64,000 nucleotides of DNA, taken from positions 715,246 to 779,245 of the forward strand of contig NZ_LN881723.1 in the NCBI RefSeq assembly GCF_001457415.1, given 5' to 3'. Under the pieces are notes generated by a model. That model had not been told where the DNA came from. It did not search any database and worked only from the letters and a program-made list of their open reading frames with translations. Positions 1 through 64,000 of the stretch are shown here, one piece after another. The stretch comes from Gorillibacterium timonense (GTDB lineage: Bacteria; Bacillota; Bacilli; Paenibacillales; NBRC-103111). A program made the position numbers and the translations under genes. Each line of letters starts with the position of its first letter. Positions within the stretch are counted from its first letter, which is position 1.

Positions 1-229
1 ATCCCTCATTATATCAGATTCCTATCTTGATGGACATGCCCAATCCCTTCAGTGCGAATACCGCATCCTTCTGATCGTAAAGGATCATGCGAACAACAAA
101 CAGCCGCTCCATGAAGGAGCAGCTGCGTGTCAGTGATCATCTGCAAATCGTTACGCGATTTTTATTCATCCTGTCTCTCCAGAACTGCGGGTCAGGCCTC
201 ATTAACTAGGTGATTTGCGAGCTTTCCCT
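1..229. other. Window start, no confident gene
   Basis: No recognisable gene. On the minus strand a short frame runs from an ATG at position 110 to a TGA near position 9 (about 33 codons, C-terminus GLGMSIKIGI), and an overlapping second frame is also open. I recognise neither. Either could be the tail of a decayed gene or chance. The sequence could equally be the downstream region of bofC, which ends at 230 reading in this direction. Confidence 0.3.
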
Positions 230-1039
230 TCACGAAGAAGTGGGTAAACCCGCTGCCATAAAGTCGCTGAACGTTGAAAGCACGCTGTTGAACTCCTCCA
301 GATCCTTGACCCGAATCCCCGCGTTCAACTGATTCCATGCATCCGGAGGGAGGCTGCTCTTCAAATCTTCCACATTCAATTGGAAAAAAGTTCGAATCAC
401 CCGCTGCTCTTCCGGTATGCCGTCGAACAGACTGAGATTGCCGTTCGCATCCACGCCGAAAAAGGCATTTTGTTTGCAGCCAGGAGATAAATCTTCGATG
501 GACTCGGTAAAAATGACATGGCCATCAGGCGCTTGCGTCGGCTTAAGTCCGGGATGGCTGGAGGCGTATTTCATCAGCTCTTGATTCGTCATCTCGCCAA
601 GCGCCTCCACCTCTTCGCCGCAGACATATATCCGCTTGAGGTAGACCTGACGAATCTCTGCCCCTTGGGCAATGGATTCAATAGCCTCATCCTCCGTTGT
701 GGGTTGGCTTGCAGGGGATGGCAATGGTTTGGCTAATCTCTTATCAAGGGCCAGCACAGCGTGGATCGTTCTCCGATTAGGCTCTGATACGACCGCGCCG
801 GTTGTACAGAAGCCTGCTGTTTCGTTTGCGGCGACGGTACAGAGACCTGTTGAACAAGTCATGCTGGTTTTACAGAGACCTGTTGCTTCCATCGTTGCTG
901 TGATTGTCTGCGCCTCCGCCGAAACGGGACCGGGACTGACGGACAGGCCGATCAACAAATAAAAGACGGCAAGTGAAATCCAACGCTTGCGGGAACGCAG
1001 CTGCTTCTTCAGTTTCTTCATCAGGCTGGACATCCGCAT
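230..1039 (-). CDS. bofC: BofC, forespore regulator of the sigma-K checkpoint
   Basis: Predicted secreted 269-residue protein. A basic N-terminus is followed by a hydrophobic signal segment (about 20-42). Residues about 127-260 match the BofC family: the stretch from VYLKRIYVCGEE through DLSPGC, NAFFGVDANG and VIRTFFQLNVEDL aligns by eye with B. subtilis BofC. In that organism BofC is made in the forespore and restrains SpoIVB, the signalling protease that triggers SpoIVFB-dependent activation of pro-sigma-K; spoIVFA/FB lie in this same window. It is about 90 residues longer than the B. subtilis protein because of an inserted segment (about 45-120) with four cysteines in imperfect TGLC/AGFC repeats. 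The ATG at 1039 is chosen because AAGGGG lies 6 nt upstream. That site is inside a perfect inverted repeat, described separately. Confidence 0.85.
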   Translation of the reverse strand: MRMSSLMKKLKKQLRSRKRWISLAVFYLLIGLSVSPGPVSAEAQTITATMEATGLCKTSMTCSTGLCTVAANETAGFCTTGAVVSEPNRRTIHAVLALDKRLAKPLPSPASQPTTEDEAIESIAQGAEIRQVYLKRIYVCGEEVEALGEMTNQELMKYASSHPGLKPTQAPDGHVIFTESIEDLSPGCKQNAFFGVDANGNLSLFDGIPEEQRVIRTFFQLNVEDLKSSLPPDAWNQLNAGIRVKDLEEFNSVLSTFSDFMAAGLPTSS

Positions 1040-1045
1040 GGCGAT

Positions 1046-1091
1046 TCCCCTTCTTCCGGTGTTTTCTTTAGCTTTTCCCGGAAGAAGGGGA
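1046..1091 (-). promoter_or_regulatory. Inverted repeat sequestering the bofC ribosome binding site
   Basis: A perfect 14-bp inverted repeat (arms 1046-1059 and 1078-1091, 18-nt loop) lies between safA and bofC. Read on the minus strand the distal arm holds the bofC Shine-Dalgarno AAGAAGGGGA, six bases before the ATG. No T-run follows, so it is not a standard terminator. A transcript carrying both arms should mask the start site. Confidence 0.6.
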
Positions 1092-1127
1092 GCTTATTCG
1101 GTTAATGTGGCACCCGAACGCCTTTCT

Positions 1128-3290
1128 TTAGCGGTATTGGTTGATCCAGGGATTATTGATTCGCTCCCCCTTCGGGGTCGGCTTTTTGCTGCGCCGTGCG
1201 AGGGTGTGCAGAGTCGCTTTGGCCGATGATTTCCTTTTCTTCGCAGCCGCACTCTTCACGGGAATCTCTTCTTCATCTGTGAACACTTCGGCTTGTGGGG
1301 GTAAGGCTGCTGCGGGAACGGCTACATCATCCCGATATTCCGGTTGAAATCCGTATAACCCCGTCGGATAAGGAATCGGACCTGAGGCTGGATTATAAAC
1401 ACCGGGAACTCCTGATGGGAACAAACCTCCTCCATAAGCTCCCCCGTCTGCCCAAGGAGCCACTTCGGGGTATCGAGCGGGATAGCCAGTCGGCATACCA
1501 CCCCATCCCGTTTGAGGGTAGCTGTACATGGGGTCGATCGCTCCGGGTTTTCCTGTGGGATATGGAGTGGCTGAGTACGGTGAAAATGGAGCATTCTCGG
1601 TACCCGAGTATGGGGAGATCATGGCGTTCTCCGCGCCCCCCGTGGAATACGGGGAGAACGCGGTGTTCTCAGTGCCCGTCGAATACGGAGAGAACCCGGT
1701 GTTCTCGGTGCCCGTCGAGTACGGGGAGAACGCAGTGTTCTCGGTGCCCGTCGAATACGGAGAGAACCCGGTGTTCTCGGTGCCCGTCGAGTACGGGGAG
1801 AACGCAATGTTCTCGGTGCCCGTCGAATACGGAGAGAACCCGGTGTTCTCAGTACCCGTCGAGTACGGGGAGAACGCGGTGTTCTCAGTACCCGTCGAGT
1901 ACGGGGAGAACGCAGTGTTCTCGGTGCCCCCCATGGAATATGGGGAGATCATGGCGTTCTCCGTACCAGCCACCGCTTGCGGCGAAATCGGTGCATTTCC
2001 TCCATCTGTCCACGGGTAGTACCCATAGGGAGATACTGCACTGCCTTGAGGATAGCCATAAGGAGAATAGTTGCTGTCGGCGGAGTGGCATCCGCAGGTT
2101 GACTGGGTTCCCACATAAGGAGAACTTGCAGCTGGATAAGTCCCGTACCCTTGTGCGGGGGTTTGATCGGCAGAATAGAGCGGTTGCTGCCCATAAGAGT
2201 AAGGCAAGAAGCCCGCATTGTCCTTGGATGCCGACGGTCCCGCTGCCAATGGATTTACGTTGTTGCTGGCGAGCGGCGAATAGCCAGGCCAGTTGGTGTT
2301 TCCCGCGCTAACGGGAGCTGCCGCGTTCCCTTGGTTCGAGAACGCCTCCACCGCCGGAACTTGATATTGCATAAACAAATGCTCGGAGGTGTATGGATTA
2401 CCTTCAGGTGAACTCGGCGAAACAGCAGTCGGAGTAAAATAGGGTGAAGTTTGTGGATAATCAGGAATATCTGAGATCGTAGGGATCTGTGGATAGTTGG
2501 GCTTCCCGGACGGTTTGACTGAGCTTGGAGACACGGACGGCTGCATAGGCTTGCTCGGTTGTATCGCCTCTGCCTGAGGCTTCGCCTGTTCGATCGGTTT
2601 CACCTGCGGCTTTTCATTCTCAACAGGTTTCGCCTTTTCAGCCGGTTTTACATTTTCCACCGGACTAACTTCAGCAGGCTTTTCTTTTTCGACTGGTTTC
2701 ACATTCTCCACAGGCTTCTCCACCACCGGAGCCGTATTCGCCTTCGGTGTTTCTACCACCGGCGCCGTATTCGCCTTCGGCGTTTCCGCCACTGGCGCCG
2801 TATTCGCCTTCGGCGTCTGGGCAACCGGTGCTGTGCTCGCCTTCGGCGTCTGAGCAACCGGCGCTGTATTTGCCTTCGGTGCTTGAGCAACCGGAGCCGT
2901 ATTCGCCTTCGGGTTTGCGGTTGCGGCTGTCGTGTATCCCATCGAATGGCTTCCGCTCACACCCGTTTGTTTCGGGATGTACACCACTTGATTCGTCATC
3001 AAAATATTGGGGTTGGTGATGTGAGGATTAGCGTCGATCAACGTTTTGAGAGGAACCCCCCACGCCTTCGACAGCTTCCACATCGTATCTCCCTGCTTTA
3101 CCGTATGAGCGTGCATGCCTTCCGGCGTGACCGGCACCGATCCCGATGGAATCTTAATCTTCATGCCAATCTCGAGCTTATCGGGATCGGCCAACCCGGG
3201 ATTCGCGGCGATGAGCTTGTCGAGGTTCACGTTGTATTTTTTGGCCAGCTCAAACAGCGTATCCCCGGCTTTCACCACATGAATTTTCAA
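1128..3290 (-). CDS. safA: SafA-like spore coat morphogenetic protein with two LysM domains and repeat arrays
   Basis: 720 residues. Two LysM domains stand at the N-terminus (about 3-48 and 61-106; VKAGDTLFELAKKYNV and VKQGDTMWKLSKAWGV). Next come six 11-residue PKANTAPVA repeats (127-192), a Pro/Lys/Glu-rich stretch, a Pro/Tyr/Ser-rich low-complexity body containing TENTxFSPYSTG repeats, and a basic tail. In B. subtilis SafA is a mother-cell protein that binds cortex peptidoglycan through LysM and organises the inner coat. That protein is about half this size and has one LysM. The position beside pheA and the coat-like composition support the assignment, while the repetitive body has no obvious homology. 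The ATG at 3290 has AGGAGGGA upstream. Confidence 0.75.
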   Translation of the reverse strand: MKIHVVKAGDTLFELAKKYNVNLDKLIAANPGLADPDKLEIGMKIKIPSGSVPVTPEGMHAHTVKQGDTMWKLSKAWGVPLKTLIDANPHITNPNILMTNQVVYIPKQTGVSGSHSMGYTTAATANPKANTAPVAQAPKANTAPVAQTPKASTAPVAQTPKANTAPVAETPKANTAPVVETPKANTAPVVEKPVENVKPVEKEKPAEVSPVENVKPAEKAKPVENEKPQVKPIEQAKPQAEAIQPSKPMQPSVSPSSVKPSGKPNYPQIPTISDIPDYPQTSPYFTPTAVSPSSPEGNPYTSEHLFMQYQVPAVEAFSNQGNAAAPVSAGNTNWPGYSPLASNNVNPLAAGPSASKDNAGFLPYSYGQQPLYSADQTPAQGYGTYPAASSPYVGTQSTCGCHSADSNYSPYGYPQGSAVSPYGYYPWTDGGNAPISPQAVAGTENAMISPYSMGGTENTAFSPYSTGTENTAFSPYSTGTENTGFSPYSTGTENIAFSPYSTGTENTGFSPYSTGTENTAFSPYSTGTENTGFSPYSTGTENTAFSPYSTGGAENAMISPYSGTENAPFSPYSATPYPTGKPGAIDPMYSYPQTGWGGMPTGYPARYPEVAPWADGGAYGGGLFPSGVPGVYNPASGPIPYPTGLYGFQPEYRDDVAVPAAALPPQAEVFTDEEEIPVKSAAAKKRKSSAKATLHTLARRSKKPTPKGERINNPWINQYR
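1570..1969 (-). repeat. 36-bp coding tandem array (TENTxFSPYSTG) in safA
   Basis: About eleven copies of a 36-bp unit within safA, encoding the 12-residue motif TENTxFSPYSTG. The central eight are nearly identical and alternate A/G at one position, which suggests higher-order duplication of a 72-bp pair. Flanking copies are diverged (TENAMISPYS, TENAPFSPYSA). Confidence 0.9.
2715..2912 (-). repeat. 33-bp coding tandem array (PKANTAPVAQT) in safA
   Basis: Six consecutive 33-bp units encoding PKANTAPVA(Q/E)(T/A), residues 127-192 of the SafA-like protein. The array links the LysM domains to the low-complexity body and is probably an extended linker. Confidence 0.9.
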
Positions 3291-3392
3291 TACAGTTCCC
3301 TCCTTCGGTTATGGAACGTCGGTCAGCATTCAGGCGGAGGCCGGCGCGTTCGGTCCAGCTTGCTTACGGGTTCCTGCCCAGATTTTCATTAC

Positions 3393-3419
3393 AGTCTATG
3401 CACGGAACTGGGCATTTGA
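3393..3419 (-). promoter_or_regulatory. Possible sigma-E promoter of safA
   Basis: On the minus strand TCAAAT (3414-3419) is followed after 13 nt by CATAGACT (3393-3400), close to the sigma-E -10 consensus CATACAHT. The transcript would begin about 95 nt before safA. Sigma-E control of safA is known in B. subtilis; the match here is imperfect. Confidence 0.35.
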
Positions 3420-3749
3420 CATCCCGCTGCGAAAAAAACATTCCTTTTCTGCCGGAATTTCGCCGAGCTTGGCCGAATTTATTCAAGCTGCGAAGCGTTC
3501 ATCCAAATGAATTCTCCAAAAAAGGTGCAATGAATCGCATCCACACAGCCTCAATTTGGTGTATTTTAAACATTTTCTAAAATTTATGGTAACCGCTCCA
3601 TTCATAAGTGCGTCTATTCATATAGTAAGTAATTGAGGCGGAATATGGGTAAGAGGTTTGTACTGCGCTTCCACCCAACCGAAAAACGAAATGCTTTCAG
3701 CTTTTGGATTATTTTATCAAATGCCATGATAGGGAGGACGATGTTCCCG

Positions 3750-4304
3750 ATGAAGAAAGCGGCTTGTTTGATTGTACTGGTAAGTGCGGTTTTGATAGTT
3801 GCCGCTTGCAGAAATTCAAATTCAGGTAATGAAAAGAACATCAACCAATTAACCCAAGAAATCGAACGGTTGAAAACCGAGAATTCACGTCTAACCGAGG
3901 AAATCGAGAAGGGTAAAGAATCCGATGAGAAAGTAAGGCCCGCAGCGGAGAAATGGGCGTCGTTAGATGATAGATACAGGATGTTAACGTATAGTTACAA
4001 GGCGCTGCTTAAAGCGGTCAAATACCACCCGGAAATCCTTCCCGCCCGGGTGGATTATGACGACCCGTTGAAGAAGCCCATTTTTGATGCTGTACAGGAT
4101 ATTACTAAACTCGTTCCCTTGAAGGAAAATCAATTTGCTGTACTTGCCTATGCCCATTTCGAACAAGAAACGACAGCATACATAGAAGTGATCTATATCG
4201 AAACAAATGGAGAAGGAGACGAAGAAAACGAGGAAATCCGAACGGGATCAAATCTAACGATTTATCTAGACAAGCAAAATGGCAAATGGGTCTTAAAAAA
4301 ATGA
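3750..4304 (+). CDS. Putative lipoprotein with N-terminal coiled coil
   Basis: 184 residues of unknown function. A lipoprotein signal (MKKAACLIVLVSAVLIVAAC) puts the lipidated Cys at residue 20. A heptad-rich segment follows (about 28-58, QLTQEIERLKTENSRLTEEI), predicted coiled coil, and then a globular C-terminal part of about 100 residues with no motif I recognise. It is likely anchored on the outer face of the membrane. The ATG at 3750 gives a standard lipoprotein leader with AGGGAGG 12 nt upstream. An in-frame ATG at 3741 is only 3 nt from that site. It sits alone on the plus strand between safA and the pheA operon, and a two-way terminator follows. Confidence 0.7.
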   Translation: MKKAACLIVLVSAVLIVAACRNSNSGNEKNINQLTQEIERLKTENSRLTEEIEKGKESDEKVRPAAEKWASLDDRYRMLTYSYKALLKAVKYHPEILPARVDYDDPLKKPIFDAVQDITKLVPLKENQFAVLAYAHFEQETTAYIEVIYIETNGEGDEENEEIRTGSNLTIYLDKQNGKWVLKK

Positions 4305-4320
4305 ACCTGCAAAGAGAACA

Positions 4321-4355
4321 AAAAACTGACGCCGGTAAGTCCGACATCAGTTTTT
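4321..4355. terminator. Bidirectional terminator between lipoprotein gene and pheA
   Basis: 15-bp hairpin (AAAAACTGACGCCGG paired with CCGACATCAGTTTTT, two wobble pairs, 5-nt loop) with A-tract and T-tract on either side. It serves the convergent lipoprotein gene and the pheA operon. Confidence 0.8.
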
Positions 4356-4454
4356 AGGTTGTAGCAGCTCACGCTAAAATCGGGTATGCCCCGTTGAGGA
4401 ACGGTATACATGGACATGGTGTTCATCAAACCGCTTGGTCGGCATTCGAATCCA

Positions 4455-5378
4455 TTACCGAACGACTTCGTGTTGAGAAAACTCATAAGGATAGGTCGGG
4501 TACGAGCCCATCACGCGCACCTGGCAGCGCAACGCTTCGATCTCGGCAAGCGCCGCCTGCAGAAGCACGGAATCGAGCGATTCCTCCACATCGATGTAAA
4601 AGTAATAGGTGCCCAGCTTCAGCTTGGTCGGCCGCGATTCGATCTTGGTCATGTTGATTCGCCGCCAAGCGAAGGTGGCAAGCACTTGATGGAGAGCGCC
4701 GGGAAAATCCTCCGGCAGAGTCACAATAATCGTCGTCTTGTGAAGCTCGCTCTCCGCCAGCTCCGGCCGCTGTTCACCCACGAGTACAAAACGTGTATAG
4801 TTGTTCTGGTGATCCGTGATATTCGGAGCGAGAACCTCCAGCCCATAGAGCTTGGCTGCAAGCTGGGTGCCGATAGCAGCTACGGCTTCGTCCGCTCCCG
4901 CACTCACCAATCGGACCCCCTCCGCGGTACTGGCCACATGCTCCAGCTCCACTTCCGGCAACTCCGCTCCCAGAAACTTGCGGCATTGAGCGATCGCCAC
5001 CGGAATCGAAATGACTTTGCGGACATGATCGTAAGGTTTTTCCCCATTGTCTTCAGCCGCCTGGGACGAATTCTCCTCTTGCCAGCCAGAAGGCCGTCTT
5101 CCGATCAGGTTTTGAATGGAAGGATAAACCCACTCCGCCTGGATCGGCAATTGATTTTCATGAATCAGATAGTCCATATGGAGACTCACGGAGCCGTCGA
5201 TCGCATTCTCGATCGGAATGACGCTCCAGTCGGTTTCTCCGTTAGCCGTCGCCCGAAAGACCTCGGCAATTTGCTTGTAGGGAATAAATTCATACTCCCC
5301 TCCCGCATCCCGGAAAAAATACCGGGCCGATTCGTCGGTTACGGTGCCATACGGCCCTAAAACGGCAATGCGCTTCAT
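4455..5378 (-). CDS. pheA: Prephenate dehydratase
   Basis: Converts prephenate to phenylpyruvate in phenylalanine synthesis (cytoplasmic). 307 residues. The N-terminal dehydratase domain (about 1-200) carries LGPYGTVTDES, the IPIENAIDGSV strand and the catalytic TRF of NYTRFVLVG. The C-terminal ACT domain (about 213-290) carries GALHQVLATFAWRRINMTKIESRP, the regulatory site for phenylalanine. A hydrophilic insert of about 22 residues near 95-117 (after LIGRRPSG) lengthens the usual 270-290 residue enzyme. It is the last gene of the pheB-hom-thrB-pheA operon, 6 bp after thrB. AAGGAG precedes the ATG. Confidence 0.95.
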   Translation of the reverse strand: MKRIAVLGPYGTVTDESARYFFRDAGGEYEFIPYKQIAEVFRATANGETDWSVIPIENAIDGSVSLHMDYLIHENQLPIQAEWVYPSIQNLIGRRPSGWQEENSSQAAEDNGEKPYDHVRKVISIPVAIAQCRKFLGAELPEVELEHVASTAEGVRLVSAGADEAVAAIGTQLAAKLYGLEVLAPNITDHQNNYTRFVLVGEQRPELAESELHKTTIIVTLPEDFPGALHQVLATFAWRRINMTKIESRPTKLKLGTYYFYIDVEESLDSVLLQAALAEIEALRCQVRVMGSYPTYPYEFSQHEVVR

Positions 5379-5384
5379 TCCCTG

Positions 5385-6383
5385 TTACTCCTTCCGAACG
5401 GTTTCCATAAATGTACGATGATTACCCGCGAGAGTCAACACACGAACCCCTTCGCGGCTCGGCTTCAAGCGCCGGATGGAAACGTCGATTCCATGTTCGG
5501 CCATCGTGTTCTTAAGGAAATCGGTCAATTCCTCCCCCTGCTCTTCGCGGGCATCTGCAAGCGCGATGAGCGTCGGCCCCGCTCCCGATAACGCGGCTCC
5601 AAGCGCTCCGTGGCTGGCGGCTCCGGCTAGCACCTCCGGCATCCCAGGAATCAGCCGCGCCCGGTACGGCTGGTGCAGCGCATCCTGCATGGCGTCCGCG
5701 ATCAGCTCGTAGCGCCCGGAGCAAAAAGCCGCCACCAGCAGGTTAGAGTGGCCAATGTTGAACACCGCGTCCTTCAGCGGCAAGCTCTGCGGCAGCACTT
5801 CACGCGCCTTGCGGGTGGACAGCTCAAAGTCGGGAATGGCAACGAACGACTCCAGGTGCTCGAGCGGTTGTACACCGATGTGCCGCGCCTCGGTTCCGTC
5901 CCAATAGGCGACAACAATGCCGCCGAAGAGAGAAGCCCCGACGTTATCCGGATGATGCTCCAGGGTGCATGCCAAGCGGAACAGCTCTTCCACAGGCAGC
6001 GGTTCAGGCAGCAGTGCGTTTGCAGCCGCGAGAGCGCCTACGATCGCAGCCGCGCTGCTGCCAAGTCCCCGCGTCAGCGGGATTTCGCTGTAGTTGGAGA
6101 TTTCCAGCTCCGGTGCCGCCAGGCCAGCTCGCTCGAACACCTTCACTGCGACTTCATATAGCAGATTGTCTTTCCCGTCCGGCAGCCCTTCCGTCTGCTC
6201 CCCATGAAGATGAACAACCGTCTTCTCGGCGATGCTCATCGCGATCCAGGTGTATAGCTCAAGCGCCATGCCGAGTGAATCAAAGCCAGGACCCAGGTTC
6301 GCGGTGCTCGCCGGCACCTTGACGACAACTGTTGTTTCGGGTAGCGTTCCCGCGTTCTTGTCAATCCTATCGTGTGTTGTCAT
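5385..6383 (-). CDS. thrB: Homoserine kinase
   Basis: Phosphorylates L-homoserine with ATP, committing it to threonine. 332 residues. GHMP-kinase features: the N-terminal substrate segment PASTANLGPGFDSLGMAL, the ATP-binding loop PLTRGLGSSAAAIVGA, and a C-terminal GAALSGAGPTLIAL. The start at 6383 (MTTHDR) is preferred because AAGGGG, overlapping the hom stop, lies at good distance. An ATG 19 codons upstream would extend 44 bp into hom without a better ribosome site. Tight coupling to hom implies one transcript. Confidence 0.95.
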   Translation of the reverse strand: MTTHDRIDKNAGTLPETTVVVKVPASTANLGPGFDSLGMALELYTWIAMSIAEKTVVHLHGEQTEGLPDGKDNLLYEVAVKVFERAGLAAPELEISNYSEIPLTRGLGSSAAAIVGALAAANALLPEPLPVEELFRLACTLEHHPDNVGASLFGGIVVAYWDGTEARHIGVQPLEHLESFVAIPDFELSTRKAREVLPQSLPLKDAVFNIGHSNLLVAAFCSGRYELIADAMQDALHQPYRARLIPGMPEVLAGAASHGALGAALSGAGPTLIALADAREEQGEELTDFLKNTMAEHGIDVSIRRLKPSREGVRVLTLAGNHRTFMETVRKE

Positions 6384-6396
6384 GAGAAGCAGCCCC

Positions 6397-7683
6397 TTAT
6401 CCTTCCACGCGATAGACGCTGCGGATTTCATGAACGACATCTAGCTTATCGAATTCCGCCAGCACCTGCAGCATGCCCGCTTTCGTCGCGTTATGCGTGA
6501 TCACAATGATTTCGGCGTGCGGGGTCGTCGCATTCGGATGCTGGAAGACCGACTCCAGGCTCACCTCGAATTCCGCGAAGATTTGGGTGATCCGGGCAAG
6601 TACTCCCGCGCGGTCAGCCACCTGGAGCAGCAGAAAATACTTCGAAACGATCTGCTCCGGTGTGCGCAGCCGTTTCTCCTGGTAGCGAGGAGGCAACTGG
6701 CCACCGTTCACGTCAAGGCGCAAATTCTTCGCAACCGACACCAGATCCGCGACGATGGAGGTAGCCGTCGGGAGCTCACCCGCTCCAGGACCGTAAAACA
6801 TGGTTTCACCGACTGACTCTCCATAGACATAGACGGCATTGAACACGCCGCTCACGCTGGCAAGGGGGTGATTCAGCCGCACCATCGTCGGTTCGACGCT
6901 AATGCTGACGCCATCTTCGGTCCGTTCCGCGATCCCGAGCAGCTTCACTTCATAGCCGAGCGTCTTGCCGTAGGCGATATCTTCCCGCGTGACCTGGGAA
7001 ATTCCTTTGACGGATACGTCCGCCAGCTCCACGTTGACATGGAAGCCGAGGCGGGAGAGAATGGTCATTTTCCGAGCCGCATCAAGCCCTTCCACATCGG
7101 AAGTCGGGTCCGACTCGGCATACCCGAGCGTTTGCGCCTCCTTTAGCACATCCGCATAAGCCGCTCCTTCCCGGCTCATCTTGCTGAGGATATAGTTGGT
7201 CGTTCCGTTCACGATCCCCATGATCTTGAGGATCCGATCGGACGAGAAGCCCTCGGTCAACGTCCGGATGATCGGAATACCGCCCGCTACGCTCGCTTCG
7301 TACATGATATCGCGCTTGTACTGTTCTGCCTGGGCCAAGATCTCGGTGCCATAGAGAGCCAGGAGATCTTTGTTCGCCGTGACGATATGCTTGCCGGAAG
7401 CGAGCGCTTCAAGCACATAGTCCTTGGTCGGCTCAAGCCCGCCCATGACCTCCACGATGACGTCGATTTCCGGGTCCTGCAAAATATCCTCCGCGCGTTC
7501 GGTCAACCGGTCCTGAGGAATCGGGATCGAACGATTCTTCGTGACGTCATTCACAAGAATGCGGCTGATTTCGATGGAGGTTCCGACTTGACGGACCAGA
7601 TCCTCCTGATGGCCTTCCACAATCCGGACCACGCCCGTTCCTACGGTGCCGAGTCCGAGCAGTCCAACTTTTATCGGTTTCAT
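6397..7683 (-). CDS. hom: Homoserine dehydrogenase with ACT domain
   Basis: Reduces aspartate semialdehyde to homoserine, the branch point to threonine and methionine. 428 residues. NAD(P)-binding GLLGLGTVGTGVV near residues 6-20, central TANKDLLALYG, catalytic region EASVAGGIPIIR and GIVNGTTNYILSKM, and a C-terminal ACT domain (about 350-428) for feedback control. The ATG at 7683 (MKPIKVG) begins directly before the dinucleotide fold with AAGGGGGAACCAGG upstream; a TTG nine codons earlier is less likely. It sits between pheB and thrB, so aromatic and aspartate-family genes share an operon here. Confidence 0.95.
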   Translation of the reverse strand: MKPIKVGLLGLGTVGTGVVRIVEGHQEDLVRQVGTSIEISRILVNDVTKNRSIPIPQDRLTERAEDILQDPEIDVIVEVMGGLEPTKDYVLEALASGKHIVTANKDLLALYGTEILAQAEQYKRDIMYEASVAGGIPIIRTLTEGFSSDRILKIMGIVNGTTNYILSKMSREGAAYADVLKEAQTLGYAESDPTSDVEGLDAARKMTILSRLGFHVNVELADVSVKGISQVTREDIAYGKTLGYEVKLLGIAERTEDGVSISVEPTMVRLNHPLASVSGVFNAVYVYGESVGETMFYGPGAGELPTATSIVADLVSVAKNLRLDVNGGQLPPRYQEKRLRTPEQIVSKYFLLLQVADRAGVLARITQIFAEFEVSLESVFQHPNATTPHAEIIVITHNATKAGMLQVLAEFDKLDVVHEIRSVYRVEG

Positions 7684-7829
7684 GAAGCCCTGGTTCCCCC
7701 TTATCATCAAAGATAACCGCCTGTGCCGGAGACTTCGGCCTCAAACGTTTATCGATCGGTTATCCGAATCGTCTACAGATGTTCCTTGGATCGCCGCATG
7801 ACTGGCAGACGAACGGCTGTACGAATGTT

Positions 7830-8279
7830 TTACCCTCTGCCGATCACCGCGGAACCCTTCACTCCGTCGATTTCCCGGACGGCTGCGAGCAGGTCGTCCA
7901 GCTCTCCCTTCATCTGGGAAATGTCCGCCGTGATGACCGCATTTGCCATTCCTTGAAGCGGAATCGACTGATGGATTGTCAGCACGTTGGCTTCCCTCCC
8001 CGCGATCATGCCGAGCACCCGAGACAGGATGCCCGAGCGATGCTCCAGATCCAAAGACAGCGTCACCAGATTTTCCCGGTCCAGCTGGCTGAGCGAATGA
8101 ATGCCGTCCTTGTACTTGTAGTACGCACTGCGGCTCAGGGATACCTGGTCCACCGCTTCGCCTACGGTCTTCACCTTTCCCCTCACCAGCAGCTCCTTGG
8201 CCTGAATCGTCTTGAGCAGGGCTTCGGGCAGAATGTCTTCTTTCACAAGATAATAGCGTTCCTTTCCCTGCGGCTCCAC
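7830..8279 (-). CDS. pheB: ACT-domain protein, PheB / UPF0735 family
   Basis: 149 residues matching the PheB family (UPF0735): N-terminal YYLVKEDILPEALLKTIQAKELL with a helix-turn-helix-like segment (VGEAVDQVSLSRSAYYKYKDGI), then a C-terminal ACT domain (about 68-145, LVTLSLDLEHRSGILSRVLGMIAGREANVLTI split over two strands). The molecular role is not settled. The ACT domain suggests amino acid sensing and the HTH-like part suggests regulation. First gene of the operon. The GTG start at 8279 has GAGGAGG 11 nt upstream and a sigma-A promoter about 50 bp further up. Confidence 0.85.
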   Translation of the reverse strand: MEPQGKERYYLVKEDILPEALLKTIQAKELLVRGKVKTVGEAVDQVSLSRSAYYKYKDGIHSLSQLDRENLVTLSLDLEHRSGILSRVLGMIAGREANVLTIHQSIPLQGMANAVITADISQMKGELDDLLAAVREIDGVKGSAVIGRG

Positions 8280-8326
8280 CGTCTTAGCGTCCTCCTCAAA
8301 AAGACTCTTGTTTATACTTAGAGGAC

Positions 8327-8356
8327 ATTATAGCGGATGAAGGAGCGGCGCTGCAA
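8327..8356 (-). promoter_or_regulatory. Sigma-A promoter of pheB-hom-thrB-pheA
   Basis: Minus strand TTGCAG (8351-8356), 18-nt spacer, TATAAT (8327-8332). Transcription would begin near 8320, about 40 nt before the pheB GTG. I see no attenuator or T-box in the short leader. Confidence 0.7.
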
Positions 8357-8387
8357 TCACTTTTTCTTTGTCAGCTGACAAACGGGC

Positions 8388-8416
8388 TTGCGCACAAGGG
8401 GGTTACGACTTATAGT
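8388..8416 (+). promoter_or_regulatory. Possible sigma-A promoter of the NUDIX gene
   Basis: TTGCGC (8388-8393), 17-nt spacer, TATAGT (8411-8416) on the plus strand, leaving a leader of about 145 nt. It is divergent from the pheB promoter 30 bp away. Confidence 0.45.
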
Positions 8417-8567
8417 ACAGGGGGAACCGACGGGGGGAAGTCCGATTCCAAGCGGGGAATCTTGATGATCTATTCGATCGGGAGAAAGTGGATGACGAGT
8501 CGATGGGAGTCCGATTTGGATTCGAGCAATCGCTCCGATTATCGATGAAACGAGAGGAAGGCTGACG

Positions 8568-9089
8568 ATGAGGCTTCGGCTGATGGCCGTCAATTTGTTA
8601 TTTCAAGGAAACGATCTGCTGCTTATGAAACGTGCGCCGGAACGCCTTCTCCTTCCCGGAATGTGGGGAGCGGTCGGGGGCCATGTGGAACCTCAGGAGC
8701 TTTGCGACCCACTCGCGGCCTGCCTCCGGGAGACGGAGGAGGAAACCGGCTTCCGCGCCACCGATCTGCGAGATATCCGCCTGCAGTATATCCTCCTTCG
8801 TCAAAAAGAGGATGAGCTGCGTCAGCAGTTTTTCTTCACCTCGTACACGGACCGCCGAGATTTTACCGATACCCGTGAAGGCACTCTCCATTGGATTCCG
8901 CGCGAAGAGGTGCTGAAGGAAGAACGCGAAATGGCCTTTGTCTTTCGCTCGCTGCTGACACATTTTTTCGCTAACGGACCTTCATCTAACCCGTGGGTCG
9001 GAACCGCGGGATGGCCCGACTTGGAGTCGCAAGGACAGGAGCGGCCTTCCGTCATCTGGACGCCGCTATTGGATCCCCTTGTGCTCTGA
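8568..9089 (+). CDS. NUDIX hydrolase
   Basis: 173 residues. The family hydrolyses nucleoside diphosphates linked to another moiety. N-terminal RLRLMAVNLLFQGNDLLLMKRA leads to a NUDIX box at about 38-63 (GGHVEPQELCDPLAACLRET then EEETGF). The spacing between the first Glu and RE is two residues longer than the classical GX5EX7REUXEEXGU, as in several subfamilies, and the metal-binding REXXEE core is intact. The substrate cannot be inferred. The ~25-residue Pro-rich tail is unlike the fold and may be a recent extension. Start 8568 has AGGAAGG 6 nt upstream. Monocistronic, with no functional link to its neighbours. Confidence 0.85.
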   Translation: MRLRLMAVNLLFQGNDLLLMKRAPERLLLPGMWGAVGGHVEPQELCDPLAACLRETEEETGFRATDLRDIRLQYILLRQKEDELRQQFFFTSYTDRRDFTDTREGTLHWIPREEVLKEEREMAFVFRSLLTHFFANGPSSNPWVGTAGWPDLESQGQERPSVIWTPLLDPLVL

Positions 9090-9111
9090 TCTGAATCGGC
9101 CTAACGGTAAG

Positions 9112-10128
9112 TCAGGAAGGCAGCCGGTTCACCAACCGGAAGCCTTGGAAAACCTCCTTCAGCGAGACGTATTTATCGACCAAGGTGATCACATAGGATT
9201 CCGGATAACGTGGAAAAGCCGGCGTAAGCGGCCACATGTGCCGAAGAATCATATCCCTCTCCACCGGGTTTAAGCAAAAGCAGGCTTCGGCATGGGTGAG
9301 AGCAGTCCGCGGATGCGTGAAGCCGTGCCATCTCCGCTTGGGTTCCCGCTCATGCCAATCATACAAGAACATGTCATGCAGGAGCCCTCCTCGCGCCGCC
9401 GAACGATAATCCAGTCCAAGCCGCTTACATATCCGATAACTGCCATATGACACCGATAGGGAATGATCCAAGCAAGTCGTGCGGCCATGCTGGATGAAAT
9501 CCGCCATCCGCAGCACCTGTTCATGCTCCAAGAGCTCCTTCACGCATCGTTGGTATTCTTCCTCCATCTCTTCCGCGAGCCCGCATATGACGTGCCGGTC
9601 ACGCAGATGAGCGCGGGCGGTATAGGTGGTATCCAACACAAGATCGATCATGAACAACCAGGCCGCGATTCGATAATCAAATGCCGGCCAGGAGCTGATA
9701 AGCTTCTCCACGGCAGGATGAAGCACTCCGACGAGAATCAGAGCGAATCCTCCCCACAGCAAGGAAAAGCCCGGGCAGATGTAGCCGTAGAGATTCCAGC
9801 GGTTCTGGCTGTAATCCCACCACTTCCGCTGAAATAGCTTTTCCAGCATCCATCCGGCGGCAAATTCAAGCACAGTGACCGCGATCGCGGACAGGATGAA
9901 CAGCAGCACCAGCCCCCATCCAGGATCGGGAGTCGTTCTCTGAATCCATTCGAATAATCCGAGAATCAGGACCGCACCGAATCCATAGATCGGACAGATC
10001 ACACCGGTCAAGAATCCGCGTTTTACAAACCTTTTCCGTTTCATGCTTGCATAAACGCTTTCCAGCAGCCACCCTCCGAACGCATATATCGCAAAGATCA
10101 CAACCCATTCGTTCAAGCCGTATCCCAT
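9112..10128 (-). CDS. CmpB-type membrane protein fused to HD domain
   Basis: 338 residues. N-terminal half: about five membrane segments with the signature of the 'putative ABC transporter permease' CmpB family (GGWLLESVYASMK, FVKRGFLTGVICPIYGFG, WWDYSQNRWNLYGYICPGFS). C-terminal half (about 200-335): an HD-domain pattern with His222, His251-Asp252 and Asp317 in proper order, expected to be cytoplasmic and possibly a metal-dependent phosphohydrolase. CmpB proteins are usually stand-alone, so the fusion is notable; the substrate is unknown. The start at 10128 has GGAGGAGG upstream. It follows the HTH regulator at 10461-11138, and two copies of the 14-bp motif also found upstream of that regulator lie in its 5' region. 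Confidence 0.75.
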   Translation of the reverse strand: MGYGLNEWVVIFAIYAFGGWLLESVYASMKRKRFVKRGFLTGVICPIYGFGAVLILGLFEWIQRTTPDPGWGLVLLFILSAIAVTVLEFAAGWMLEKLFQRKWWDYSQNRWNLYGYICPGFSLLWGGFALILVGVLHPAVEKLISSWPAFDYRIAAWLFMIDLVLDTTYTARAHLRDRHVICGLAEEMEEEYQRCVKELLEHEQVLRMADFIQHGRTTCLDHSLSVSYGSYRICKRLGLDYRSAARGGLLHDMFLYDWHEREPKRRWHGFTHPRTALTHAEACFCLNPVERDMILRHMWPLTPAFPRYPESYVITLVDKYVSLKEVFQGFRLVNRLPS

Positions 10129-10181
10129 CTCTCCGCCTCCTCCGGTATCGTAGAGCCAAGTTCATCAAGAAAATGAATAAT

Positions 10182-10199
10182 CACAAAAGACCCAAAAAC
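10182..10199 (-). promoter_or_regulatory. TTGGGTCTTTTGTG motif, copy 1
   Basis: On the minus strand GTTTTTGGGTCTTTTGTG, 54 bp upstream of the CmpB-HD start. The same 14-bp core recurs at 10249-10266 and inverted at 11184-11197. Candidate operator for the adjacent HTH regulator. Confidence 0.45.
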
Positions 10200-10248
10200 T
10201 GATCGTTATCTGTTCTTCACCACTCTGTTGATCGCAACCGTAATAATA

Positions 10249-10266
10249 CACAAAAGACCCAAAAAT
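10249..10266 (-). promoter_or_regulatory. TTGGGTCTTTTGTG motif, copy 2
   Basis: On the minus strand ATTTTTGGGTCTTTTGTG, followed directly by TATTAT. It lies 67 bp upstream of copy 1 in the same orientation. Confidence 0.45.
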
Positions 10267-10320
10267 AAAGCAGGAAGAGACAGCTTTCATCGTCGCTTCC
10301 GGCAACGCCGTGTTGATACG

Positions 10321-10496
10321 CTCGCATCCGGTACATATGCCAACGCTTCGGTCAGCGATCCGCCCACATTTGGTACTTACGCCAACGCTTCGGTCAGCGA
10401 TCCGCTCACATTCGGTTCTTATGCCAACGTTTCTGTCAACGGTCAGCTCACATTCGGTACTCATGCCAACGCTTCTGTCAGCAGGTCAGCCAGCAT
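10321..10496. repeat. 42-bp tandem repeat derived from the 3' end of the HTH regulator gene
   Basis: Nearly four units of 42 bp, each containing GCCAACGCTTCGGTCAGC or a variant. The right-most unit is the end of the regulator's coding sequence (…LTEALA-stop, ending at 10461). The others lie beyond the stop and have accumulated substitutions. The array was apparently created by slippage at the gene's 3' end. Confidence 0.85.
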
Positions 10497-11138
10497 TTCC
10501 TTTTCCTTCACTGTCAGTTCGTTGATCGCCTTCGAGAAATCGGCAATAAGCTCTGTCAGCCTTCCCCCGAGCTCATCATTTAGGGTTCCTATGACTGTGC
10601 CGAGGATTGATCCGGCAAATAAAAGCATCCTGGCTTCCTGATTTTGCGTCTTTTGCAAGACCAGACGGATGAAGGTCTCTGTTCGACCTCCAAGCTTTTT
10701 CAGGTAGACCAGCATCAATCCGATGATATAGCCGCAGAACTCCATACCGTTCGACTTGTCGGGGAGTTCATCCAGAAGCTTGCGGATCGCTTCGTTCATC
10801 CCGACGTGCTTCAAGCTTTTGAGCATGCCGGTCAGCTTGCTGACGGTCCGTTTCCAATCGCTTCCCTCTGTGTTCTCGGTGCGAGACAAAGGAAACAAGC
10901 GGAGGGTTTCGTCCGTAGGGGCAAAGACGACCTGGGATCGGCCCGTCTCGTTCGGGTTGACTTCATAGCTGCGGGATACGAACCCGAGCTTTTCGATTTC
11001 TTTCAGCATATCGTAAGCGGTCCATTTGCTTACGCCCAGGGAGTTTGCAAGTGTTTCATAATGAATCGGCAGATTCGTCCGCCGGTATAGCTCCGTCAGC
11101 TTGCCCAGAAACTGCAAGCGTCGCTTCGTCAGTGCCAT
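10461..11138 (-). CDS. HTH-type transcriptional regulator (Lrp/TrmB-like winged helix)
   Basis: 225 residues. Residues about 3-65 form a winged-helix domain (QFLGKLTELYRRTNLPIHYE then LANSLGVSKWTAYDMLKEIEKLG) followed by a GRSQVVFAPT wing of a type often annotated as Lrp/AsnC-like. The remaining ~150 residues are helical, without a recognised ligand domain. The start at 11138 (MALTKRR) has AAGGGGGAG upstream and begins right at the HTH. A frame 24 codons longer lacks a ribosome site. Its 3' end is duplicated in tandem downstream. A 14-bp motif overlapping a TTGACA hexamer lies 46 bp before the gene, suggesting autoregulation. Confidence 0.75.
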   Translation of the reverse strand: MALTKRRLQFLGKLTELYRRTNLPIHYETLANSLGVSKWTAYDMLKEIEKLGFVSRSYEVNPNETGRSQVVFAPTDETLRLFPLSRTENTEGSDWKRTVSKLTGMLKSLKHVGMNEAIRKLLDELPDKSNGMEFCGYIIGLMLVYLKKLGGRTETFIRLVLQKTQNQEARMLLFAGSILGTVIGTLNDELGGRLTELIADFSKAINELTVKEKEMLADLLTEALA

Positions 11139-11183
11139 CCTTCTCCCCCTTATCCGGTCTGCATTTAACTGCCCACGGTGTTC

Positions 11184-11197
11184 TTGGGTCTTTTGTG
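11184..11197 (-). promoter_or_regulatory. TTGGGTCTTTTGTG motif, copy 3 (inverted)
   Basis: Exact inverted copy of the 14-bp core found twice upstream of the CmpB-HD gene, here 46 bp before the HTH regulator. Read on the minus strand (CACAAAAGACCCAA) it overlaps a TTGACA hexamer. Confidence 0.45.
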
Positions 11198-11252
11198 TCA
11201 ATATTAACATGGAAAAATCCAGGGCGTCAATGCCCCGTCATCTCGATCGATC

Positions 11253-11292
11253 GAAAAGAAAAAGCCTCCCGACCTGATCAAGGTCGGAGGCT
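11253..11292 (-). terminator. Terminator after obg
   Basis: GC-rich hairpin (AGGTCGGAGGCT paired with AGCCTCCCGACCT, one bulge, 5-nt loop) followed on the minus strand by a T-rich tract; 20 bp past the obg stop. Confidence 0.8.
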
Positions 11293-11311
11293 TCGTTGCT
11301 TGGCTGATCCA

Positions 11312-12619
11312 TTAATCGTGCTCCACGAATTCAAATTCGAAATCGCCGATTCTTACGAAATGACCGTCTTCTGCTCCTTTTTTGCGCAACGCTTCATTGA
11401 CCCCGCGGTTCCGAAGAATGCGGTCGAAGCGAAGCAAGGCGTCCTGAGTATGCAGCTGCATGCGCTTCAGCACCCGTTCCAGACTGGGGCTTTCGACGAT
11501 GAAGAGATCGTTCTCCCGACGGATGACGATGTCATCTTCCTCGTCCTTGTGGCTGTACCGGTAAACCTTGCGGTCTTCCTCATCCGGAGTCGGTTCGAGA
11601 ATGGGCTCATCCGGGATGGAGTCGAGGACATCCACCGCCTTGTAGAGCAGCTCTTGAATGCCTTCACGGGAAGCGGCCGAAATCGGCAAGATCAACATCT
11701 CTTCCTTGCCCGCCTGCTTCAGCTTTTCCCGGAATTCCCGCAAATTCTCCTCTGCTTCGGGGATATCCATCTTGTTGGCCGCAACGATTTGCGGCCGGTC
11801 CTTCAGCTTCTCGTTGTAGAGGGAAAGCTCCTCGTTGATCTTTACCCAGTCCTCAAACGGATCGCGCCCTTCGGAACCGGACATGTCCACCACGTGGACG
11901 ATGACGCGCGTCCGCTCCACATGCCGCAGGAACTCATGGCCGAGTCCAATCCCCGTATGAGCGCCCTCAATCAAGCCGGGAAGATCCGCCATGACGAAGC
12001 TGCGGCCATCGCCGACATCGACGACTCCGAGGTTCGGGGTGATCGTCGTGAAGTGATAAGCGCCGATCTTCGGTTGCGCCGCCGATACCACGGACAAAAG
12101 CGTGGATTTGCCGACGCTCGGAAAGCCGACAAGCCCGACATCGGCCATCACCTTCAGCTCCAAAATCAGGTTGCGCTCTTCGCCATCTTCGCCTTTCTCG
12201 GCAATTTCGGGAGCCGTGTTGGCGGTTGTGACGAACCGAGTGTTGCCCCTTCCGCCACGTCCTCCCTTCGCTACGACAACCCGCTGCCCTTGGCGGGTCA
12301 AATCGGCGATCATCTCTCCGGAATCCTCATCGAGGACGAGAGTACCCGGCGGAACGCGAACGATCATATGCTCGGCATTGGCTCCATGCATGCTCTTGTT
12401 CCGCCCTTTAACGCCGCGATCCGCTTTGAAATGGCGCTGATAGCGGAAGTCCATCAAGGTCCGCAAGCCTTCGTCCACCACGAAGATCACATCGCCGCCG
12501 CGTCCGCCGTCGCCGCCTGCAGGGCCGCCCTCGGGAACATACTTTTCGCGGCGGAACGCCACTACTCCGTCGCCGCCGTCGCCGCCCTTTACATAGATTT
12601 TCGCTTTATCGACAAACAT
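11312..12619 (-). CDS. obgE: Obg/CgtA GTPase
   Basis: 435-residue essential GTPase acting in 50S ribosome assembly and, in B. subtilis, linked to the stress and sporulation phosphorelay. Glycine-rich Obg fold (1-158, [11 protein letters not shown] and [12 protein letters not shown]), G domain with G1 GFPSVGKS (165-172), DLPG, NKMD, and a C-terminal OCT domain (about 350-432) ending in FEFEFVEHD. The length is typical of the Bacillales type. It lies just downstream of spo0B (9 bp gap), the order known from B. subtilis. ATG at 12619. Confidence 0.97.
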
Positions 12620-12628
12620 GTTATCTCC

Positions 12629-13351
12629 TCATTTCCTCTGAAAGGGAAACCGGACGGCAATCGCCGCTCCCTTCTCGTTCCATTCCTGTTCAGCTTGAAC
12701 CCCGTCGCGCTTATGAGCATTCAGGATCGTATTCAACCGCTTGGGCGCTTCCTCCATGAACGGTCCCGAATAGACAAAATCAAGCAGCATCGAATCCTCT
12801 TCCTCACCAAAGGCAAGGCTGAGCGAACCGATTTCTCCGCTCCCGGTTCCGTTCTGATCGGCAAACAGTTCCACGGTTTCGCGAATGAAGCGAACCGCTT
12901 TCCGGCCTTCCGCAGGAAGACGGGACAACGATATTTCCTGCTCGATTTCAAATTCAAGCTCCAGGCTGCGCTTGTCCGCCCGAAAATTGTAGTAGTAGAC
13001 GGCGAGCTCCGGTACGCCCATTTTGACAAGATAGCTTTCCTGAAAGACCTGTCCGTTTATTTTGTCCACATAATCGGCCAAACGTTCATACTTGCCGAGC
13101 TGGATATACCCCATGAGCACCTGAATATGGTTCATCCAGTCGTGTCGGTAGATCGACAAAATCCGAAGCAGCCTGGAATCCTGCTTCCCTTGATTCGCCA
13201 TCTTCGACTGACGGAAAAACCACCCGAATGCCGCTGCCGAAGCAAGCGCCGCAGCCAACCTTCCGACTAACGACGGAAGCCCGGCCGTCAGTGACAGCCC
13301 TCCGATCACGATTGCCGCAGGCAGCCACAACTTATCCTTTCCGTTCCCCAT
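12629..13351 (-). CDS. spo0B: Spo0B-type sporulation phosphotransferase with N-terminal membrane segment
   Basis: Transfers phosphate from Spo0F to Spo0A in the sporulation phosphorelay. 240 residues. The helical-hairpin motif SIYRHDWMNHIQVLMGYIQLGKY contains the expected phospho-acceptor His70; the B. subtilis protein has RHDWMNKLQLI at the same place. The C-terminal kinase-like ATPase fold is degenerate, without N- or G-boxes, as expected for Spo0B. Unlike the soluble B. subtilis protein, residues about 8-46 form one or two hydrophobic segments, so this version is probably membrane-tethered. The position between rpmA and obg supports the identity. Confidence 0.85.
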   Translation of the reverse strand: MGNGKDKLWLPAAIVIGGLSLTAGLPSLVGRLAAALASAAAFGWFFRQSKMANQGKQDSRLLRILSIYRHDWMNHIQVLMGYIQLGKYERLADYVDKINGQVFQESYLVKMGVPELAVYYYNFRADKRSLELEFEIEQEISLSRLPAEGRKAVRFIRETVELFADQNGTGSGEIGSLSLAFGEEEDSMLLDFVYSGPFMEEAPKRLNTILNAHKRDGVQAEQEWNEKGAAIAVRFPFQRK

Positions 13352-13600
13352 AGTCTCTCTCCCGATACATGAAGATCGTCTTCATTGCTTACCAAAGTAT
13401 ACCACCATAGGGGAATTTGGAATAGATAGTACGCTGCCAGCTTAAAAACCGTGGTCTCCGCATAACTTCTCATACCCATTGACGCCGATTCATATCCACA
13501 CGATTAGGGCTGACAGCGTTCTAGGCATTATCCGCCTCGGCAGCTGTCAATCGGTACAAAAAACGCCCCGGCTCTTCAGCCGAGGCGCTCGTTGGTTCAA
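13352..13600. other. Intergenic spo0B-rpmA with rpmA terminator
   Basis: 249 bp without a gene. It holds the rpmA terminator and a stretch around 13498-13518 (CACACGATTAGGGCTGACAGC) that recurs with four mismatches at about 54256-54276. Confidence 0.5.
13558..13587 (-). terminator. Terminator of the rplU-prp-rpmA operon
   Basis: Hairpin CGCCTCGGCT-GAAG-AGCCGGGGCG (10 bp, one G·U) followed on the minus strand by TTTTTT, just past the rpmA stop. Confidence 0.9.
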
Positions 13601-13912
13601 TTAACGCTCTACGGAAGCGGCAACCGGAGCTGCTGCTGCCGGGTAGACGCTCACTTTTTTGCGGTCGCGGCCCCAGCGTTCAAATTTCACAACGCCTTCC
13701 ACTTTAGCGAACAGGGTGTCATCGGAACCGATGCCCACGTTGTTGCCCGGGTGAACTTTCGTTCCGCGCTGACGCACCAGAATGCTGCCGGCGGTTACGG
13801 TTTGACCGTCCGCACGCTTCACGCCAAGGCGCTTCGCAATGCTGTCACGGCCGTTCTTCGTGGAACCTACCCCTTTTTTGGATGCGAACAACTGAAGATC
13901 AAGTTTCAACAT
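13601..13912 (-). CDS. rpmA: Ribosomal protein bL27
   Basis: 103-residue large-subunit protein whose N-terminus reaches the peptidyl transferase centre. It carries the Firmicute-type N-terminal extension [10 protein letters not shown] ahead of [14 protein letters not shown]. In Staphylococcus and relatives this extension is cleaved after Phe by the Prp protease, and prp is the preceding gene. The C-terminus has a short Ala/Pro-rich tail ([12 protein letters not shown]). GGAGG lies 9 nt before the ATG, inside the end of prp; the two genes overlap by 14 bp. Confidence 0.97.
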
Positions 13913-14273
13913 TTGGGTCTACCTCCTTCTTACGAGGGTTTTGTGTGATCGCGATATGCTTCCCGTAGGATTCTTCAATCCCCCGGAGCATAACCACCAT
14001 CGATTCCAGCAGGAGCTGGACCTGCTGCCCTTTCTCATTCCCCGGCTCGAAGAGCTCGGGCGAATAGCGGGCGGACAGGAAGCCATCTTTCATTCGGGCA
14101 TTCGCAACCGTTCCCGTCAGCTTCTCAATCGCGTTAACCGTCCCCACCGTGATGGCGGAGATGGCGGAGCAGACGATGTCGTTTCCGGGATCGGCGTACA
14201 AGGCGTGTCCCTTGATCCGAAAGGAGAGGATGGCGCCGGTAACCGGCTTGCGTTCAATTCGTATCTGAATCAT
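13899..14273 (-). CDS. prp: Prp, cysteine protease processing L27
   Basis: 124 residues (YsxB/DUF464 family). Removes the N-terminal extension of bL27. Catalytic His in [10 protein letters not shown] (His23) and Cys in [11 protein letters not shown] (Cys35) are present, with the usual hydrophobic core after them. The gene lies between rplU and rpmA, the conserved order, and its last 14 bp overlap the start of its substrate's gene. The C-terminal ~15 residues are hydrophilic. Confidence 0.95.
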
Positions 14274-14286
14274 AGTCGGCCCGACC

Positions 14287-14598
14287 TTACGCTTGGATCT
14301 TGTCGATCACAACTTTGGTGTAAGGCTGACGATGACCTTGCTTGCGACGGTAGTTCTTCTTGGCTTTGTATTTGAAAACCAGGATTTTCTTACCCTTGCC
14401 GTGCTTCTCCACTTTCGCGGAGACGGAAGCGCCGGCTACGAGCGGAGCGCCGATCGTGAGACCAGCTTCGCCGGATACGGCCAGAACGCGGTCAAACGTA
14501 ACGGATTCGCCTTCGCCTGCCGTCAGCTTTTCGATGAAAAGCACATCGCCCTCTTGGACTTTGTACTGTTTGCCGCCGGTTTCGATAATAGCGTACAT
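14287..14598 (-). CDS. rplU: Ribosomal protein bL21
   Basis: 103 residues. [15 protein letters not shown]-terminus and the C-terminal [18 protein letters not shown] signature are typical. GGAGG lies 8 nt before the ATG at 14598; an in-frame GTG three codons upstream is too close to that site. First gene of the rplU-prp-rpmA operon. Confidence 0.97.
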
Positions 14599-14607
14599 TT
14601 GTTGCAC

Positions 14608-14712
14608 CTCCTCATGTCTAAGACTCGCCTAATGGACAGGTGGCGGATTGCGGTTTCCCGCGTGCCGCGCTTAAACCCGTTTCGTGCGGTTGGGGCATGT
14701 TTTGCAACACAC
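14608..14712 (-). ncRNA. rplU leader, candidate L21 autoregulatory element
   Basis: About 105-nt transcribed leader between the promoter and rplU, GC-rich with several self-complementary blocks (AACCGCACGAAACGGGTT, GCGGGAAACCGC) and the conserved-looking end AGACATGAGGAGGTGCAACA. Firmicutes often carry an L21-binding leader here. The assignment rests on position and general look, not on a covariance match. Confidence 0.45.
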
Positions 14713-14718
14713 TGATCT

Positions 14719-14747
14719 ATGATACCACACTGCCTATTGCCATGCAA
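14719..14747 (-). promoter_or_regulatory. Sigma-A promoter of rplU operon
   Basis: Minus strand TTGCAT (14742-14747), 17-nt spacer, TATCAT (14719-14724). Confidence 0.8.
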
Positions 14748-14804
14748 CGCCTTTATTTGAGAAGCCGTCGGCGAGATGCTGTCGATTCTTTCGATTTAGA
14801 CCCA

Positions 14805-14833
14805 TTGTCGGTTGAGGTCTCCCTTGCTATACT
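14805..14833 (+). promoter_or_regulatory. Sigma-A promoter of the TM2 gene pair
   Basis: Plus strand TTGTCG (14805-14810), 17-nt spacer, TATACT (14828-14833). Transcription from about 14840 rules out the upstream ATG at 14812 as a start for the first TM2 gene. Confidence 0.7.
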
Positions 14834-14871
14834 GGGGAAGCACTTTACCAATGATTATGGGGGTTGTACGA

Positions 14872-15210
14872 TTGGACAATCTTTACCGCAAGAGCCAGCT
14901 TGATGCACGAGAACTGCTGCTTCTCGAATCCGAATTGAAAAACCAAGGGAAGAACATGGTGGTCGCCTATGTTCTTTGGTATTTTCTCGGGATGTTCGGA
15001 GCCCATCGCTTTTACATGGGAAAGACGGGTTCGGCCGTTGCCCAGCTCATCTTGACCTTAACCGTAATCGGTCTTATCGTGACGGCGATCTGGTGGATTG
15101 TCGACGCCTTCCTCATCCACACCTGGGTGAAAGAACGCAACGCCGCCGTAGAAAACCGGCTGATCGACCAGCTTTGGTCCTCCCGCGGGTACTCGCCCGT
15201 GCAGTTCTAG
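14872..15210 (+). CDS. TM2-domain membrane protein 1
   Basis: 112 residues, function unknown. The TM2 domain (about 26-85) has two membrane helices: KNMVVAYVLWYFLGMFGAHR then FYMGKTGSAVAQLILTL, and a second helix with IWWIVDAFLI, the typical GAHRFYxGK and D-F motifs. The N-terminal ~25 residues are a charged helix (LDARELLLLESELKNQ). The TTG at 14872 is chosen because GGGGG lies 8 nt before it and the promoter fires at about 14840; ATG 14851 or 14857 are alternatives. It is followed after 1 bp by a second TM2 gene with the same architecture. Confidence 0.75.
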   Translation: MDNLYRKSQLDARELLLLESELKNQGKNMVVAYVLWYFLGMFGAHRFYMGKTGSAVAQLILTLTVIGLIVTAIWWIVDAFLIHTWVKERNAAVENRLIDQLWSSRGYSPVQF

Positions 15211-15211
15211 C

Positions 15212-15622
15212 ATGCTGACAAAACAAGAGCTTGACATCCAAGAGTTGATGCTGTTGAATTCCGAGCTGAGGAACCGGGAAAAGTCCCTCGGCTTGTGCTA
15301 TCTCATGCTATTAGGCGGCCATCTTGGCCTGCATCGGTTTTACGTGAAGCGCATCGCTTCCGCGGTGGCTCAGCTGTTCTTGTTTCTCTTCACCATTGCC
15401 ATGTACATCGGATTGGTTGTTGCCGACATCGCCGAAAGCGACGTCGTGCTGGTGATCTTCCTGGTCTTGTTCTTCCTCTCCGCCCTCGGGCTCTCCGTGT
15501 GGGTCATCGTGGATATCTTCCTCATCCCGCGCATGATCCGGGAATGGAATGCCCGAGAGGAGCAGCAGCTCCTTCAGGAAATCTGGAGGATCCGCCATCG
15601 CAAGGCGCAAGAGACTCTGTAA
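15212..15622 (+). CDS. TM2-domain membrane protein 2
   Basis: 136 residues, paralogue of the preceding gene. A charged N-terminal helix (LDIQELMLLNSELRNREKS) aligns with LDARELLLLESELKNQGKN of the first protein; then GGHLGLHRFYVKRIASAVAQ, a longer middle hydrophobic region with an ESD-containing loop, and WVIVDIFLIPRMIREWNARE. One bp separates it from the first gene, so the two are likely co-translated. Tandem duplication with divergence suggests a two-subunit membrane protein. Function unknown. Confidence 0.8.
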   Translation: MLTKQELDIQELMLLNSELRNREKSLGLCYLMLLGGHLGLHRFYVKRIASAVAQLFLFLFTIAMYIGLVVADIAESDVVLVIFLVLFFLSALGLSVWVIVDIFLIPRMIREWNAREEQQLLQEIWRIRHRKAQETL

Positions 15623-15662
15623 GCGCACGCCATACGCGCCCCGATGGGTCCAAGGCGAAGAA

Positions 15663-15693
15663 GGTGTTCCAAAAGGAAACCTTTTGGAGCACC
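15663..15693. terminator. Hairpin after the TM2 genes
   Basis: 14-bp stem (GGTGTTCCAAAAGG with CCTTTTGGAGCACC, one mismatch), 3-nt loop. It lacks a T-run and is weak as a terminator by itself; a second hairpin follows at 15726. Confidence 0.5.
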
Positions 15694-15725
15694 TATGAGA
15701 TCTCTATACGATGATATTTGAAAGG

Positions 15726-15770
15726 AAACCTAGTAACTAAGCGCGAACAGGCCGCTTAGCTACTAGGTTT
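15726..15770 (+). terminator. Terminator after the TM2 genes
   Basis: Long hairpin AAACCTAGTA-A-CTAAGCG paired with CGCTTAG-C-TACTAGGTTT, followed by TTTCTT. Confidence 0.65.
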
Positions 15771-15889
15771 CTTGGTGTCTACCTCTGCCTTCATGAGCAG
15801 ATGCAGGTATGGCAAAGCTCTCCAATCTCCAGACTTACGTCCGGTAAGCCTGAAACAGGAACCGCTCAAGCCTCTCTCCGACCGATTTG

Positions 15890-16090
15890 ACTTTAACGGA
15901 AGCAGCAGTCGTTAATCAGCTCGAAATGACACTCTTCTTCATCTAGCGGAAATGGATGCAGCTAGTTGACTTCCTTCGGCGTGATAATCGGCGATTGTCC
16001 CCATTAGCGGCGTGCAGTTCCATTAGAATTTCAAAACCCTACCTATTGACGAAATAGCGGCCGTGACCGCCATTAGATAAACAGCACCCG
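15890..16090. repeat. Four-unit palindromic intergenic element, copy A
   Basis: No gene is visible between 15623 and 16286. Within it lie two inverted 50-bp units (TAACGG at 15894, TAGCGG at 15944) and two direct 50-bp units (TAGCGGC at 16005 and 16055, with CCATTAG at 16020 and 16070). The same arrangement with identical spacing occurs at 28021-28222. The arms are imperfectly complementary and could fold as one long hairpin. Confidence 0.65.
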
Positions 16091-16286
16091 AGCGACCTCG
16101 GAATAACCCCTTGGAATTGCTATTGGAAAGCCACCCAAAAAGGGTTCGAGAAGGAGACAATCGATCTGAAAAAAAAACGAACCTAGCCTGTTGACTCTCA
16201 CCGCTTGATTCGCCCCTCTACCTTATCATTCCAACGATCAAGGCACTGTACCCAAACCGATGAAAACGGCTGCTCCTTTCGTTTGT

Positions 16287-17552
16287 TCACGAGGAACTTG
16301 GGGCAGCCTCTGCTCGCCCGATGTAGATGCGGCCGGTTCCCTCGCAGGTGGAGCAGGCTTCATAGAACAGCGTCTCCAGCCCCTGCCGCCGCTTGCGCCG
16401 GGTTAGCTCGAACAACCCGAGCCGGGTCCAGCCGAGCAGCTGCAGCTTTCCCCGGTCATGCTTGGCGGACTCCTCCAGCTTGCTCTTTACAGCCTGACGA
16501 TGCTCTTCCAGCTTCATGTCGATGAAATCGACCAGAATCATGCCTCCGCTGTCGCGCAGCCGAAGCAGGCGCGGAATCTCTTCCGCCGCCTCCAGATTGG
16601 TGCGAAAGACGGTTTCCTCCAGATCGGCGTGTCCGGTAAACCCGCCGGTGTTGACATCGATGACCGTCATCGCTTCTGTTTTATCGAAAATGAGGTAGCC
16701 CCCGCTGGCAAGAGGTATCTTGCGGCGAAGCGCATGCTCAAGCTCGCGGTGAATGGGGTAGGCTTCGAACAAAGGCCTCTTCTCCCGATGGATAACAATC
16801 TTCGAGGCGAGCTCGGGAGCCATGGTTCGAAGCAGCGCGATAATGTGTTGGGCAAGGCTTGCGTTGTCCAGCACGAGCTCATCGACCCGGTCCGTGAAGA
16901 GATCGCGAACGAGCCGGGGAATGAGATCAAGGTCTCGATAGACGAGGCAAGGTGCGGTCAATGGCTTGGCCTTTGCAAGTGCGGTTCGCCACAGATTCCG
17001 CAAAAGCCCCCATTCCCGCTCCAGCCGGTCTTCCGATATTCCCTCTGCCGCCGTACGCAGGATGATACCGTCGCCATCCCGTCGCAGACGATCCCCCACC
17101 GCCTTCAACCGCTGCTTCTCTTCGGAGGAGCCGATTCTCCGGGAGACCGCAGTATAGTCCGCATCTGGCATATAGACGAGCGCCCGGCCGGGGATGGTAA
17201 AGCGGGTCGTCACACGCGCTCCTTTGCCTTCCTGCGCTTCTTTCTTAATCTGAACGAGGATGTCCTGGCCGATCCGAACCAATTGCTCGATCCCCGGCTT
17301 GCGCCCGTCCGTTCCATCGTGATGGGGAGGCAGCAGGTCGTCCCGATAGAGAAAGGCGTTGCGGCTTTGTCCGATATCGACAAAGGCGGCGTCCATCCCG
17401 GGGAGCACATTGACGATGCGGCCCTTGAACACATTGCCGGCGCGTTCCTTCTCTTCGGGTCCCTCCAGATAGAATTCGGACAGCCTTCCGTCTTCCACAA
17501 GGGCGACCCGGCTGATTCCCTTATCCCATTCCACGACTAGTTTATTCATCAT
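16287..17552 (-). CDS. rng: Ribonuclease E/G family endoribonuclease
   Basis: 421 residues, single-strand-specific endoribonuclease of the Rne/Rng family. S1-like N-terminal region (about 38-128, NVFKGRIVNVLPGMDAAFVDIG), then the catalytic domain with the two metal-binding Asp of VIDVNTGGF (Asp299) and VDFIDM (Asp345), and the zinc-link CSTCEGTG (Cys400, Cys403). It lies between rplU and spoIVFB, where B. subtilis lacks it but Paenibacillaceae-type genomes often have it. ATG at 17552, or the adjacent ATG at 17549, after AGGTG. Confidence 0.93.
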   Translation of the reverse strand: MMNKLVVEWDKGISRVALVEDGRLSEFYLEGPEEKERAGNVFKGRIVNVLPGMDAAFVDIGQSRNAFLYRDDLLPPHHDGTDGRKPGIEQLVRIGQDILVQIKKEAQEGKGARVTTRFTIPGRALVYMPDADYTAVSRRIGSSEEKQRLKAVGDRLRRDGDGIILRTAAEGISEDRLEREWGLLRNLWRTALAKAKPLTAPCLVYRDLDLIPRLVRDLFTDRVDELVLDNASLAQHIIALLRTMAPELASKIVIHREKRPLFEAYPIHRELEHALRRKIPLASGGYLIFDKTEAMTVIDVNTGGFTGHADLEETVFRTNLEAAEEIPRLLRLRDSGGMILVDFIDMKLEEHRQAVKSKLEESAKHDRGKLQLLGWTRLGLFELTRRKRRQGLETLFYEACSTCEGTGRIYIGRAEAAPSSS

Positions 17553-17580
17553 TTCACCTCAGTGCTGATCTCCCTATATT

Positions 17581-18456
17581 CTACAGGAACACCTCGGAAA
17601 CCGCACGGTCGGTTTTATTGCCATCGAAAAAAACTTGCAAGAGCGCCTGCTCCGGCACGATCCGCTCCACCGATCCCCGGCTCCCGCGAATGCAGATGAG
17701 GTGATACTTGTCGCGCATGAAGAGCTTGGCCACTTCCTGAAGGGTATTCCTCTTCTCCACGTCAAGCCGCCTGATCTCGGCGCCTTCCTTCAAGAATCGC
17801 CGAGCGGCTGCCTCTCTTCCCATTAAATAGCGGAGGAATTGAAAAGGGAGCTGCCGGTACCCGTACCAATTGGTCGCAAACAAAAAGAGCCCCACCGCCA
17901 GTACGTTCAAATTCAAGCCCCCCGACAAGCTCGGCACCAATGCCCCGAGAGCGAGGAAGGCGCTGAGCGCAAGGCTGATCCTCGTTCCGAGAACAAGAGA
18001 CCGATGATAGGTGAACAGCCTCCCCAAGGCGACAAACAACACTCGCCCTCCGTCCAAGGGATGGATCGGGAGCAGATTGAACAGCCCGATGAGCAGATTG
18101 GCCCGCAGGAAATAATCCCACCACCCGGATTCACCGAATCCCATCCGGGAGCATAGCAGCGCGAACGCGATCATGATCGCGTTTTGAAGCGGCCCTGCTA
18201 TGGCGACGATCAGTTCTTCCCGGGCGGGAACGTTCGCTCCCTCCTCCGTAACAGCTACCCCGCCGAATGGCAGCAGCTTGACTTCCCGGATCCGCCAGCC
18301 GAACGATTTCGCCGCTGCCACATGCCCGAGCTCGTGAATCAGGACGACGCCGAATAACGTCAGCAGTTCAAGAAAATACCCGGTCATGGCAGACAGCAGC
18401 ATGAGCAGCACGAACAACGGATGGAAGCGGTACTCCGTACCAAAGCACTTAATCAA
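17581..18456 (-). CDS. spoIVFB: SpoIVFB-type intramembrane metalloprotease (pro-sigma-K processing)
   Basis: Site-2 protease of family M50B; in B. subtilis it cleaves pro-sigma-K in the outer forespore membrane. 291 residues with about six membrane segments. Zinc motif HELGHVAAA (residues 41-49), second metal motif HPLDGGR, and a cytoplasmic C-terminal domain with a CBS-like fold. A TTG at 18456 (giving MIKCFGTEYRFHPLF) is preferred: it has GGAG 10 nt upstream, overlaps the spoIVFA stop by 8 bp, and aligns with the B. subtilis N-terminus. An ATG at 18492 would add 12 residues but has no spaced ribosome site. Confidence 0.88.
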   Translation of the reverse strand: MIKCFGTEYRFHPLFVLLMLLSAMTGYFLELLTLFGVVLIHELGHVAAAKSFGWRIREVKLLPFGGVAVTEEGANVPAREELIVAIAGPLQNAIMIAFALLCSRMGFGESGWWDYFLRANLLIGLFNLLPIHPLDGGRVLFVALGRLFTYHRSLVLGTRISLALSAFLALGALVPSLSGGLNLNVLAVGLFLFATNWYGYRQLPFQFLRYLMGREAAARRFLKEGAEIRRLDVEKRNTLQEVAKLFMRDKYHLICIRGSRGSVERIVPEQALLQVFFDGNKTDRAVSEVFL

Positions 18457-19408
18457 ATTTAACCCACTCCACCGGATTGACGTAAAGCCCATCCTTCATG
18501 ACGGCGAACCGAAATTGGCCCCGGCCATTGTCTTCGTGACGAGAAACGCGGCCGAGCGCCTCTCCCTTCTGTACCCAATCTCCCTTCTGCAGTGTTAGCT
18601 CTGCAAATCCCGCATAGGTCGATTCCATTCCCCCCGAATGACGAATGGTAAGGGTCAGGCCACCGTCGGTCTGTTCTCCCGAATAGGTGACCATGCCTCC
18701 GTCCATCGCAGAGACGGGAGCTCCGGCCGCTGTCGCTAATCCGATCCAAGGCGTCGAATCGGTAAAAGAAGAGGAGATCGTCCCCCTCACGGGCACGGCG
18801 TATGGCTCTGCTCGATTAGCTCCGACCTCCGTAGCAGCTTCCCCGCTAGAATGGTAGGCAGGGAGAAAGGAAGGAAGCGTTCCAAACCGCTTTTCGTACC
18901 AGACCGAAACCGCCTTGAAATTCCATTCGTTCGTCATGACCTCGCGCACGGCCTGGCGCACCGGCTCCGTCTTAGCCGTATTCGTATGAAATACAGCCCA
19001 AACGGCCGCAAACAAGAGAATGCTCGCCGCAAGCTGAATCCGCAAAGTTCGGCCGATGTGAAAAAATCGATTTTCCTCCTGTTGACCACCCGCTTCGAGC
19101 AAGCCTCTACCGCCGGCCTGTCCGAACAGCAGCCGTTCCTTCTCCTTCCATACTTCCTCCGGGTCTCTCTCCTGCGGCTCCTGGGCGACCCAAAACCCTT
19201 CCTCCCGCAGAAGATTGTCCCGCAAGCGTTCCTGAATGGGCACGGCCTGACGGATTTCCTCGTCCGTCCAAGCCCTCCTCTCGCGAGCGTAGTCCAAGTT
19301 CTCGGCATCTCTGCCGCTCCGCTCCTCTTCTAGCCTCCACAATCCATTCCGTCTGCGTTCCGGCTCCGAAGATTCCCTATACCGGTCCGAATCGTTCTTC
19401 CTCGTCAA
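18449..19408 (-). CDS. spoIVFA: SpoIVFA-type inhibitor/anchor with degenerate M23 domain
   Basis: 319 residues. A long charged N-terminal region (1-120, Glu/Arg-rich) precedes one membrane segment (about 124-142) and a C-terminal LytM/M23-like fold (about 200-318). The metallopeptidase residues are missing: the usual HxH is QFRF here and the HxxxD strand is replaced, so it should be catalytically dead. In B. subtilis SpoIVFA holds SpoIVFB in a complex with BofA until SpoIVB cleaves it; spoIVFB follows directly. The TTG at 19408 has GGGAGGG 6 nt upstream. The N-terminal extension is longer and more charged than in B. subtilis. Confidence 0.85.
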   Translation of the reverse strand: MTRKNDSDRYRESSEPERRRNGLWRLEEERSGRDAENLDYARERRAWTDEEIRQAVPIQERLRDNLLREEGFWVAQEPQERDPEEVWKEKERLLFGQAGGRGLLEAGGQQEENRFFHIGRTLRIQLAASILLFAAVWAVFHTNTAKTEPVRQAVREVMTNEWNFKAVSVWYEKRFGTLPSFLPAYHSSGEAATEVGANRAEPYAVPVRGTISSSFTDSTPWIGLATAAGAPVSAMDGGMVTYSGEQTDGGLTLTIRHSGGMESTYAGFAELTLQKGDWVQKGEALGRVSRHEDNGRGQFRFAVMKDGLYVNPVEWVKFD

Positions 19409-19563
19409 CGTGATCCCTCCCCAACCGGGCTTGTTTCTATATCCTATGAAGCCCGTCCGGCGGGAATGACAATTGCTGTTTCGCGGTTCAACAATGACGT
19501 TTTATGGTTCAATACGGTGCATTCGTGCGGCTAGTGGAGCAGACAAGACAAGCTCGAAATATC

Positions 19564-19599
19564 AAAAGCGCAGGTACGCTCGATAAGCGTACCTGCGCT
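19564..19599 (-). terminator. Terminator after rodA
   Basis: 14-bp hairpin (AGCGCAGGTACGCT with AGCGTACCTGCGCT, loop 5 nt) followed on the minus strand by TTTTGAT; 28 bp after the rodA stop. It separates the min/mre/rodA block from spoIVFA. Confidence 0.85.
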
Positions 19600-19626
19600 A
19601 TAGGGATAAGTCGGGTCGTGCTACCG

Positions 19627-20787
19627 CTACTCTTCCAGCGGTTGATCCTGGTGGATGCGAACGCTGAGAACGAGTCCGATGGATATCAGGTAGATCAAGA
19701 GAGAGGTGCCGCCGTAGCTGATGAAAGGGAGCGTAATGCCCGTCAATGGCATCAGCCCCATCAGCATTCCGACATGCTGGAAAATTTGAAAGACGAAGAA
19801 GGACACAATCCCGATGATCAGGTATTTGCCTCCGAGGTCTTTGCATTCCATGGCGACCATGATCATTCGGTAGAGCAGGACAAAATATAACATCAGAAGC
19901 ACGGAAGAACCCACAAAACCGAATTCTTCCGCCACAACGACGAAGACAGTGTCCGTATACGCAAAGGGTATACTGTTACCGTGAACCATTTTCCCCTTTG
20001 TGTACCCGTCGCCTGTAAGTCCTCCCGAACCGATTGCCTTCTTCGAATTTTTGAACTGATAGCTTTGATCCTGATCTTTCGCCGTATCATCAGGATTGAG
20101 GAAAGTATCGATCCGCTTTACCCAGTGAGCACCATTCATATCAGTCATGACCTTGGCGACCTGATCGTGATAATTTGTAAACAGATAGAGAAATCCTCCG
20201 GCAAAAACCGAAAGGGCGGTCACCCCAATCAGGACGTGGGAAAGCTTGATGTTGCCTACCCAATAGAGGCCGATCATGATGACAAGCAGGATCACCGCAT
20301 TCCCCAGATCCGGAAAGGAGACGATGATTACAAAGGGTATCCCCCCGACGAGGCCTATGGGAACAACATCTCGAAAAAAGCCCAGTTGAGCTCCACGGCG
20401 CTTCACCAAAAAGGCAGCGATGGTTATAATCACCACGACCTTGGCCAATTCCGCTGGTTGAAACTCCACCACCTTGAGGTCATACCAGCCCAGCGCGTTG
20501 TTGTGTGGGGTCCCAAACGGGTAGATGCCCACAAGCAGAAGGATCGTCAGACCGTACAACGGCCAAGCGAATTTCAAGAGATAGCGGTAATTGAATAAGG
20601 AAACCGCAATCATCACCACGAGTCCAAGCGAGAAGAAAACAACATTTTTCTTGGGAAAATTGCCGTTCTGAAACTTCGGACTGTCCATGGTGGCACTAAA
20701 GATGATCATCGTTCCGAGAATCAAAAACAGAGAAAGAATGAACAGGATGGTCCAATCGATTCGTTTAAGCTTGTTTAAGAGGGTCAT
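19627..20787 (-). CDS. rodA: RodA/FtsW-family SEDS glycosyltransferase
   Basis: 386-residue polytopic membrane protein (about ten segments) that polymerises peptidoglycan glycan strands from lipid II with a partner class B PBP. SEDS signatures: FQPAELAKVVVIITIAAFL, SFPDLGNAVI, and C-terminal GLMPLTGITLPFISYGGTS. The extracytoplasmic loop GLTGDGYTKGKMVHGNSIPFAYTD split over two lines matches RodA rather than FtsW. Its place next to minD/minC and mreBCD favours RodA, the elongation enzyme. SpoVE/FtsW cannot be fully excluded without a tree. Confidence 0.88.
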   Translation of the reverse strand: MTLLNKLKRIDWTILFILSLFLILGTMIIFSATMDSPKFQNGNFPKKNVVFFSLGLVVMIAVSLFNYRYLLKFAWPLYGLTILLLVGIYPFGTPHNNALGWYDLKVVEFQPAELAKVVVIITIAAFLVKRRGAQLGFFRDVVPIGLVGGIPFVIIVSFPDLGNAVILLVIMIGLYWVGNIKLSHVLIGVTALSVFAGGFLYLFTNYHDQVAKVMTDMNGAHWVKRIDTFLNPDDTAKDQDQSYQFKNSKKAIGSGGLTGDGYTKGKMVHGNSIPFAYTDTVFVVVAEEFGFVGSSVLLMLYFVLLYRMIMVAMECKDLGGKYLIIGIVSFFVFQIFQHVGMLMGLMPLTGITLPFISYGGTSLLIYLISIGLVLSVRIHQDQPLEE

Positions 20788-20793
20788 ACTGGT

Positions 20794-21591
20794 TTACCCG
20801 ATCCCAAAAAATTTCTTCACTTTGGTCAGGACGCCTTCCTTATCGCTCAGGGAGATCAAGGGCACCGTGTCGCCCAGAATTCGCCTTGCAATATTGCGGT
20901 AAGCGATCGCGGCGCGTGAATTCGGATTCATGACCGTCGGTTCGCCCGAATTGGCCGCCTTGATGACGTACTCGTCATCCGGAACGATGCCGAGCAGATC
21001 GATCGCAAGCACCTGGCAAATATCATCAATGCTGAGCATATCTCCGCTCTTGACCATATTCGGTCGGATGCGGTTGACGATCAGCTTGGGAGATTCGATC
21101 TGGCGCTCCTTTTCCAGGAGACCGATGATGCGGTCGGCATCCCGAACCGCCGCATTTTCTGGAGTGGTCACGACAATCGCTTTGTCGGCTCCTGCTACGG
21201 CATTCCGAAAGCCTTGCTCAATCCCGGCAGGGCAATCGATGACGATATAGTCGAAATCCTTCTTGAGGTCAAGGATGATCGTGCGGACGCTCTCCGGAGA
21301 AACGGCATTCTTGTCTTTGGTTTGGGCAGCCGGAAGCAGATAGAGCTCATCGAATCGCTTATCCTTGATGAGCGCTTGCGGCAAGCGGCAGCGTCCTTCG
21401 ACAACATCGACCAGATCATAGATGATGCGGTTTTCGAGTCCCATGACGACATCCAGATTGCGCAGGCCGATATCCGTGTCCACCATGCACACCTTTTTGC
21501 CCATCAGAGCTAGCGCCGTACCCAGATTGGCCGAGGTCGTCGTTTTGCCGACGCCTCCTTTACCCGAAGTGACAACGATCGCTTCTCCCAT
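20794..21591 (-). CDS. minD: Septum site-determining ATPase MinD
   Basis: 265 residues. Membrane-bound ATPase that recruits MinC and keeps Z rings from the poles. Deviant Walker A KGGVGKTT (residues about 11-18), DTDIGLRNLD, DCPAGIEQGF, and the C-terminal amphipathic membrane-targeting helix LTKVKKFFGIG. The ATG at 21591 is preferred: GGGAG lies about 7 nt upstream, whereas a frame 5 codons longer lacks a site. It follows minC by 4 bp. Confidence 0.97.
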   Translation of the reverse strand: MGEAIVVTSGKGGVGKTTTSANLGTALALMGKKVCMVDTDIGLRNLDVVMGLENRIIYDLVDVVEGRCRLPQALIKDKRFDELYLLPAAQTKDKNAVSPESVRTIILDLKKDFDYIVIDCPAGIEQGFRNAVAGADKAIVVTTPENAAVRDADRIIGLLEKERQIESPKLIVNRIRPNMVKSGDMLSIDDICQVLAIDLLGIVPDDEYVIKAANSGEPTVMNPNSRAAIAYRNIARRILGDTVPLISLSDKEGVLTKVKKFFGIG

Positions 21592-21595
21592 ATGC

Positions 21596-22318
21596 TCACT
21601 CCCCATTTAAAAACATGTTTTGCGCATCCGGCCTCAGTCGGTGCAGTTGGTTGATCCTGTCGATCACCATCGCATCTTCGCGAATATAGGCGAACTCCAT
21701 ATAGGAGTCTTTATCAATGCCCCATTCATCCGGAGGACGGCTGATGATGCCGGCGATCCGCAGCTGGGTCGGTCTCAGATGAGACGCCGCCACAATGGCT
21801 CCCCGCTCTCCCAAGTACCCGGCGTGAGCCATCCCGCGAAGCGAGCCGAGGATGTAAATATCTCCTGCCGCCAGCACCGTTCCCCCGGGGTTCACATCGC
21901 CCAGCAGCATCAGATTTCCGTCATGCTCGACGGTTTGGCCGGAGCGGATAACGCCCTTGATGATCTTGAGCTCGCTCATGGGATCGGATGGCTTCGGAAC
22001 TTCGGGATCCGTCTCCACAGACTGGACAAGCAGGTTTTCCCGGCTAGCGATGATCTCGAGAATCTCCGTTTTCTCCGCTTCGTTAATCCGACGTGTTCCC
22101 AGCTTCACCTGAATATGAATGGGTGGCCCGCTTAAGATCTGGTCATGGGTTTTGCTCAGCTTGTGGCGAAGCTCCTCGATCAGCTCCGTATACCGGCAAG
22201 AATCGTCCATTTGAAAGATCAGGCCATCCTTAACACCTTTGATGGTCACCCGGCTTCGGGACGCTCCCGAGGGACCGGCCGAATCTTTTCGCGGTTTGCC
22301 TTTCATCGGTTTGTTCAT
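21596..22318 (-). CDS. minC: Septum site-determining protein MinC
   Basis: 240 residues. MinD-activated inhibitor of FtsZ assembly. The N-terminal FtsZ-binding domain begins at about 24 (VTIKGVKDGLIFQMDDSCRY); the C-terminal beta-helix domain (about 125-220) holds VRSGQTVEHDGNLMLLGDVN, GGTVLAAGDIYILGSLRG and AHAGYLGERGAIVAA. Basic N-terminal extension MNKPMKGKPRK. The ATG at 22318 has AAAGGAG upstream and overlaps the mreD stop by 4 bp (ATGA). Longer frames on this strand run into mreD and are not needed. Confidence 0.95.
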   Translation of the reverse strand: MNKPMKGKPRKDSAGPSGASRSRVTIKGVKDGLIFQMDDSCRYTELIEELRHKLSKTHDQILSGPPIHIQVKLGTRRINEAEKTEILEIIASRENLLVQSVETDPEVPKPSDPMSELKIIKGVIRSGQTVEHDGNLMLLGDVNPGGTVLAAGDIYILGSLRGMAHAGYLGERGAIVAASHLRPTQLRIAGIISRPPDEWGIDKDSYMEFAYIREDAMVIDRINQLHRLRPDAQNMFLNGE

Positions 22319-22845
22319 TCCTGCTCCTTTACCCGCTGAGGCATTCGTACCCGTTCCATCAGCTTGCGCAGGGGAACGTAGAAGGCGAGCGCCAGCAGCA
22401 GGTTGGCTACGACACTGGGGAAGATATGGTGGAGAAACGACCATTCCGGACTGGTGTGAATGACGTCCATCAGCCTATAGATCGCATAGATCAACCATTC
22501 AAATCCGAAGATTCCCGCAGCCACAATAAATAGAGTCGTGAGGATATTCCGCTCGGAGCGAAACGGCAAGAGTCCGGCCGCATAACCGACCAACCCATAT
22601 CCGAGACAGAAGGTTCCGATCATCGGACCGTAAAAGATGATATCATGCAAAAGACCGAACCCCAGGCCGAAAAAAAGCCCGTAGTGCCGGTTCCAGTAAA
22701 TCCCGATAAATAGAATCACGATAAGGACGAGATGAGGGGAAACGAGAATCCTCGACTGCCAATCGGCAGGGAGAAACCAATTCATCCAGGTCCCCTCGAT
22801 CAGAAAGATCAACAGCATGATGACCACAAGCAGACTTCGCCGCAT
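22315..22845 (-). CDS. mreD: Rod shape-determining protein MreD
   Basis: 176-residue membrane protein with about five segments, partner of MreC and RodA in the elongasome. N-terminal RRSLLVVIMLLIFLIEGTW and the central GLFFGLGFGLLHDIIFYGP region are typical. Overlaps minC by 4 bp and follows mreC closely, within one mreB-mreC-mreD-minC-minD-rodA direction of transcription. Confidence 0.9.
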   Translation of the reverse strand: MRRSLLVVIMLLIFLIEGTWMNWFLPADWQSRILVSPHLVLIVILFIGIYWNRHYGLFFGLGFGLLHDIIFYGPMIGTFCLGYGLVGYAAGLLPFRSERNILTTLFIVAAGIFGFEWLIYAIYRLMDVIHTSPEWSFLHHIFPSVVANLLLALAFYVPLRKLMERVRMPQRVKEQE

Positions 22846-22854
22846 GGTACCTCC

Positions 22855-23751
22855 TTACTCCGGCTTCTCAACGATGAGGACTTCCCGGAGATGGACGAAA
22901 TCCGCAGCCGGTTGAACGTAAGCGATATAATTTAGGCCGAGCTTGTCCACTTCCTTGGACAGCACGGTGCCGATCACGATTCCCTTCGGAAACACCCCTC
23001 CGATGCCGGATGTGACGATCGTGTCGCCCTTGGCTACGGGATCGCTCGGGCTGATCTTGGACATGATGAGCAGGCCCGTCTCCGGATCGTAGCTGACGAC
23101 CCCGAAGGAATCCGATTCCTTGCCCTTCACTGTCGCCGAGATTCCCTTGGTCGGCGTGGTGGCGGAGGCTTTATCGGATTCGCTGTCCGTGGCGTTCAAG
23201 GAGTCGATGGCGGTCAGCAATTGAACGTTGGAGGTGAAGTCCGAGGCATCCATCACCCGGCCCACCAGTCCCTCCACCGAGATGACAGCCATGTCTTTCT
23301 TGACGCCGTCCCTCGCTCCGACGTTAACCGTGATCACCTTGCTGTAGGGGTCTGAGCTGTATGCAATGACTTCGGCCGGATGGTACCGATAGTTGTTTGC
23401 CGCCTTCTGCTTCTCGGTAAACCCGAGAAGATCCTTCAGGCGGAGATTTTGTGCTTCCAGCTCATTCAGCTTCATCGTATCCCGGGAATATTGTGTCAGG
23501 GTCAGCCGAAGAGTTTTGTTCTCCGCGTAGATGGTACGAATATCGCGAATGTCTTGAACCAGGTTCGCCACAAAGCGGGCGGGCCGGTTGAAAATCGTTT
23601 GTGTCCAGGACACGGTATCCCGTAAAAAGCGCTCCGGCGCTGTTGCCTTCTCCCTTGATAGCGTAACGCCGAACAAGGCGATGAAGATGATCAGGGAGAC
23701 CATCAGCACGAGCAGCTTCTTATTCCCCATAAGCTTGTACAAAACGGTCAC
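22855..23751 (-). CDS. mreC: Cell shape-determining protein MreC
   Basis: 298 residues. Short cytoplasmic N-terminus, one membrane segment (about 12-32), a coiled-coil region (about 70-115, LNELEAQNLRLKDLLGF) and an extracytoplasmic beta domain (SDPYSKVITVNVGARDGVKK, GLVGRVMDAS, VVTSGIGGVFPKG-like TIVTSGIGGVFPKGIVIG). The insert DSESDKASATTPTKG near 195-210 lengthens a loop. The GTG at 23751 has AGGAAG upstream; ATG at codon 8 is an alternative. Scaffold for the elongation machinery with MreB and MreD. Confidence 0.93.
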   Translation of the reverse strand: MTVLYKLMGNKKLLVLMVSLIIFIALFGVTLSREKATAPERFLRDTVSWTQTIFNRPARFVANLVQDIRDIRTIYAENKTLRLTLTQYSRDTMKLNELEAQNLRLKDLLGFTEKQKAANNYRYHPAEVIAYSSDPYSKVITVNVGARDGVKKDMAVISVEGLVGRVMDASDFTSNVQLLTAIDSLNATDSESDKASATTPTKGISATVKGKESDSFGVVSYDPETGLLIMSKISPSDPVAKGDTIVTSGIGGVFPKGIVIGTVLSKEVDKLGLNYIAYVQPAADFVHLREVLIVEKPE

Positions 23752-23804
23752 CCTCTACTTCCTAGTACGTTGCCGATAACGGTAAGGCAGATAACGAACT
23801 GGCA

Positions 23805-24833
23805 TTAGCGGCGGGACTTGGTGGAGGAGTTGCCTTTGTTTTTGAACAGGTGAATGTTGTCGAGCGCCCGGCCGGTGCCGATCGCAACGCAATCGAGCGG
23901 GTTGTCCGCAACCATCACAGGCATCCCGGTCTCACGGGCAAGCAGCTTGTCCAGGTTGCGCAGCAAACCGCCGCCGCCGGTCAGCACAATTCCGCGGTCC
24001 ATGATATCGGCCGCGAGCTCCGGTGGGCATTTCTCCAGCGTGACCTTCACGGCATCGACGATCGCGTTTACGGTGTCGGCCAGCGCTTCGGTCACTTCAT
24101 CCGAGGTGATCGACATCGTCTTCGGCAGTCCGGTGACCAGGTCGCGGCCGCGGATTTCCATCGTTTCTCCTTTGTCCATCGGCAGTGCGGAGCCGATTTC
24201 GATCTTCATCTGCTCGGATGTGCGCTCCCCGATCATCAGGTTGTACATCCGCTTGATGTATTGGGTGATCGCTTCGTCCATTTCATCGCCGGCGATGCGG
24301 ATCGATTTGCAGGTGACGATGCCGCCGAGCGAGATGACGGCCACTTCCGTCGTTCCGCCGCCGATGTCGACGACCATGCTGCCCGTCGGCTCCCAGACCG
24401 GAAGATCGGCGCCGATGGCAGCCGCGAACGGTTCTTCGATGGTATAAGCTTCGCGGGCGCCCGCTTGCTTGGTGGCGTCTTCAACCGCGCGTTTCTCTAC
24501 CGCGGTGATGCCCGAAGGCACGCAGACCATGACATGCGGCAGACGGCTGAACATTCCCCTCTGCTTCTGGGCTTGGCGGATGAAGTATTTGATCATGATC
24601 GCCGTCGTTTCGAAGTCGGCGATGACGCCGTCCTTCATCGGGCGAACGGCGCGGATGTTTCCGGGCGTGCGGCCGATCATCTTCTTCGCCGCTTCCCCCA
24701 CCGCTTCGATCGTTTTTGTATCCGTACGCAGGGCGACCACCGAAGGTTCCCTCACGACAATTCCTTTTCCTTTTGCATATACAAGGGTATTGGCTGTACC
24801 CAAATCGATTCCGAGATCTTTCGTTGAAAACAT
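23805..24833 (-). CDS. mreB: Rod shape-determining actin homologue MreB
   Basis: 342 residues. Actin fold: phosphate 1 loop [13 protein letters not shown], phosphate 2 loop [19 protein letters not shown], adenosine motif [15 protein letters not shown]. The length is normal. A short basic tail (GNSSTKSRR) may aid membrane contact. First gene of the mre-min-rodA run. AAGGGAGT precedes the ATG. Confidence 0.97.
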
Positions 24834-24884
24834 GAACAGTAAACTCCCTTCGCGCCTTTTCAGGCGGTTGCTAGTCTCATTATA

Positions 24885-25583
24885 TTACAGGTACCCTTTT
24901 TCCTTCAAACTTACAAAAGTTCGATCACCCAGCACGATATGGTCCAGTACATCGATTCCGATGATGTCTCCCGCCTCTTTCAGCCGGTCCGTCAGCTCGA
25001 TGTCTTCTGGACTCGGTGTGGGATCTCCGCTCGGATGATTATGTACGCAGATGATGGAGGCGCTGCTCCGCTTGATGGCGGCAAGGAAAACTTCACGCGG
25101 ATGCACGATGGATGCGTTCAAGCTTCCCATGGAAAGCGTCTCTCGGGCGATGACACGGTTTTTGGTGTTGAGAAACAGACAGACAAAATGCTCCTTCTGC
25201 AGATACCTCATGTCTTCCATCAGAAAATCCGCCACGTCCTTAGGCGACCGGATGATGATCTCATCGCGGATCGAGGTGCGGGCTAAGCGTTTGCCAAGCT
25301 CGATGCCCGCTTTAATTTGGACGGCTTTGGCCGGACCGATGCCTTTGATCGTTGTCAGTTGCTCGATGCTCATCTCCACCAGGCTGCCGAGAGAACCGGA
25401 CTCCTTGAGGATTCTGCCGGCTAAGCCGACCGCCGTTTCACGAGCGGTGCCGGTTCTCAGCAGAATGGCGAGCAGCTCGGCATTGCTGAGCGAATCGGGT
25501 CCAAGGTCCAGCATCTTCTCACGCGGCTGTTCGTCAGGCGGAGCCTCGCGAAGCGTAGTATGCTTGGCAGAAAGGTTGTCCAT
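24885..25583 (-). CDS. radC: RadC/UPF0758 family JAB-type metalloprotein
   Basis: 232 residues. N-terminal helix-hairpin-helix part (LTTIKGIGPAKAVQIKAGIE) and a C-terminal MPN/JAB domain with the metal-binding HNHPSGDPTPSPED. The historical DNA-repair role of RadC is doubtful and the biochemical function is open. The start at 25583 (MDNLSAK) has AGAGG upstream; a frame 16 codons longer does not. Located between mreB and maf as in B. subtilis. Confidence 0.92.
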   Translation of the reverse strand: MDNLSAKHTTLREAPPDEQPREKMLDLGPDSLSNAELLAILLRTGTARETAVGLAGRILKESGSLGSLVEMSIEQLTTIKGIGPAKAVQIKAGIELGKRLARTSIRDEIIIRSPKDVADFLMEDMRYLQKEHFVCLFLNTKNRVIARETLSMGSLNASIVHPREVFLAAIKRSSASIICVHNHPSGDPTPSPEDIELTDRLKEAGDIIGIDVLDHIVLGDRTFVSLKEKGYL

Positions 25584-25868
25584 GAAAGCCCTCTTTCCGT
25601 GTGAGCTGGCAGACCAACAACGTGAAAACATCTACTTATTATAGCATGATATGGGAAGGTTACAAATCCCAAAATCGTCCAGACCGCGACAATGCAAATC
25701 AAGCGTCAAACAGCACATTTCCGCGGGCAAAGCCTGCTGTGAAATGCCTCTGGACCGGATATACCCTTCCTCTCCCGTCCACACTAAAGAAGCGGAGCCA
25801 GGAGCCGTCTGTCTATGCTCCGCCCTCCGCCTCATCGAAAGTCCGTCGAACAAGGAAGGAGCCCGTTC

Positions 25869-26741
25869 ATGAAAGCTGATGCTCGGACATTCGCAAAAGA
25901 AAGCCATTGGGTCTATATCCGGGAAGTCCTCATCGTCCTCCTCTCCTCGCTGCTGCTCGCAGCCGGGCTTGAACTCTTCCTCATTCCCCATCAGCTGTTG
26001 TCCGGAGGAGTCGCCGGTCTCGCTTCGATCATCGGTTATTTAACGAATTGGAATATTTCCGCCCTCTATTTTGTCTTGAACATCCCACTCGTCGTTTGGG
26101 GATGGAGAGCGGTTGGCCGCCGATACATCATCCTCAGCCTCGTGTCTATCCTATCCACAACCTGGTTTATGGAGCTCATCCCCGCTTATTCGTTGACGAA
26201 GTACCCTCTGCTTGGCGCGGTCTTCGGTGGGATCGTCACGGCGGTGGGCATCGGATTTTCCCTTCGCGCGGGCGGTTCCACCGGGGGCTTCGACATCATC
26301 GGCTCGGTGGTGACCCGCAGGCGCGATTTCCCGATGGGAACGGTCATGCTCTTGCTAAACGGAGTCGTCATTCTCATTCTCGGGTTTTATAAAAATTGGG
26401 ATCTGGCTTTGTTCTCGATGCTGTCCACATATGTGAAAGGCAAGTTCGTTGACCTGATTCACGTCCGGCACATCAAGATGACCTGCTTCATCATCACGAA
26501 GAAAAAGGATCACATGCTCAACTGCCTACGCAAGCTTCCTCACGGGATCACCTGTATGGAAACCGTAGGCGGCTACAGCGAGGAGAGCAATTATATGTTC
26601 ATGACGGTCACCACCCGGTACGAGGTGGCGGAACTGAAACGGCAGGTACTGAGCATCGATCCGGCCGCTTTCATCAACATGGTGGAATCGACCGCAATCG
26701 TCGGCCGTTTCGTGCGTCCCAAGAAGGAAGGGGATTTATAA
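25869..26741 (+). CDS. YitT family membrane protein
   Basis: 290 residues: about five membrane segments in an N-terminal DUF161 region (LELFLIPHQLLSGGVAGLAS, GSTGGFDIIGSVVTRR, the family hallmarks) and a C-terminal cytoplasmic DUF2179 domain (about 215-285, CFIITKKKDHMLNCLRKLPH and GGYSEESNYMFMTVTTRYE). Function is not established; proposed roles include transport. The start at 25869 has GGAG 7 nt upstream; an in-frame ATG at 25815 does not. Transcribed away from radC, facing an aldo/keto reductase gene. Confidence 0.88.
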   Translation: MKADARTFAKESHWVYIREVLIVLLSSLLLAAGLELFLIPHQLLSGGVAGLASIIGYLTNWNISALYFVLNIPLVVWGWRAVGRRYIILSLVSILSTTWFMELIPAYSLTKYPLLGAVFGGIVTAVGIGFSLRAGGSTGGFDIIGSVVTRRRDFPMGTVMLLLNGVVILILGFYKNWDLALFSMLSTYVKGKFVDLIHVRHIKMTCFIITKKKDHMLNCLRKLPHGITCMETVGGYSEESNYMFMTVTTRYEVAELKRQVLSIDPAAFINMVESTAIVGRFVRPKKEGDL

Positions 26742-26771
26742 TTCGTGGTTGGGTTGGCCGCGTCAAGATAA

Positions 26772-26817
26772 AGAAGAAGACCGTTCCTTGGTCAACGACC
26801 AGAGGAACAGCCTTCTT
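26772..26817. terminator. Bidirectional terminator between yitT and aldo/keto reductase
   Basis: Hairpin with GTTCCTTGGTC paired to GACCAGAGGAAC (one bulge) extended by AAGAAG/CTTCTT arms, between convergent genes. Confidence 0.7.
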
Positions 26818-26842
26818 AGCGGATAGCGTATGGGGATTCCTG

Positions 26843-27784
26843 TTACTCCTTGAAAATGGCGTCGATCGCAGCGATTTCAGCCGCGGTCAGCTTGATATCC
26901 AGCGCCTTCAGGTTGCTGGCGATCTGCTCCGGCCGCTTCGCGCCGGGGATGAGCGCGTCAATGGCATCGCGGGTAAGGTACCAGGCAAGTACGACATGGG
27001 CAACTTCATAGCCTTTGGCTGCAGCGATGTCGCGCAGCTTGTCCACTTTCTCCAAGTTACGCAGATAAGCGTCACCAGTGAATAGCGGGTTATTCCCGCG
27101 GATGTCACCTGCTCCAAACACGGTATCCCGCTTGTATTTGCCGCTCAGCAAGCCGGAAGCGAGCGGGAAATAAGGGATGAAGGAAATGGTATGTTGATGC
27201 GCATAAGGAAGAAGCTCCTGTTCGGCTTGGCGTCTCAGCAGATTGTACTCCGATTGCAGAACGTCTACATAGCCATCCTTATTCGCTTCGCGCAATTGCT
27301 CCAGAGAGAAGTTGGATACGCCGATCGCACGAATCTTACCGGCGTCCTTCAGACGTTTGAGCGCTCCGACCGCTTCGTCCTTGGGGGTTTCCTTGTCCGG
27401 AAAATGGATGTAATACAAGTCGATGTAATCGGTTTGCAGACGTTTCAGGCTGTCATGGACCGAAGCCTCCAGAAAGGCCGGAGAGTTGTCGAAAACGACC
27501 TGGCCGTCCACAAATTTATGAGCGCCCTTCGTGGCAATGACGACTTCGCTCCGCTTGCCATTCTCCTTCAACACTTCTCCAATCAATTCTTCCGAGCGTT
27601 CCGGACCGTATATAAATGCGGTGTCGATAAAATTGATTCCATTCTCCAATGCGGAGCGTACAACGCCTTTCCCCGTTTCGTCGTTCAGATTGGGGAACAG
27701 ATTATGTCCGCCAACGGCATTGGCACCAAGGCCAATTGGAGTCACATTCAATTCCGTACGTCCAAGCTTTATTTTTTCAGCCAT
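26843..27784 (-). CDS. Aldo/keto reductase
   Basis: 313 residues, NADPH-dependent oxidoreductase TIM barrel. Tetrad residues visible: Asp and Tyr in [17 protein letters not shown], Lys in [10 protein letters not shown], His in [11 protein letters not shown]. Signature [15 protein letters not shown] and the NADP-binding end [10 protein letters not shown]. It resembles the IolS/YhdN type of Bacillus; the substrate is unknown. Start 27784 has AAGGAG 8 nt upstream. No operon partner; it looks like an accessory gene between radC/yitT and maf. Confidence 0.9.
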
Positions 27785-28020
27785 GAGGGTTCATCTCCTT
27801 ATTTTCTGGTAAGTATTCTGATGGCTCTCCCCAATTATACAAAATTGAAAGTGAAAAAGAAAATATATCCCATCCGAATAATCAGAATAACCTCGCCAAA
27901 CCGACTCATATCACCGTTTTCGCCCATATACGGTACCGTTTACCGGCCTTCACGACTTCAATCGATTTACGAAACTATCTTCACCCTTTCACACATCCAA
28001 CCGATGTGCCTCCCCGATGA

Positions 28021-28222
28021 ATTCTAACGGTTGCCACAGCCGCTATTTACTCGATATTTACGGTTTGGAAAATCTAACGGAGATACACGCAGCTAATGTG
28101 GGCCAATCGCGGTATTCACTCCAAAGTGAGCTAAATAGCTGCGTACAGTTCCGTAAGATTTTCAAAAGTGCCTTTTCGAGCTAAATAGCTGCTGCTGATT
28201 CCTTTAGAATTGATTCCGGTCC
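28021..28222. repeat. Four-unit palindromic intergenic element, copy B
   Basis: The 27813-28370 gap contains no gene. Two inverted 50-bp units (TAACGG at 28025 and 28075) face two direct 50-bp units (GAGCTAAATAGCTGC at 28128 and 28178). First-inverted to first-direct landmark distance is 126 bp, the same as in copy A at 15890-16090, although the sequence has diverged. Confidence 0.65.
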
Positions 28223-28247
28223 TTGATGCAGCTCACGATTGCTGTAC

Positions 28248-28283
28248 GAAAAAGAGCCAAGACTTTGATTAAAGTCCTGGCTC
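28248..28283 (-). terminator. Terminator after maf
   Basis: 13-bp hairpin (GAGCCAGGACTTT with AAAGTCTTGGCTC, loop AATC) followed on the minus strand by TTTTT. It lies about 90 bp after the maf stop. Confidence 0.8.
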
Positions 28284-28370
28284 GCGTCATGCCGTACCCG
28301 TGAAACAGCTTCATGAATTCAATCGGCGAATCGGCGAATCATCCCGAAACTGATGCTGACTTGTCAGAGA

Positions 28371-29114
28371 CTATCTCCATATGGAGATACCCAATTTCTG
28401 TAGCATTGGATAGAGCAGATTGAGCGGCAACCCCATAATGCTAAAAAAATCACCTTCAATCTTCTCGATGGAGACAGCCCCGATCCCTTGGACCGCGTAC
28501 GCGCCGGCTTTGTCCATCGGCTCGCCGGTTGCCACGTAAGCGCGGATTTCTCTTTCGCTCATCGGGCGGAACGTCACCTTGCTGAACGAATACCCGGACA
28601 GCACCTCTGCTTGTCCATCAGCTTCCGCCAGTATCCGGTAACTTGCAAGACCGCCGATGGCAAAGGTGGAATCGGCACCCGGAATCGTCTGCACAACCGC
28701 ATTGTCCAAGTGATCGGCATTCAAATGCGTCGCTTTCTCCATTGCCGCCGGATTGCCCGAATAATCGGCATCCACGCAAGCCACTCCGCTGAATACTTCA
28801 TGCGTCCGACCCTGCAGCGCTGTCAGCATCCGAACGGCGTCGTTCTCGTCACGCGGCTTGCCGAGCACGGTTCCATCCACGACCACGATGGTATCAGCGC
28901 CGAGGATGACCCCTGGAGCGGGGACTCCGCATTGAAGTACGGCCAGTGCCTTCCGCATGGCAAGAGCGGCGACGATGCTCGCGGGAGAGAGAGCGGGCTC
29001 CGTCGATTCATCCGCATCGCTGACCCGCACTTCATAAGGCAGACCGAGCATGCGAACCAATTCCTGGCGGCGGGGGGAGGAGGATGCAAGATAAAGCGTC
29101 TTGTTGATGGACAT
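28371..29114 (-). CDS. maf: Maf-family nucleotide pyrophosphatase with inserted segment
   Basis: 247 residues. Family members hydrolyse dTTP/UTP and modified nucleotides (house-cleaning). Signature SSSPRRQELVRMLG, the GADTIVVVDGTVLGKPRDE loop with catalytic Asp, and DKAGAYAVQGIGAVSIEKIEGDF in two pieces. Ordinary Maf is about 190 residues; here about 45 extra residues lie at about 130-185, between SGVACVDADYSG and FSKVTFRPMSEREI. ATG 29114 (MSINKTL) has GGGAGG 6 nt upstream; a frame 21 codons longer would overlap the upstream gene. Confidence 0.9.
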   Translation of the reverse strand: MSINKTLYLASSSPRRQELVRMLGLPYEVRVSDADESTEPALSPASIVAALAMRKALAVLQCGVPAPGVILGADTIVVVDGTVLGKPRDENDAVRMLTALQGRTHEVFSGVACVDADYSGNPAAMEKATHLNADHLDNAVVQTIPGADSTFAIGGLASYRILAEADGQAEVLSGYSFSKVTFRPMSEREIRAYVATGEPMDKAGAYAVQGIGAVSIEKIEGDFFSIMGLPLNLLYPMLQKLGISIWR

Positions 29115-29128
29115 GTCGAGCCTCCCGA

Positions 29129-29371
29129 TTAGAGTTTCCGATAGATGAGAAAAGCGCCCACCATACCGGCTATGCACAGCAGGTTAAGTCGGATCGTTAA
29201 GTTGATATCGTATTTCAGCACTTGGAAATCCGCTTTCGGATGCCAATAAATCTCCGCTGCATTCGTCAAGAAGCCGATGCCTTTCACCGAAGCGAGAAGC
29301 TCCGTCAAAATGAGTCCGGTCATGAGACCGAGGATTAGAAACAGCGTCAAGGTAAGATTCGTCTTCTTCAT
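29129..29371 (-). CDS. DUF4321 small membrane protein
   Basis: 80 residues, two membrane segments (about 5-27 and 60-78) separated by a loop containing AEIYWHPKADFQVLKYDINLT. It matches the DUF4321 family, widespread in Firmicutes next to maf. Function unknown. It is 14 bp upstream of maf and driven by a good sigma-A promoter, so both genes likely share a transcript. Confidence 0.8.
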   Translation of the reverse strand: MKKTNLTLTLFLILGLMTGLILTELLASVKGIGFLTNAAEIYWHPKADFQVLKYDINLTIRLNLLCIAGMVGAFLIYRKL

Positions 29372-29416
29372 GAGTTGGCCCCACCTGATAAGGTATGTAA
29401 ATGTCGATCAAAGTAT

Positions 29417-29445
29417 ATTATACGGACGAATCAAGGTTCTGACAA
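29417..29445 (-). promoter_or_regulatory. Sigma-A promoter of DUF4321-maf
   Basis: Minus strand TTGTCA (29440-29445), 17-nt spacer, TATAAT (29417-29422), 46 bp before the DUF4321 start. Confidence 0.8.
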
Positions 29446-29458
29446 TGAATCGAAAAGG

Positions 29459-29493
29459 AAGAGCCGCACCCGCTTATCGGGGTACGGCTCTTC
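29459..29493 (-). terminator. Terminator after the SPOR protein gene
   Basis: 13-bp hairpin (AAGAGCCGTACCCC with GGGTGCGGCTCTT) followed on the minus strand by CCTTTTCG; 82 bp past the stop. Confidence 0.75.
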
Positions 29494-29574
29494 TTGCAAG
29501 GGATTGAAATTTTGATCCGTTCATGCCTGGCCGAGCTCTTATCGTCCCCATCGGCGACTCATTACCCGCTCAGG

Positions 29575-31320
29575 TTAATTGCTTGCGAGGGTCCCAAGCA
29601 ACTGCTTCTGGGCGAGCAGGCATTGGATGAGGTTGGACTGAGCTTGATTCAGGAGAGAGGCGGAAGGGTTCTTCACGTATGCTTCGAGGGACTTCTCCGC
29701 TGTATTGATGGCGTTGTCCATCTTTTGCAGCAGTGTCTTCACACTTGCAGGCGCTTCTCCCTTGACGGCAGAAGCTTGCTCGGTCCAAGCTTGATGAGCC
29801 TTCTTGATCGAGCTCAGCGACTCCGCGTCCAGAGGGGTAACCGAATCCTCTTCCAGATGGACGAGGGTGATTCCCGCCATGATTTTGGTAAGACGGTTGG
29901 TCTCCTCCAAATAATTTTGCAGTGGGAGGGTATCCCCGCTCCATTCCACGCGGCTTACGGCCGGGAGCTTAAATTCCTTGGCGTACACCTCGAATTGGTT
30001 TGCCTTCAGCTTCTCTTCCAGCGTTCGTGCACTTTCCCGATCGGACGCTATTCCCGCGTACACGAAATAGAAATCCCCCGGCTCCGTGGCAGCCGCATAT
30101 CCGGAATCATCGAGCGCTCCTGCGGCGGCCGCCGCCGCTTCCGCACTGCTAAACTTGCCGTTCTGGAGAAGAACGAAAGCTTGCTCCGGCAAGGTGATAT
30201 TCGCTTCGGCGGTGACGGGAGCCGCTTCTCCCGAACCCGTTGAATCCGCTCCGGCAGCATTGCCATTGTCCCCTTGATTGGATTGAACAATGGAGGTTCC
30301 GCTTCCATCTGTGGGCGTCTTTGTATCCGCAGTCGATGACCCGTTGAAGAGAGTAAGCACGTAGTACCCGAGCATTCCGCCGAGAACGAGCGCACCCAGG
30401 AGCGAGCCGGCGACCTTCAGCCAGCCAAGGCTGCGGCGATTCGTTCTCCTCCCTTCCGGATAGAGCAGCGACTCTTCGATTTCCGGCCCTCGAGAGCCGG
30501 CTTCATACCCGCTATAGATGCTGCCCGAATCGTAACGAGTAGCCGCGCCGCGAGGATTTCGCCGAAGATCGTCCCGGTCTGCCCCACCGTCGTAGTCGTC
30601 GGAATACCGCGCGGTTTCCCAGCGAGACGAAGGGCTCGAATGAGGACGAGTCGCAGACCGTACGGAATGGTCATTCCACTCTTCATAGGGATCGCGGTTT
30701 CGTTCATGACGGGAGCGGTTATCCGACTTCCGAATCAGGCTCTCGATACGGATGGTGTCGTCATGAATCGAATGGTCTCTGGCAGGCCCGTCGCTCTCGT
30801 AGCCGTTACTCCAATCCCGATCGATATTCAACCCGCGCCATTCGTCCTCATAGAGGGGGACGACCTTGTCGCTCCCCCGATCTCCGTAAGTGGAATTGCC
30901 TTTCGACCGATCTCCATGGTCGAAGCCGCTGCCATAGCGGTCCGGCTTACTGCGCCCGGCTTCCCGGCTCCGGGAAGCTTCGTCCGTCCACGCCCATGGC
31001 TCCAACTGCGCGCTCCGTAAGGCCGCTTCTCGTTCGCGGCGCTTGCGCTCCTCCCGTACTTCCGCTTCATCGGGTATTTCCCAGCTTGCATAGGAGGGAG
31101 CATCGCTCCCCTGCATTCCGGTGCGATATCCATTCTCCTGCATTCTCTCGTAGGCACGTTCCGTTTCGCGATCAGAAGCAAGCTCAGGCGCATGCTCCGA
31201 TGCGCGAGCTTCCGTCAGCTTGCCATCCCGGTTCCAGGGCTCCTTGGGAGCAACGGCTCCGGTTTCTTCTTCCTTCAAGCCCGTCCGGTCAAAGCGGTAG
31301 GTAAGTCTCGCCTTGTTCAT
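29575..31320 (-). CDS. SPOR-domain membrane protein, SpoIIB-like by position
   Basis: 581 residues. A very long charged cytoplasmic region (1-298, Arg/Asp/Glu-rich, low complexity, many RDR and DD tracts), one membrane segment (about 299-325), a Ser/Thr/Gly linker, a SPOR domain (about 378-452, QAFVLLQNGKFSSAEAAAAA to YAKEFKLPA) and a helical C-terminal part. SPOR domains bind glycan strands stripped of stem peptides. In B. subtilis SpoIIB, an engulfment protein with a SPOR domain, lies between maf and comC/folC, the same relative position. I therefore infer a SpoIIB-like role; the N-terminal region is not similar to SpoIIB by eye. Confidence 0.75.
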   Translation of the reverse strand: MNKARLTYRFDRTGLKEEETGAVAPKEPWNRDGKLTEARASEHAPELASDRETERAYERMQENGYRTGMQGSDAPSYASWEIPDEAEVREERKRREREAALRSAQLEPWAWTDEASRSREAGRSKPDRYGSGFDHGDRSKGNSTYGDRGSDKVVPLYEDEWRGLNIDRDWSNGYESDGPARDHSIHDDTIRIESLIRKSDNRSRHERNRDPYEEWNDHSVRSATRPHSSPSSRWETARYSDDYDGGADRDDLRRNPRGAATRYDSGSIYSGYEAGSRGPEIEESLLYPEGRRTNRRSLGWLKVAGSLLGALVLGGMLGYYVLTLFNGSSTADTKTPTDGSGTSIVQSNQGDNGNAAGADSTGSGEAAPVTAEANITLPEQAFVLLQNGKFSSAEAAAAAAGALDDSGYAAATEPGDFYFVYAGIASDRESARTLEEKLKANQFEVYAKEFKLPAVSRVEWSGDTLPLQNYLEETNRLTKIMAGITLVHLEEDSVTPLDAESLSSIKKAHQAWTEQASAVKGEAPASVKTLLQKMDNAINTAEKSLEAYVKNPSASLLNQAQSNLIQCLLAQKQLLGTLASN

Positions 31321-31378
31321 CTTTCTCGCTCCCTTGTCTCATATAGGCTCATTATATGAAACAAGCTTGCCGGATATG

Positions 31379-32416
31379 TTAGTCCACGATAAGGGGCTGA
31401 TAGGTTTTCCACTCGCTATTCTTCTTGGTGAGCGAGATCGAATGAATGAGTCCTCCCTTGTCCCCACCAACTAGCAAAAGCGTTCCTCCCTCCAATAGAT
31501 AGGGAGTAGTAAAATCGCTATCCTTGGCAAGCGGAAGGGATCGCCAGGTACGCCCTTGATCCATCGTAGAATAGAGGCTTTCAATACTCTTTTCTCCATA
31601 ACTGACTGCAATCCCATACTTACTCACGAAATCATACCAATACATTTCCTTTGCCAATACTTCCTTGGGGAAAGGGACACTGGGTATGTCTCTCCACGTC
31701 GAACCGCCATCGCTAGTGATACGATAGTCTCCGGATAATATACCATTCGCTGTTTGCGACAATGTCCGCTGGAATCCAAAATTCTTATCAACAAAATTGA
31801 CGAAAAGAAAAGTAGTTTTCTTCGCGATCGCGAGGTTCCAAGTTCTGCCGCCATCCTCCGTCTTGTACACGCCATCCATCGTGTTGCTCCAGCCGATCTC
31901 CAAGGTGGTGAAATCGAGAGAACCGTTAGGGATTTTTTCTGCGACCCGTTTCCAGGTGGTCCCGCCGTCTTCCGTGCTGTACAGGTTGTCATTCATCCGC
32001 AGCCACCCGTGAAGAACATCGTGGAAAAGGATCTGCAGAACCCCCGAGGTCTGCTCCACGTCGCTGAGACTGGCGATCTTCTTCCAATCCCGGCCACCAT
32101 TCAAAGTCTGATAAAGCGAATAAGAGGAATCGATGATCCAAGCCTGCTTCGCGTTCAGGAAAAAATTCCCCATCCATCCCTTTGTGTGGATGTCCTTGGG
32201 AATGATATCGCGAAATGTTTTGCCTTGATCGGAAGATCGAAGCAGGTTCCCCTTCTCATCCTGCCGTATCGCCCAGATGGTGGATGGCCCCTTGCCGATT
32301 AAAGCCAGACTGCTGATGTCGAGAGGCTCCCCCTTCGGTTCCCCCTTCGTGCAGCCTGATATCGACATCACGAAAACAAGTACGATGATGCTCGCCAGAA
32401 CATGAATTCTCTTCAT
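31379..32416 (-). CDS. BNR-repeat beta-propeller lipoprotein 1
   Basis: 345 residues. A lipoprotein signal gives Cys22 (VMSISGC). The remainder is built of sialidase-type BNR/Asp-box repeats (RSSDQGKTF, QTLNGGRDW, STEDGGTTW, KTEDGGRTW, TSDGGSTW, STMDQGRTW), expected to fold as a propeller on the outer membrane face. No catalytic residues of sialidases are evident; the fold also resembles photosystem assembly factor Ycf48-like proteins. The start at 32416 has GGGGGAG 9 nt upstream. Paralogue of the next gene upstream, 67 bp apart, probably one operon. Function unknown. Confidence 0.8.
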   Translation of the reverse strand: MKRIHVLASIIVLVFVMSISGCTKGEPKGEPLDISSLALIGKGPSTIWAIRQDEKGNLLRSSDQGKTFRDIIPKDIHTKGWMGNFFLNAKQAWIIDSSYSLYQTLNGGRDWKKIASLSDVEQTSGVLQILFHDVLHGWLRMNDNLYSTEDGGTTWKRVAEKIPNGSLDFTTLEIGWSNTMDGVYKTEDGGRTWNLAIAKKTTFLFVNFVDKNFGFQRTLSQTANGILSGDYRITSDGGSTWRDIPSVPFPKEVLAKEMYWYDFVSKYGIAVSYGEKSIESLYSTMDQGRTWRSLPLAKDSDFTTPYLLEGGTLLLVGGDKGGLIHSISLTKKNSEWKTYQPLIVD

Positions 32417-32483
32417 CTCGATCCGCTCCCCCTTGCTCGATCCCATTTGGTCTTTTCTCTGAAATGAATGCCGCCGACAAAGG

Positions 32484-33518
32484 TTAATCGACCACAATAG
32501 GCCGGTAAGTTTCCCATTCTCCATTATTCCTGCTTAGAGCAAAAGACTTCACTTCAACCCCCTCCTCTTTCCTATCCAGCAGGAGCAGAGGCCCGTCTTT
32601 CAAAACGATTGGAGTGCCCCATTCTTTATTGGAGCTTAAGGGAAGCGTTCTCCAGGAACGCCCCTGATCATGGGTGTAATAGGCTTCAATCAACCGCCCC
32701 GATTCCTGGTAGTACGCAATCAAATGGTCATCAGCCGCGACGGAAAAGGACAAGGTCGAATGGCAGCCCTCCATACGGGCGGTTGGAACGGAGGAGAGAG
32801 GAGTCCAGGTGATCCCGCCATCGGAGGTGAAGGCCAGTTGTTGGTTCATATCGGGAGCGAATCGTAGGAGCATCCCGTTCTTCTCATCGAAAAACAAAGC
32901 TTGCTCGACCAAGGAATCCGCACGGGTCTTCTTCACCGATTTCCATTGGCGCCCTCCGTCTTCGGTTTTGTAAATTCCGTCAAATCGGGATTGCCAGCCG
33001 ATCATCGGCGATGTGAAGTTAAGCGCATATCCAGCAGGCAGGTCCGGATTGATAAGCGTCCAAGTCATGCCTCCGTCTTCGCTTCGATACAAGCTCGACC
33101 CATTCCGCAGCCACCCGTGCAGGACGTCGCTGAAGACCAGATTCATATCGTCCCGATTCGGGGCGATGAGGAATTCATTGGATTTTTTCCAATTTCGACC
33201 GCCGTTCATCGTCCGATATACCTTTCCCGCTTGGTCCACGATCCAGGCCTGCTTGGCATTCAAGGCAAATAAACTGGAAACACTTACGGATACAAGCCCC
33301 TTCGGCATCACCTTAAAGAAATGCTTACCCTTGTCCGTTGAGCGAAGCAAGCGTCCCTCTTCATCCGCCGCCCAAATGGCGCCCTTCCCCCCTGGATAGA
33401 AGGCGGTAAGCGAAGCGAGAGGCTTCCCGGATAGATTCGATTTCGGAGAGCAGCCCGATAACCCGATTGCCAGTGTGACGATGAGAAAGCCTGCCGTGCG
33501 GCCCAGTCTGCGTTTCAT
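32484..33518 (-). CDS. BNR-repeat beta-propeller lipoprotein 2
   Basis: 344 residues, paralogue of the gene at 31379-32416; shared landmarks include LHGWLR, FDGIYKTEDGGR/MDGVYKTEDGGR and the C-terminal EWxTYxPxxVD. Lipobox LAIGLSGC, Cys23. BNR boxes RSTDKGKHF, RTMNGGRNW, RSEDGGMTW, KTEDGGRQW, TSDGGITW, THDQGRSW. First of the pair; nothing like it is expected between spoIIB and murC, so the pair is an insertion into the conserved order. Ligand unknown. Confidence 0.8.
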   Translation of the reverse strand: MKRRLGRTAGFLIVTLAIGLSGCSPKSNLSGKPLASLTAFYPGGKGAIWAADEEGRLLRSTDKGKHFFKVMPKGLVSVSVSSLFALNAKQAWIVDQAGKVYRTMNGGRNWKKSNEFLIAPNRDDMNLVFSDVLHGWLRNGSSLYRSEDGGMTWTLINPDLPAGYALNFTSPMIGWQSRFDGIYKTEDGGRQWKSVKKTRADSLVEQALFFDEKNGMLLRFAPDMNQQLAFTSDGGITWTPLSSVPTARMEGCHSTLSFSVAADDHLIAYYQESGRLIEAYYTHDQGRSWRTLPLSSNKEWGTPIVLKDGPLLLLDRKEEGVEVKSFALSRNNGEWETYRPIVVD

Positions 33519-33634
33519 GGTCGCAAATTCCTTTTCAATATTTTGGTATCTCTATCCTACCATAATTCCCCTCCAAATCGACAGAGAGCGCAAAATTGGA
33601 ATGATTCGTGACGAACCGTGTCTCTATCCAAAAA

Positions 33635-33674
33635 AAGGATGCTCCTCGCAGCCTTTCGGCTGGAGGGCATCCTT
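33635..33674 (-). terminator. Terminator after murC
   Basis: Stem of about 17 bp (AAGGATGCCCTCCAGCC with GGCTGCGAGGAGCATCCTT, loop GAAA) followed on the minus strand by TTTTTTT. Confidence 0.85.
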
Positions 33675-33696
33675 CTTCTCGACATGCATAGCTCGG

Positions 33697-35070
33697 TTAT
33701 TTGTTGCGCAGCCAGGACGCGAGGCCGTCCGCCGCCTTCCAGATATCTCCTGCTCCCATCGTCAGCACCAGATCGCCGCTTTCGACATGCTCCTTCAAGT
33801 ATTCCAGCACGCCTTCCTTCGTCGGGATATGCCGCGCATTGGCGTTGCTGTTCTGACGGATCAGCTCCACCAGCTTGGCGGAGGTAATGCCTTCGATCTG
33901 CTTCTCTCCGGCAGGGCTGTAGATGTCGGTGATGATCACCTCATCCGCTTCGGGAAACGCACGGCTAAATTGCTCGAAGAGAAAGTACGTGCGCGTGTAG
34001 CGCTGCGGTTGAAACACCGCCACGATCCGCTTGCCGGTCGCTTTGGCGGCGCTGATCGTCGCCTGGATTTCCGTCGGGTGGTGAGCGTAGTCATCGATCA
34101 CCAATATTCCGTCGGTATCGCCCAACACCTGAAACCGCCGCTTAGCGCCACGGAAGTCAACAATGGCATCCGCGACTTGTTCGAACGTCAGGCCTGCCTG
34201 CTGACAGACAATGAGCGTGGCGAGTGCATTGTATACATTATGTTTTCCCGGAACCGATAAGACGATCGTCCCGAGCCGTTGTCCGTTATGGCGAACCTCG
34301 AATGAGCTTTTGCGGTCTCCAAGCTCAAGCTCATGAGCAGTATATTCGGCGTCATGGTCGATTCCATAGGTGATGGCCTTCTCTCCCAGCTCCGGCAGGA
34401 GCGCTTGCAGATGGACATCATCCGCGCAAACGACCGCCTTGCCGCCGTCTTTGACCTGGCTGAGGAATTTGCGATAGGCTTGTTTCAGATTTTCAAAGTC
34501 TCCGTCGTAATGCTCCAAATGGTCGGCTTCGATGTTAAGAACGACCGCCAATTGAGGATGATACTGGAGGAAGGAGCCATCGCTCTCATCCGCTTCGGCT
34601 ACGACATAGTCGCCCTTGCCTGCCTTCGCATTGCTGCCCAGGTTCATGACCTCTCCGCCGATAATGTAGGTCGGGTCTTGGCCGCACAATTCCAGTACCA
34701 GCGCCATCATGGAAGACGTCGTCGTCTTGCCGTGCGCCCCGGCGACGGCGACACCCTTGCGCTCATTCATCAGCCTGGCCAGCATCTGTGAACGGTGCAG
34801 AATCGGAATGTGCCGTTCCTCCGCCTCCCTCTTCTCAACGTTATCGTTCGATAGAGCGGTGGAGTACACAACCAGGTCAGCTCCGCGCACATTTTCGGCT
34901 TCATGGCCGATATACACACGAGCGCCTTTGGCGGCAAGCTTCTCGGTCAGCTCCTGCTGGACCAAGTCCGATCCGGATACTTCATACCCCATCTCCAGCA
35001 TCACCTTTGCGATGGCGCTCATACCGTACCCGCCGATACCGATAAAATGAACATGCTCTAATGGATTCAA
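33697..35070 (-). CDS. murC: UDP-N-acetylmuramate--L-alanine ligase
   Basis: 457 residues. Adds the first stem-peptide residue to UDP-MurNAc. N-terminal HFIGIGGYGMSAIAKVMLE nucleotide fold, ATP loop GAHGKTTTSSM, central EADESDGSFLQYHP, and C-terminal DDYAHHPTEIQ and FQPQRYTRT. Length and motifs are standard. Follows folC by 6 bp. Confidence 0.97.
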   Translation of the reverse strand: MNPLEHVHFIGIGGYGMSAIAKVMLEMGYEVSGSDLVQQELTEKLAAKGARVYIGHEAENVRGADLVVYSTALSNDNVEKREAEERHIPILHRSQMLARLMNERKGVAVAGAHGKTTTSSMMALVLELCGQDPTYIIGGEVMNLGSNAKAGKGDYVVAEADESDGSFLQYHPQLAVVLNIEADHLEHYDGDFENLKQAYRKFLSQVKDGGKAVVCADDVHLQALLPELGEKAITYGIDHDAEYTAHELELGDRKSSFEVRHNGQRLGTIVLSVPGKHNVYNALATLIVCQQAGLTFEQVADAIVDFRGAKRRFQVLGDTDGILVIDDYAHHPTEIQATISAAKATGKRIVAVFQPQRYTRTYFLFEQFSRAFPEADEVIITDIYSPAGEKQIEGITSAKLVELIRQNSNANARHIPTKEGVLEYLKEHVESGDLVLTMGAGDIWKAADGLASWLRNK

Positions 35071-35076
35071 GTGAGT

Positions 35077-36504
35077 TCACCAACCTTTTTCTGATTCGGA
35101 CCGATTCAGCACCCAGCTGCGCACATCGGAGATGAGATAAAGCGTCCCCGACACGACGGCAAGATCGCCTTCCCCGGACTGTTCCGTCAAGCGTTCAAGT
35201 GCGAGCTTCCATTCCGGTTGAACGGAAACCTCGAGCGACAAATGAAGCTCCTCCATCAGGCTCCGGGCCTTCGCGGTAAGCTCGGCCGCATCCAGCTTCT
35301 TATGATAATCGGGCTCCGTGAAGATCACGGAATCCGCCAAGGGGAGGACATGGCGCAAGAATCCGCTATGATCCTTGCTGGCGATCATTCCGATCATAAG
35401 GTGAAGCTTGCGGTAGCGAAAAGACTCCCGAAGAGCCGAAGCCAGCGCTTCGCCTCCTTCGGGATTATGCGCCCCATCCAGCAGCAGCCGCGGTTCCTCT
35501 CGGACCAGCTCCAGGCGTCCAGGCCAGCGAGTATGACGGAAGGCCGCATAGAGCAGCTCTTCCTCCAGCTGAACAGCGCCGTACTGCCGCAGAACCTCCA
35601 GGGCCATCAGCGCAACCGAAGCGTTTTTGAATTGATGCGGTCCGTTGAGGGATACGGGAACCGATTCGTAGGCTCGAAAAGGCCCCTGAAACGACATGCT
35701 TTGCTTCCCTGCCGCGGCTTCTTCCGGCCGAAACTGATACTCCCGCCCGAGCAGGTACAGAGTGGAGCGCTTTTCGCGGCATACGCCTTCGATGACGTCC
35801 AGCGCTTCCCTTTGCTCCACTGCACTGACCAACGGAACGCCGGGCTTGACAATCCCGGCTTTCTCTTCAGCAATGGCGGCGATCGTGTCGCCGATAATCT
35901 CCATGTGATCGTGACCGATGTTCGTAATGATGGAGAGGACCGGCGTCACGATGTTCGTGCAGTCTCTTCTGCCCCCGAGCCCGGCTTCCCAGACGACATA
36001 GTCCGGGAACACCACGCGGGCAAAATACAGAATGGCAATCGTCGTCACCAGCTCAAACATGGTTGGAGCGCCTTGCTCCGTTTCCTCCATTTCGTCGGCG
36101 AGAGGCTTCACCAGATTGGTGAGCCGAAGGAGAACTTCCTCCGGGATATCGCGTCCGTTGTACTGCAGGCGGTTCGTAAATTTCACGATATAAGGCGATG
36201 TGAACGTGCCCACATCATACCCGTTTCGCAGGAGCGCTTCCGTTAAGAAAGCGCAAGTGGAGCCCTTGCCGTTCGTACCGGCCACATGAATGAAGCGCAG
36301 CCGGCGCTCGGGATGGTCCAGGAGCTCCATCAACCGTTCCATTCTCCCAAGTCCTTGGCGTATGCCGTGAAGAGGCACCTGGCTGTTGATCCAGTCGACA
36401 GCCTCCTCGTAGGTCTTGAACGGAGCGGCTTCCCCGGACTTTTCCAAGGGAGAGCCGCCGTTATCGATCCTGTCCGGCGCATCCAATCTAGATCCGGTCA
36501 TCAT
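35077..36504 (-). CDS. folC: Bifunctional folylpolyglutamate/dihydrofolate synthase
   Basis: 475 residues. Adds glutamates to folates and may form dihydrofolate. Mur-ligase fold: HVAGTNGKGSTCAFL (ATP loop), SPYIVKFTNRLQYNG, WEAGLGGRRDCTN, ITNIGHDHMEIIG, and LLLDGAHNPEG. The start is taken at 36504 (MMTGSR) with AAAGG 9 nt upstream; ATGs at 36513 and farther out lack a well-placed site. The N-terminal ~30 residues before the fold are non-conserved and Ser/Gly-rich. Between valS and murC. Confidence 0.93.
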   Translation of the reverse strand: MMTGSRLDAPDRIDNGGSPLEKSGEAAPFKTYEEAVDWINSQVPLHGIRQGLGRMERLMELLDHPERRLRFIHVAGTNGKGSTCAFLTEALLRNGYDVGTFTSPYIVKFTNRLQYNGRDIPEEVLLRLTNLVKPLADEMEETEQGAPTMFELVTTIAILYFARVVFPDYVVWEAGLGGRRDCTNIVTPVLSIITNIGHDHMEIIGDTIAAIAEEKAGIVKPGVPLVSAVEQREALDVIEGVCREKRSTLYLLGREYQFRPEEAAAGKQSMSFQGPFRAYESVPVSLNGPHQFKNASVALMALEVLRQYGAVQLEEELLYAAFRHTRWPGRLELVREEPRLLLDGAHNPEGGEALASALRESFRYRKLHLMIGMIASKDHSGFLRHVLPLADSVIFTEPDYHKKLDAAELTAKARSLMEELHLSLEVSVQPEWKLALERLTEQSGEGDLAVVSGTLYLISDVRSWVLNRSESEKGW

Positions 36505-36598
36505 CCGTCGCATCCTTTTTATATATATGAAGCTTTCCCTGAGTTCGGTCCGTTTTTTCAAGAGCGATCAAACGGAAATCACTCGGAGCGACTGCTCC

Positions 36599-39280
36599 TT
36601 ACGCTTGAAGCTCTTCGAGCCTTGCGGCGACCTTGCCGCGTTTCTCGGCGTAGTCCGCCAGCTTGGCTTTTTCCTCGTCGATCACTTTGGCCGGCGCCTT
36701 GGAGACAAAGCCTTCGTTCGCCAGCTTCTTCTCGATTCGCTCGACTTCTCCTTGCAGCGTGGCGAGCTCCTTCGTAAGGCGCGCGACTTCCTGCGCGATG
36801 TCGATCAGACCCGACAGCGGCAGATAAAGCTCAGCCCCCGTAACGACAGCGCTCATCGCCTTGTCTGGAGCGGAGAGCGATAGGCCGATCTCGAAGGTAT
36901 TCGTCCCGCAGAAGCGGCGCAGATAATCAGCGTTGCGCTCCAGAATGTCCGCATTGTCGGCGTCGGCCGGACGAACGAGCAGGTCGATCTTCTTGCTCAT
37001 CGGCACGTTCACTTCCGCCCGGATATTGCGGACGGCGCGAATGGCTCCCATGAGCAGCTCCATCTCGCGAACCGCATCGTCCGCAACAAAAGCCGGATCG
37101 TAAACCGGCCATGCTGCGAGAGTAAGGGTCTCTCCTTCATGCGGCAGGTGCTGCCAAATTTCCTCTGTGAGGAACGGCATGAAGGGATGCAGAAGCCGGA
37201 GGGTGCGATCGAGCACATAGGCAAGGACGGAACGGGTCGCCGCTTTTGCTTCCTCGTCCTGGCCGTACAGAGAAAGCTTGCTGAATTCGATGTACCAGTC
37301 ACACAGGTCATCCCAGATAAAATTATACAGGACGCGGCCGGTTTCACCAAACTCATAGGCATCGATCAATCGGGTCACATCGCTAGCTGTCTCGTTCAGG
37401 CGATGCAGAATCCAGCGGTCGGCGGTTCCGAGCTTCCCGGTCAAGGAGATTTCCTCTGCCTTGAGGTCGCCCAGGTTCATCCGCACGAAGCGGGAGGCAT
37501 TCCAGATCTTGTTGGCGAAGTTGCGGGCCTGCTCTACGCGCTCGATGCGGAAGCGCAGATCTTGCCCGGGCGTGATTCCGGTCGATAGCATGTAGCGCAT
37601 CGCATCGGCTCCGTACTGCTCGATGACCTCGAGTGGATCGACGCCGTTGCCAAGGGATTTGGACATTTTGCGGCCCTCGGAATCGCGAACGAGCCCGTGG
37701 ATGAGCGCGTGCTCAAACGGCTTTTGGCCGGTGAACTCGATCGAACTGAAGATCATCCGGGATACCCAGAACGGGATGATGTCGTAGCCCGTCACCAGCG
37801 CCTGAGTAGGGAAATATCGGTTCAGGTCCGCCGTTTGCTTCGGCCAGCCGAGCGTAGAGAACGGCCAGAGCGCGGAGCTGAACCAGGTGTCCAGGACATC
37901 CTCATCCTGCCGAAGCTTTGCGCTGCCGCATTTCGGACAAGTTGTCAGATCTTCACGGGAAACGTGCATGTCGCCGCATTCCTCACAATACCAAGCTGGA
38001 ACGCGGTGTCCCCACCACAGCTGACGGGAGATGCACCAGTCGCGAATATTTTCCATCCAGTGCAGGAAAGTCCGCTCGAAGCGGTCGGGGTAGAAGACCG
38101 GCCCGTTGCCCGAAGTCTGGGCGGCGATGGCGGCATCCGCCAGCGGCTTCATCTTGACGAACCACTGCGTGGACAGATACGGCTCGACAACCGCGCCGGA
38201 GCGCTCACTGTGGCCGACCTGGTGAAGATGCTCCTCAATCTTGACCAGCACGCCCGCTTCCTTCAGATCCTCAACCAGCTGCTTGCGGCAGGCGAAGCGG
38301 TCCAGGCCCTGATACTTGCCCGCATTCCCATTCATCACAGCCGATTCGTCCATGACGAGAATTTGTTCCAGGTTATGGCGTTTGCCAACTTCAAAGTCGT
38401 TCGGGTCGTGGGCGGGCGTGATCTTGACGGCACCGCTGCCGAATTCCTTCTCGACGTATTCGTCGGCGATGATCGGAATTTCGCGGCCAGTAACCGGCAG
38501 GACGAGCAGCTTGCCGATCAGGTGCTTGTAGCGTTCATCCTCCGGATGGACCGCGACTGCCGTATCGCCCAGCATCGTCTCGGGACGGGTGGTGGCAACC
38601 GTAATCGAGCCGCTTCCGTCCTTCAAGGGATAGCGCAGGTGATAGAGCGCGCCTTGAACTTCCTTGTATTCCACTTCGATATCCGACAGCGCCGTCTTGG
38701 CGGCCGGGTCCCAGTTGATGATGTATTTGCCGCGGTAGATGAGGCCTTTCTCGTACAGCCGAACGAATACTTCCCGCACGGCTTCGGACAATCCCTCGTC
38801 CAAGGTGAACCGTTCCCGCGAATAATCAAGGGAAGCGCCAACCTTCGCCCATTGCTCGCGAATGCGGCCGGCGTATTTGTCCTTCCAGCTCCAGACCTCT
38901 TCGAGGAATTTCTCGCGTCCGAGGTCATAGCGGGTTACGCCTTCCTCGCGCAGCTTTTGTTCCACCTTCGTCTGCGTGGCGATTCCCGCGTGGTCCATGC
39001 CCGGAACCCAGAGAGCATCAAAGCCTTGCATCCGCTTCGTGCGGATGAGGATGTCCTGCAGCGTCAGATCGAGCGCATGGCCGATGTGCAGCATCCCCGT
39101 CACGTTCGGGGGCGGGATCACAATGGTGTAGGGCTTCGCTTCGGGGCGCTTGCCCGCTTCAAAATAGCCCTCGCTCACCCAAATGTCATACCATTTTTGC
39201 TCGGCGAGCTTCGGGTCGTACGTCGTTGGCATTTCATCCGGAGCGATTCCGGGAGCTGCCGTTTGCTGATTGTCGGTCAT
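36599..39280 (-). CDS. valS: Valyl-tRNA synthetase
   Basis: 893 residues. Class I synthetase with HIGH ([16 protein letters not shown]), KMSKS ([11 protein letters not shown]), an editing domain between them, a Zn-ribbon ([21 protein letters not shown] over two pieces), anticodon-binding domain and the C-terminal coiled coil typical of ValRS (about 825-893, [20 protein letters not shown]). The ATG at 39280 has AGGAGG 9 nt upstream; a frame 35 codons longer would start inside the T-box terminator. Controlled by the T-box leader just upstream. Confidence 0.97.
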
Positions 39281-39309
39281 CGCGATTGCCTCCTGTTCCT
39301 TATGAGAAA

Positions 39310-39588
39310 AAATAAAAAAGCGCCTCATCCTCGTGAAAAGGACGAAGCGCTTTACGCTCTCCGTGGTACCACCTTCATTCCGCATCCGCCTGTTCAGGCA
39401 AAGACGCGGCGCTCAAAGCAGATAACGGCTGCCGCCGGCGGTTTGGTGATCCTCCCCGCAGCTCCCGGGCGACCTTCGGCGGCAACTCCCTGCGGACCTC
39501 CCAGCCGATGCCGGTCCGCTCTCTGAAGGGCTTTACTCCTGCCTACTCTTCCCGTTCCATGCAGATTTCATGATAAGGTCTATCTGAC
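39310..39588 (-). ncRNA. T-box riboswitch controlling valS
   Basis: Leader of about 280 nt. On the minus strand the antiterminator T-box GAAGGTGGTACCACGG (39361-39376) is followed by a terminator hairpin (AGCGCTTCGTCC with GGATGAGGCGCT, then TTTTTT). Stem I elements AAGAGTA and CAGAGAGC are present upstream, and GAAGGTCGC offers a GUC (Val) specifier. Uncharged tRNA-Val would stabilise the antiterminator and raise valS expression. Confidence 0.9.
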
Positions 39589-39594
39589 TTTCTT

Positions 39595-39623
39595 ATCATA
39601 TACATATTTGTGAGAGGAGTCAA
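39595..39623 (-). promoter_or_regulatory. Sigma-A promoter of the valS T-box leader
   Basis: Minus strand TTGACT (39618-39623), 17-nt spacer, TATGAT (39595-39600). Confidence 0.85.
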
Positions 39624-39672
39624 TGTTGCGGCCGCCCCTAAGTCTCAGTATGCCCAAAAGAAGAGGTGCTCT

Positions 39673-39837
39673 ATGCGAAGATGGTGGTGGAAGTTCCGGT
39701 TTACCCTGCAAGCCGCCCTGTTTCCGATCATCTGCATCCAATTTGTCCGAACGCTGTTGCTGCCGAATCCGCTCGATGTGTTCCTTCTCTTTGTCTTCTT
39801 CCTCGCCTATCTGGGCTTTCTGTTTCATGTCTATTAA
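39673..39837 (+). CDS. Small membrane protein (54 residues)
   Basis: 54 residues starting MRRWWWKFRFTLQAALF, with two hydrophobic segments (about 10-30 and 34-54) separated by LPNPLDV. AGAGG lies 6 nt before the ATG at 39673, which supports translation; longer frames from 39610 lack such a site. It lies between the valS promoter and the cobalamin riboswitch and is transcribed toward metE. I recognise no family; the aromatic, basic N-terminus and two-helix hairpin are the only features. Function unknown. Confidence 0.55.
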   Translation: MRRWWWKFRFTLQAALFPIICIQFVRTLLLPNPLDVFLLFVFFLAYLGFLFHVY

Positions 39838-39867
39838 GAAAGAGCAAGCCCTCATGCTCGATTTCTA

Positions 39868-39897
39868 TTGCGCCTGCATTCCGCTCTCCTGTATAAT
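39868..39897 (+). promoter_or_regulatory. Sigma-A promoter of the metE riboswitch transcript
   Basis: TTGCGC (39868-39873), 18-nt spacer, TATAAT (39892-39897). Transcription starts about 10 nt before the riboswitch. Confidence 0.75.
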
Positions 39898-39911
39898 CAT
39901 ACCAAACTGAA

Positions 39912-40100
39912 TCCTGTGGGAACAGGTGCTCCGGTACGTTTAACCGGAGCTTAAAAGGGAAGCCGGTGAAAAACCGGCGCGGTCCCGCCACTGTGAACGG
40001 AAGAGTCCAGGCAACACCGCCACTGGTCGCAAGACTGGGAAGGCCGCCGGATGGGCGCTAGATTCCGTGAGCCAGGAGACCTGCCTGTTCTGACAACACT
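39912..40100 (+). ncRNA. Cobalamin riboswitch upstream of metE
   Basis: Typical elements in order: P2-like pair (GGTGCTCCGG and CCGGAGC), AAGGGAAGCCGGTG, GCGGTCCCGCCACTGTGA and the B12 box GAGCCAGGAGACCTGCC at 40069-40085. It binds adenosyl- or methylcobalamin. The hairpin terminator at 40163 lies in the same leader, so bound B12 should shut off metE. That fits a cell that uses B12-independent methionine synthase only when B12 is scarce. Confidence 0.95.
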
Positions 40101-40162
40101 GTTTTTACCTACGGAAGATAGGGAGGTGTTAGAGTGGCTGCCTGCGTGAAGACCATACGGAG

Positions 40163-40207
40163 AGCCTCTTTATCCTACTCGCTTACCGGATAAAGAGGCT
40201 TTTTTAT
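40163..40207 (+). terminator. Regulated terminator of the metE leader
   Basis: 13-bp perfect stem (AGCCTCTTTATCC with GGATAAAGAGGCT, 12-nt loop) and TTTTTT. It is the expression platform of the cobalamin riboswitch. Confidence 0.9.
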
Positions 40208-40371
40208 GTTTCTTGTGATTCGTACCTTTGTGCGGCGGATCGTTCGATCGGATGAATCCCACCGGGATTGTCCGAGAGAAGGTCGGTTTGTGTCGTTTCC
40301 GTCATTAGGAAGCCGGGTATTCCGGTAGGATTCTAACCATTCATCTTCTATCCTTGGAGGCGTTACACTTG

Positions 40372-42663
40372 ATGAGAATAGCTAGCGGCAGCATCGGATA
40401 TCCGCGCATCGGAGCCGATCGCGAATGGAAAAGAACGTTGGAAAGCTACTGGTCCGGCAAGCTTCCGGCAGAGGAATTCGAAGAGAGGCTGAAAAGCATC
40501 CGCCTGGGGCATCTGCGAAAGCAGCGGGACAAGGGGATCACCGTGGTCCCCGTCGGTGATTTCAGCTATTACGATCAGGTACTGGACACCGCGGCCATGT
40601 TCGGGCTTGTACCGGAACGGTTTGCGTATAGCGGCGGAGCAGTCCCCCTGGACGTGTATTATGCCATGGCGCGGGGAAATGCGGATGCCGCCGCCTGCGA
40701 GATGACCAAATGGTTCAATACCAATTATCACTACATCGTTCCCGAGTTGAGCGGACGAGAGCCGGAGCTCACCGTCAACCGACCGCTTGAGGCTTATCGA
40801 GAAGCCAAAGCCGAGTTGGGCTTGGAGGGCCGACCGGTCCTGCTCGGCTTGCTCACCTTCCTGAAGCTCTCCAAAGGGTATGACCCGGAGCAGTTGGATG
40901 AATGGATCGAACGCCTACTCCCCCTGTACGTGAAGATCTTGACCGAACTGGAGCAAGAAGGCGTCCGCTGGATTCAGATCGATGAGCCGATTCTATGCAC
41001 CTCTCTCTCGGTACAGGACTTGGGACGGATTTACCACATCTATAGCGTGTTGAGTCAATCGGTGTTCGGCTTGAAGCTGCTCCTGCAAACCTATTTCGAA
41101 TCCGTGGATGCGTATAAGGCCGTCATCGCTCTTCCGGTTCATGGCATCGGACTCGACCTCGTCCACGATCGTGGTGATAACTGGGCCGCTCTAGCTGAAC
41201 AAGGCTTTCCTGCGGACAAGCTGCTGGCGGCCGGGGTCATCGACGGTCGCTCCATCTGGCGGACCGATCTCGCCGCCTTGAAGGAGAAAGTCGATCGGCT
41301 AAGCAGTCTCGTATCGCCCGGAAGCCTTCTCCTCCAGCCCTCCTGCAGCCTGCTGCACGTCCCCGTAACGGTGGAACGAGAAACCAAGCTGGAGCCGGTG
41401 TTGAAGGAAGCTCTCGCCTTCGCCGATGAAAAGCTGGACGAGCTGGTTCTCCTGTGCAAAGTCGTTAATGGGGAATCGTCCGCGGACGTACTGCTTCCGA
41501 GCCGTCAAGCTCTTGAGCGCCTCGCTGCTTCACCTGCCCTTAACCGCAAGCAGGTGCAGGAAGCATCCGCCTCGCTGGCAGCATCTGCGTCAGAGCCTGC
41601 CCGCCATGCGCCGTTCTCCGAGCGCCGCAAGCTTCAGCAGGAGAGATTCCGTCTCCCCCTTCTACCCACCACCACCATCGGCAGCTTCCCGCAAACAGCC
41701 GAGATCCGTCAGGCCCGGACCAAATGGCGCAAGGGAGTATGGAGCCCCGAGCATTATGAAGCCTTCATCCGGGAGCAGATCGAAACCTGGATCGGACTTC
41801 AGGAGGAGATCGGACTCGATGTCCTGGTACACGGGGAGTTCGAGAGGACGGACATGGTGGAATACTTCGGGGAGAAGCTCGCTGGGTTCGCTTTTACAGC
41901 AAACGGCTGGGTTCAATCCTACGGCTCCCGCTGCGTCAAGCCCCCTGTCATCTATGGCGACGTCGATTATGAAGGGCCGATGACGGTAACCGAAACGGTA
42001 TATGCCCAATCGTTGACCAACCATCCGGTGAAGGGAATGCTGACCGGCCCGGTCACCATCCTTAACTGGTCGTTCGTGCGGCAGGATCTTCCCCAGGAAC
42101 AGGTTGCCTATCAGATTGCGCTCGCTCTTCGTCAAGAAGTGGAGGCGCTAGAAGCTGCCGGCATCGGGATGATCCAGGTAGACGAGCCTGCCATCCGGGA
42201 AGGGCTGCCGCTCAAAAAAACACTTGCTGACGATTACCTGGCTTGGGCTGTTCGCGCGTTCCGCATCGCCACCTCCACGGTGAGAGACGATACGCAGATT
42301 CACACGCATATGTGCTACTGCGAGTATCATGACATGATCGACTCCATCGGGAAGCTGGATGCCGATGTCATTTCCATTGAAAATTCACGCAGTCACGGCG
42401 AAATTGTCGATTGCTTCAAGGAGCATACGTACGACAAAGGAATCGGCCTCGGCGTCTACGACATTCACAGCCCTCGCGTCCCTTCCATTCGGGAGATGGA
42501 AGAGCAAGTGAAGCAGGCTCTTGCCGTACTGGATCCTTCCCTGTTCTGGATCAACCCCGATTGCGGCTTGAAGACCCGCGGCCGGGAAGAAACCGTCGCC
42601 TCTCTTCGCAATATGGTACAAGCGACGCGGCAGGCGAGAGAAACGCTCACGCTGCACGCCTAA
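40372..42663 (+). CDS. metE: Cobalamin-independent methionine synthase
   Basis: 763 residues. Transfers the methyl group from 5-methyl-THF triglutamate to homocysteine. Two TIM barrels: the N-terminal one (GSIGYPRIGADREWKRTLES) and the C-terminal catalytic one (LPTTTIGSFPQTAEIRQARTKW in two parts). Zinc ligands are visible in HTHMCYCEYHD and in the C-terminal INPDCGLKTR. The start at 40372 (MRIASG) has GGAGG 11 nt upstream; an adjacent TTG at 40369 is possible. Controlled by the B12 riboswitch. Confidence 0.97.
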   Translation: MRIASGSIGYPRIGADREWKRTLESYWSGKLPAEEFEERLKSIRLGHLRKQRDKGITVVPVGDFSYYDQVLDTAAMFGLVPERFAYSGGAVPLDVYYAMARGNADAAACEMTKWFNTNYHYIVPELSGREPELTVNRPLEAYREAKAELGLEGRPVLLGLLTFLKLSKGYDPEQLDEWIERLLPLYVKILTELEQEGVRWIQIDEPILCTSLSVQDLGRIYHIYSVLSQSVFGLKLLLQTYFESVDAYKAVIALPVHGIGLDLVHDRGDNWAALAEQGFPADKLLAAGVIDGRSIWRTDLAALKEKVDRLSSLVSPGSLLLQPSCSLLHVPVTVERETKLEPVLKEALAFADEKLDELVLLCKVVNGESSADVLLPSRQALERLAASPALNRKQVQEASASLAASASEPARHAPFSERRKLQQERFRLPLLPTTTIGSFPQTAEIRQARTKWRKGVWSPEHYEAFIREQIETWIGLQEEIGLDVLVHGEFERTDMVEYFGEKLAGFAFTANGWVQSYGSRCVKPPVIYGDVDYEGPMTVTETVYAQSLTNHPVKGMLTGPVTILNWSFVRQDLPQEQVAYQIALALRQEVEALEAAGIGMIQVDEPAIREGLPLKKTLADDYLAWAVRAFRIATSTVRDDTQIHTHMCYCEYHDMIDSIGKLDADVISIENSRSHGEIVDCFKEHTYDKGIGLGVYDIHSPRVPSIREMEEQVKQALAVLDPSLFWINPDCGLKTRGREETVASLRNMVQATRQARETLTLHA

Positions 42664-42667
42664 ACCA

Positions 42668-42717
42668 AAAAGGAGCTAGCCCGCGCCATTCAGGATTGGC
42701 GTGGGGATAGCTCCTTT
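42668..42717. terminator. Bidirectional terminator between metE and spoVID
   Basis: Long hairpin (AAGGAGCTA-GCCC-GCGCCA with TGGCG-TGGGG-ATAGCTCCTT, small internal mismatches, 8-nt loop), flanked by A-run and T-run. Confidence 0.8.
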
Positions 42718-42750
42718 ATTGTGCCGATACCAGTCATTGCGGTCATGATC

Positions 42751-43923
42751 TCAGGAAGGGATGATGAGAACTTGCCCTTCGCCGACCTGCTGACCGCCCA
42801 GTTGGTTATAGAAAGCGATCTCGCGGGCGCTCAACCGGTACCGCTCCGCGATCTCTTCGATCGTCTCTTCCTTTTGCACGATGCAGATGCGGATTTTCTT
42901 GAACGCATTCCCTTCCGATTCCCGGATGAACAGCTTTTTCCATTCTACGGATTCCGCTGACTTAAATGGAACCTCCGCAGATTCGCCTTCCGGTAAACGA
43001 TTCGCCGCTGGACGGACGAGGGAATGCAGATGAGAAAGCTCGGTTTTGGGCGAAAACGCCACCTTGATCTCTTGTATGTCTTGCCGATCGTCCAAATCCG
43101 AATCGTTCTCCGCTTTATTGCTTGCGCCGTGAAACAGCGGAACCGCTTGCTCTTCAACAATGCCTGCGGCGGGATAAGGGTAGGATCCGCTGGTAGCTTC
43201 GGGCTTGTTCTCAGAGGAAGGAGATTTGGTCGACGTCGCTTCGGGCTTGACGATGACGGGATACAAGTTGTCCGGCTCTTCAAGCTCCTGCACTTCGGGA
43301 TTAACCTCAGTTCCTTCGAAGCCGACGTTTTCCTCGTTTTCCTTTCCTTTTGCCGCCTTCTCCACGTTTTCCGCCTGTTCTTCCTTCTCAGCTTTCTCCG
43401 TCTTCGCGGGCTCTGCCGCCTCCGAAACCTCTTCTTCTTTTGCGGCAGGCAGCTCCTCCGAACGAACAGCCGCATAGAAGTCCGGCTCCACTGCCGGTAT
43501 GTCGTAGATGAATACCGTTTCTTCGCTTAAGGCCTTCTCATCGGCACCGCCTGAGTAAGGAAGCATCTCCAGCCCGTGGAGAGACAGGACGCCCGTCACG
43601 TTCAGGCTGCGGTTCGAGAGCAGCTCCACATCAAACTGGTCGATCTCCACCCGAACATCCTCCAGCCGGCTGATTCGGTTTTGGGGCATGGTGATTTCAA
43701 CCGGAATCAAATGCTCCAAGGTTTGTCCGGGCGCGCCGCTGTCTCCGCGGTAGGCTCCACTTAGCCACAGATTTCCTTTTATCACCGCGTAATCCTCTTC
43801 CTCTACCACCTGGATGTGGGGAACGAGCTCGGCTTCCTCCAATTCCTCGATGCCGTCCAGCCCCTCCGGCAGATGCACCCTCTCATAGATATCGAAACGC
43901 AGTCCGGAACCTTGTTCCGTCAT
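42751..43923 (-). CDS. spoVID: SpoVID, spore coat encasement protein
   Basis: 390 residues. N-terminal beta-rich domain (about 1-150, GLRFDIYERVHLPEG, VIKGNLWLSGAY, LIPVEITMP) is characteristic of SpoVID. The middle (150-300) is a low-complexity Glu/Ala/Lys region (EKAEKEEQAENVEKAAKG). A C-terminal LysM domain (about 345-390, VQKEETIEEIAERYRLSARE) follows. In B. subtilis SpoVID drives the coat around the spore and binds SafA, and the safA-like gene is 40 kb upstream in this window. GGAGGAGG precedes the ATG. Located downstream of the hem cluster as in B. subtilis. Confidence 0.88.
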   Translation of the reverse strand: MTEQGSGLRFDIYERVHLPEGLDGIEELEEAELVPHIQVVEEEDYAVIKGNLWLSGAYRGDSGAPGQTLEHLIPVEITMPQNRISRLEDVRVEIDQFDVELLSNRSLNVTGVLSLHGLEMLPYSGGADEKALSEETVFIYDIPAVEPDFYAAVRSEELPAAKEEEVSEAAEPAKTEKAEKEEQAENVEKAAKGKENEENVGFEGTEVNPEVQELEEPDNLYPVIVKPEATSTKSPSSENKPEATSGSYPYPAAGIVEEQAVPLFHGASNKAENDSDLDDRQDIQEIKVAFSPKTELSHLHSLVRPAANRLPEGESAEVPFKSAESVEWKKLFIRESEGNAFKKIRICIVQKEETIEEIAERYRLSAREIAFYNQLGGQQVGEGQVLIIPS

Positions 43924-44003
43924 CCGTTCCTCCTCCCTCCCGAATCAAGCTATCATTTCCCTACCCATTATATGGATGACTGGAAGGGAGCATGCCAACT
44001 TTT

Positions 44004-44874
44004 TCAGGAACGTGAGTGGCGCAGATCCTCAAGCAGCAAGGAAAATTCCGAGGGAAGAGGCGCGTTCAGACGGATGATGTCTCTTGTAAAAGGGTGCCTG
44101 AAAACAAGCTCCGAGCCATGCAGCGCCTGCCGGTTCATGGCGACCGGTCTTCCTCCGTACGGCTTATCGCCGAGGAGAGGATGGCCGATGGACGTGAGAT
44201 GAACCCGGATCTGATGAGTGCGTCCCGTCTCCAGCTTAAGCTTAACCAGCGCTGCGTCATCAAACGATTCCATGACCTCGTAATGGGTCACCGCCTTTTC
44301 TCCCGTAGGGCTGACCCTTCGCAGCCCGGAACGATGGCGGTCTCGGCCGATCGGAGCGTCGATGGTTCCTTGCGGTTTGCGCGGAATGCCCTGAACAAGC
44401 GCCAGATAGAACCGCTCGACCGCTTTCGACCGCATGTCCTCATCCAGACGTCGCTGGGCAAAGGAGTTCTTGGCATAGAGCACCGGTCCCGTCGTATCCG
44501 CATCCAAGCGATGGATGTGTCGGATTCGGTTTGCTTGACCGTTCGCCAAGTAATAAGCCGCAACTGCGCCCGCGAGAGAGCCCTTCACTCCCGCTTCCGG
44601 CGGGTTTGTTGACCACCAGGCAAAAATCATCCTCAAACAAGAGCTCCAGCTCCGGCAGCTCCCACTCCGGCTCAAACTGCGATTCTTCCTCCGGGAAAAG
44701 ATAAAGGAGCACCTTGCTGCCCTTCACGCGAATCGAGCCCGGTGTCGCGAAGGTTTTCAGCTCCTGCGGACTCAGCCCAAAGGAAGCGGACAGCCATACG
44801 CCGATTTCCTGGTCCGACGGAAGAGGCTTCGGCAGCTCCAGCCATTCTCCCGCCCTTCTTCCATACCCGCTCAT
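44004..44874 (-). pseudogene. RluA-family pseudouridine synthase, frameshifted
   Basis: Two overlapping reading frames together make one RluA-type enzyme. The N-terminal part (from ATG 44874) reads through ELELLFEDDFCLVVNKPAG and then leaves frame. The continuation, in another frame, is VKGSLAGAVAAYY, then the catalytic HIHRLDADTTGPVLYAKN (Asp in HRLD), TGRTHQIRVHLTSIGHPLLG and the C-terminus at 44004. The usual VHP-containing segment of about 7-10 residues between the two parts is missing, so a small deletion that changed the frame (near 44590-44605) is likelier than a one-base sequencing error. Its neighbours are spoVID and a 35-residue gene whose stop overlaps this start (ATGA). If real, the enzyme is inactive. 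Confidence 0.75.
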
Positions 44875-44978
44875 GACCGTTTCTCCTTGCGGAATGCGAT
44901 CGCGAGCAGAGCCGCCCCAAAGACGGTCATGAGGAGCAGCAGGCCGAGCGGCAAGCCGAACAGATTGTATTTATTCAT
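44871..44978 (-). CDS. Single-pass membrane microprotein (35 residues)
   Basis: ATG at 44978 opens a 35-residue frame beginning MNKYNLFGLPLGLLLLMTVF, with one membrane helix (about 6-28) and a basic tail (RKEKRS). AAAAGGA lies about 9 nt upstream. Its stop overlaps the start of the pseudouridine synthase gene (TCATGA), suggesting translational coupling. It sits between hemL and that gene in the operon direction. Not recognised as a known family; supported by the ribosome site, the overlap and a clean hydrophobic profile. Confidence 0.55.
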   Translation of the reverse strand: MNKYNLFGLPLGLLLLMTVFGAALLAIAFRKEKRS

Positions 44979-45053
44979 CGCGGTCCATCCTTTTCTATGC
45001 TGTGACAGCATCTCGTTGAACAAGCAGACCGGGAAGGTCTGCGGGTTACAGGC

Positions 45054-46346
45054 CTACAGCTCGGCCAAAGCTTCGCGGTGAGCTTGTATCGTGGTATCAA
45101 TATCTTCATCGCTATGAACGGCGGACACGAACATTCCTTCAAAGGGCGAAGGAGCGACGCTGATCCCCCGGTCGAGCAAGCCGCCGAAGACCTTAACGAA
45201 CATCGCCGTGTTCGACGCTTTGGCAGACGTGTAGTTCGTTACCGGCCCTTCCGAGTAAAAGGGGCACACCATGGAGCCGACACGGTTGACCGTGAGCGGG
45301 ATGCCCGCTTCCTCGGCATTCTTCCGCAGTCCGGCCTCAAGTCGCGCGGAAGCCTGCTCCAATCGCTCGTACACCTCAGGCGTGAGCAATCGAAGCGTGG
45401 CATATCCGGCTGCCATAGCGAGGGGATTGCCGGACAGCGTGCCCGCTTGGTAGATGGGGCCGCCTGGAGCCATCCGCTCCACAATCTCCCTCCGTCCGCC
45501 GTAGGCGCCGACCGGCAGGCCACCGCCGATCACCTTCCCGAAGGTGGTCAGGTCAGGCGTGATGCCGAAGAGCCCTTGGGCGCAGCTGCGGTGCACGCGG
45601 AACCCGGTCATCACTTCATCGAAGATGAGCAGCGTTCCGTACTGCGTCGTCAGCTCCCGCAGCCCTTCCAGGAAGCCGGGGAGCGGAGGGACCACGCCCA
45701 TGTTGCCTGCAATCGGCTCCACGATGACGGCGGCGAGCTCTTCCCCGTATTTCTCAAAGACAAGCCGCGCGGCTTCCAGATCGTTGTAGGGTACGGCGAT
45801 GGTGTTCGCCGCAATTCCCTCAGGCACACCGGGGCTGTCCGGAAGGCCCAGAGTCGCTACGCCGGAGCCGGCCTTGATGAGCAGCGAATCGCCATGCCCG
45901 TGGTAGCTGCCTTCGAATTTGAGAATTTTATTTCGTCCCGTGTAGCCCCGGGCGAGCCGGATCGCGCTCATCGTCGCTTCCGTGCCGCTGTTTACCATGC
46001 GCACGATATCGACGGATGGCACACGCTCGGCCACGAGCTTGGCCATCGCGGTCTCCAGCTCCGTTGGAGCTCCGAAGCTCGTTCCGTTCGCCGCAGTCCG
46101 CTGCAGGGCAGCAACCACCTCCGGATGAGCATGGCCCATGATCAACGGTCCCCAGGAGCAGATATAATCGATAAACGTATTTCCATCGATGTCATGGATG
46201 CGGCTGCCTTCGGCCCGCTCTACGAAGACGGGCGTGAGGCCGACGGCCTTGTACGCCCGAACCGGGCTGTTGACGCCGCCGGGGATGTAGCGCTTCGCTT
46301 CCTCAAAAGCGGCGCGCGACTTGGTATCGATGCGTTTGTTCGCCAT
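45054..46346 (-). CDS. hemL: Glutamate-1-semialdehyde 2,1-aminomutase
   Basis: 430 residues. PLP enzyme making 5-aminolevulinate, second step of the C5 pathway after HemA (also in this window). Motifs: [55 protein letters not shown] and the PLP-lysine region [32 protein letters not shown] precedes the ATG. Last of the heme genes in this run. Confidence 0.97.
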
Positions 46347-46404
46347 GGGTGTCTACCTCCTTAAGCTAGTGTTTTTATGTGTTATCGATAGGGGAGCATT
46401 CTTA

Positions 46405-46450
46405 AGCTCTACTGAGCGAAAGAGCAACACTCTTTCGCTCAGCTAGAGGT
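46405..46450. terminator. Hairpin downstream of hemY
   Basis: ACTGAGCGAAAGAG paired with CTCTTTCGCTCAGCT (5-nt loop). No clear T-run; it may act as a weak terminator or RNA-stabilising structure in the heme operon. Confidence 0.4.
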
Positions 46451-46504
46451 GAGAAAGAAAGCCACACGCATTTCCCCCGTTCCTATTGCGTGCTTGCCCT
46501 TAAA

Positions 46505-46640
46505 TTGTTGCATGAAGTGCATCATTTTCGCTTCATTCAGCCGGTTTGCCTTTGGAAAGTTGCATTTCATGCATCATTTTCGCTTTTTACAGGGGATTTC
46601 CCTCTAATTGTTGCACGAAGTGCATCATTTTCGCTTCATA
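46505..46640. repeat. Three-copy 51/52-bp intergenic tandem repeat
   Basis: The 16-bp core TGCATCATTTTCGCTT occurs identically at 46518, 46570 and 46621, spaced 52 and 51 bp. Each is preceded by TTGCA-N-TGCA half-palindromes (TTGCATGAAGTGCA and variants). The outer two units share CCGGTTTGCC downstream. Confidence 0.85.
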
Positions 46641-46728
46641 TAGCCGGTTTGCCCTAGAATTAATCTGGTTTGTCGACCCAACGATGTTCTGCCGCGCACC
46701 GTGCGGCAAGCTTACCTTCCACCACTCG

Positions 46729-48213
46729 CTAAGCTTCCCTTTCACTTGCTTCGGCTGCGGCAGATTGCTTCTTCAGCCGCATGACGACCGCTTCGGCGGT
46801 CTCGCGGCCTTGGCGGACGCAATCCGGCAAGCCGACGCCGTCGAAGGCGGCTCCGGTCAGGTACACGCCGGGCATGACAGCGGCAAGCTCCTTGCGCGCC
46901 GCCTGGATATGCTCCAGATGCCCGACCGGATAGTTCGGCATCGAGCGGTATAAGCGAGTGAGCTCGTGGAACAGCGGTTCCGCTTCGATCCGAAGCAGCT
47001 CCTTTACTTCTTGACGAACCTTGGCCACGATCTCTTCATCCGTCAGCTTGACCCAATCCTGATCACCGGCGCGTCCCACGTAGCAGCGAAGCAGCACTTT
47101 ACCGGGAGGAGCTGTGCTTTCCCATTTCAGCGAGGTACGGGTGCAGGCCGTGATAAACCGTCCTTCCTTGCGGGAGATGACGAAGCCCGAGCCGTCAAAA
47201 TCAACAGGTACATCGGCTTCCTCATAAGCGAGGACGACATTCGCCACCGAGACGTAAGGCATTTCCGAGAGCTTGACCAAGCCGGGAAGATGCGGAAGCA
47301 AGCTTGGGTACTCATAGGTCGGGAGCGTGACGATCACTGCGTCGGCTTCGAGATAATCTCCCCGGTTCAAGTGAACGCGGTAGCCTGGCTCATCTCCCTT
47401 GCCCGGAGCCCGGTCGATGCGGACGGCGTAGGTTTCGCGCAGGACCTTTGTCCCCGTTTCCGCTGCCGCCCGTTCCAAGCCCTCGATCACCGTGCTGAGT
47501 CCGTCCCGGTACGAGAGAAAGGCGCTTCCCGCCGCCGCTTTCGGGGTAGGGGCCATCTGCGCTTTCCTCTCAGCCTGCGATACCTGCATGCCCTGAATGA
47601 CGCTGCCGTATTGCCGCTCCGCTTCTTTGAACTGCGGGAAGGTCGCTTCCAGGCTCAGCTTGTACAGATCGCCCGCATAGATCCCCGCGAGCAGCGGCTC
47701 CGCTACATTCGCCACCATCTCGGGACCGAGCCTTCGCTCGAGAAAGCCGCCGAGCGATTCGTCCCCTTCCCCGTCTTTTTTGGGAAGGGACAGATCTTCC
47801 AAAGCGCGGGCTTTGCCGTCTGGCGAGACGAGCCCCGTCTCCATAAAGGCTGAGAGATCCGTCGGGATGCCCAGAACCATACCGGAAGGAGCGGGATAAA
47901 ATTGGCCGTGATGCAGGAAATACGAGCGCTTGCCGCGGCTGCCCTGTCCGACAAACCGGTCCTCCAGCCCAAGCTCGCGGGTGAGTTCGATCATCGGCTG
48001 TTTCCGCGTGAGAAAGGAGTCGGCTCCCTTCTCGATGGTGAACCCGTTCTTATGCAGCGTGTGGACTTTGCCGCCCAAGCGGCTGCTTTTTTCCAATATG
48101 GTAATTTGCATGGGAATCTCAGCATCCGATGCATAGCGATTGGCATAGTACGCCGCCGTCAAACCGGTGATCCCTCCGCCAATGATGACGACTTGTCGAA
48201 TCGGTCGACTCAC
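46729..48213 (-). CDS. hemY: Coproporphyrinogen/protoporphyrinogen oxidase HemY (CgoX)
   Basis: 494-residue FAD enzyme oxidising the porphyrinogen ring. N-terminal FAD fold VVIIGGGITGLTAAYYANRY, TILEKSSRLGGKV, ADSFLTRKQP, and C-terminal YLTGAAFDGVGLPDCVRQGRETAE split in two. The Gram-positive HemY type acts on coproporphyrinogen III and partners with HemH and HemQ in the coproporphyrin-dependent route (established for Firmicutes); hemQ is not in this window. 21 bp after hemH. Confidence 0.93.
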   Translation of the reverse strand: MSRPIRQVVIIGGGITGLTAAYYANRYASDAEIPMQITILEKSSRLGGKVHTLHKNGFTIEKGADSFLTRKQPMIELTRELGLEDRFVGQGSRGKRSYFLHHGQFYPAPSGMVLGIPTDLSAFMETGLVSPDGKARALEDLSLPKKDGEGDESLGGFLERRLGPEMVANVAEPLLAGIYAGDLYKLSLEATFPQFKEAERQYGSVIQGMQVSQAERKAQMAPTPKAAAGSAFLSYRDGLSTVIEGLERAAAETGTKVLRETYAVRIDRAPGKGDEPGYRVHLNRGDYLEADAVIVTLPTYEYPSLLPHLPGLVKLSEMPYVSVANVVLAYEEADVPVDFDGSGFVISRKEGRFITACTRTSLKWESTAPPGKVLLRCYVGRAGDQDWVKLTDEEIVAKVRQEVKELLRIEAEPLFHELTRLYRSMPNYPVGHLEHIQAARKELAAVMPGVYLTGAAFDGVGLPDCVRQGRETAEAVVMRLKKQSAAAEASEREA

Positions 48214-48234
48214 TTGTGCTTCCTCCTCTGCGTA

Positions 48235-49188
48235 TTACCGGCTCTTATTGACATCCGCTTGAACGACCTCTTCGATCTTATCTTTGAGTGTTCCGAGATA
48301 AAGCGGGTCCGTATTCAGAGACTCCGTTCGTGCAAACATCAGCCCGAGCCGTTCTGCCGCCTGCACGCATTCGATATCGAGGTCGTACAGTACCTCCAGA
48401 TGATCGGATACGAATCCAACTGGACAAGTGAGCACGGCGCGGACACCTTCCTCCGCCAGCTTCGGAAGCACCTCTAGAATATCCGGCCCCAGCCAAGGAA
48501 CGGCTGTCCGTCCCGCGCTCTGCCAGACGAACGACCACCCGGTCACGCCTGTCTGTCCGGCAACGAGACGAGAAGTCTCCAGAAGCTGGTCGGGGTAGGG
48601 GTCGCCTGTCTCTAGGATGGAGGCCGGCAGGCTGTGTGCCGTAAACAGCACTCGGACCTCCTCCCGGGCATAGCCCGCTTTCGCGAAGTCGTTCAGCTTC
48701 GCTTCAACCCGCTCCGTCAGCGCACGGATGAACAGCGGATGTGTGTGGTAGCTTTCCACGAACCGAATCGGAAGACCCAGTTGGTCCGCCTTCTCGCGGG
48801 CTTCCCGAATATAGCCGCCGATGCTCATGCGGGAATAGTGGGGAGCGAGCACGATGCCGACCGCTTCCTCCACCCCTTCCCGGTGCAGGGCTTCCACTCC
48901 GTCCGCCACGAAGGGAAAAGCGTGCTTAAGGCCTTGCTTGCACACAAACTCCGTATCACCGGCGTTTTCGTTCAGCAGCCGTTCAAGCTCGGAGACCTGG
49001 CGATTCGTGTTTTCCCGGAGAGGAAAAACACCTCCGACAATCGCCGCATACCGAGCGGTCAGCTCGGCGAGCTGTTCCGGAGTTGGGGCATGTCCATGGC
49101 GAATATGTGTATAATACGCCTCAATCTGATCCATGCTTTCCGGGGTTCCATAGGACATCACGAGGACCCCGATGCGTCGTCTGGTCAT
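48235..49188 (-). CDS. hemH: Ferrochelatase HemH (CpfC)
   Basis: 317 residues. Inserts Fe2+ into the porphyrin; in Gram-positives the substrate is coproporphyrin III. N-terminal RIGVLVMSYGTPESMDQIEAYYTHIRHG, metal-site His in FTAHSLPASI, and C-terminal CPVGFVSDHLEVLYDLDIE. The length is normal for the soluble Bacillus type. The ATG overlaps the hemE stop by 4 bp (ATGA), so the two are translationally coupled. Confidence 0.95.
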   Translation of the reverse strand: MTRRRIGVLVMSYGTPESMDQIEAYYTHIRHGHAPTPEQLAELTARYAAIVGGVFPLRENTNRQVSELERLLNENAGDTEFVCKQGLKHAFPFVADGVEALHREGVEEAVGIVLAPHYSRMSIGGYIREAREKADQLGLPIRFVESYHTHPLFIRALTERVEAKLNDFAKAGYAREEVRVLFTAHSLPASILETGDPYPDQLLETSRLVAGQTGVTGWSFVWQSAGRTAVPWLGPDILEVLPKLAEEGVRAVLTCPVGFVSDHLEVLYDLDIECVQAAERLGLMFARTESLNTDPLYLGTLKDKIEEVVQADVNKSR

Positions 49189-50267
49189 TCGGTCACCATC
49201 CGTTTTTCCGGCAGGACTCCGGCTTCCGCCGATAGGCGTCCTTTGGAATACTCATGAACAAAGGTGGTCAGTTCTTTCAGCTTGCCAAGATCGGCTTCCG
49301 GATAGAGGCCGTGTCCGAGATTGAAGATATACCCCGCTTCTTGCATGCCCTCATCGAGAATCGCTTTTGCTCGCTCCTCAATGACGTTCATGGGCGCAGT
49401 GAGAACATACGGGTCCAGATTCCCTTGGATAGCAAAAACGTTGCCAGTCCGCTTCCGCCCCTCCGCAATGGAAACGCGCCAATCCAGTCCGATCACATCT
49501 GCTGCGAGCCCCTGCATGGCAGGCAGAAGCTCCCCTGAGCTCACCCCGGGAAAATAGATCTTTGGCACGGAGAGATCCGCCAGCTCGGAGAAGATCCGTT
49601 CGACGGTCGGACGGACAAACACCCGGAAATCCTCTGGTGCAAGCGAACCGACCCAGCTGTCGAACAGCTGGAACGCCTTGGCTCCCGAGGCGACATGGGC
49701 ACGCAGGTAAGCGATCGCCATATCCCCCAGCTTCTCCATCAAGGCGAACCAGACATCCGGCGCGCTGTACATCATTTCCTTGGTGCGGCGGTAGCCTTTG
49801 GAGGGTTGGCCTTCAATGAGATAGCTGGCGATGGTGAACGGAGCGCCGGCAAAGGAAATAAGCGGCACCTCAAGCTCCTCATCCAGGAGCTCTATCGTGC
49901 GGAGAATATGGCCGAGATCGCCCTCCACGTCGATCGGGCGAAGCTTCTCCACATCCGCCTTGCTGCGGATTGGATTGTGGACGACCGGCCCGACATTCTT
50001 CATGATATCGAAATCGATGCCAAGGGAAGCGACGGGATTCATGATGTCGGAGTACAAAATCGCCGCATCCACACCGAGCTTCCTCACCGGCATCAGGGTG
50101 ACACGAGCGGCAAGCTCCGGCTGGCGGCAGATTTCAAGCAGGCTGTAGCGCTCCTTGATCTCGCGGTATTCCGGATCGTAGCGACCAGCCTGCCGCATGT
50201 ACCAGACCGGAACGCGGCCGGTCCGCTCCTTGCGGCAAGCCCGCAAAAACGTATCGTCGAAGGCCAT
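49185..50267 (-). CDS. hemE: Uroporphyrinogen decarboxylase
   Basis: 360 residues. Converts uroporphyrinogen III to coproporphyrinogen III. Motifs: VPVWYMRQAGRYDPEYREIK (substrate-binding), AAILYSDIMNPV, ISFAGAPFTIASYLIEG, and GLDWRVSIAEGR. 3 bp after hemB and overlapping hemH, so it is part of one operon. Confidence 0.97.
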   Translation of the reverse strand: MAFDDTFLRACRKERTGRVPVWYMRQAGRYDPEYREIKERYSLLEICRQPELAARVTLMPVRKLGVDAAILYSDIMNPVASLGIDFDIMKNVGPVVHNPIRSKADVEKLRPIDVEGDLGHILRTIELLDEELEVPLISFAGAPFTIASYLIEGQPSKGYRRTKEMMYSAPDVWFALMEKLGDMAIAYLRAHVASGAKAFQLFDSWVGSLAPEDFRVFVRPTVERIFSELADLSVPKIYFPGVSSGELLPAMQGLAADVIGLDWRVSIAEGRKRTGNVFAIQGNLDPYVLTAPMNVIEERAKAILDEGMQEAGYIFNLGHGLYPEADLGKLKELTTFVHEYSKGRLSAEAGVLPEKRMVTE

Positions 50268-50270
50268 GGC

Positions 50271-51266
50271 TCAGCCTTCCTTCAGCCAGCGGACCGCATC
50301 CTTGGCGAAATACGTAATGATCATGTCGGCCCCAGCCCGTTTCATGCCGGTCAGCGTCTCCATGACAATGGCGCGTTCGTTGATCCAGCCGTTGATGGCG
50401 GCGGCTTTCACCATCGCATATTCGGCGCTCACGTTATACGCCACGATCGGCAGATCGAAGTTCTCGCGCACGCTCTTGATGATGTCCATGTAGGCGAGCG
50501 CCGGCTTCACAATCAACATGTCCGCTCCTTCCAGGATGTCGGATTCGGCTTCGCGCAGCGCTTCCCGGGCATTGGCCGGGTCCATCTGGTACGACTTGCG
50601 GTCGCCGAATTGAGGAGCCGATCCGGCTGCTTCCCGGAACGGACCGTAATAAGCGGAAGCGTACTTCACCGCATAGGACATGATCGGGATATGCGTGAAG
50701 CCCGCATCATCCAGAGCGGTGCGGATCGCCTGGACAAAGCCGTCCATCATGTTCGAGGGAGCGATGATGTCGGCTCCCGCTTTAGCCTGGGAGACGGCGG
50801 TCCGGGCCAGAAATTCAAGCGATTCGTCGTTGTCGATGACAGCTTGATGCGTGCATTCATCCACATGAACGATCCCGCAGTGGCCATGATCGGTGAACTC
50901 GCATAGGCAAGTATCTGCAATGACCAGAAGCTCAGGATGATTTTGTTTGATTTGGCGGGTGGCCCGTTGGACGATTCCTTCGTCGTCAAAGGCGGAAGAG
51001 CCGACCGCATCCTTCGTGGCGGGAATGCCGAACAGCAGCACCGCCGGAATGCCAAGAGCTACAACTTCGTTGATTTCATCCTCAAGCGTATCGAGAGAGA
51101 AGTGATAGATGCCGGGCATGGACGAAATTTCATTTTTCACGCCGGTGCCCTCGGTTATGAAGATCGGATAGATCAGATCGTGCGCCGAAAAAGCATACTC
51201 GCGAACCAGATTGCGAAGCGCTGCGGAAGTGCGGAGTCGGCGGTGGCGGACAATGGGAAAGCTCAC
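50271..51266 (-). CDS. hemB: Delta-aminolevulinic acid dehydratase (porphobilinogen synthase)
   Basis: 331 residues. Condenses two ALA to porphobilinogen. Zn-type cysteines in [12 protein letters not shown], the first active-site Lys in [17 protein letters not shown] and the second in [12 protein letters not shown]. The GTG at 51266 ([12 protein letters not shown]) has AAGGAGG 8 nt upstream and matches the family N-terminus; an ATG 9 codons upstream does not have a spaced site. Confidence 0.95.
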
Positions 51267-51442
51267 TTGGATAACCTCCTTGATATCGGACAAGGATCCC
51301 CAACCTCATGGAATCCTTAGAAAGGGTCATTTGTCATAGGTGTATTTTCGTCAATCATCGACTGAATTCTTTCTTGCATGAGAGGGAAGTTCCTTCGTCG
51401 GACAACCGGTCTGCCTTTCGCAGGAAGCTCTTCCCTCCCTCT

Positions 51443-53071
51443 TTATAGCGTCTGCAAAGCTTCGGAGAGTGATTCAATGGTCGCTTCCTTAGAAGTGACG
51501 CGGGTTACGAAGCCTGCCTCGCACGCTGTTTTCTCGGTGACCGGTCCGATACAGACGGCCGGAACCTGGAGAGCTGCTGCTAAAATCTCGTCATTGCCCG
51601 CAGCCTTCACCAAATGGATGAAGCTCGTTACCGTTGAAGAGCTGGTAAACGTGATCGCGCTCAGTTGGCCTTCAGCCAGCACGCGCAGCAGATCGTCCGC
51701 ACTTTCTTCAGCCGGAACCGGATGATAGAGGTCGGCCTCAACCACCTCAAGACCAAGCGCCGCCAAACCTTCCGGCAAGACGCGACGGGCGAGTCCGGAT
51801 CGGGGCAAAAACGCTTTCTGGCCCGGAAGCAGGTACGGTCGGGCCGTTTCCAGCAGCGTCTCCGCCTGAAATTTGTCCGGTGTCAAATCCGCAACAATCC
51901 CGCGCGTCCGCAGCGCGTCCGCCGTCTTGGAGCCGACCGCCGCGATACGGGCTCCCGCCATTCGGCGAATGTCGAGACCGAGATAAGCGATCCGCTCGAA
52001 GAAGAACTCGACGGCATTCGCGCTCGTGAAGAACACCCAATTGTATTCGCCTAGTCGTGAGCAAGCCGCATCCAGCTCGGCCAGCAGGGCGGGATCGGTC
52101 GGCGCTTCCAGCCGAAGCACGGGAAGCTCCAAAGCTTCTCCGCCCCATTCGTCGATCTGATCGGCGAGTCCGCTCGATTGGGTGCGGGAGCGGGTGACGA
52201 GAATGCGTTTGCCGAACAACGGCTTCTTTTCGTACCAGGCTAGCTTCTCGCGCAAGGTAACGACCTCCCCCACGATGATAATCGCCGGTGATTCCAACCG
52301 GGCCTCCTCGACTTGGCGGACGATGGTCGCAAGCGTTCCGGTCAAGGTCCGCTGCTCCGGACGAGTCCCCCATCGAATCACGGCCACCGGAGTATCCTCA
52401 GACTTGCCGTGGCCGATAAGCGTATCGCAGATCAGCCCGAGACTCGCGACGCCCATGAGAAAGATCAGCGTACCCGTCGCCGTCGACAGCTTGGACCAGT
52501 CGATGTTCGTATCAGACAGCTTCTTACATTCGTGGCCGGTTACAATGGCAAGCGACGAAGTAAAATCGCGGTGAGTGACGGGAATGCCGGCATAAGCCGG
52601 AACGGCGATCGCTGATGTGATGCCGGGGATGATCTCGAAGGAGATATCGTGCTCCTTGAGCAGCTCGGCTTCCTCCCCCACTCGCCCGAAGACGGAGGGA
52701 TCCCCTCCCTTCAACCGGGTAACCGTCTTGCCCTCGAGCGCAAGGTCGACGAGCAGCTGGTTGATCGCTTCCTGCCGAAGGGTGTGACGGTCCGGAAGCT
52801 TGCCGACATATACGCGTTCGGCACCCGGCTTCATATGCTTGAGCAGGGCTGGATTTGCAAGCCGGTCATAGACCACCGCATCCGCTTTGCCGATGGCTTC
52901 AAGTCCGCGTACCGTAATCAGCTTCGGATCGCCGGGTCCGGCGCCGACAAGGTAGACCTTGCCGGGCGTTATGGGATCCATCCTATCTTCGGATCTCGGA
53001 CTCCCCGCCTTCAGGCTCTGGCCCTGCCGATTCTCCTCCGCGTTGTTCAAGGATCCGTTCCCTGCCATCAT
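51443..53071 (-). CDS. cobA-hemD: Fused uroporphyrinogen-III methyltransferase / uroporphyrinogen-III synthase
   Basis: 542 residues, bifunctional. N-terminal SUMT (about 32-280: VYLVGAGPGDPKLITVRG, GDPSVFGRVGEEAEL, PGITSAIAVPAYAGIPVTHR) makes precorrin-2 for siroheme. C-terminal HemD (about 290-540) cyclises hydroxymethylbilane to uroporphyrinogen III. The fusion places both branch enzymes of the tetrapyrrole pathway on one chain, as known in several Firmicutes. The ATG at 53071 overlaps the hemC stop (ATGA) and has GAGGAGG upstream. It adds a low-complexity 30-residue leader before the conserved start MDPITPGK. Confidence 0.92.
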   Translation of the reverse strand: MMAGNGSLNNAEENRQGQSLKAGSPRSEDRMDPITPGKVYLVGAGPGDPKLITVRGLEAIGKADAVVYDRLANPALLKHMKPGAERVYVGKLPDRHTLRQEAINQLLVDLALEGKTVTRLKGGDPSVFGRVGEEAELLKEHDISFEIIPGITSAIAVPAYAGIPVTHRDFTSSLAIVTGHECKKLSDTNIDWSKLSTATGTLIFLMGVASLGLICDTLIGHGKSEDTPVAVIRWGTRPEQRTLTGTLATIVRQVEEARLESPAIIIVGEVVTLREKLAWYEKKPLFGKRILVTRSRTQSSGLADQIDEWGGEALELPVLRLEAPTDPALLAELDAACSRLGEYNWVFFTSANAVEFFFERIAYLGLDIRRMAGARIAAVGSKTADALRTRGIVADLTPDKFQAETLLETARPYLLPGQKAFLPRSGLARRVLPEGLAALGLEVVEADLYHPVPAEESADDLLRVLAEGQLSAITFTSSSTVTSFIHLVKAAGNDEILAAALQVPAVCIGPVTEKTACEAGFVTRVTSKEATIESLSEALQTL

Positions 53072-54102
53072 GGGTCCTCCTCGAATCCGGATACTTCCTT
53101 CTGATAATCGGCAAGTATCCGGTCTCCTCCTCTGATGAGCAGCGTCTCGGCTACCTCGCGGCCCAGCCGCTCCGGATCGGTGCCGCTTGCGGTTTCGGTG
53201 AAGAGCTCGCTGCCGTCGGGTCGTCCGATCACGCCAGTGAGGCGGATGAGCGGAGCGGTATCGACCGACAAAGGTGGTAATCCGTTCGGAGCTTGGTCCG
53301 ACATATCGCCGCCGGTTGTTGAACCTTCACCTTCATCAGCGAGAACCGCATAAGCTCCGATAGGAACCTGGCAGCCGCCGTTCAGCCGTCCGAGGAAGGA
53401 TCGCTCGGCACGGACCGCGAGCGCGGTCGGCTCGTGCTGAAGCAGCGCCAGCAGCTCCCGCATGAAGCCGTCGTCTACGCGGCATTCGATGCCGAGCGCA
53501 CCTTGGCCGACGGCCGGAATGCTCACGTCCGGCGGCAAATAGCCGCTGATCCGATCCGTCCAGCCCATGCGGATGAGTCCTGCCGCTGCGAGCAGGATCG
53601 CATCGAAGCCTTCCGACTCCAACTTGCGCAGCCGGGAATCGATGTTGCCGCGGACGGGCTCCACGCGAAGATCGGGCCGATGCGCGAGCAGCTGCGCCTG
53701 TCGGCGAAGACTGCTGGTTCCGACGCGCGCTCCTTGGGGCAGCTCTTCCAGGCTGCTCGCTTTCCTTGCTATCAGACAATCGCGTGCATCAGCGCGCTTC
53801 GGAACGGCGCCAAGCACAAGCCCGTTCTGACGCACCGACGGTACATCCTTCATGCTGTGCACCGCCATATCGATTTCTCCGGAGAGCAGCGCCTGCTCGA
53901 TCTCTTTCACGAACAAGCCTTTGCCGCCAACCTTCGATAAGGTGACATCCAGGATGCGGTCGCCTTTTGTTACGATTTTCACGATTTCGAAGCGGCATTC
54001 GATTCCGGAAGCCTCCGCAAGCTGTTTCAGCCTGTCAACGACTTGCCCGGTTTGGGTGAGCGCGAGCGCACTCTGCCGCGTCCCCACCTTGATGGTCCGC
54101 AT
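53068..54102 (-). CDS. hemC: Hydroxymethylbilane synthase (porphobilinogen deaminase)
   Basis: 344 residues. Polymerises four porphobilinogens. N-terminal IKVGTRQSALALTQTGQV, KEIEQALLSGEIDMAVHSMKD in pieces, the QGALGIECR segment, and the cofactor-anchoring Cys in LNGGCQVPIGAYA. A hydrophilic insert (about 264-288, DEGEGSTTGGDMSDQAPNG) expands a C-terminal loop; the usual length is about 310. It overlaps cobA-hemD by 4 bp and is preceded by a 405-bp gap. Confidence 0.95.
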   Translation of the reverse strand: MRTIKVGTRQSALALTQTGQVVDRLKQLAEASGIECRFEIVKIVTKGDRILDVTLSKVGGKGLFVKEIEQALLSGEIDMAVHSMKDVPSVRQNGLVLGAVPKRADARDCLIARKASSLEELPQGARVGTSSLRRQAQLLAHRPDLRVEPVRGNIDSRLRKLESEGFDAILLAAAGLIRMGWTDRISGYLPPDVSIPAVGQGALGIECRVDDGFMRELLALLQHEPTALAVRAERSFLGRLNGGCQVPIGAYAVLADEGEGSTTGGDMSDQAPNGLPPLSVDTAPLIRLTGVIGRPDGSELFTETASGTDPERLGREVAETLLIRGGDRILADYQKEVSGFEEDP

Positions 54103-54507
54103 GGTCGACTTCCTTTCTCGTACTGGTAGAGCGTGTCTTCAAACCCGTTCTCGAGCCAATTTAGTCAAACTGGGGCTAAGACGCGCTTTCGTACGCTTTC
54201 CACTCAACAACATGGTTTATGTACCTGTTCCCATCCCCATTAAGCTGTTCGTGATCACACGATTAGGGTTGAAAGCATACCTGGTCACAGGTTCCGTTCA
54301 GAACACCTTGCCTTCTTAAGAATAATTCCATTATAAACGATTCCGCCTGGAAAACCGAATGACTCGCACCCCAAGCTCCAGAAAAGTGGTATCCTGCTCC
54401 GGCTCCTCCACCTGGCTTATAGGCACAAATCGCCACAGAAGACCCTTTTTTATGGCACAACCAGCAAGACCCATTTTAATGGCACAACCAGCATCAAGAA
54501 GCTCCTT
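54103..54507. other. Intergenic gap hemC-siroheme gene with repeat fragments
   Basis: 405 bp with no convincing gene. It contains TAGAGCGTGT…CAAACCCG at 54127, which recurs at 55402 on the other side of the siroheme gene, and ATCACACGATTAGGGTTGAAAGC near 54254, which resembles 13498. It also has a 27/28-bp direct duplication around ATGGCACAACCAGCA at 54452 and 54480. These suggest decayed mobile DNA. Confidence 0.5.
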
Positions 54508-55164
54508 CTAAATCTCCAGCCTCTCTTTGAGCCGGGCAAACGCTTCTTCCCGGTACTTTTCGAATGCCCCGGAACGAATCGCAGCCAGCGCTGCTTCATC
54601 GGAAGCCTCCTTCAACAGCTGGCTTCGCAGCGCAGGGTCGCTCGTCCCCGCCAGCACCCGCTCGCGTACCTCGCGGAGAAATTTCATATATTCGGCATAT
54701 TCATCGCCGTATCGTTCCGCAATTTCGGCTGCGAGGCTTCGGGCGGCCGTTGGACTCGCCCCCGACGTGGATACGGCGATCAAGAGCTCGCCGCGCCGAA
54801 CAGAGGCCGGGACGGTAAAACTGCCCGCCTGCGGATCATCCGCGCTATTGCACAGTTGCCCGGCTTCTTCCGCTTCCGCGCATACCCGGCGGTTGACCTC
54901 CCGGTCCCCAGTTGCGGCGAATACAAGCAGCGCTCCGCTCTCCGCAGCATCTCCCGGCCGGTATTCCCTCTGCACGAGAGTAATGACGCCTTCCTCGGCC
55001 CAAAATGCAAATGCTGGACGAACCTCCGGTGAAATCACCTTCACCGACGCTCCTGATGCGAGCAGAGAAGCGGTTTTTCGCTCCGCAACCGACCCGCCTC
55101 CGACCACCAGGCAGCGCTTGCCGTCCAGCTTCAGGATCAGGGGATAGGCTGAACTCTCCGTCAT
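54508..55164 (-). CDS. Precorrin-2 dehydrogenase / sirohydrochlorin ferrochelatase-type protein
   Basis: 218 residues, CysG N-terminal/Met8p-like (SirC/YlnF type). NAD+-dependent oxidation of precorrin-2 to sirohydrochlorin in siroheme synthesis, acting after the CobA part of the adjacent fusion. N-terminal YPLILKLDGKRCLVVGGGSVAERK (Rossmann fold), LLVFAATGDREVN, then a dimerisation domain and helical C-terminus. The start at 55164 (MTESS) has GGGAGG upstream. Located upstream of hemC in the same direction but separated by a 405-bp gap. Confidence 0.88.
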   Translation of the reverse strand: MTESSAYPLILKLDGKRCLVVGGGSVAERKTASLLASGASVKVISPEVRPAFAFWAEEGVITLVQREYRPGDAAESGALLVFAATGDREVNRRVCAEAEEAGQLCNSADDPQAGSFTVPASVRRGELLIAVSTSGASPTAARSLAAEIAERYGDEYAEYMKFLREVRERVLAGTSDPALRSQLLKEASDEAALAAIRSGAFEKYREEAFARLKERLEI

Positions 55165-55521
55165 CTCGAAACCTCCCATTCTTTGGGATAACGATACCAC
55201 AAACGATTCTCCCGTTGCACGTCCTCCCCCCATCCGATTTCATCGGAGCCAACAGTCCTGCCGACAAAGCTGCCCATACGAACAGCCTCCCTCTCCTGTG
55301 CAGCCCTCTAGTAAGCCTCGCAGCCGGAACAAGACAAGCTTTTGCTTTCAGGCGAGATCGTGTACCCTGTAGGTTGAGTATTACTCGATTTATGTACTGC
55401 CTAGAGCGTGTTCGCAAACCCGGTCTTCGGCCCCAAGAGAACTCAAGAACTCATCGGGTTGAACCACCTCGCTCTTTAGCTCGTCCTTATGATAAGAAAA
55501 CTCGCCTAAGGAGAGGACTCC

Positions 55522-56226
55522 ATGTTTACCCTGCTCATCGTCGAAGACGATAAAAAGCTCGCAGCGATGCTGCAGAAGCATCTGGAAAAATACCGGTATC
55601 AGGTCGAACAGGTCGAAGACTTCGGCAAGGTGATGGAGACGTTCCGCGCGGTGTCTCCCCACCTCGTGCTGCTCGATGTCAATCTGCCCCGCTTCGACGG
55701 CTTCTACTGGTGCCGCCAAATCAGGGCCGAATCGACCTGTCCGATCCTGTTCATCTCCGCCCGGGATGGCCATCTCGATCAGGTGATGGCGCTGGAGAAC
55801 GGGGCTGACGATTATTTGATCAAGCCTTTTCATTACGAACTTGTGACCGCCAAGGTCGGAAGCCATCTCCGCCGCGCTTACGGCTCCCTCTCCGCTCGAC
55901 AGGAAGAGCGTTCGGTGCAAGCCGCAGGTCTGGAGCTATATCCCGAGCGGCTTCTCGTTAAGGGAGCGGAGGGAGAAATCGAGCTCGGCCAGAAGGAAAC
56001 CCTTCTCCTGCTCGCCCTCATGGAGCGGGCCGGGCGCGTAGTCAGCCGAGAGAAGCTGCTGGATCTCCTCTGGGAGGATCAGCATTTTGTCGACGATAAC
56101 ACGCTTAACGTCTATGTAACTCGCATCCGCAAGAAGCTGAAGGAGCTCGGACGGGAGCATTCCGTTGAAACGGTGCGGGGAGCCGGGTATCTTTTTCAGG
56201 CGGAGCTGCCGGGTAAGGAGGAGTAA
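55522..56226 (+). CDS. BceR-like OmpR-family response regulator
   Basis: 234 residues. Receiver domain (1-118) with phospho-acceptor Asp52 in VLLDVNLPRFDG, acidic pair EDD and Lys105-like DDYLIKPFHYE. C-terminal winged helix (about 130-232, ELYPERLLVKGAEGEIELGQ then VYVTRIRKKLKELG). With the downstream small kinase and BceAB-type transporter it forms a peptide-sensing module; a BceR-type operator (TTACA-N4-TGTAA) precedes the transporter genes. AAGGAGAGG lies before the ATG. First gene on the plus strand between two heme loci. Confidence 0.9.
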   Translation: MFTLLIVEDDKKLAAMLQKHLEKYRYQVEQVEDFGKVMETFRAVSPHLVLLDVNLPRFDGFYWCRQIRAESTCPILFISARDGHLDQVMALENGADDYLIKPFHYELVTAKVGSHLRRAYGSLSARQEERSVQAAGLELYPERLLVKGAEGEIELGQKETLLLLALMERAGRVVSREKLLDLLWEDQHFVDDNTLNVYVTRIRKKLKELGREHSVETVRGAGYLFQAELPGKEE

Positions 56227-56227
56227 C

Positions 56228-57247
56228 ATGAAACTGTTTTGGAAGGAGCAAACCCCTCTTCTCGCTTTCTATGCGCTGCAAGCGCTCCTGATCCCGCTGC
56301 TCTACTCGCTGCTTGACGTTCGCTTTAATGAGACGCTCGTCCTCTATGGGTTCCTGCTCAGTCTAGCAGTGCTTGTCGTCTATCTCGTCTTCCGTTATCT
56401 CACTCATCGGAGCTTCTACCGCCAGCTTGCCTCTGAAACACTTCCGGAGGACTGGAACAGCGCCCTTTTCCGGGAGGAAGAGGCCGCTCCTTTGTCCGAA
56501 GCGTTGAACCGACTCCTCCTCCTTCAAGAAAAGCATTACCGGGACGAGCTGACTCGCGAGAAAAATCGCATGGACATGCACTTGACCTTTGTTAATCGAT
56601 GGGTCCACCAGATGAAAACTCCCGTCTCCGTGCTCCAATTGACCGCCCGCGAACTGGACGATGAGGCCGGAGACAGCATTCAAGAGGAGCTGGAGCGAAT
56701 CAAGAAGGGCCTCGAAATGGTGCTGTATACCGCACGCCTCGAGCGCTTTGAGCAGGACATCGCCATTCGCCCGGTGCCACTTCGTGAAGTGGCTGCCCAT
56801 GCCGTGAAAGAAAACCGCAGGCTCTTCATCCGCAAAGGAATTCAAGCGGAGCTGCAGATCGACGAAGGAATTCAAGTTTACAGCGACGAGAAATGGCTGC
56901 TGTTTGTCCTCGGACAGATCGTCACGAATGCCGTCAATTATTCCGGAGGTCCAGGCAAAACCATTACGATCGGCGCGAAAAGAGCGGCTCATCCTGGCGA
57001 AGTCACCGAGTTGACGGTGCAGGATGAAGGGATCGGCATCGTCAAGGAAGATTTGCGTCGAGTCTTTGCCCCCTCTTTCACCGGAGAGCGGGGACGCGAG
57101 TATACGGAATCGACCGGAATGGGCCTCTATTTGGTCAAAGAGATCTGCACACGGCTCGGACACGAGGTGTCCATCACTTCACAGCCCGAAGTCGGAACCA
57201 CGGTAACCCTCTGCTTTCCTCGCCCTCCCGCTCCACCCGGCAAATGA
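56228..57247 (+). CDS. BceS-like intramembrane-sensing histidine kinase
   Basis: 339 residues. Two membrane helices (about 12-28 and 37-57) with almost no extracytoplasmic loop, so it is unlikely to bind a peptide itself; family members sense through the BceAB transporter. H-box HQMKTPVSVLQL (His127), N-box QIVTNAVNYSG, G-boxes DEGIGI and STGMGLYLVKEI. The ATG at 56228 has GGAGGAG just before it, overlapping the regulator's stop, so the pair is coupled. A frame 21 codons longer has no such site. Confidence 0.9.
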   Translation: MKLFWKEQTPLLAFYALQALLIPLLYSLLDVRFNETLVLYGFLLSLAVLVVYLVFRYLTHRSFYRQLASETLPEDWNSALFREEEAAPLSEALNRLLLLQEKHYRDELTREKNRMDMHLTFVNRWVHQMKTPVSVLQLTARELDDEAGDSIQEELERIKKGLEMVLYTARLERFEQDIAIRPVPLREVAAHAVKENRRLFIRKGIQAELQIDEGIQVYSDEKWLLFVLGQIVTNAVNYSGGPGKTITIGAKRAAHPGEVTELTVQDEGIGIVKEDLRRVFAPSFTGERGREYTESTGMGLYLVKEICTRLGHEVSITSQPEVGTTVTLCFPRPPAPPGK

Positions 57248-57284
57248 ATCCACCATGAATCCAATCCAGGCAAACGGATGTTAA

Positions 57285-57302
57285 CCTTACAAAGCTGTAA
57301 GG
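57285..57302 (+). promoter_or_regulatory. BceR-type operator upstream of bceAB-like genes
   Basis: CCTTACAAAGCTGTAAGG: 7-bp inverted half-sites around a 4-bp centre, fitting the published BceR-like consensus TNACA-N4-TGTAA. 104 bp before the ATPase gene. Confidence 0.7.
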
Positions 57303-57405
57303 AAAACGTAAGCTAATTCCATAGCAGGCCGTAGAGCGGTTTTGTACACTGAACAGGACATCAGCCGTCCCGTCATGAACGGCTTGCGAAAGGATGCGTT
57401 ACCCT

Positions 57406-58176
57406 ATGGAAATCTTGAAAGTAACAGCAGTAGGCAAAGTCTATCCGGGAAAAGTAGCTACCCAGGCGCTAACCGATATTCACATGTCCATCGATCCGGG
57501 CGAATTCGTCGGCATCATGGGACCGTCCGGCAGCGGCAAGACGACTCTTCTCAACATGGTCTCCACCATCGACACGCCCAGCGCCGGCGAAATCCTCATC
57601 AACGGGCAGAATCCGCACCGTATGAAACGTAAGGAGCTGGCCGTTTTCCGCCGCAAAGAGCTCGGTTTCGTCTTCCAGGACTTTAATTTGCTGGACACCC
57701 TCACCGTTGCCGAAAATATCGTCCTGCCTCTCACCCTGGAAGGGAAAAAGCTCGCGGAGATGGACGTGAGGTTGAAGCAAGTGGCCAAGCGGCTCGGAAT
57801 CGAAGAGATGCTGAATAAGCGCCCCTATGAATTGTCCGGCGGGCAGCGCCAGCGCACCGCTATCGCTCGTGCCATCATCGCCAGACCCTCACTTGTCCTG
57901 GCCGATGAGCCGACTGGCTCGCTCGATTCCAATGCTTCCCGAACGGTCATGGAGGTTCTGGAGGACATAAACCGCACCGATGGAACAACCCTCATGCTGG
58001 TTACCCATGACCCGCTTGCAGCCAGCTACTGCCACCGCGTCGTCTTCATCAAGGACGGCAAGCTGGCGGGAGAGATTTACCGGGGAGACAGCCGCCAGGC
58101 CTTTTTCCAGAACATCATCGACATGCTGTCGTTTTGGGGAGGGAATGCAAATGAACTTTCCTCAATTCGCCTTTAA
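57406..58176 (+). CDS. BceA-like ABC transporter ATPase
   Basis: 256 residues. Walker A GPSGSGKTTLLN, Q-loop FVFQDFNLLDTLTV, signature LSGGQRQRTAIARA, Walker B LVLADEPTGSLD, switch His in VTHDP. MacB/BceA-type peptide-efflux or target-protection ATPases share this pattern. ATG 57406 (MEILKV) has AAGGA about 11 nt upstream; ATG 57394 would place the site too close. Overlaps the permease gene by 26 bp. Confidence 0.92.
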   Translation: MEILKVTAVGKVYPGKVATQALTDIHMSIDPGEFVGIMGPSGSGKTTLLNMVSTIDTPSAGEILINGQNPHRMKRKELAVFRRKELGFVFQDFNLLDTLTVAENIVLPLTLEGKKLAEMDVRLKQVAKRLGIEEMLNKRPYELSGGQRQRTAIARAIIARPSLVLADEPTGSLDSNASRTVMEVLEDINRTDGTTLMLVTHDPLAASYCHRVVFIKDGKLAGEIYRGDSRQAFFQNIIDMLSFWGGNANELSSIRL

Positions 58177-60109
58177 TAACGTCCGACGCAACAGCCGTGC
58201 GTATATCGCCTATTTTCTGAGCAGCGCCTTCATGGTCATGATCTTCTTCTCCTACGCCGTGTTTCTGTATCATCCCGACGTAGCGGTCTCCGAGCTGGGG
58301 AAGATGTCGCAAACCGGCATTCGGATCGCAGAATACATCATCTTTGTTTTCTCGTTTCTGTTTGTCCTGTATTCGATCAGCGTGTTCCTCAAGGCGCGCA
58401 ACCGGGAATTCGGACTCCTCACCATTCTAGGCGCTTCATCTAGTCAACTGAATCGATTGATTTTTCTAGAGAATATGATCATCGGCGTCACTTCCATCAT
58501 CACCGGCATGGCCGCCGGGCTTCTGCTCTCCAAGCTGTTTCTGCTCTTCAGCTCCCGATTCATCGGCTTGAGTGAGATGCCGTTCTATTGGCCGGGACAG
58601 GCAATTCTGCTCACCTCGGGAGCTTTTCTCGCGCTCTTCCTGTTCCTGTCCTTGTTTAACCTCATGTTCATTCGTAAAAGCCGGGTATTGGAGCTTTTGA
58701 CGGGAACGAGCCGACCCAAAAAAGAACCGCGCGCTTCCATTCTTCTTTCCTTGCTCACGGTCCTTTTGCTGGGATCTGCGCTTTTCCTCCTGTACAAGGA
58801 AGGATTTGCTCCTGAAGCGGTGTTGGCGGCTGCGTTTCTCGGAATCACCGGTACGTATTTCTTTTACACGCAGCTCTCCGTCCTGGTCTTCCGCTTGCTT
58901 CGCAAAAACCGTCGCCTGTTCTGGAAGCGGACGAACCTGCTGTGGATTTCGGAATTTACGTACAAGCTGAAGGACAACGCGCGGATGCTGTTCATGGTAA
59001 CGGTCGCCATCTCGATCGCCTGCATGAGCATAGGCTTGGTCCTCTCGGCCCGACATGAGAATGAGCAGCTTTACCGAAACACCCCCTTCGCACTCACCTA
59101 TGCTGAGTATTCGCAGACCAAGAAAACCGCAGCTGAGCTGGAAGAGATCGATGCCTTTTTGGCCAAGGAAAACATCCCTTTTGAAAAAGCAACGGTCAAG
59201 TCGTTTACGTATCAAATCCAAGCGACCGATAAATCCCGCTATGTCGATTTCATGTCCCGCAGCGACTTCGAGAAGCTGTACCCCCTCCTTCCGGCGAGCC
59301 AGACGGATCCCGCTCCTCCTGAACCTTCCGGAGGCTGGACCACCGAGAAAGGCTTGTCCATCAAAGGAAGCAATAACGGCGAGCTAAACACAAGTCGAGT
59401 TGAGCTGAAGGACCTCTCCTTGACCCTGCAGTTAGATGAAGCGTCAATGAAACGACTCGGCGGCTACCTGTCCATGACAAATACGCTCATTGTGGAAGAC
59501 AGTGTGTTTACGAAGCTCGTCAATCTGCAAAAGAACGGCCGGTTTCAAACCATTCCGGTTACAAAATATCGGGTTCCAGCTTGGGACAACCTCGGCTACC
59601 CAGACGGCGATAACCCGGAAGCCGTATTCAGCAAAAAGCTAATGGACCATTGGCAGGAAAAAAAGATGAATCCGGACGGCTACCTGAGCATGCGCGCAGA
59701 CAAATACCGCTGGGTCAAGGAATCGACGTCGATGATCGGCTTCATCTGTTTCTTCATCTCGGCGATCTTCTCCGTCTCCTCGGCCAGCTTCCTCTACTTC
59801 AAGCTGTTTGCGGAGCTGACCCGGGACGGTCAAAATTACCGCTCTCTGTCGCGGATCGGATTGACCGTCCGGGAGATGAAGCGTTCGGTTACGACCCAGA
59901 TCGCGCTGCTGTTCTTCTTGCCGACCGCCATCTCCACCATTCAAACCTTTGTAGTCCTGAGGCCTATCTTGAAGAGCATCGACATTCCGATCTCTCTACC
60001 TCCGGTGTTGACAGCGTCCATCTTTTTCGCGGCTGCACAGTTGCTCTATTTCCTCATCGTCCGCTCCCGTTACGTGCTGCATTTGGAGAGACGAATGGAA
60101 CGCGTTTAG
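58151..60109 (+). CDS. BceB-like ABC transporter permease
   Basis: 652 residues, FtsX-type permease with about ten membrane helices and one large extracytoplasmic domain (about 310-520, between helices VII and VIII), the hallmark of BceB-type transporters that recognise peptide antibiotics and pass the signal to the kinase. N-terminal FAFNNVRRNSRAYIAYFLSS, ARNREFGLLTILGAS, and C-terminal LSRIGLTVREMKRSVTTQI. Start 58151 has GGGGAGGG 7 nt upstream, inside the ATPase gene. The target compound cannot be inferred, though bacitracin- or lantibiotic-like cell-wall peptides are typical. Confidence 0.9.
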   Translation: MNFPQFAFNNVRRNSRAYIAYFLSSAFMVMIFFSYAVFLYHPDVAVSELGKMSQTGIRIAEYIIFVFSFLFVLYSISVFLKARNREFGLLTILGASSSQLNRLIFLENMIIGVTSIITGMAAGLLLSKLFLLFSSRFIGLSEMPFYWPGQAILLTSGAFLALFLFLSLFNLMFIRKSRVLELLTGTSRPKKEPRASILLSLLTVLLLGSALFLLYKEGFAPEAVLAAAFLGITGTYFFYTQLSVLVFRLLRKNRRLFWKRTNLLWISEFTYKLKDNARMLFMVTVAISIACMSIGLVLSARHENEQLYRNTPFALTYAEYSQTKKTAAELEEIDAFLAKENIPFEKATVKSFTYQIQATDKSRYVDFMSRSDFEKLYPLLPASQTDPAPPEPSGGWTTEKGLSIKGSNNGELNTSRVELKDLSLTLQLDEASMKRLGGYLSMTNTLIVEDSVFTKLVNLQKNGRFQTIPVTKYRVPAWDNLGYPDGDNPEAVFSKKLMDHWQEKKMNPDGYLSMRADKYRWVKESTSMIGFICFFISAIFSVSSASFLYFKLFAELTRDGQNYRSLSRIGLTVREMKRSVTTQIALLFFLPTAISTIQTFVVLRPILKSIDIPISLPPVLTASIFFAAAQLLYFLIVRSRYVLHLERRMERV

Positions 60110-60132
60110 CGATCGAACACAACGATCACAAA

Positions 60133-60180
60133 AGGGAACGAATCAAGCTCGGACCATTTGTCCGGCTTGATTCGTTCCCT
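60133..60180 (+). terminator. Terminator 1 after the permease gene
   Basis: 16-bp stem AGGGAACGAATCAAGC with GCTTGATTCGTTCCCT enclosing a smaller GGACC/TCC pairing; ATCTTTCG follows. Confidence 0.75.
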
Positions 60181-60199
60181 ATCTTTCGTCCTATCTATT

Positions 60200-60244
60200 A
60201 GGAGCGGTACCCAAGCAGGCGATAACCTGCTTGGTACCGCTCCT
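60200..60244. terminator. Terminator 2 between the permease gene and hemA
   Basis: 19-bp near-perfect hairpin (AGGAGCGGTACC-C-AAGCAGG with CCTGCTTGGTACCGCTCCT, 6-nt loop) between convergent genes. Confidence 0.75.
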
Positions 60245-60256
60245 TTGTCATGTAAG

Positions 60257-61642
60257 CTACGCTGTCACCATGCGGCTTGCCAGCGGTTCGGGTTCATTCC
60301 GGGATACCTCCAGCGCAAGCTCCGGCTCTGGCTGAGTCGCATGCTCCGGTTCAGCAGCTCCCTTCACCCATTCTTCCAAGGCAAACAGCTTGACGAACTG
60401 CTCAACCGCTTCGCTGCCATTATCCTCGCCGGCCAACTCCTTAACCCGGATGATCGGATCCCGCAGCATTTGATTCACGATGCTCTTGGTCAAGCGATGA
60501 ATCACCGTCTTGTCCCGATCGCTCAAATGCGGGAGCTTCTTCATCAGGCTGTCCATCGTATCCTCATGAATACGTGACGATTTCTCCTGCAGGGCATGGA
60601 TGACCGGACCGACGCCAAGGGTTTTGAGCCAATGGGCAAACAGGCCGTGTTCTTCCTCGATGATCTCTTCAATTCGCGAAGCCGCTTTACGGCGTTCCTC
60701 CAGATTGGATTCGACAATCGATTCCAGATCATCGATGTTGGATAGATGCACACCGGGAAGCTCGGCGATCTGCGGGTCCAGGTCGCGCGGAACAGCGATG
60801 TCGATCAAGAACAGCGGGCGACCCGCACGTCCCGGCAAAATTGCCTCGACATCCCGCTTAGCAAGCACCGTCTCGGACGAACCGGTCGAGCTGATCACGA
60901 TATCCGCCGCTGCCAGTTCTTCCGATAACAATGCGAACGGTACGGCTTGTCCGCCGAAGCGCAGCGCAAGCTCCTCAGCCTTCTCATACGTCCGGTTCAT
61001 GACAACCAGCTCCGCCGCACCTCCGCTATGCAGATGTTTGGCTGTGAGCTCCCCCATTTTTCCGGCGCCGATGATCAGCACGCGCTTGCCGGCGAATGAT
61101 CCGAAGAATCGGCGGCCGAGCTCTACGGCGGCATAGCTGACCGATACCGGGTTATCCGCGATCGAGGTCTCCGTTCGCGCCCGTTTCGCAAGTGTGACCG
61201 CCTGCTTGAACAGCATGTTGAAGAGGGTGCCCGTCGTCTTCTCCGCTTGCGCGCACAAAAAGGCATTGCGGACTTGTCCTAGAATCTGGGTCTCGCCGAT
61301 CACCATCGAATCGAGTCCGCACGCGACGCGGAAGAGATGCTTCACCGCCTCCTCTTCCTCCAGGAAAAACAGGTGAGGGTTAAACTCTTCCCGGCTCACG
61401 CCGAATCGCTGCTCCAGATAGGAGCGTATATAATTGCCGCACATTTTCTTGCGGTCCACTACAAGGAATAATTCTGTCCGATTGCAGGTCGAGACGATGA
61501 CGCATTCCAGCACGCTGGTCGTCTCTTTCAGTTCCCGCAGCGCCTCGGGCAGATCAGAGGCGGACAGGGCGAACTTCTCCCGCAATTCTACGGGGGCTGT
61601 CCGATAATGAAGTCCAACCGCCAAGATATGCAATCCGCTCAT
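60257..61642 (-). CDS. hemA: Glutamyl-tRNA reductase
   Basis: 461 residues. Reduces glutamyl-tRNA(Glu) to glutamate-1-semialdehyde, the first step of tetrapyrrole synthesis. Catalytic Cys53 in VIVSTCNRTEL, GETQILGQVRNA, NADPH fold VLIIGAGKMGELTAKHL, and a helical dimerisation end. The C-terminal ~35 residues (AAEPEHATQPEPELALEVSR) are a low-complexity acidic tail beyond the family core. ATG 61642 lies one codon after a GTG at 61645; ribosome site weak (AGCAGG). Separated from the other heme genes by the Bce-like module. Confidence 0.95.
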   Translation of the reverse strand: MSGLHILAVGLHYRTAPVELREKFALSASDLPEALRELKETTSVLECVIVSTCNRTELFLVVDRKKMCGNYIRSYLEQRFGVSREEFNPHLFFLEEEEAVKHLFRVACGLDSMVIGETQILGQVRNAFLCAQAEKTTGTLFNMLFKQAVTLAKRARTETSIADNPVSVSYAAVELGRRFFGSFAGKRVLIIGAGKMGELTAKHLHSGGAAELVVMNRTYEKAEELALRFGGQAVPFALLSEELAAADIVISSTGSSETVLAKRDVEAILPGRAGRPLFLIDIAVPRDLDPQIAELPGVHLSNIDDLESIVESNLEERRKAASRIEEIIEEEHGLFAHWLKTLGVGPVIHALQEKSSRIHEDTMDSLMKKLPHLSDRDKTVIHRLTKSIVNQMLRDPIIRVKELAGEDNGSEAVEQFVKLFALEEWVKGAAEPEHATQPEPELALEVSRNEPEPLASRMVTA

Positions 61643-61757
61643 CACCTGCTTTCATTGAAGTCTTCTCGATTATATCATAGTCCCAAAAGCAAAGTTTGCT
61701 CCAGGAGACAGACTTTTTGAAGAACCTGTGTCCAAAGTCATTGACTATTTTGAATAT

Positions 61758-62312
61758 CTATGAAGCGTCTTTCTCAATCCATTGCTTCTCCTGCAAAAGC
61801 TTTACGATATCCGAATCCTGCTTTTTCAGTTTTTCAATTTCCTTCCGATTCCATTCTCTCCCCGTCTCCAAAATCTCGGAATACGTCTGAGCAAACTCCT
61901 GAAACCGTTCGGTCGTTTCCTTCAACAGTGCTTTTTCCGAGTTGGATAAAGGCCGGTTGCCGGACAATTGTAGCCCCGTGAGGCTTGATAGCAGTTCTCG
62001 ATAAGCATCAAGTACAGGAACAACATCGGATTCCGCCGCGTGGAGCAGGTGTTCATGGCTGAACTGAGCGGAATAGGCAGCTCGCACCAGCACATTCAGC
62101 TGAGCCGTCTCCGATGCATCTTGGCTGTCAGCAAGAGCGCCGATCAGCATCTTCTGCTGAAAAGTAGCAACCTGCAGCAGATCGACTACCGCCTTCGTCT
62201 CGCGGCTCCCCATCCCCGACCATTCATAAATGCGCAGAACCGTCCACACCGCCAGCACCAGAAGCAGCAGCCATGCCAATACCCAGCTCTTCCTTGCCCG
62301 TCTTGGATACAA
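61758..62312 (-). CDS. Uncharacterised single-pass membrane protein
   Basis: 184 residues. Short basic N-terminus (YPRRARKSW), one membrane helix (about 11-31, VLAWLLLLVLAVWTVL), then a helical extracytoplasmic or cytoplasmic domain rich in Ala/Glu/Leu with a heptad-like C-terminus (ILETGREWNRKEIEKLKKQD). No domain recognised. The TTG at 62312 has GGAGGGG 5 nt before it and starts at the basic segment; an ATG 31 codons upstream lacks a ribosome site. It precedes hemA in the same direction and is 115 bp from it. Confidence 0.6.
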   Translation of the reverse strand: MYPRRARKSWVLAWLLLLVLAVWTVLRIYEWSGMGSRETKAVVDLLQVATFQQKMLIGALADSQDASETAQLNVLVRAAYSAQFSHEHLLHAAESDVVPVLDAYRELLSSLTGLQLSGNRPLSNSEKALLKETTERFQEFAQTYSEILETGREWNRKEIEKLKKQDSDIVKLLQEKQWIEKDAS

Positions 62313-62433
62313 TGAAACCCCTCCTGTCCTGCGTTCTCTATCTCCATATGTTGAAGAAGAAAGCGCTAGTACGCTGTCTTTATAAAAGGGGGGCAAGACA
62401 AGCAACCAGAAGAGATTCGGGCAAATGGGTCGC

Positions 62434-62462
62434 TTTACAAAACTAATGGCGTTAGTTATAAT
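62434..62462 (+). promoter_or_regulatory. Sigma-A promoter of the MBL-TetR operon
   Basis: TTTACA (62434-62439), 17-nt spacer, TATAAT (62457-62462). The spacer contains the first palindromic operator. Confidence 0.85.
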
Positions 62463-62482
62463 AAAACTAATATCATTAGTTT
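62441..62482 (+). promoter_or_regulatory. Paired palindromic operators (TetR-type)
   Basis: Operator 1 AACTAA-TGGCG-TTAGTT (62441-62457) lies between -35 and -10; operator 2 AAACTAAT-ATC-ATTAGTTT (62464-62482) covers the start site. Centres are 24 bp apart. Probable binding sites for the TetR-family protein encoded downstream. Confidence 0.75.
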
Positions 62483-62503
62483 ATGAAAAGAGGAGGCTTC
62501 CTG

Positions 62504-63241
62504 ATGAGAATTCGGCACAAGCATTCCCTGTATCAACTGACGTTTCTTCCCCGCTTCTTTCCCGTCAATTCCTATTTCGTGGAAGAAGCGGATGGGCTAA
62601 CGTTGATCGACGCCGCTTTGCCTTACAGCGCCAAGGGCATCCTGAGAGCTGCCGAACACATAGGCAAGCCGATCAGCCGGATCGTTCTGACCCATGCTCA
62701 CGGCGATCACCTCGGAGCGCTTGACGCCCTTAAGCTCCAGCTTCCCCATGTCCCCGTTTATTTGTCAGCTAGGGACGTGCGGCTGCTGGACGGCGATCTT
62801 TCACTTGACGCTGACGAGCCCGGAACCCCCATCCGCGGGGATATCCCGAAGAAGCTGCAGACACGCCCTGATGTTCTGCTGCATGATGGAGACCGGCTCG
62901 GATCGCTGCTCACCGTGTCCGCTCCGGGACACACCCCCGGCTCCATGGCGTTTCTGGACACACGGAACCAAACGCTGATTGCCGGGGACGCCTTCCAACT
63001 GCGGGGCGGGATCGCGGTCAGCGGGCAATTGCGCATCACGTTCCCTTTTCCCGCCATGGCTACCTGGAATGCGGATCGCGCTCTCGCCACCGCGCGCAAG
63101 CTAGCCGATCTACAGCCAACCCTGCTCGCGGTCGGGCATGGCTCGCTGCTTGAACAGCCGACAGCGGCAATGGAGCAAGCCATTCGGACCGCTCAGGCGG
63201 CAATAGGAGGGAAAGAACATGTCACCTCGAATCGGTCTTGA
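62504..63241 (+). CDS. MBL-fold metallo-hydrolase
   Basis: 245 residues. Metallo-beta-lactamase fold with the zinc motif THAHGDHLGALDAL, later APGHTPGSMAFLD and GDAFQLRGG, and the final His in LAVGHGSLLEQP. The family includes glyoxalase II-like, lactonase and other hydrolases; the substrate is unknown. ATG 62504 has GAGGAGG 7 nt upstream. Its end overlaps the TetR gene by 23 bp, and both are controlled by the palindromic operators, so a TetR ligand is likely related to the enzyme's substrate or product. Confidence 0.9.
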   Translation: MRIRHKHSLYQLTFLPRFFPVNSYFVEEADGLTLIDAALPYSAKGILRAAEHIGKPISRIVLTHAHGDHLGALDALKLQLPHVPVYLSARDVRLLDGDLSLDADEPGTPIRGDIPKKLQTRPDVLLHDGDRLGSLLTVSAPGHTPGSMAFLDTRNQTLIAGDAFQLRGGIAVSGQLRITFPFPAMATWNADRALATARKLADLQPTLLAVGHGSLLEQPTAAMEQAIRTAQAAIGGKEHVTSNRS

Positions 63242-63785
63242 TCAAAAAGCGGTGCTCTCATCGGCTGCCGAGCTGGCCGACACGCAAGGCTTCGATGCGG
63301 TTACTCTCGCTTCTCTCGCGCAGAAGCTGAACATCCGTACGCCTTCGCTATACAACCATGTAGCCGGCCTGCCAGAACTGAAGCGGCTGCTCGCTTTGGA
63401 CGGCTTGAAGCAGTTGACCGAGCTGCTATCGAGCGCGCTGAACGATGGGACCGACTCGGATGCCGCCACCACCTTTTGCCTGTCCTATGTTCGGTTCGCC
63501 AGACAGCATCCCGGTTTGTACGAAGCGGTCCAACGGGCCCCCGAGCCACAGGATGAGCTCTTGGCCGAGGCAGGCGGGCAAGTCGTTCACTTCGCCCTTA
63601 CCGCTCTCTCCGGCTACGGGCTTACGGAAGAAGAAGCCATTCACGCCGTACGCGGTCTGCGCAGCCTGCTGCACGGTTTTGTGTACCTGGAGAGCATAGG
63701 CGGATTCGGGTTGCCCTATGAAACCGATCGTACCCTCCATTTTATCGTGGAGACCTATTTGAGCGGCCTGCGAAAGCAATCGTAA
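63219..63785 (+). CDS. TetR-family transcriptional regulator
   Basis: 188 residues. N-terminal HTH (about 8-52, AVLSSAAELADTQGFDAVTL then LAQKLNIRTPSLYNHVAGL) and a C-terminal helical ligand domain resembling the WHG/TetR_C_33 type (RFARQHPGLYEAV, AVRGLRSLLHGFVYLES, GGFGLP). It probably represses its own operon by binding the two palindromes at 62441-62482. GGAGGGAAAGAAC precedes the ATG, inside the hydrolase gene. Confidence 0.9.
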   Translation: MSPRIGLDQKAVLSSAAELADTQGFDAVTLASLAQKLNIRTPSLYNHVAGLPELKRLLALDGLKQLTELLSSALNDGTDSDAATTFCLSYVRFARQHPGLYEAVQRAPEPQDELLAEAGGQVVHFALTALSGYGLTEEEAIHAVRGLRSLLHGFVYLESIGGFGLPYETDRTLHFIVETYLSGLRKQS

Positions 63786-63820
63786 TTGAACTCTCTACAG
63801 CAATTTATACTCTTGTACAG

Positions 63821-63867
63821 AGAGAGCAAAAAAACGAACCCTCGCTGGGTTCGTTTTTTTGCTCTCT
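63821..63867 (+). terminator. Terminator after the TetR gene
   Basis: 21-bp perfect hairpin (AGAGAGCAAAAAAACGAACCC with its complement, 5-nt loop) followed by TTTT. Confidence 0.9.
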
Positions 63868-63910
63868 TTTCATTTTCAAAGGATGGACATACAAGATAAC
63901 TGACCTGCCG

Positions 63911-64000
63911 CTATCCGTCCAGTACACTCAAACGGATCGATAAACTGCGCAGCTCGCTATCGATCGATGCTACCCGATCCGCTTCCTCCGATGTATTGCG
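63911..64000 (-). CDS. C-terminal fragment of a gene running off the window
   Basis: The last 90 bases are one open minus-strand frame ending in TAG at 63911, encoding 29 residues (RNTSEEADRVASIDSELRSL and then SIRLSVLDG). The composition (hydrophilic, Glu/Ser/Arg helix) resembles the end of a methyl-accepting chemotaxis protein, but the stretch is too short to assign. Confidence 0.4.
   Translation of the reverse strand, partial: RNTSEEADRVASIDSELRSLSIRLSVLDG

Follow-up and report, generated by a model that had tools for sequence, protein, structure and literature searches.

How can a forespore gene stand directly behind a mother-cell gene without its product being made in the wrong cell? 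The compartment specificity of sporulation is usually attributed to sigma factors alone, though forespore and mother-cell genes can stand in tandem. The question is raised by one end of a 64,000-nucleotide stretch of the Gorillibacterium timonense genome, referred to here as the window, where two co-directional genes follow each other on the minus strand. The upstream gene (positions 1128 to 3290) encodes a safA-like protein with LysM domains, a repeat-rich tail and the C-terminal residues PWINQYR, and its product scores 95.9 bits against the NCBIfam SafA/ExsA family model TIGR02899 (spore_safA; cut-off, 67.85). The downstream gene (positions 230 to 1039, with its ATG at 1039) encodes 269 amino acids, of which residues 182 to 258 match the Pfam domain BofC_C (PF08955; E = 9.9e-26). 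These family matches uphold the names safA and bofC that a preliminary description of this DNA had given to the two genes. In the sigma-K checkpoint, BofC reportedly dampens signalling by SpoIVB (Wakeley 2000, cited in PMC12251134), so its synthesis in the wrong cell could matter, or it may also be harmless there. No terminator was found in the window between the safA stop codon and the bofC promoter. Mother-cell expression of safA has been established in Bacillus subtilis only (PMC517825).

Both reading frames also show some peculiarities of their own. Positions 1680 to 1960 (minus strand) of the safA-like gene encode successive 12-residue repeats that are nearly identical to one another (TGTENTxFSPYS); the tail repeats differ in relatives (e.g., loci L007, L014, and L088), as if they formed a fast-evolving repeat array. 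The N-terminal part of the window BofC (760 to 930, minus strand) is longer than in most relatives and carries the cysteine-containing near-repeats TGLCKTS, STGLCTV, and TAGFCTTG between the signal anchor and the domain.

Between the two genes lies a perfect inverted repeat, with arms of 14 nucleotides at 1046 to 1059 and 1078 to 1091 that are 100% complementary and enclose an 18-nucleotide loop (1060 to 1077). The preliminary description had reported this repeat, had placed the bofC Shine-Dalgarno (SD) sequence in one of its arms and had counted 6 nucleotides from that arm to the start codon; all of this proved accurate on inspection. The downstream arm (1046 to 1059) reads CCGGAAGAAGGGGA on the minus strand and includes the GGGG at 1050 to 1047 that serves as the SD sequence, and 6 nucleotides separate it from the bofC ATG. 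The upstream, anti-SD arm (1078 to 1091, minus strand) begins 36 nucleotides past the stop codon of the safA-like gene, lies within the spacer of the bofC promoter and closes with the GG that belongs to the −10 region. As had also been noted, no T-run follows either arm, and the repeat therefore lacks the stem-then-T-run layout of an intrinsic terminator.

Repeats of this kind are rare by chance. In a window of equal size and composition, 0.011 perfect repeats with arms of at least 14 nucleotides and loops of 3 to 40 would be expected, and the window holds four with loops of up to 40, the one at bofC included; the loops of the other three measure 5, 5, and 16 nucleotides. When the 46 SD-bearing starts of long open reading frames in the window were compared, bofC was the only one with a helix of at least 10 pairs over its SD sequence (14 pairs, followed by 8 at the next start; median, 4). 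A dispersed repeat was considered and rejected, because the 131-bp region around the repeat is single copy in the genome and the arm-pair patterns found genome-wide hardly exceed the reversed control (19 versus 17; also 2 versus 2). Rfam covariance models gave no match up to an E value of 1 in window positions 1 to 5500, and hence no known cis-regulatory RNA there. Elsewhere in the window, matches at the Rfam gathering score comprise a cobalamin riboswitch (39907 to 40102, plus strand), a T-box leader (39335 to 39568, minus strand), and a ribosomal protein L21 leader (14611 to 14701, minus strand). Two successive perfect inverted repeats of 16 and 12 bp with loops of 16 and 21 nucleotides were also seen, at 60133 to 60180 and 60200 to 60244, without an Rfam match.

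The position of the repeat relative to the promoter is central to its interpretation. In most loci of the family, bofC is preceded by GTATAN-N14-GGNAAANNTA, usually about 25 to 50 nucleotides before a start codon with a AGAAGGGGAT-like SD sequence. This pattern resembles the B. subtilis sigma-F/sigma-G consensus; sigma-F and sigma-G are indistinguishable from these sequences. In the window, the putative forespore-type promoter (1069 to 1099, minus strand) was aligned by spacing to the relatives and consists of GAATAA, a spacer, and GGGAAAAGCTA ending at 1069. This copy is weaker than the family pattern, with GAATA and a spacer of 14 or 15 nucleotides depending on the GG chosen (15 by the automatic pattern). 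The weak CGAATA...AAAGCTA pair to which the preliminary description had drawn attention is this family-wide promoter in a locally diverged form, and the start that it predicts falls inside the loop, as had been suggested. The loop contains most of the −10 element (GAAAAGCTA, 1077 to 1069), and transcription, which we infer to begin 6 to 7 nucleotides after the −10 element, should start at about 1062 to 1063. Since the upstream arm is the promoter spacer, a transcript started in the loop would lack that arm. An exact-pattern scan of the organism's own genome for forespore promoters returned 3 matches versus 2 in the control and was uninformative, since the additional spacer base kept it from matching the bofC promoter of the window itself. 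The sigma-F/sigma-G assignment also draws on the promoter description in the available part of PMC5942855.

RNA folding predictions differ sharply between the two possible transcripts. The RNA of positions 1020 to 1110 (minus strand) has a predicted folding energy of −32.5 kcal/mol (z = −4.28), and none of 200 shuffled sequences was equally stable. In the read-through RNA, the predicted probability that the SD sequence is unpaired is at most 0.0002 in three fold windows. It is 0.19 to 0.36 in short RNAs starting at 1060 to 1066, so the short bofC RNA should, according to the model, expose its SD sequence far more than the read-through RNA does, yet only in part. Shuffling the left arm alone raised the mean unpairing of the SD sequence to 0.10.

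We propose, with a probability of roughly three in four, that the bofC inverted repeat acts as a translation switch whose state depends on the position of the promoter and which silences read-through mRNA. A polymerase running on from the mother-cell gene safA would copy both arms, which would fold in the read-through RNA as a hairpin of at least 14 pairs; the bofC SD sequence would then be buried, and this mRNA would therefore go untranslated. A polymerase carrying a forespore sigma factor would instead start in the loop, since the upstream arm forms the spacer of its promoter, and the resulting mRNA, free of the upstream arm, would have a far less occluded SD sequence. Synthesis of BofC would then be limited to the cell in which the bofC promoter is active. 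This agrees with the reading in the preliminary description, which had suggested that the arrangement could confine BofC synthesis to the forespore. Because the SD sequence would be hidden only in the read-through mRNA, bofC may adjoin a mother-cell gene without a terminator.

To place the locus among its relatives, 104 genomes of the family were compared, of which 100 contain a bofC homologue; the window's genus is represented by a single genome. The 5′ regions of all 100 were taken, own locus included (L002 to L101). Three loci without a usable promoter or start (L021, L082, and L100) were dropped, leaving 97, and L043, with its long leader, was excluded from the fold statistics, leaving 96, of which nine have a safA stop codon that could not be resolved. 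For 18 loci in which the automatic pattern had failed or had misplaced them, promoters or starts were set by visual inspection, which could favour the hairpin reading. The loci were grouped by the gap between the safA stop codon and the bofC promoter, with class limits (2 to 31, then at least 60 nucleotides) chosen after the gaps were known. The promoter lies 2 to 31 nucleotides behind the safA stop codon in 19 of the 97 loci, from 11 genera and including the window (close class). The gap is 60 to 332 nucleotides in 20 loci (intermediate class), among which L044 is counted with a doubtful safA stop, and it exceeds 600 nucleotides in 48 (far class), usually with a minus-strand gene in between, as exemplified by a SigW-like ECF sigma factor in genus g16 (L038) and signal peptidase I in genus g18 (L029).

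The preliminary description had staked its reading on the presence of the repeat among relatives that share the gene order. A repeat-like hairpin between spacer and SD sequence, differing in sequence, is indeed kept in 19/19 close loci of this order, with most of the SD sequence paired in each fold. Compared with each locus's own shuffled spacers, these hairpins have a mean z of −3.47, with a P value of at most 0.05 in 16 of the 19, and the mean unpairing of the SD sequence is 0.08 in the long RNA versus 0.44 in the short RNA. The corresponding values are −0.53 and 2/20 in the intermediate class, −1.03 and 13/48 in the far class, and −0.88 and 3/9 where the safA stop codon is unresolved. At the level of genera, the close class is separated from the intermediate and far classes together both by z (Mann-Whitney, P = 1.5e-4) and by SD unpairing (P = 0.0029). 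Some members of the close class are weak: the P value exceeds 0.05 in L017, L041, and L101, and SD unpairing reaches 0.26 to 0.44 in L005, L019, and L041. Where the safA stop codon is only a few nucleotides away (L036 and L006), the terminating ribosome could overlap the arm. Overall, many relatives that share the safA-bofC order seem to carry the same putative safeguard. A separate search for related loci gave no relative among genome contigs and one distant match among plasmids.

The distribution of terminators is complementary to that of the arm. Of the 20 intermediate loci, 17 have a terminator-like hairpin in the stretch that separates safA from the bofC promoter, two of these being weak (L026 and L055). 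The number in the close class is 0/19, a count that is partly forced, since there is little room for a terminator there. The intermediate locus L045, scored as terminator negative, has a 10-pair stem upstream of the promoter without a T-run.

One genus departs from this pattern. In g18, 12 of 17 far-class loci have a significant hairpin between spacer and SD sequence despite a divergent gene just upstream (signal peptidase I in L029, the one checked). These loci (L029, L088, L098, and others) carry CGATCCCC or a wobble-compatible variant, complementary to the SD sequence, in the bofC promoter spacer. The genus thus keeps the arm with no obvious upstream transcript; safA read-through antisense to the upstream gene, a relic of an earlier arrangement, or an additional role of the arm may account for this.

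We also looked beyond the family. bofC is present in 204 of 217 genomes of the order, which were sampled evenly from a larger group. From other families, 41 loci were chosen, non-randomly, among the matches listed; nine had no promoter call, and 32 were used. The 13 loci with a co-directional gene within 40 nucleotides and no terminator have a median z of −3.10 and a mean SD unpairing of 0.09, with a P value of at most 0.05 in nine, compared with a median z of −1.57 and a mean SD unpairing of 0.36 in the remaining 19. Spacer pairing at this level of significance also occurs in eight of these 19 non-close loci, mostly without burial of the SD sequence. In five of the 13 close loci, the upstream gene is other than safA (a serpin in L142, the one checked; the other four end alike), and the hairpin therefore tracks a close upstream gene rather than safA itself. 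Loci L134, L138, and L142 and their relatives (family f10, genus g31) have ATCCCTTCA/TGAAGGGAT arms around the promoter, with bofC behind another co-directional gene, and apparently represent a separate context for the same device. In L116, safA lies at 79 nucleotides, no terminator was found, and the SD sequence is free. The organism's own sigG gene (L105, G000:C6:218548-219312), behind sigE, shows the same layout as bofC: its SD sequence is predicted to pair with the promoter spacer and −10 region in the long RNA, with an unpairing of 0.01 compared with 0.32 in the short RNA, and the spacer-shuffle P value of 0.088 is not significant.

These distributions bear on what else the stem might do. 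It could serve the safA message, as a 3′-end stabiliser, an RNA-processing site, or a weak factor-dependent terminator, with the cover over the SD sequence as a by-product. The stem does stand just past the safA stop codon, where relatives with longer gaps have terminators, and a strong stem there would also slow 3′ exonucleases. However, the missing T-run in the window speaks against this, as does the layout of the close class, where the SD sequence by the start codon falls in the downstream arm and the promoter spacer holds the upstream one. Neither position would be needed by a pure 3′-end element; we consider such a role unlikely. Alternatively, the forespore transcript may start further upstream than we place it, and the hairpin would then also tune its translation. 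The partial opening of the SD sequence predicted for the short RNA fits this idea, and in B. subtilis the transcript from the sigG promoter itself carries a small leader hairpin of five pairs at the SD sequence, according to the available part of PMC5942855. Tuning of the forespore transcript is nevertheless quite improbable, given a conserved promoter that puts the start in the loop, past the upstream arm, and an arm that depends on the upstream gene context.

Spacers match their own leaders, as a comparison of genera shows. The spacer arms differ by genus; the window, L109, and L134, for instance, carry CCCCTTCTTCC, CCCTTCTTTAT, and ATCCCTTCA, respectively. When spacers were swapped among 11 genera, the own combinations had a mean energy of −20.7 kcal/mol versus −15.5 kcal/mol, and 1 of 10,000 derangements reached the weakest observed set. 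With 17 genera, the energies were −20.64 versus −14.68 kcal/mol, and the longest Watson-Crick run averaged 6.94 for own and 5.37 for swapped spacers; 0 of 20,000 derangements were as good by either measure. Shuffling the spacers with their composition kept reduced the mean longest run from 6.94 to 4.77 (standard deviation, 0.22). RNAalifold found no common stem in the 19-sequence alignment of the close class (3 pairs only), because the pairing register shifts between genera; the case therefore rests on the per-sequence and swap tests rather than on column covariation. The spacer-shuffle, swap, and context tests all point to pairing that is conserved by selection, in no common register.

The same data weigh on a reading at the DNA level, in which the repeat is an operator and a dimeric repressor or activator bound to arms around the −10 region controls the forespore promoter. 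The symmetry around the −10 region is perfect, and regulators that act in the forespore are known, RsfA and SpoVT among them. Yet a protein operator is not expected where the arms vary widely between genera while each matches its own leader, since a protein site would not need that complementarity, and the arms track gene context, not the promoter; we regard this reading as very improbable, slightly more so than tuning of the forespore transcript. Least credible is a chance or neutral leftover in which C-rich spacers pair by accident with G-rich SD sequences. In its favour is the pairing retained in g18 and in some loci of f10 where no gene lies close upstream; against it are the very low number of such repeats expected by chance in a window of this size, the loss of much pairing upon composition-kept shuffling, and the outcome of the 20,000 swaps.

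The translation switch proposed for bofC may be part of a wider rule. It is possible, if somewhat doubtful, that spore formers use two interchangeable insulators between mother cell and forespore: a terminator if there is room, and otherwise an anti-SD arm in the promoter spacer when a forespore promoter abuts the upstream stop codon. bofC and sigG would then exemplify a general principle that evolved again and again, with cell-type identity secured at the level of translation as well as by sigma factors. The alternation of spacer anti-SD arms with terminators across genera makes both the leakage problem and its solution testable.

Hairpins that hide a ribosome binding site in one transcript are known from several systems. 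In the protection of IS10-type transposase genes, a transcript from outside sequesters the ribosome binding site. The proposed arrangement at bofC shares this sequestration in an external transcript but, unlike IS10, a mobile element, concerns a developmental gene. In the leaders of the T4 genes e, soc, 49, and I-TevI, the SD sequence is hidden in a helix of the early long transcripts, and for gene e and I-TevI the late transcripts start where the structure cannot form, with an experimentally determined 100-fold effect on lysozyme in the case of gene e (PMC3014915 and PMC2988022, in their available parts). As in these leaders, the long bofC transcript is predicted to hide its SD sequence in a helix; the phage leaders separate early from late times, whereas the switch predicted at bofC would separate two cell types. 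A parallel from sporulation is B. subtilis sigG (spoIIIG), behind spoIIGA-sigE, where a hairpin of 20 or more pairs has been suggested to keep the read-through mRNA from being translated; a transcript initiated at the sigma-F/sigma-G promoter of sigG itself is unable to form it (PMC5942855, available part, which cites Masuda 1988 and Sun 1991 as the original hairpin papers). Like sigG as described there, bofC would be a forespore gene behind a co-directional sporulation gene, with a hairpin that would be absent from the transcript of its own promoter. The gene pair here is safA-bofC, and unlike sigG, bofC encodes a sigma-K-checkpoint protein rather than a sigma factor; across many genera, moreover, the occurrence of its arm goes with whether a gene lies close upstream and whether a terminator stands in between. 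We found no report of such a hairpin at bofC in the literature searched, including the available parts of PMC12251134 and PMC3533761. Several features common to the sigG-type and T4 gene e-type hairpins are seen at this locus: a stable helix predicted to bury the SD sequence in the long transcript, a 5′ strand of that helix inside the promoter, given the start placed in the loop, and a co-directional upstream gene, safA, putatively of the other compartment, with no terminator found after it. That bofC joins, as a new case, the read-through-silencing SD hairpins known from B. subtilis sigG and T4 gene e is comparatively well supported.
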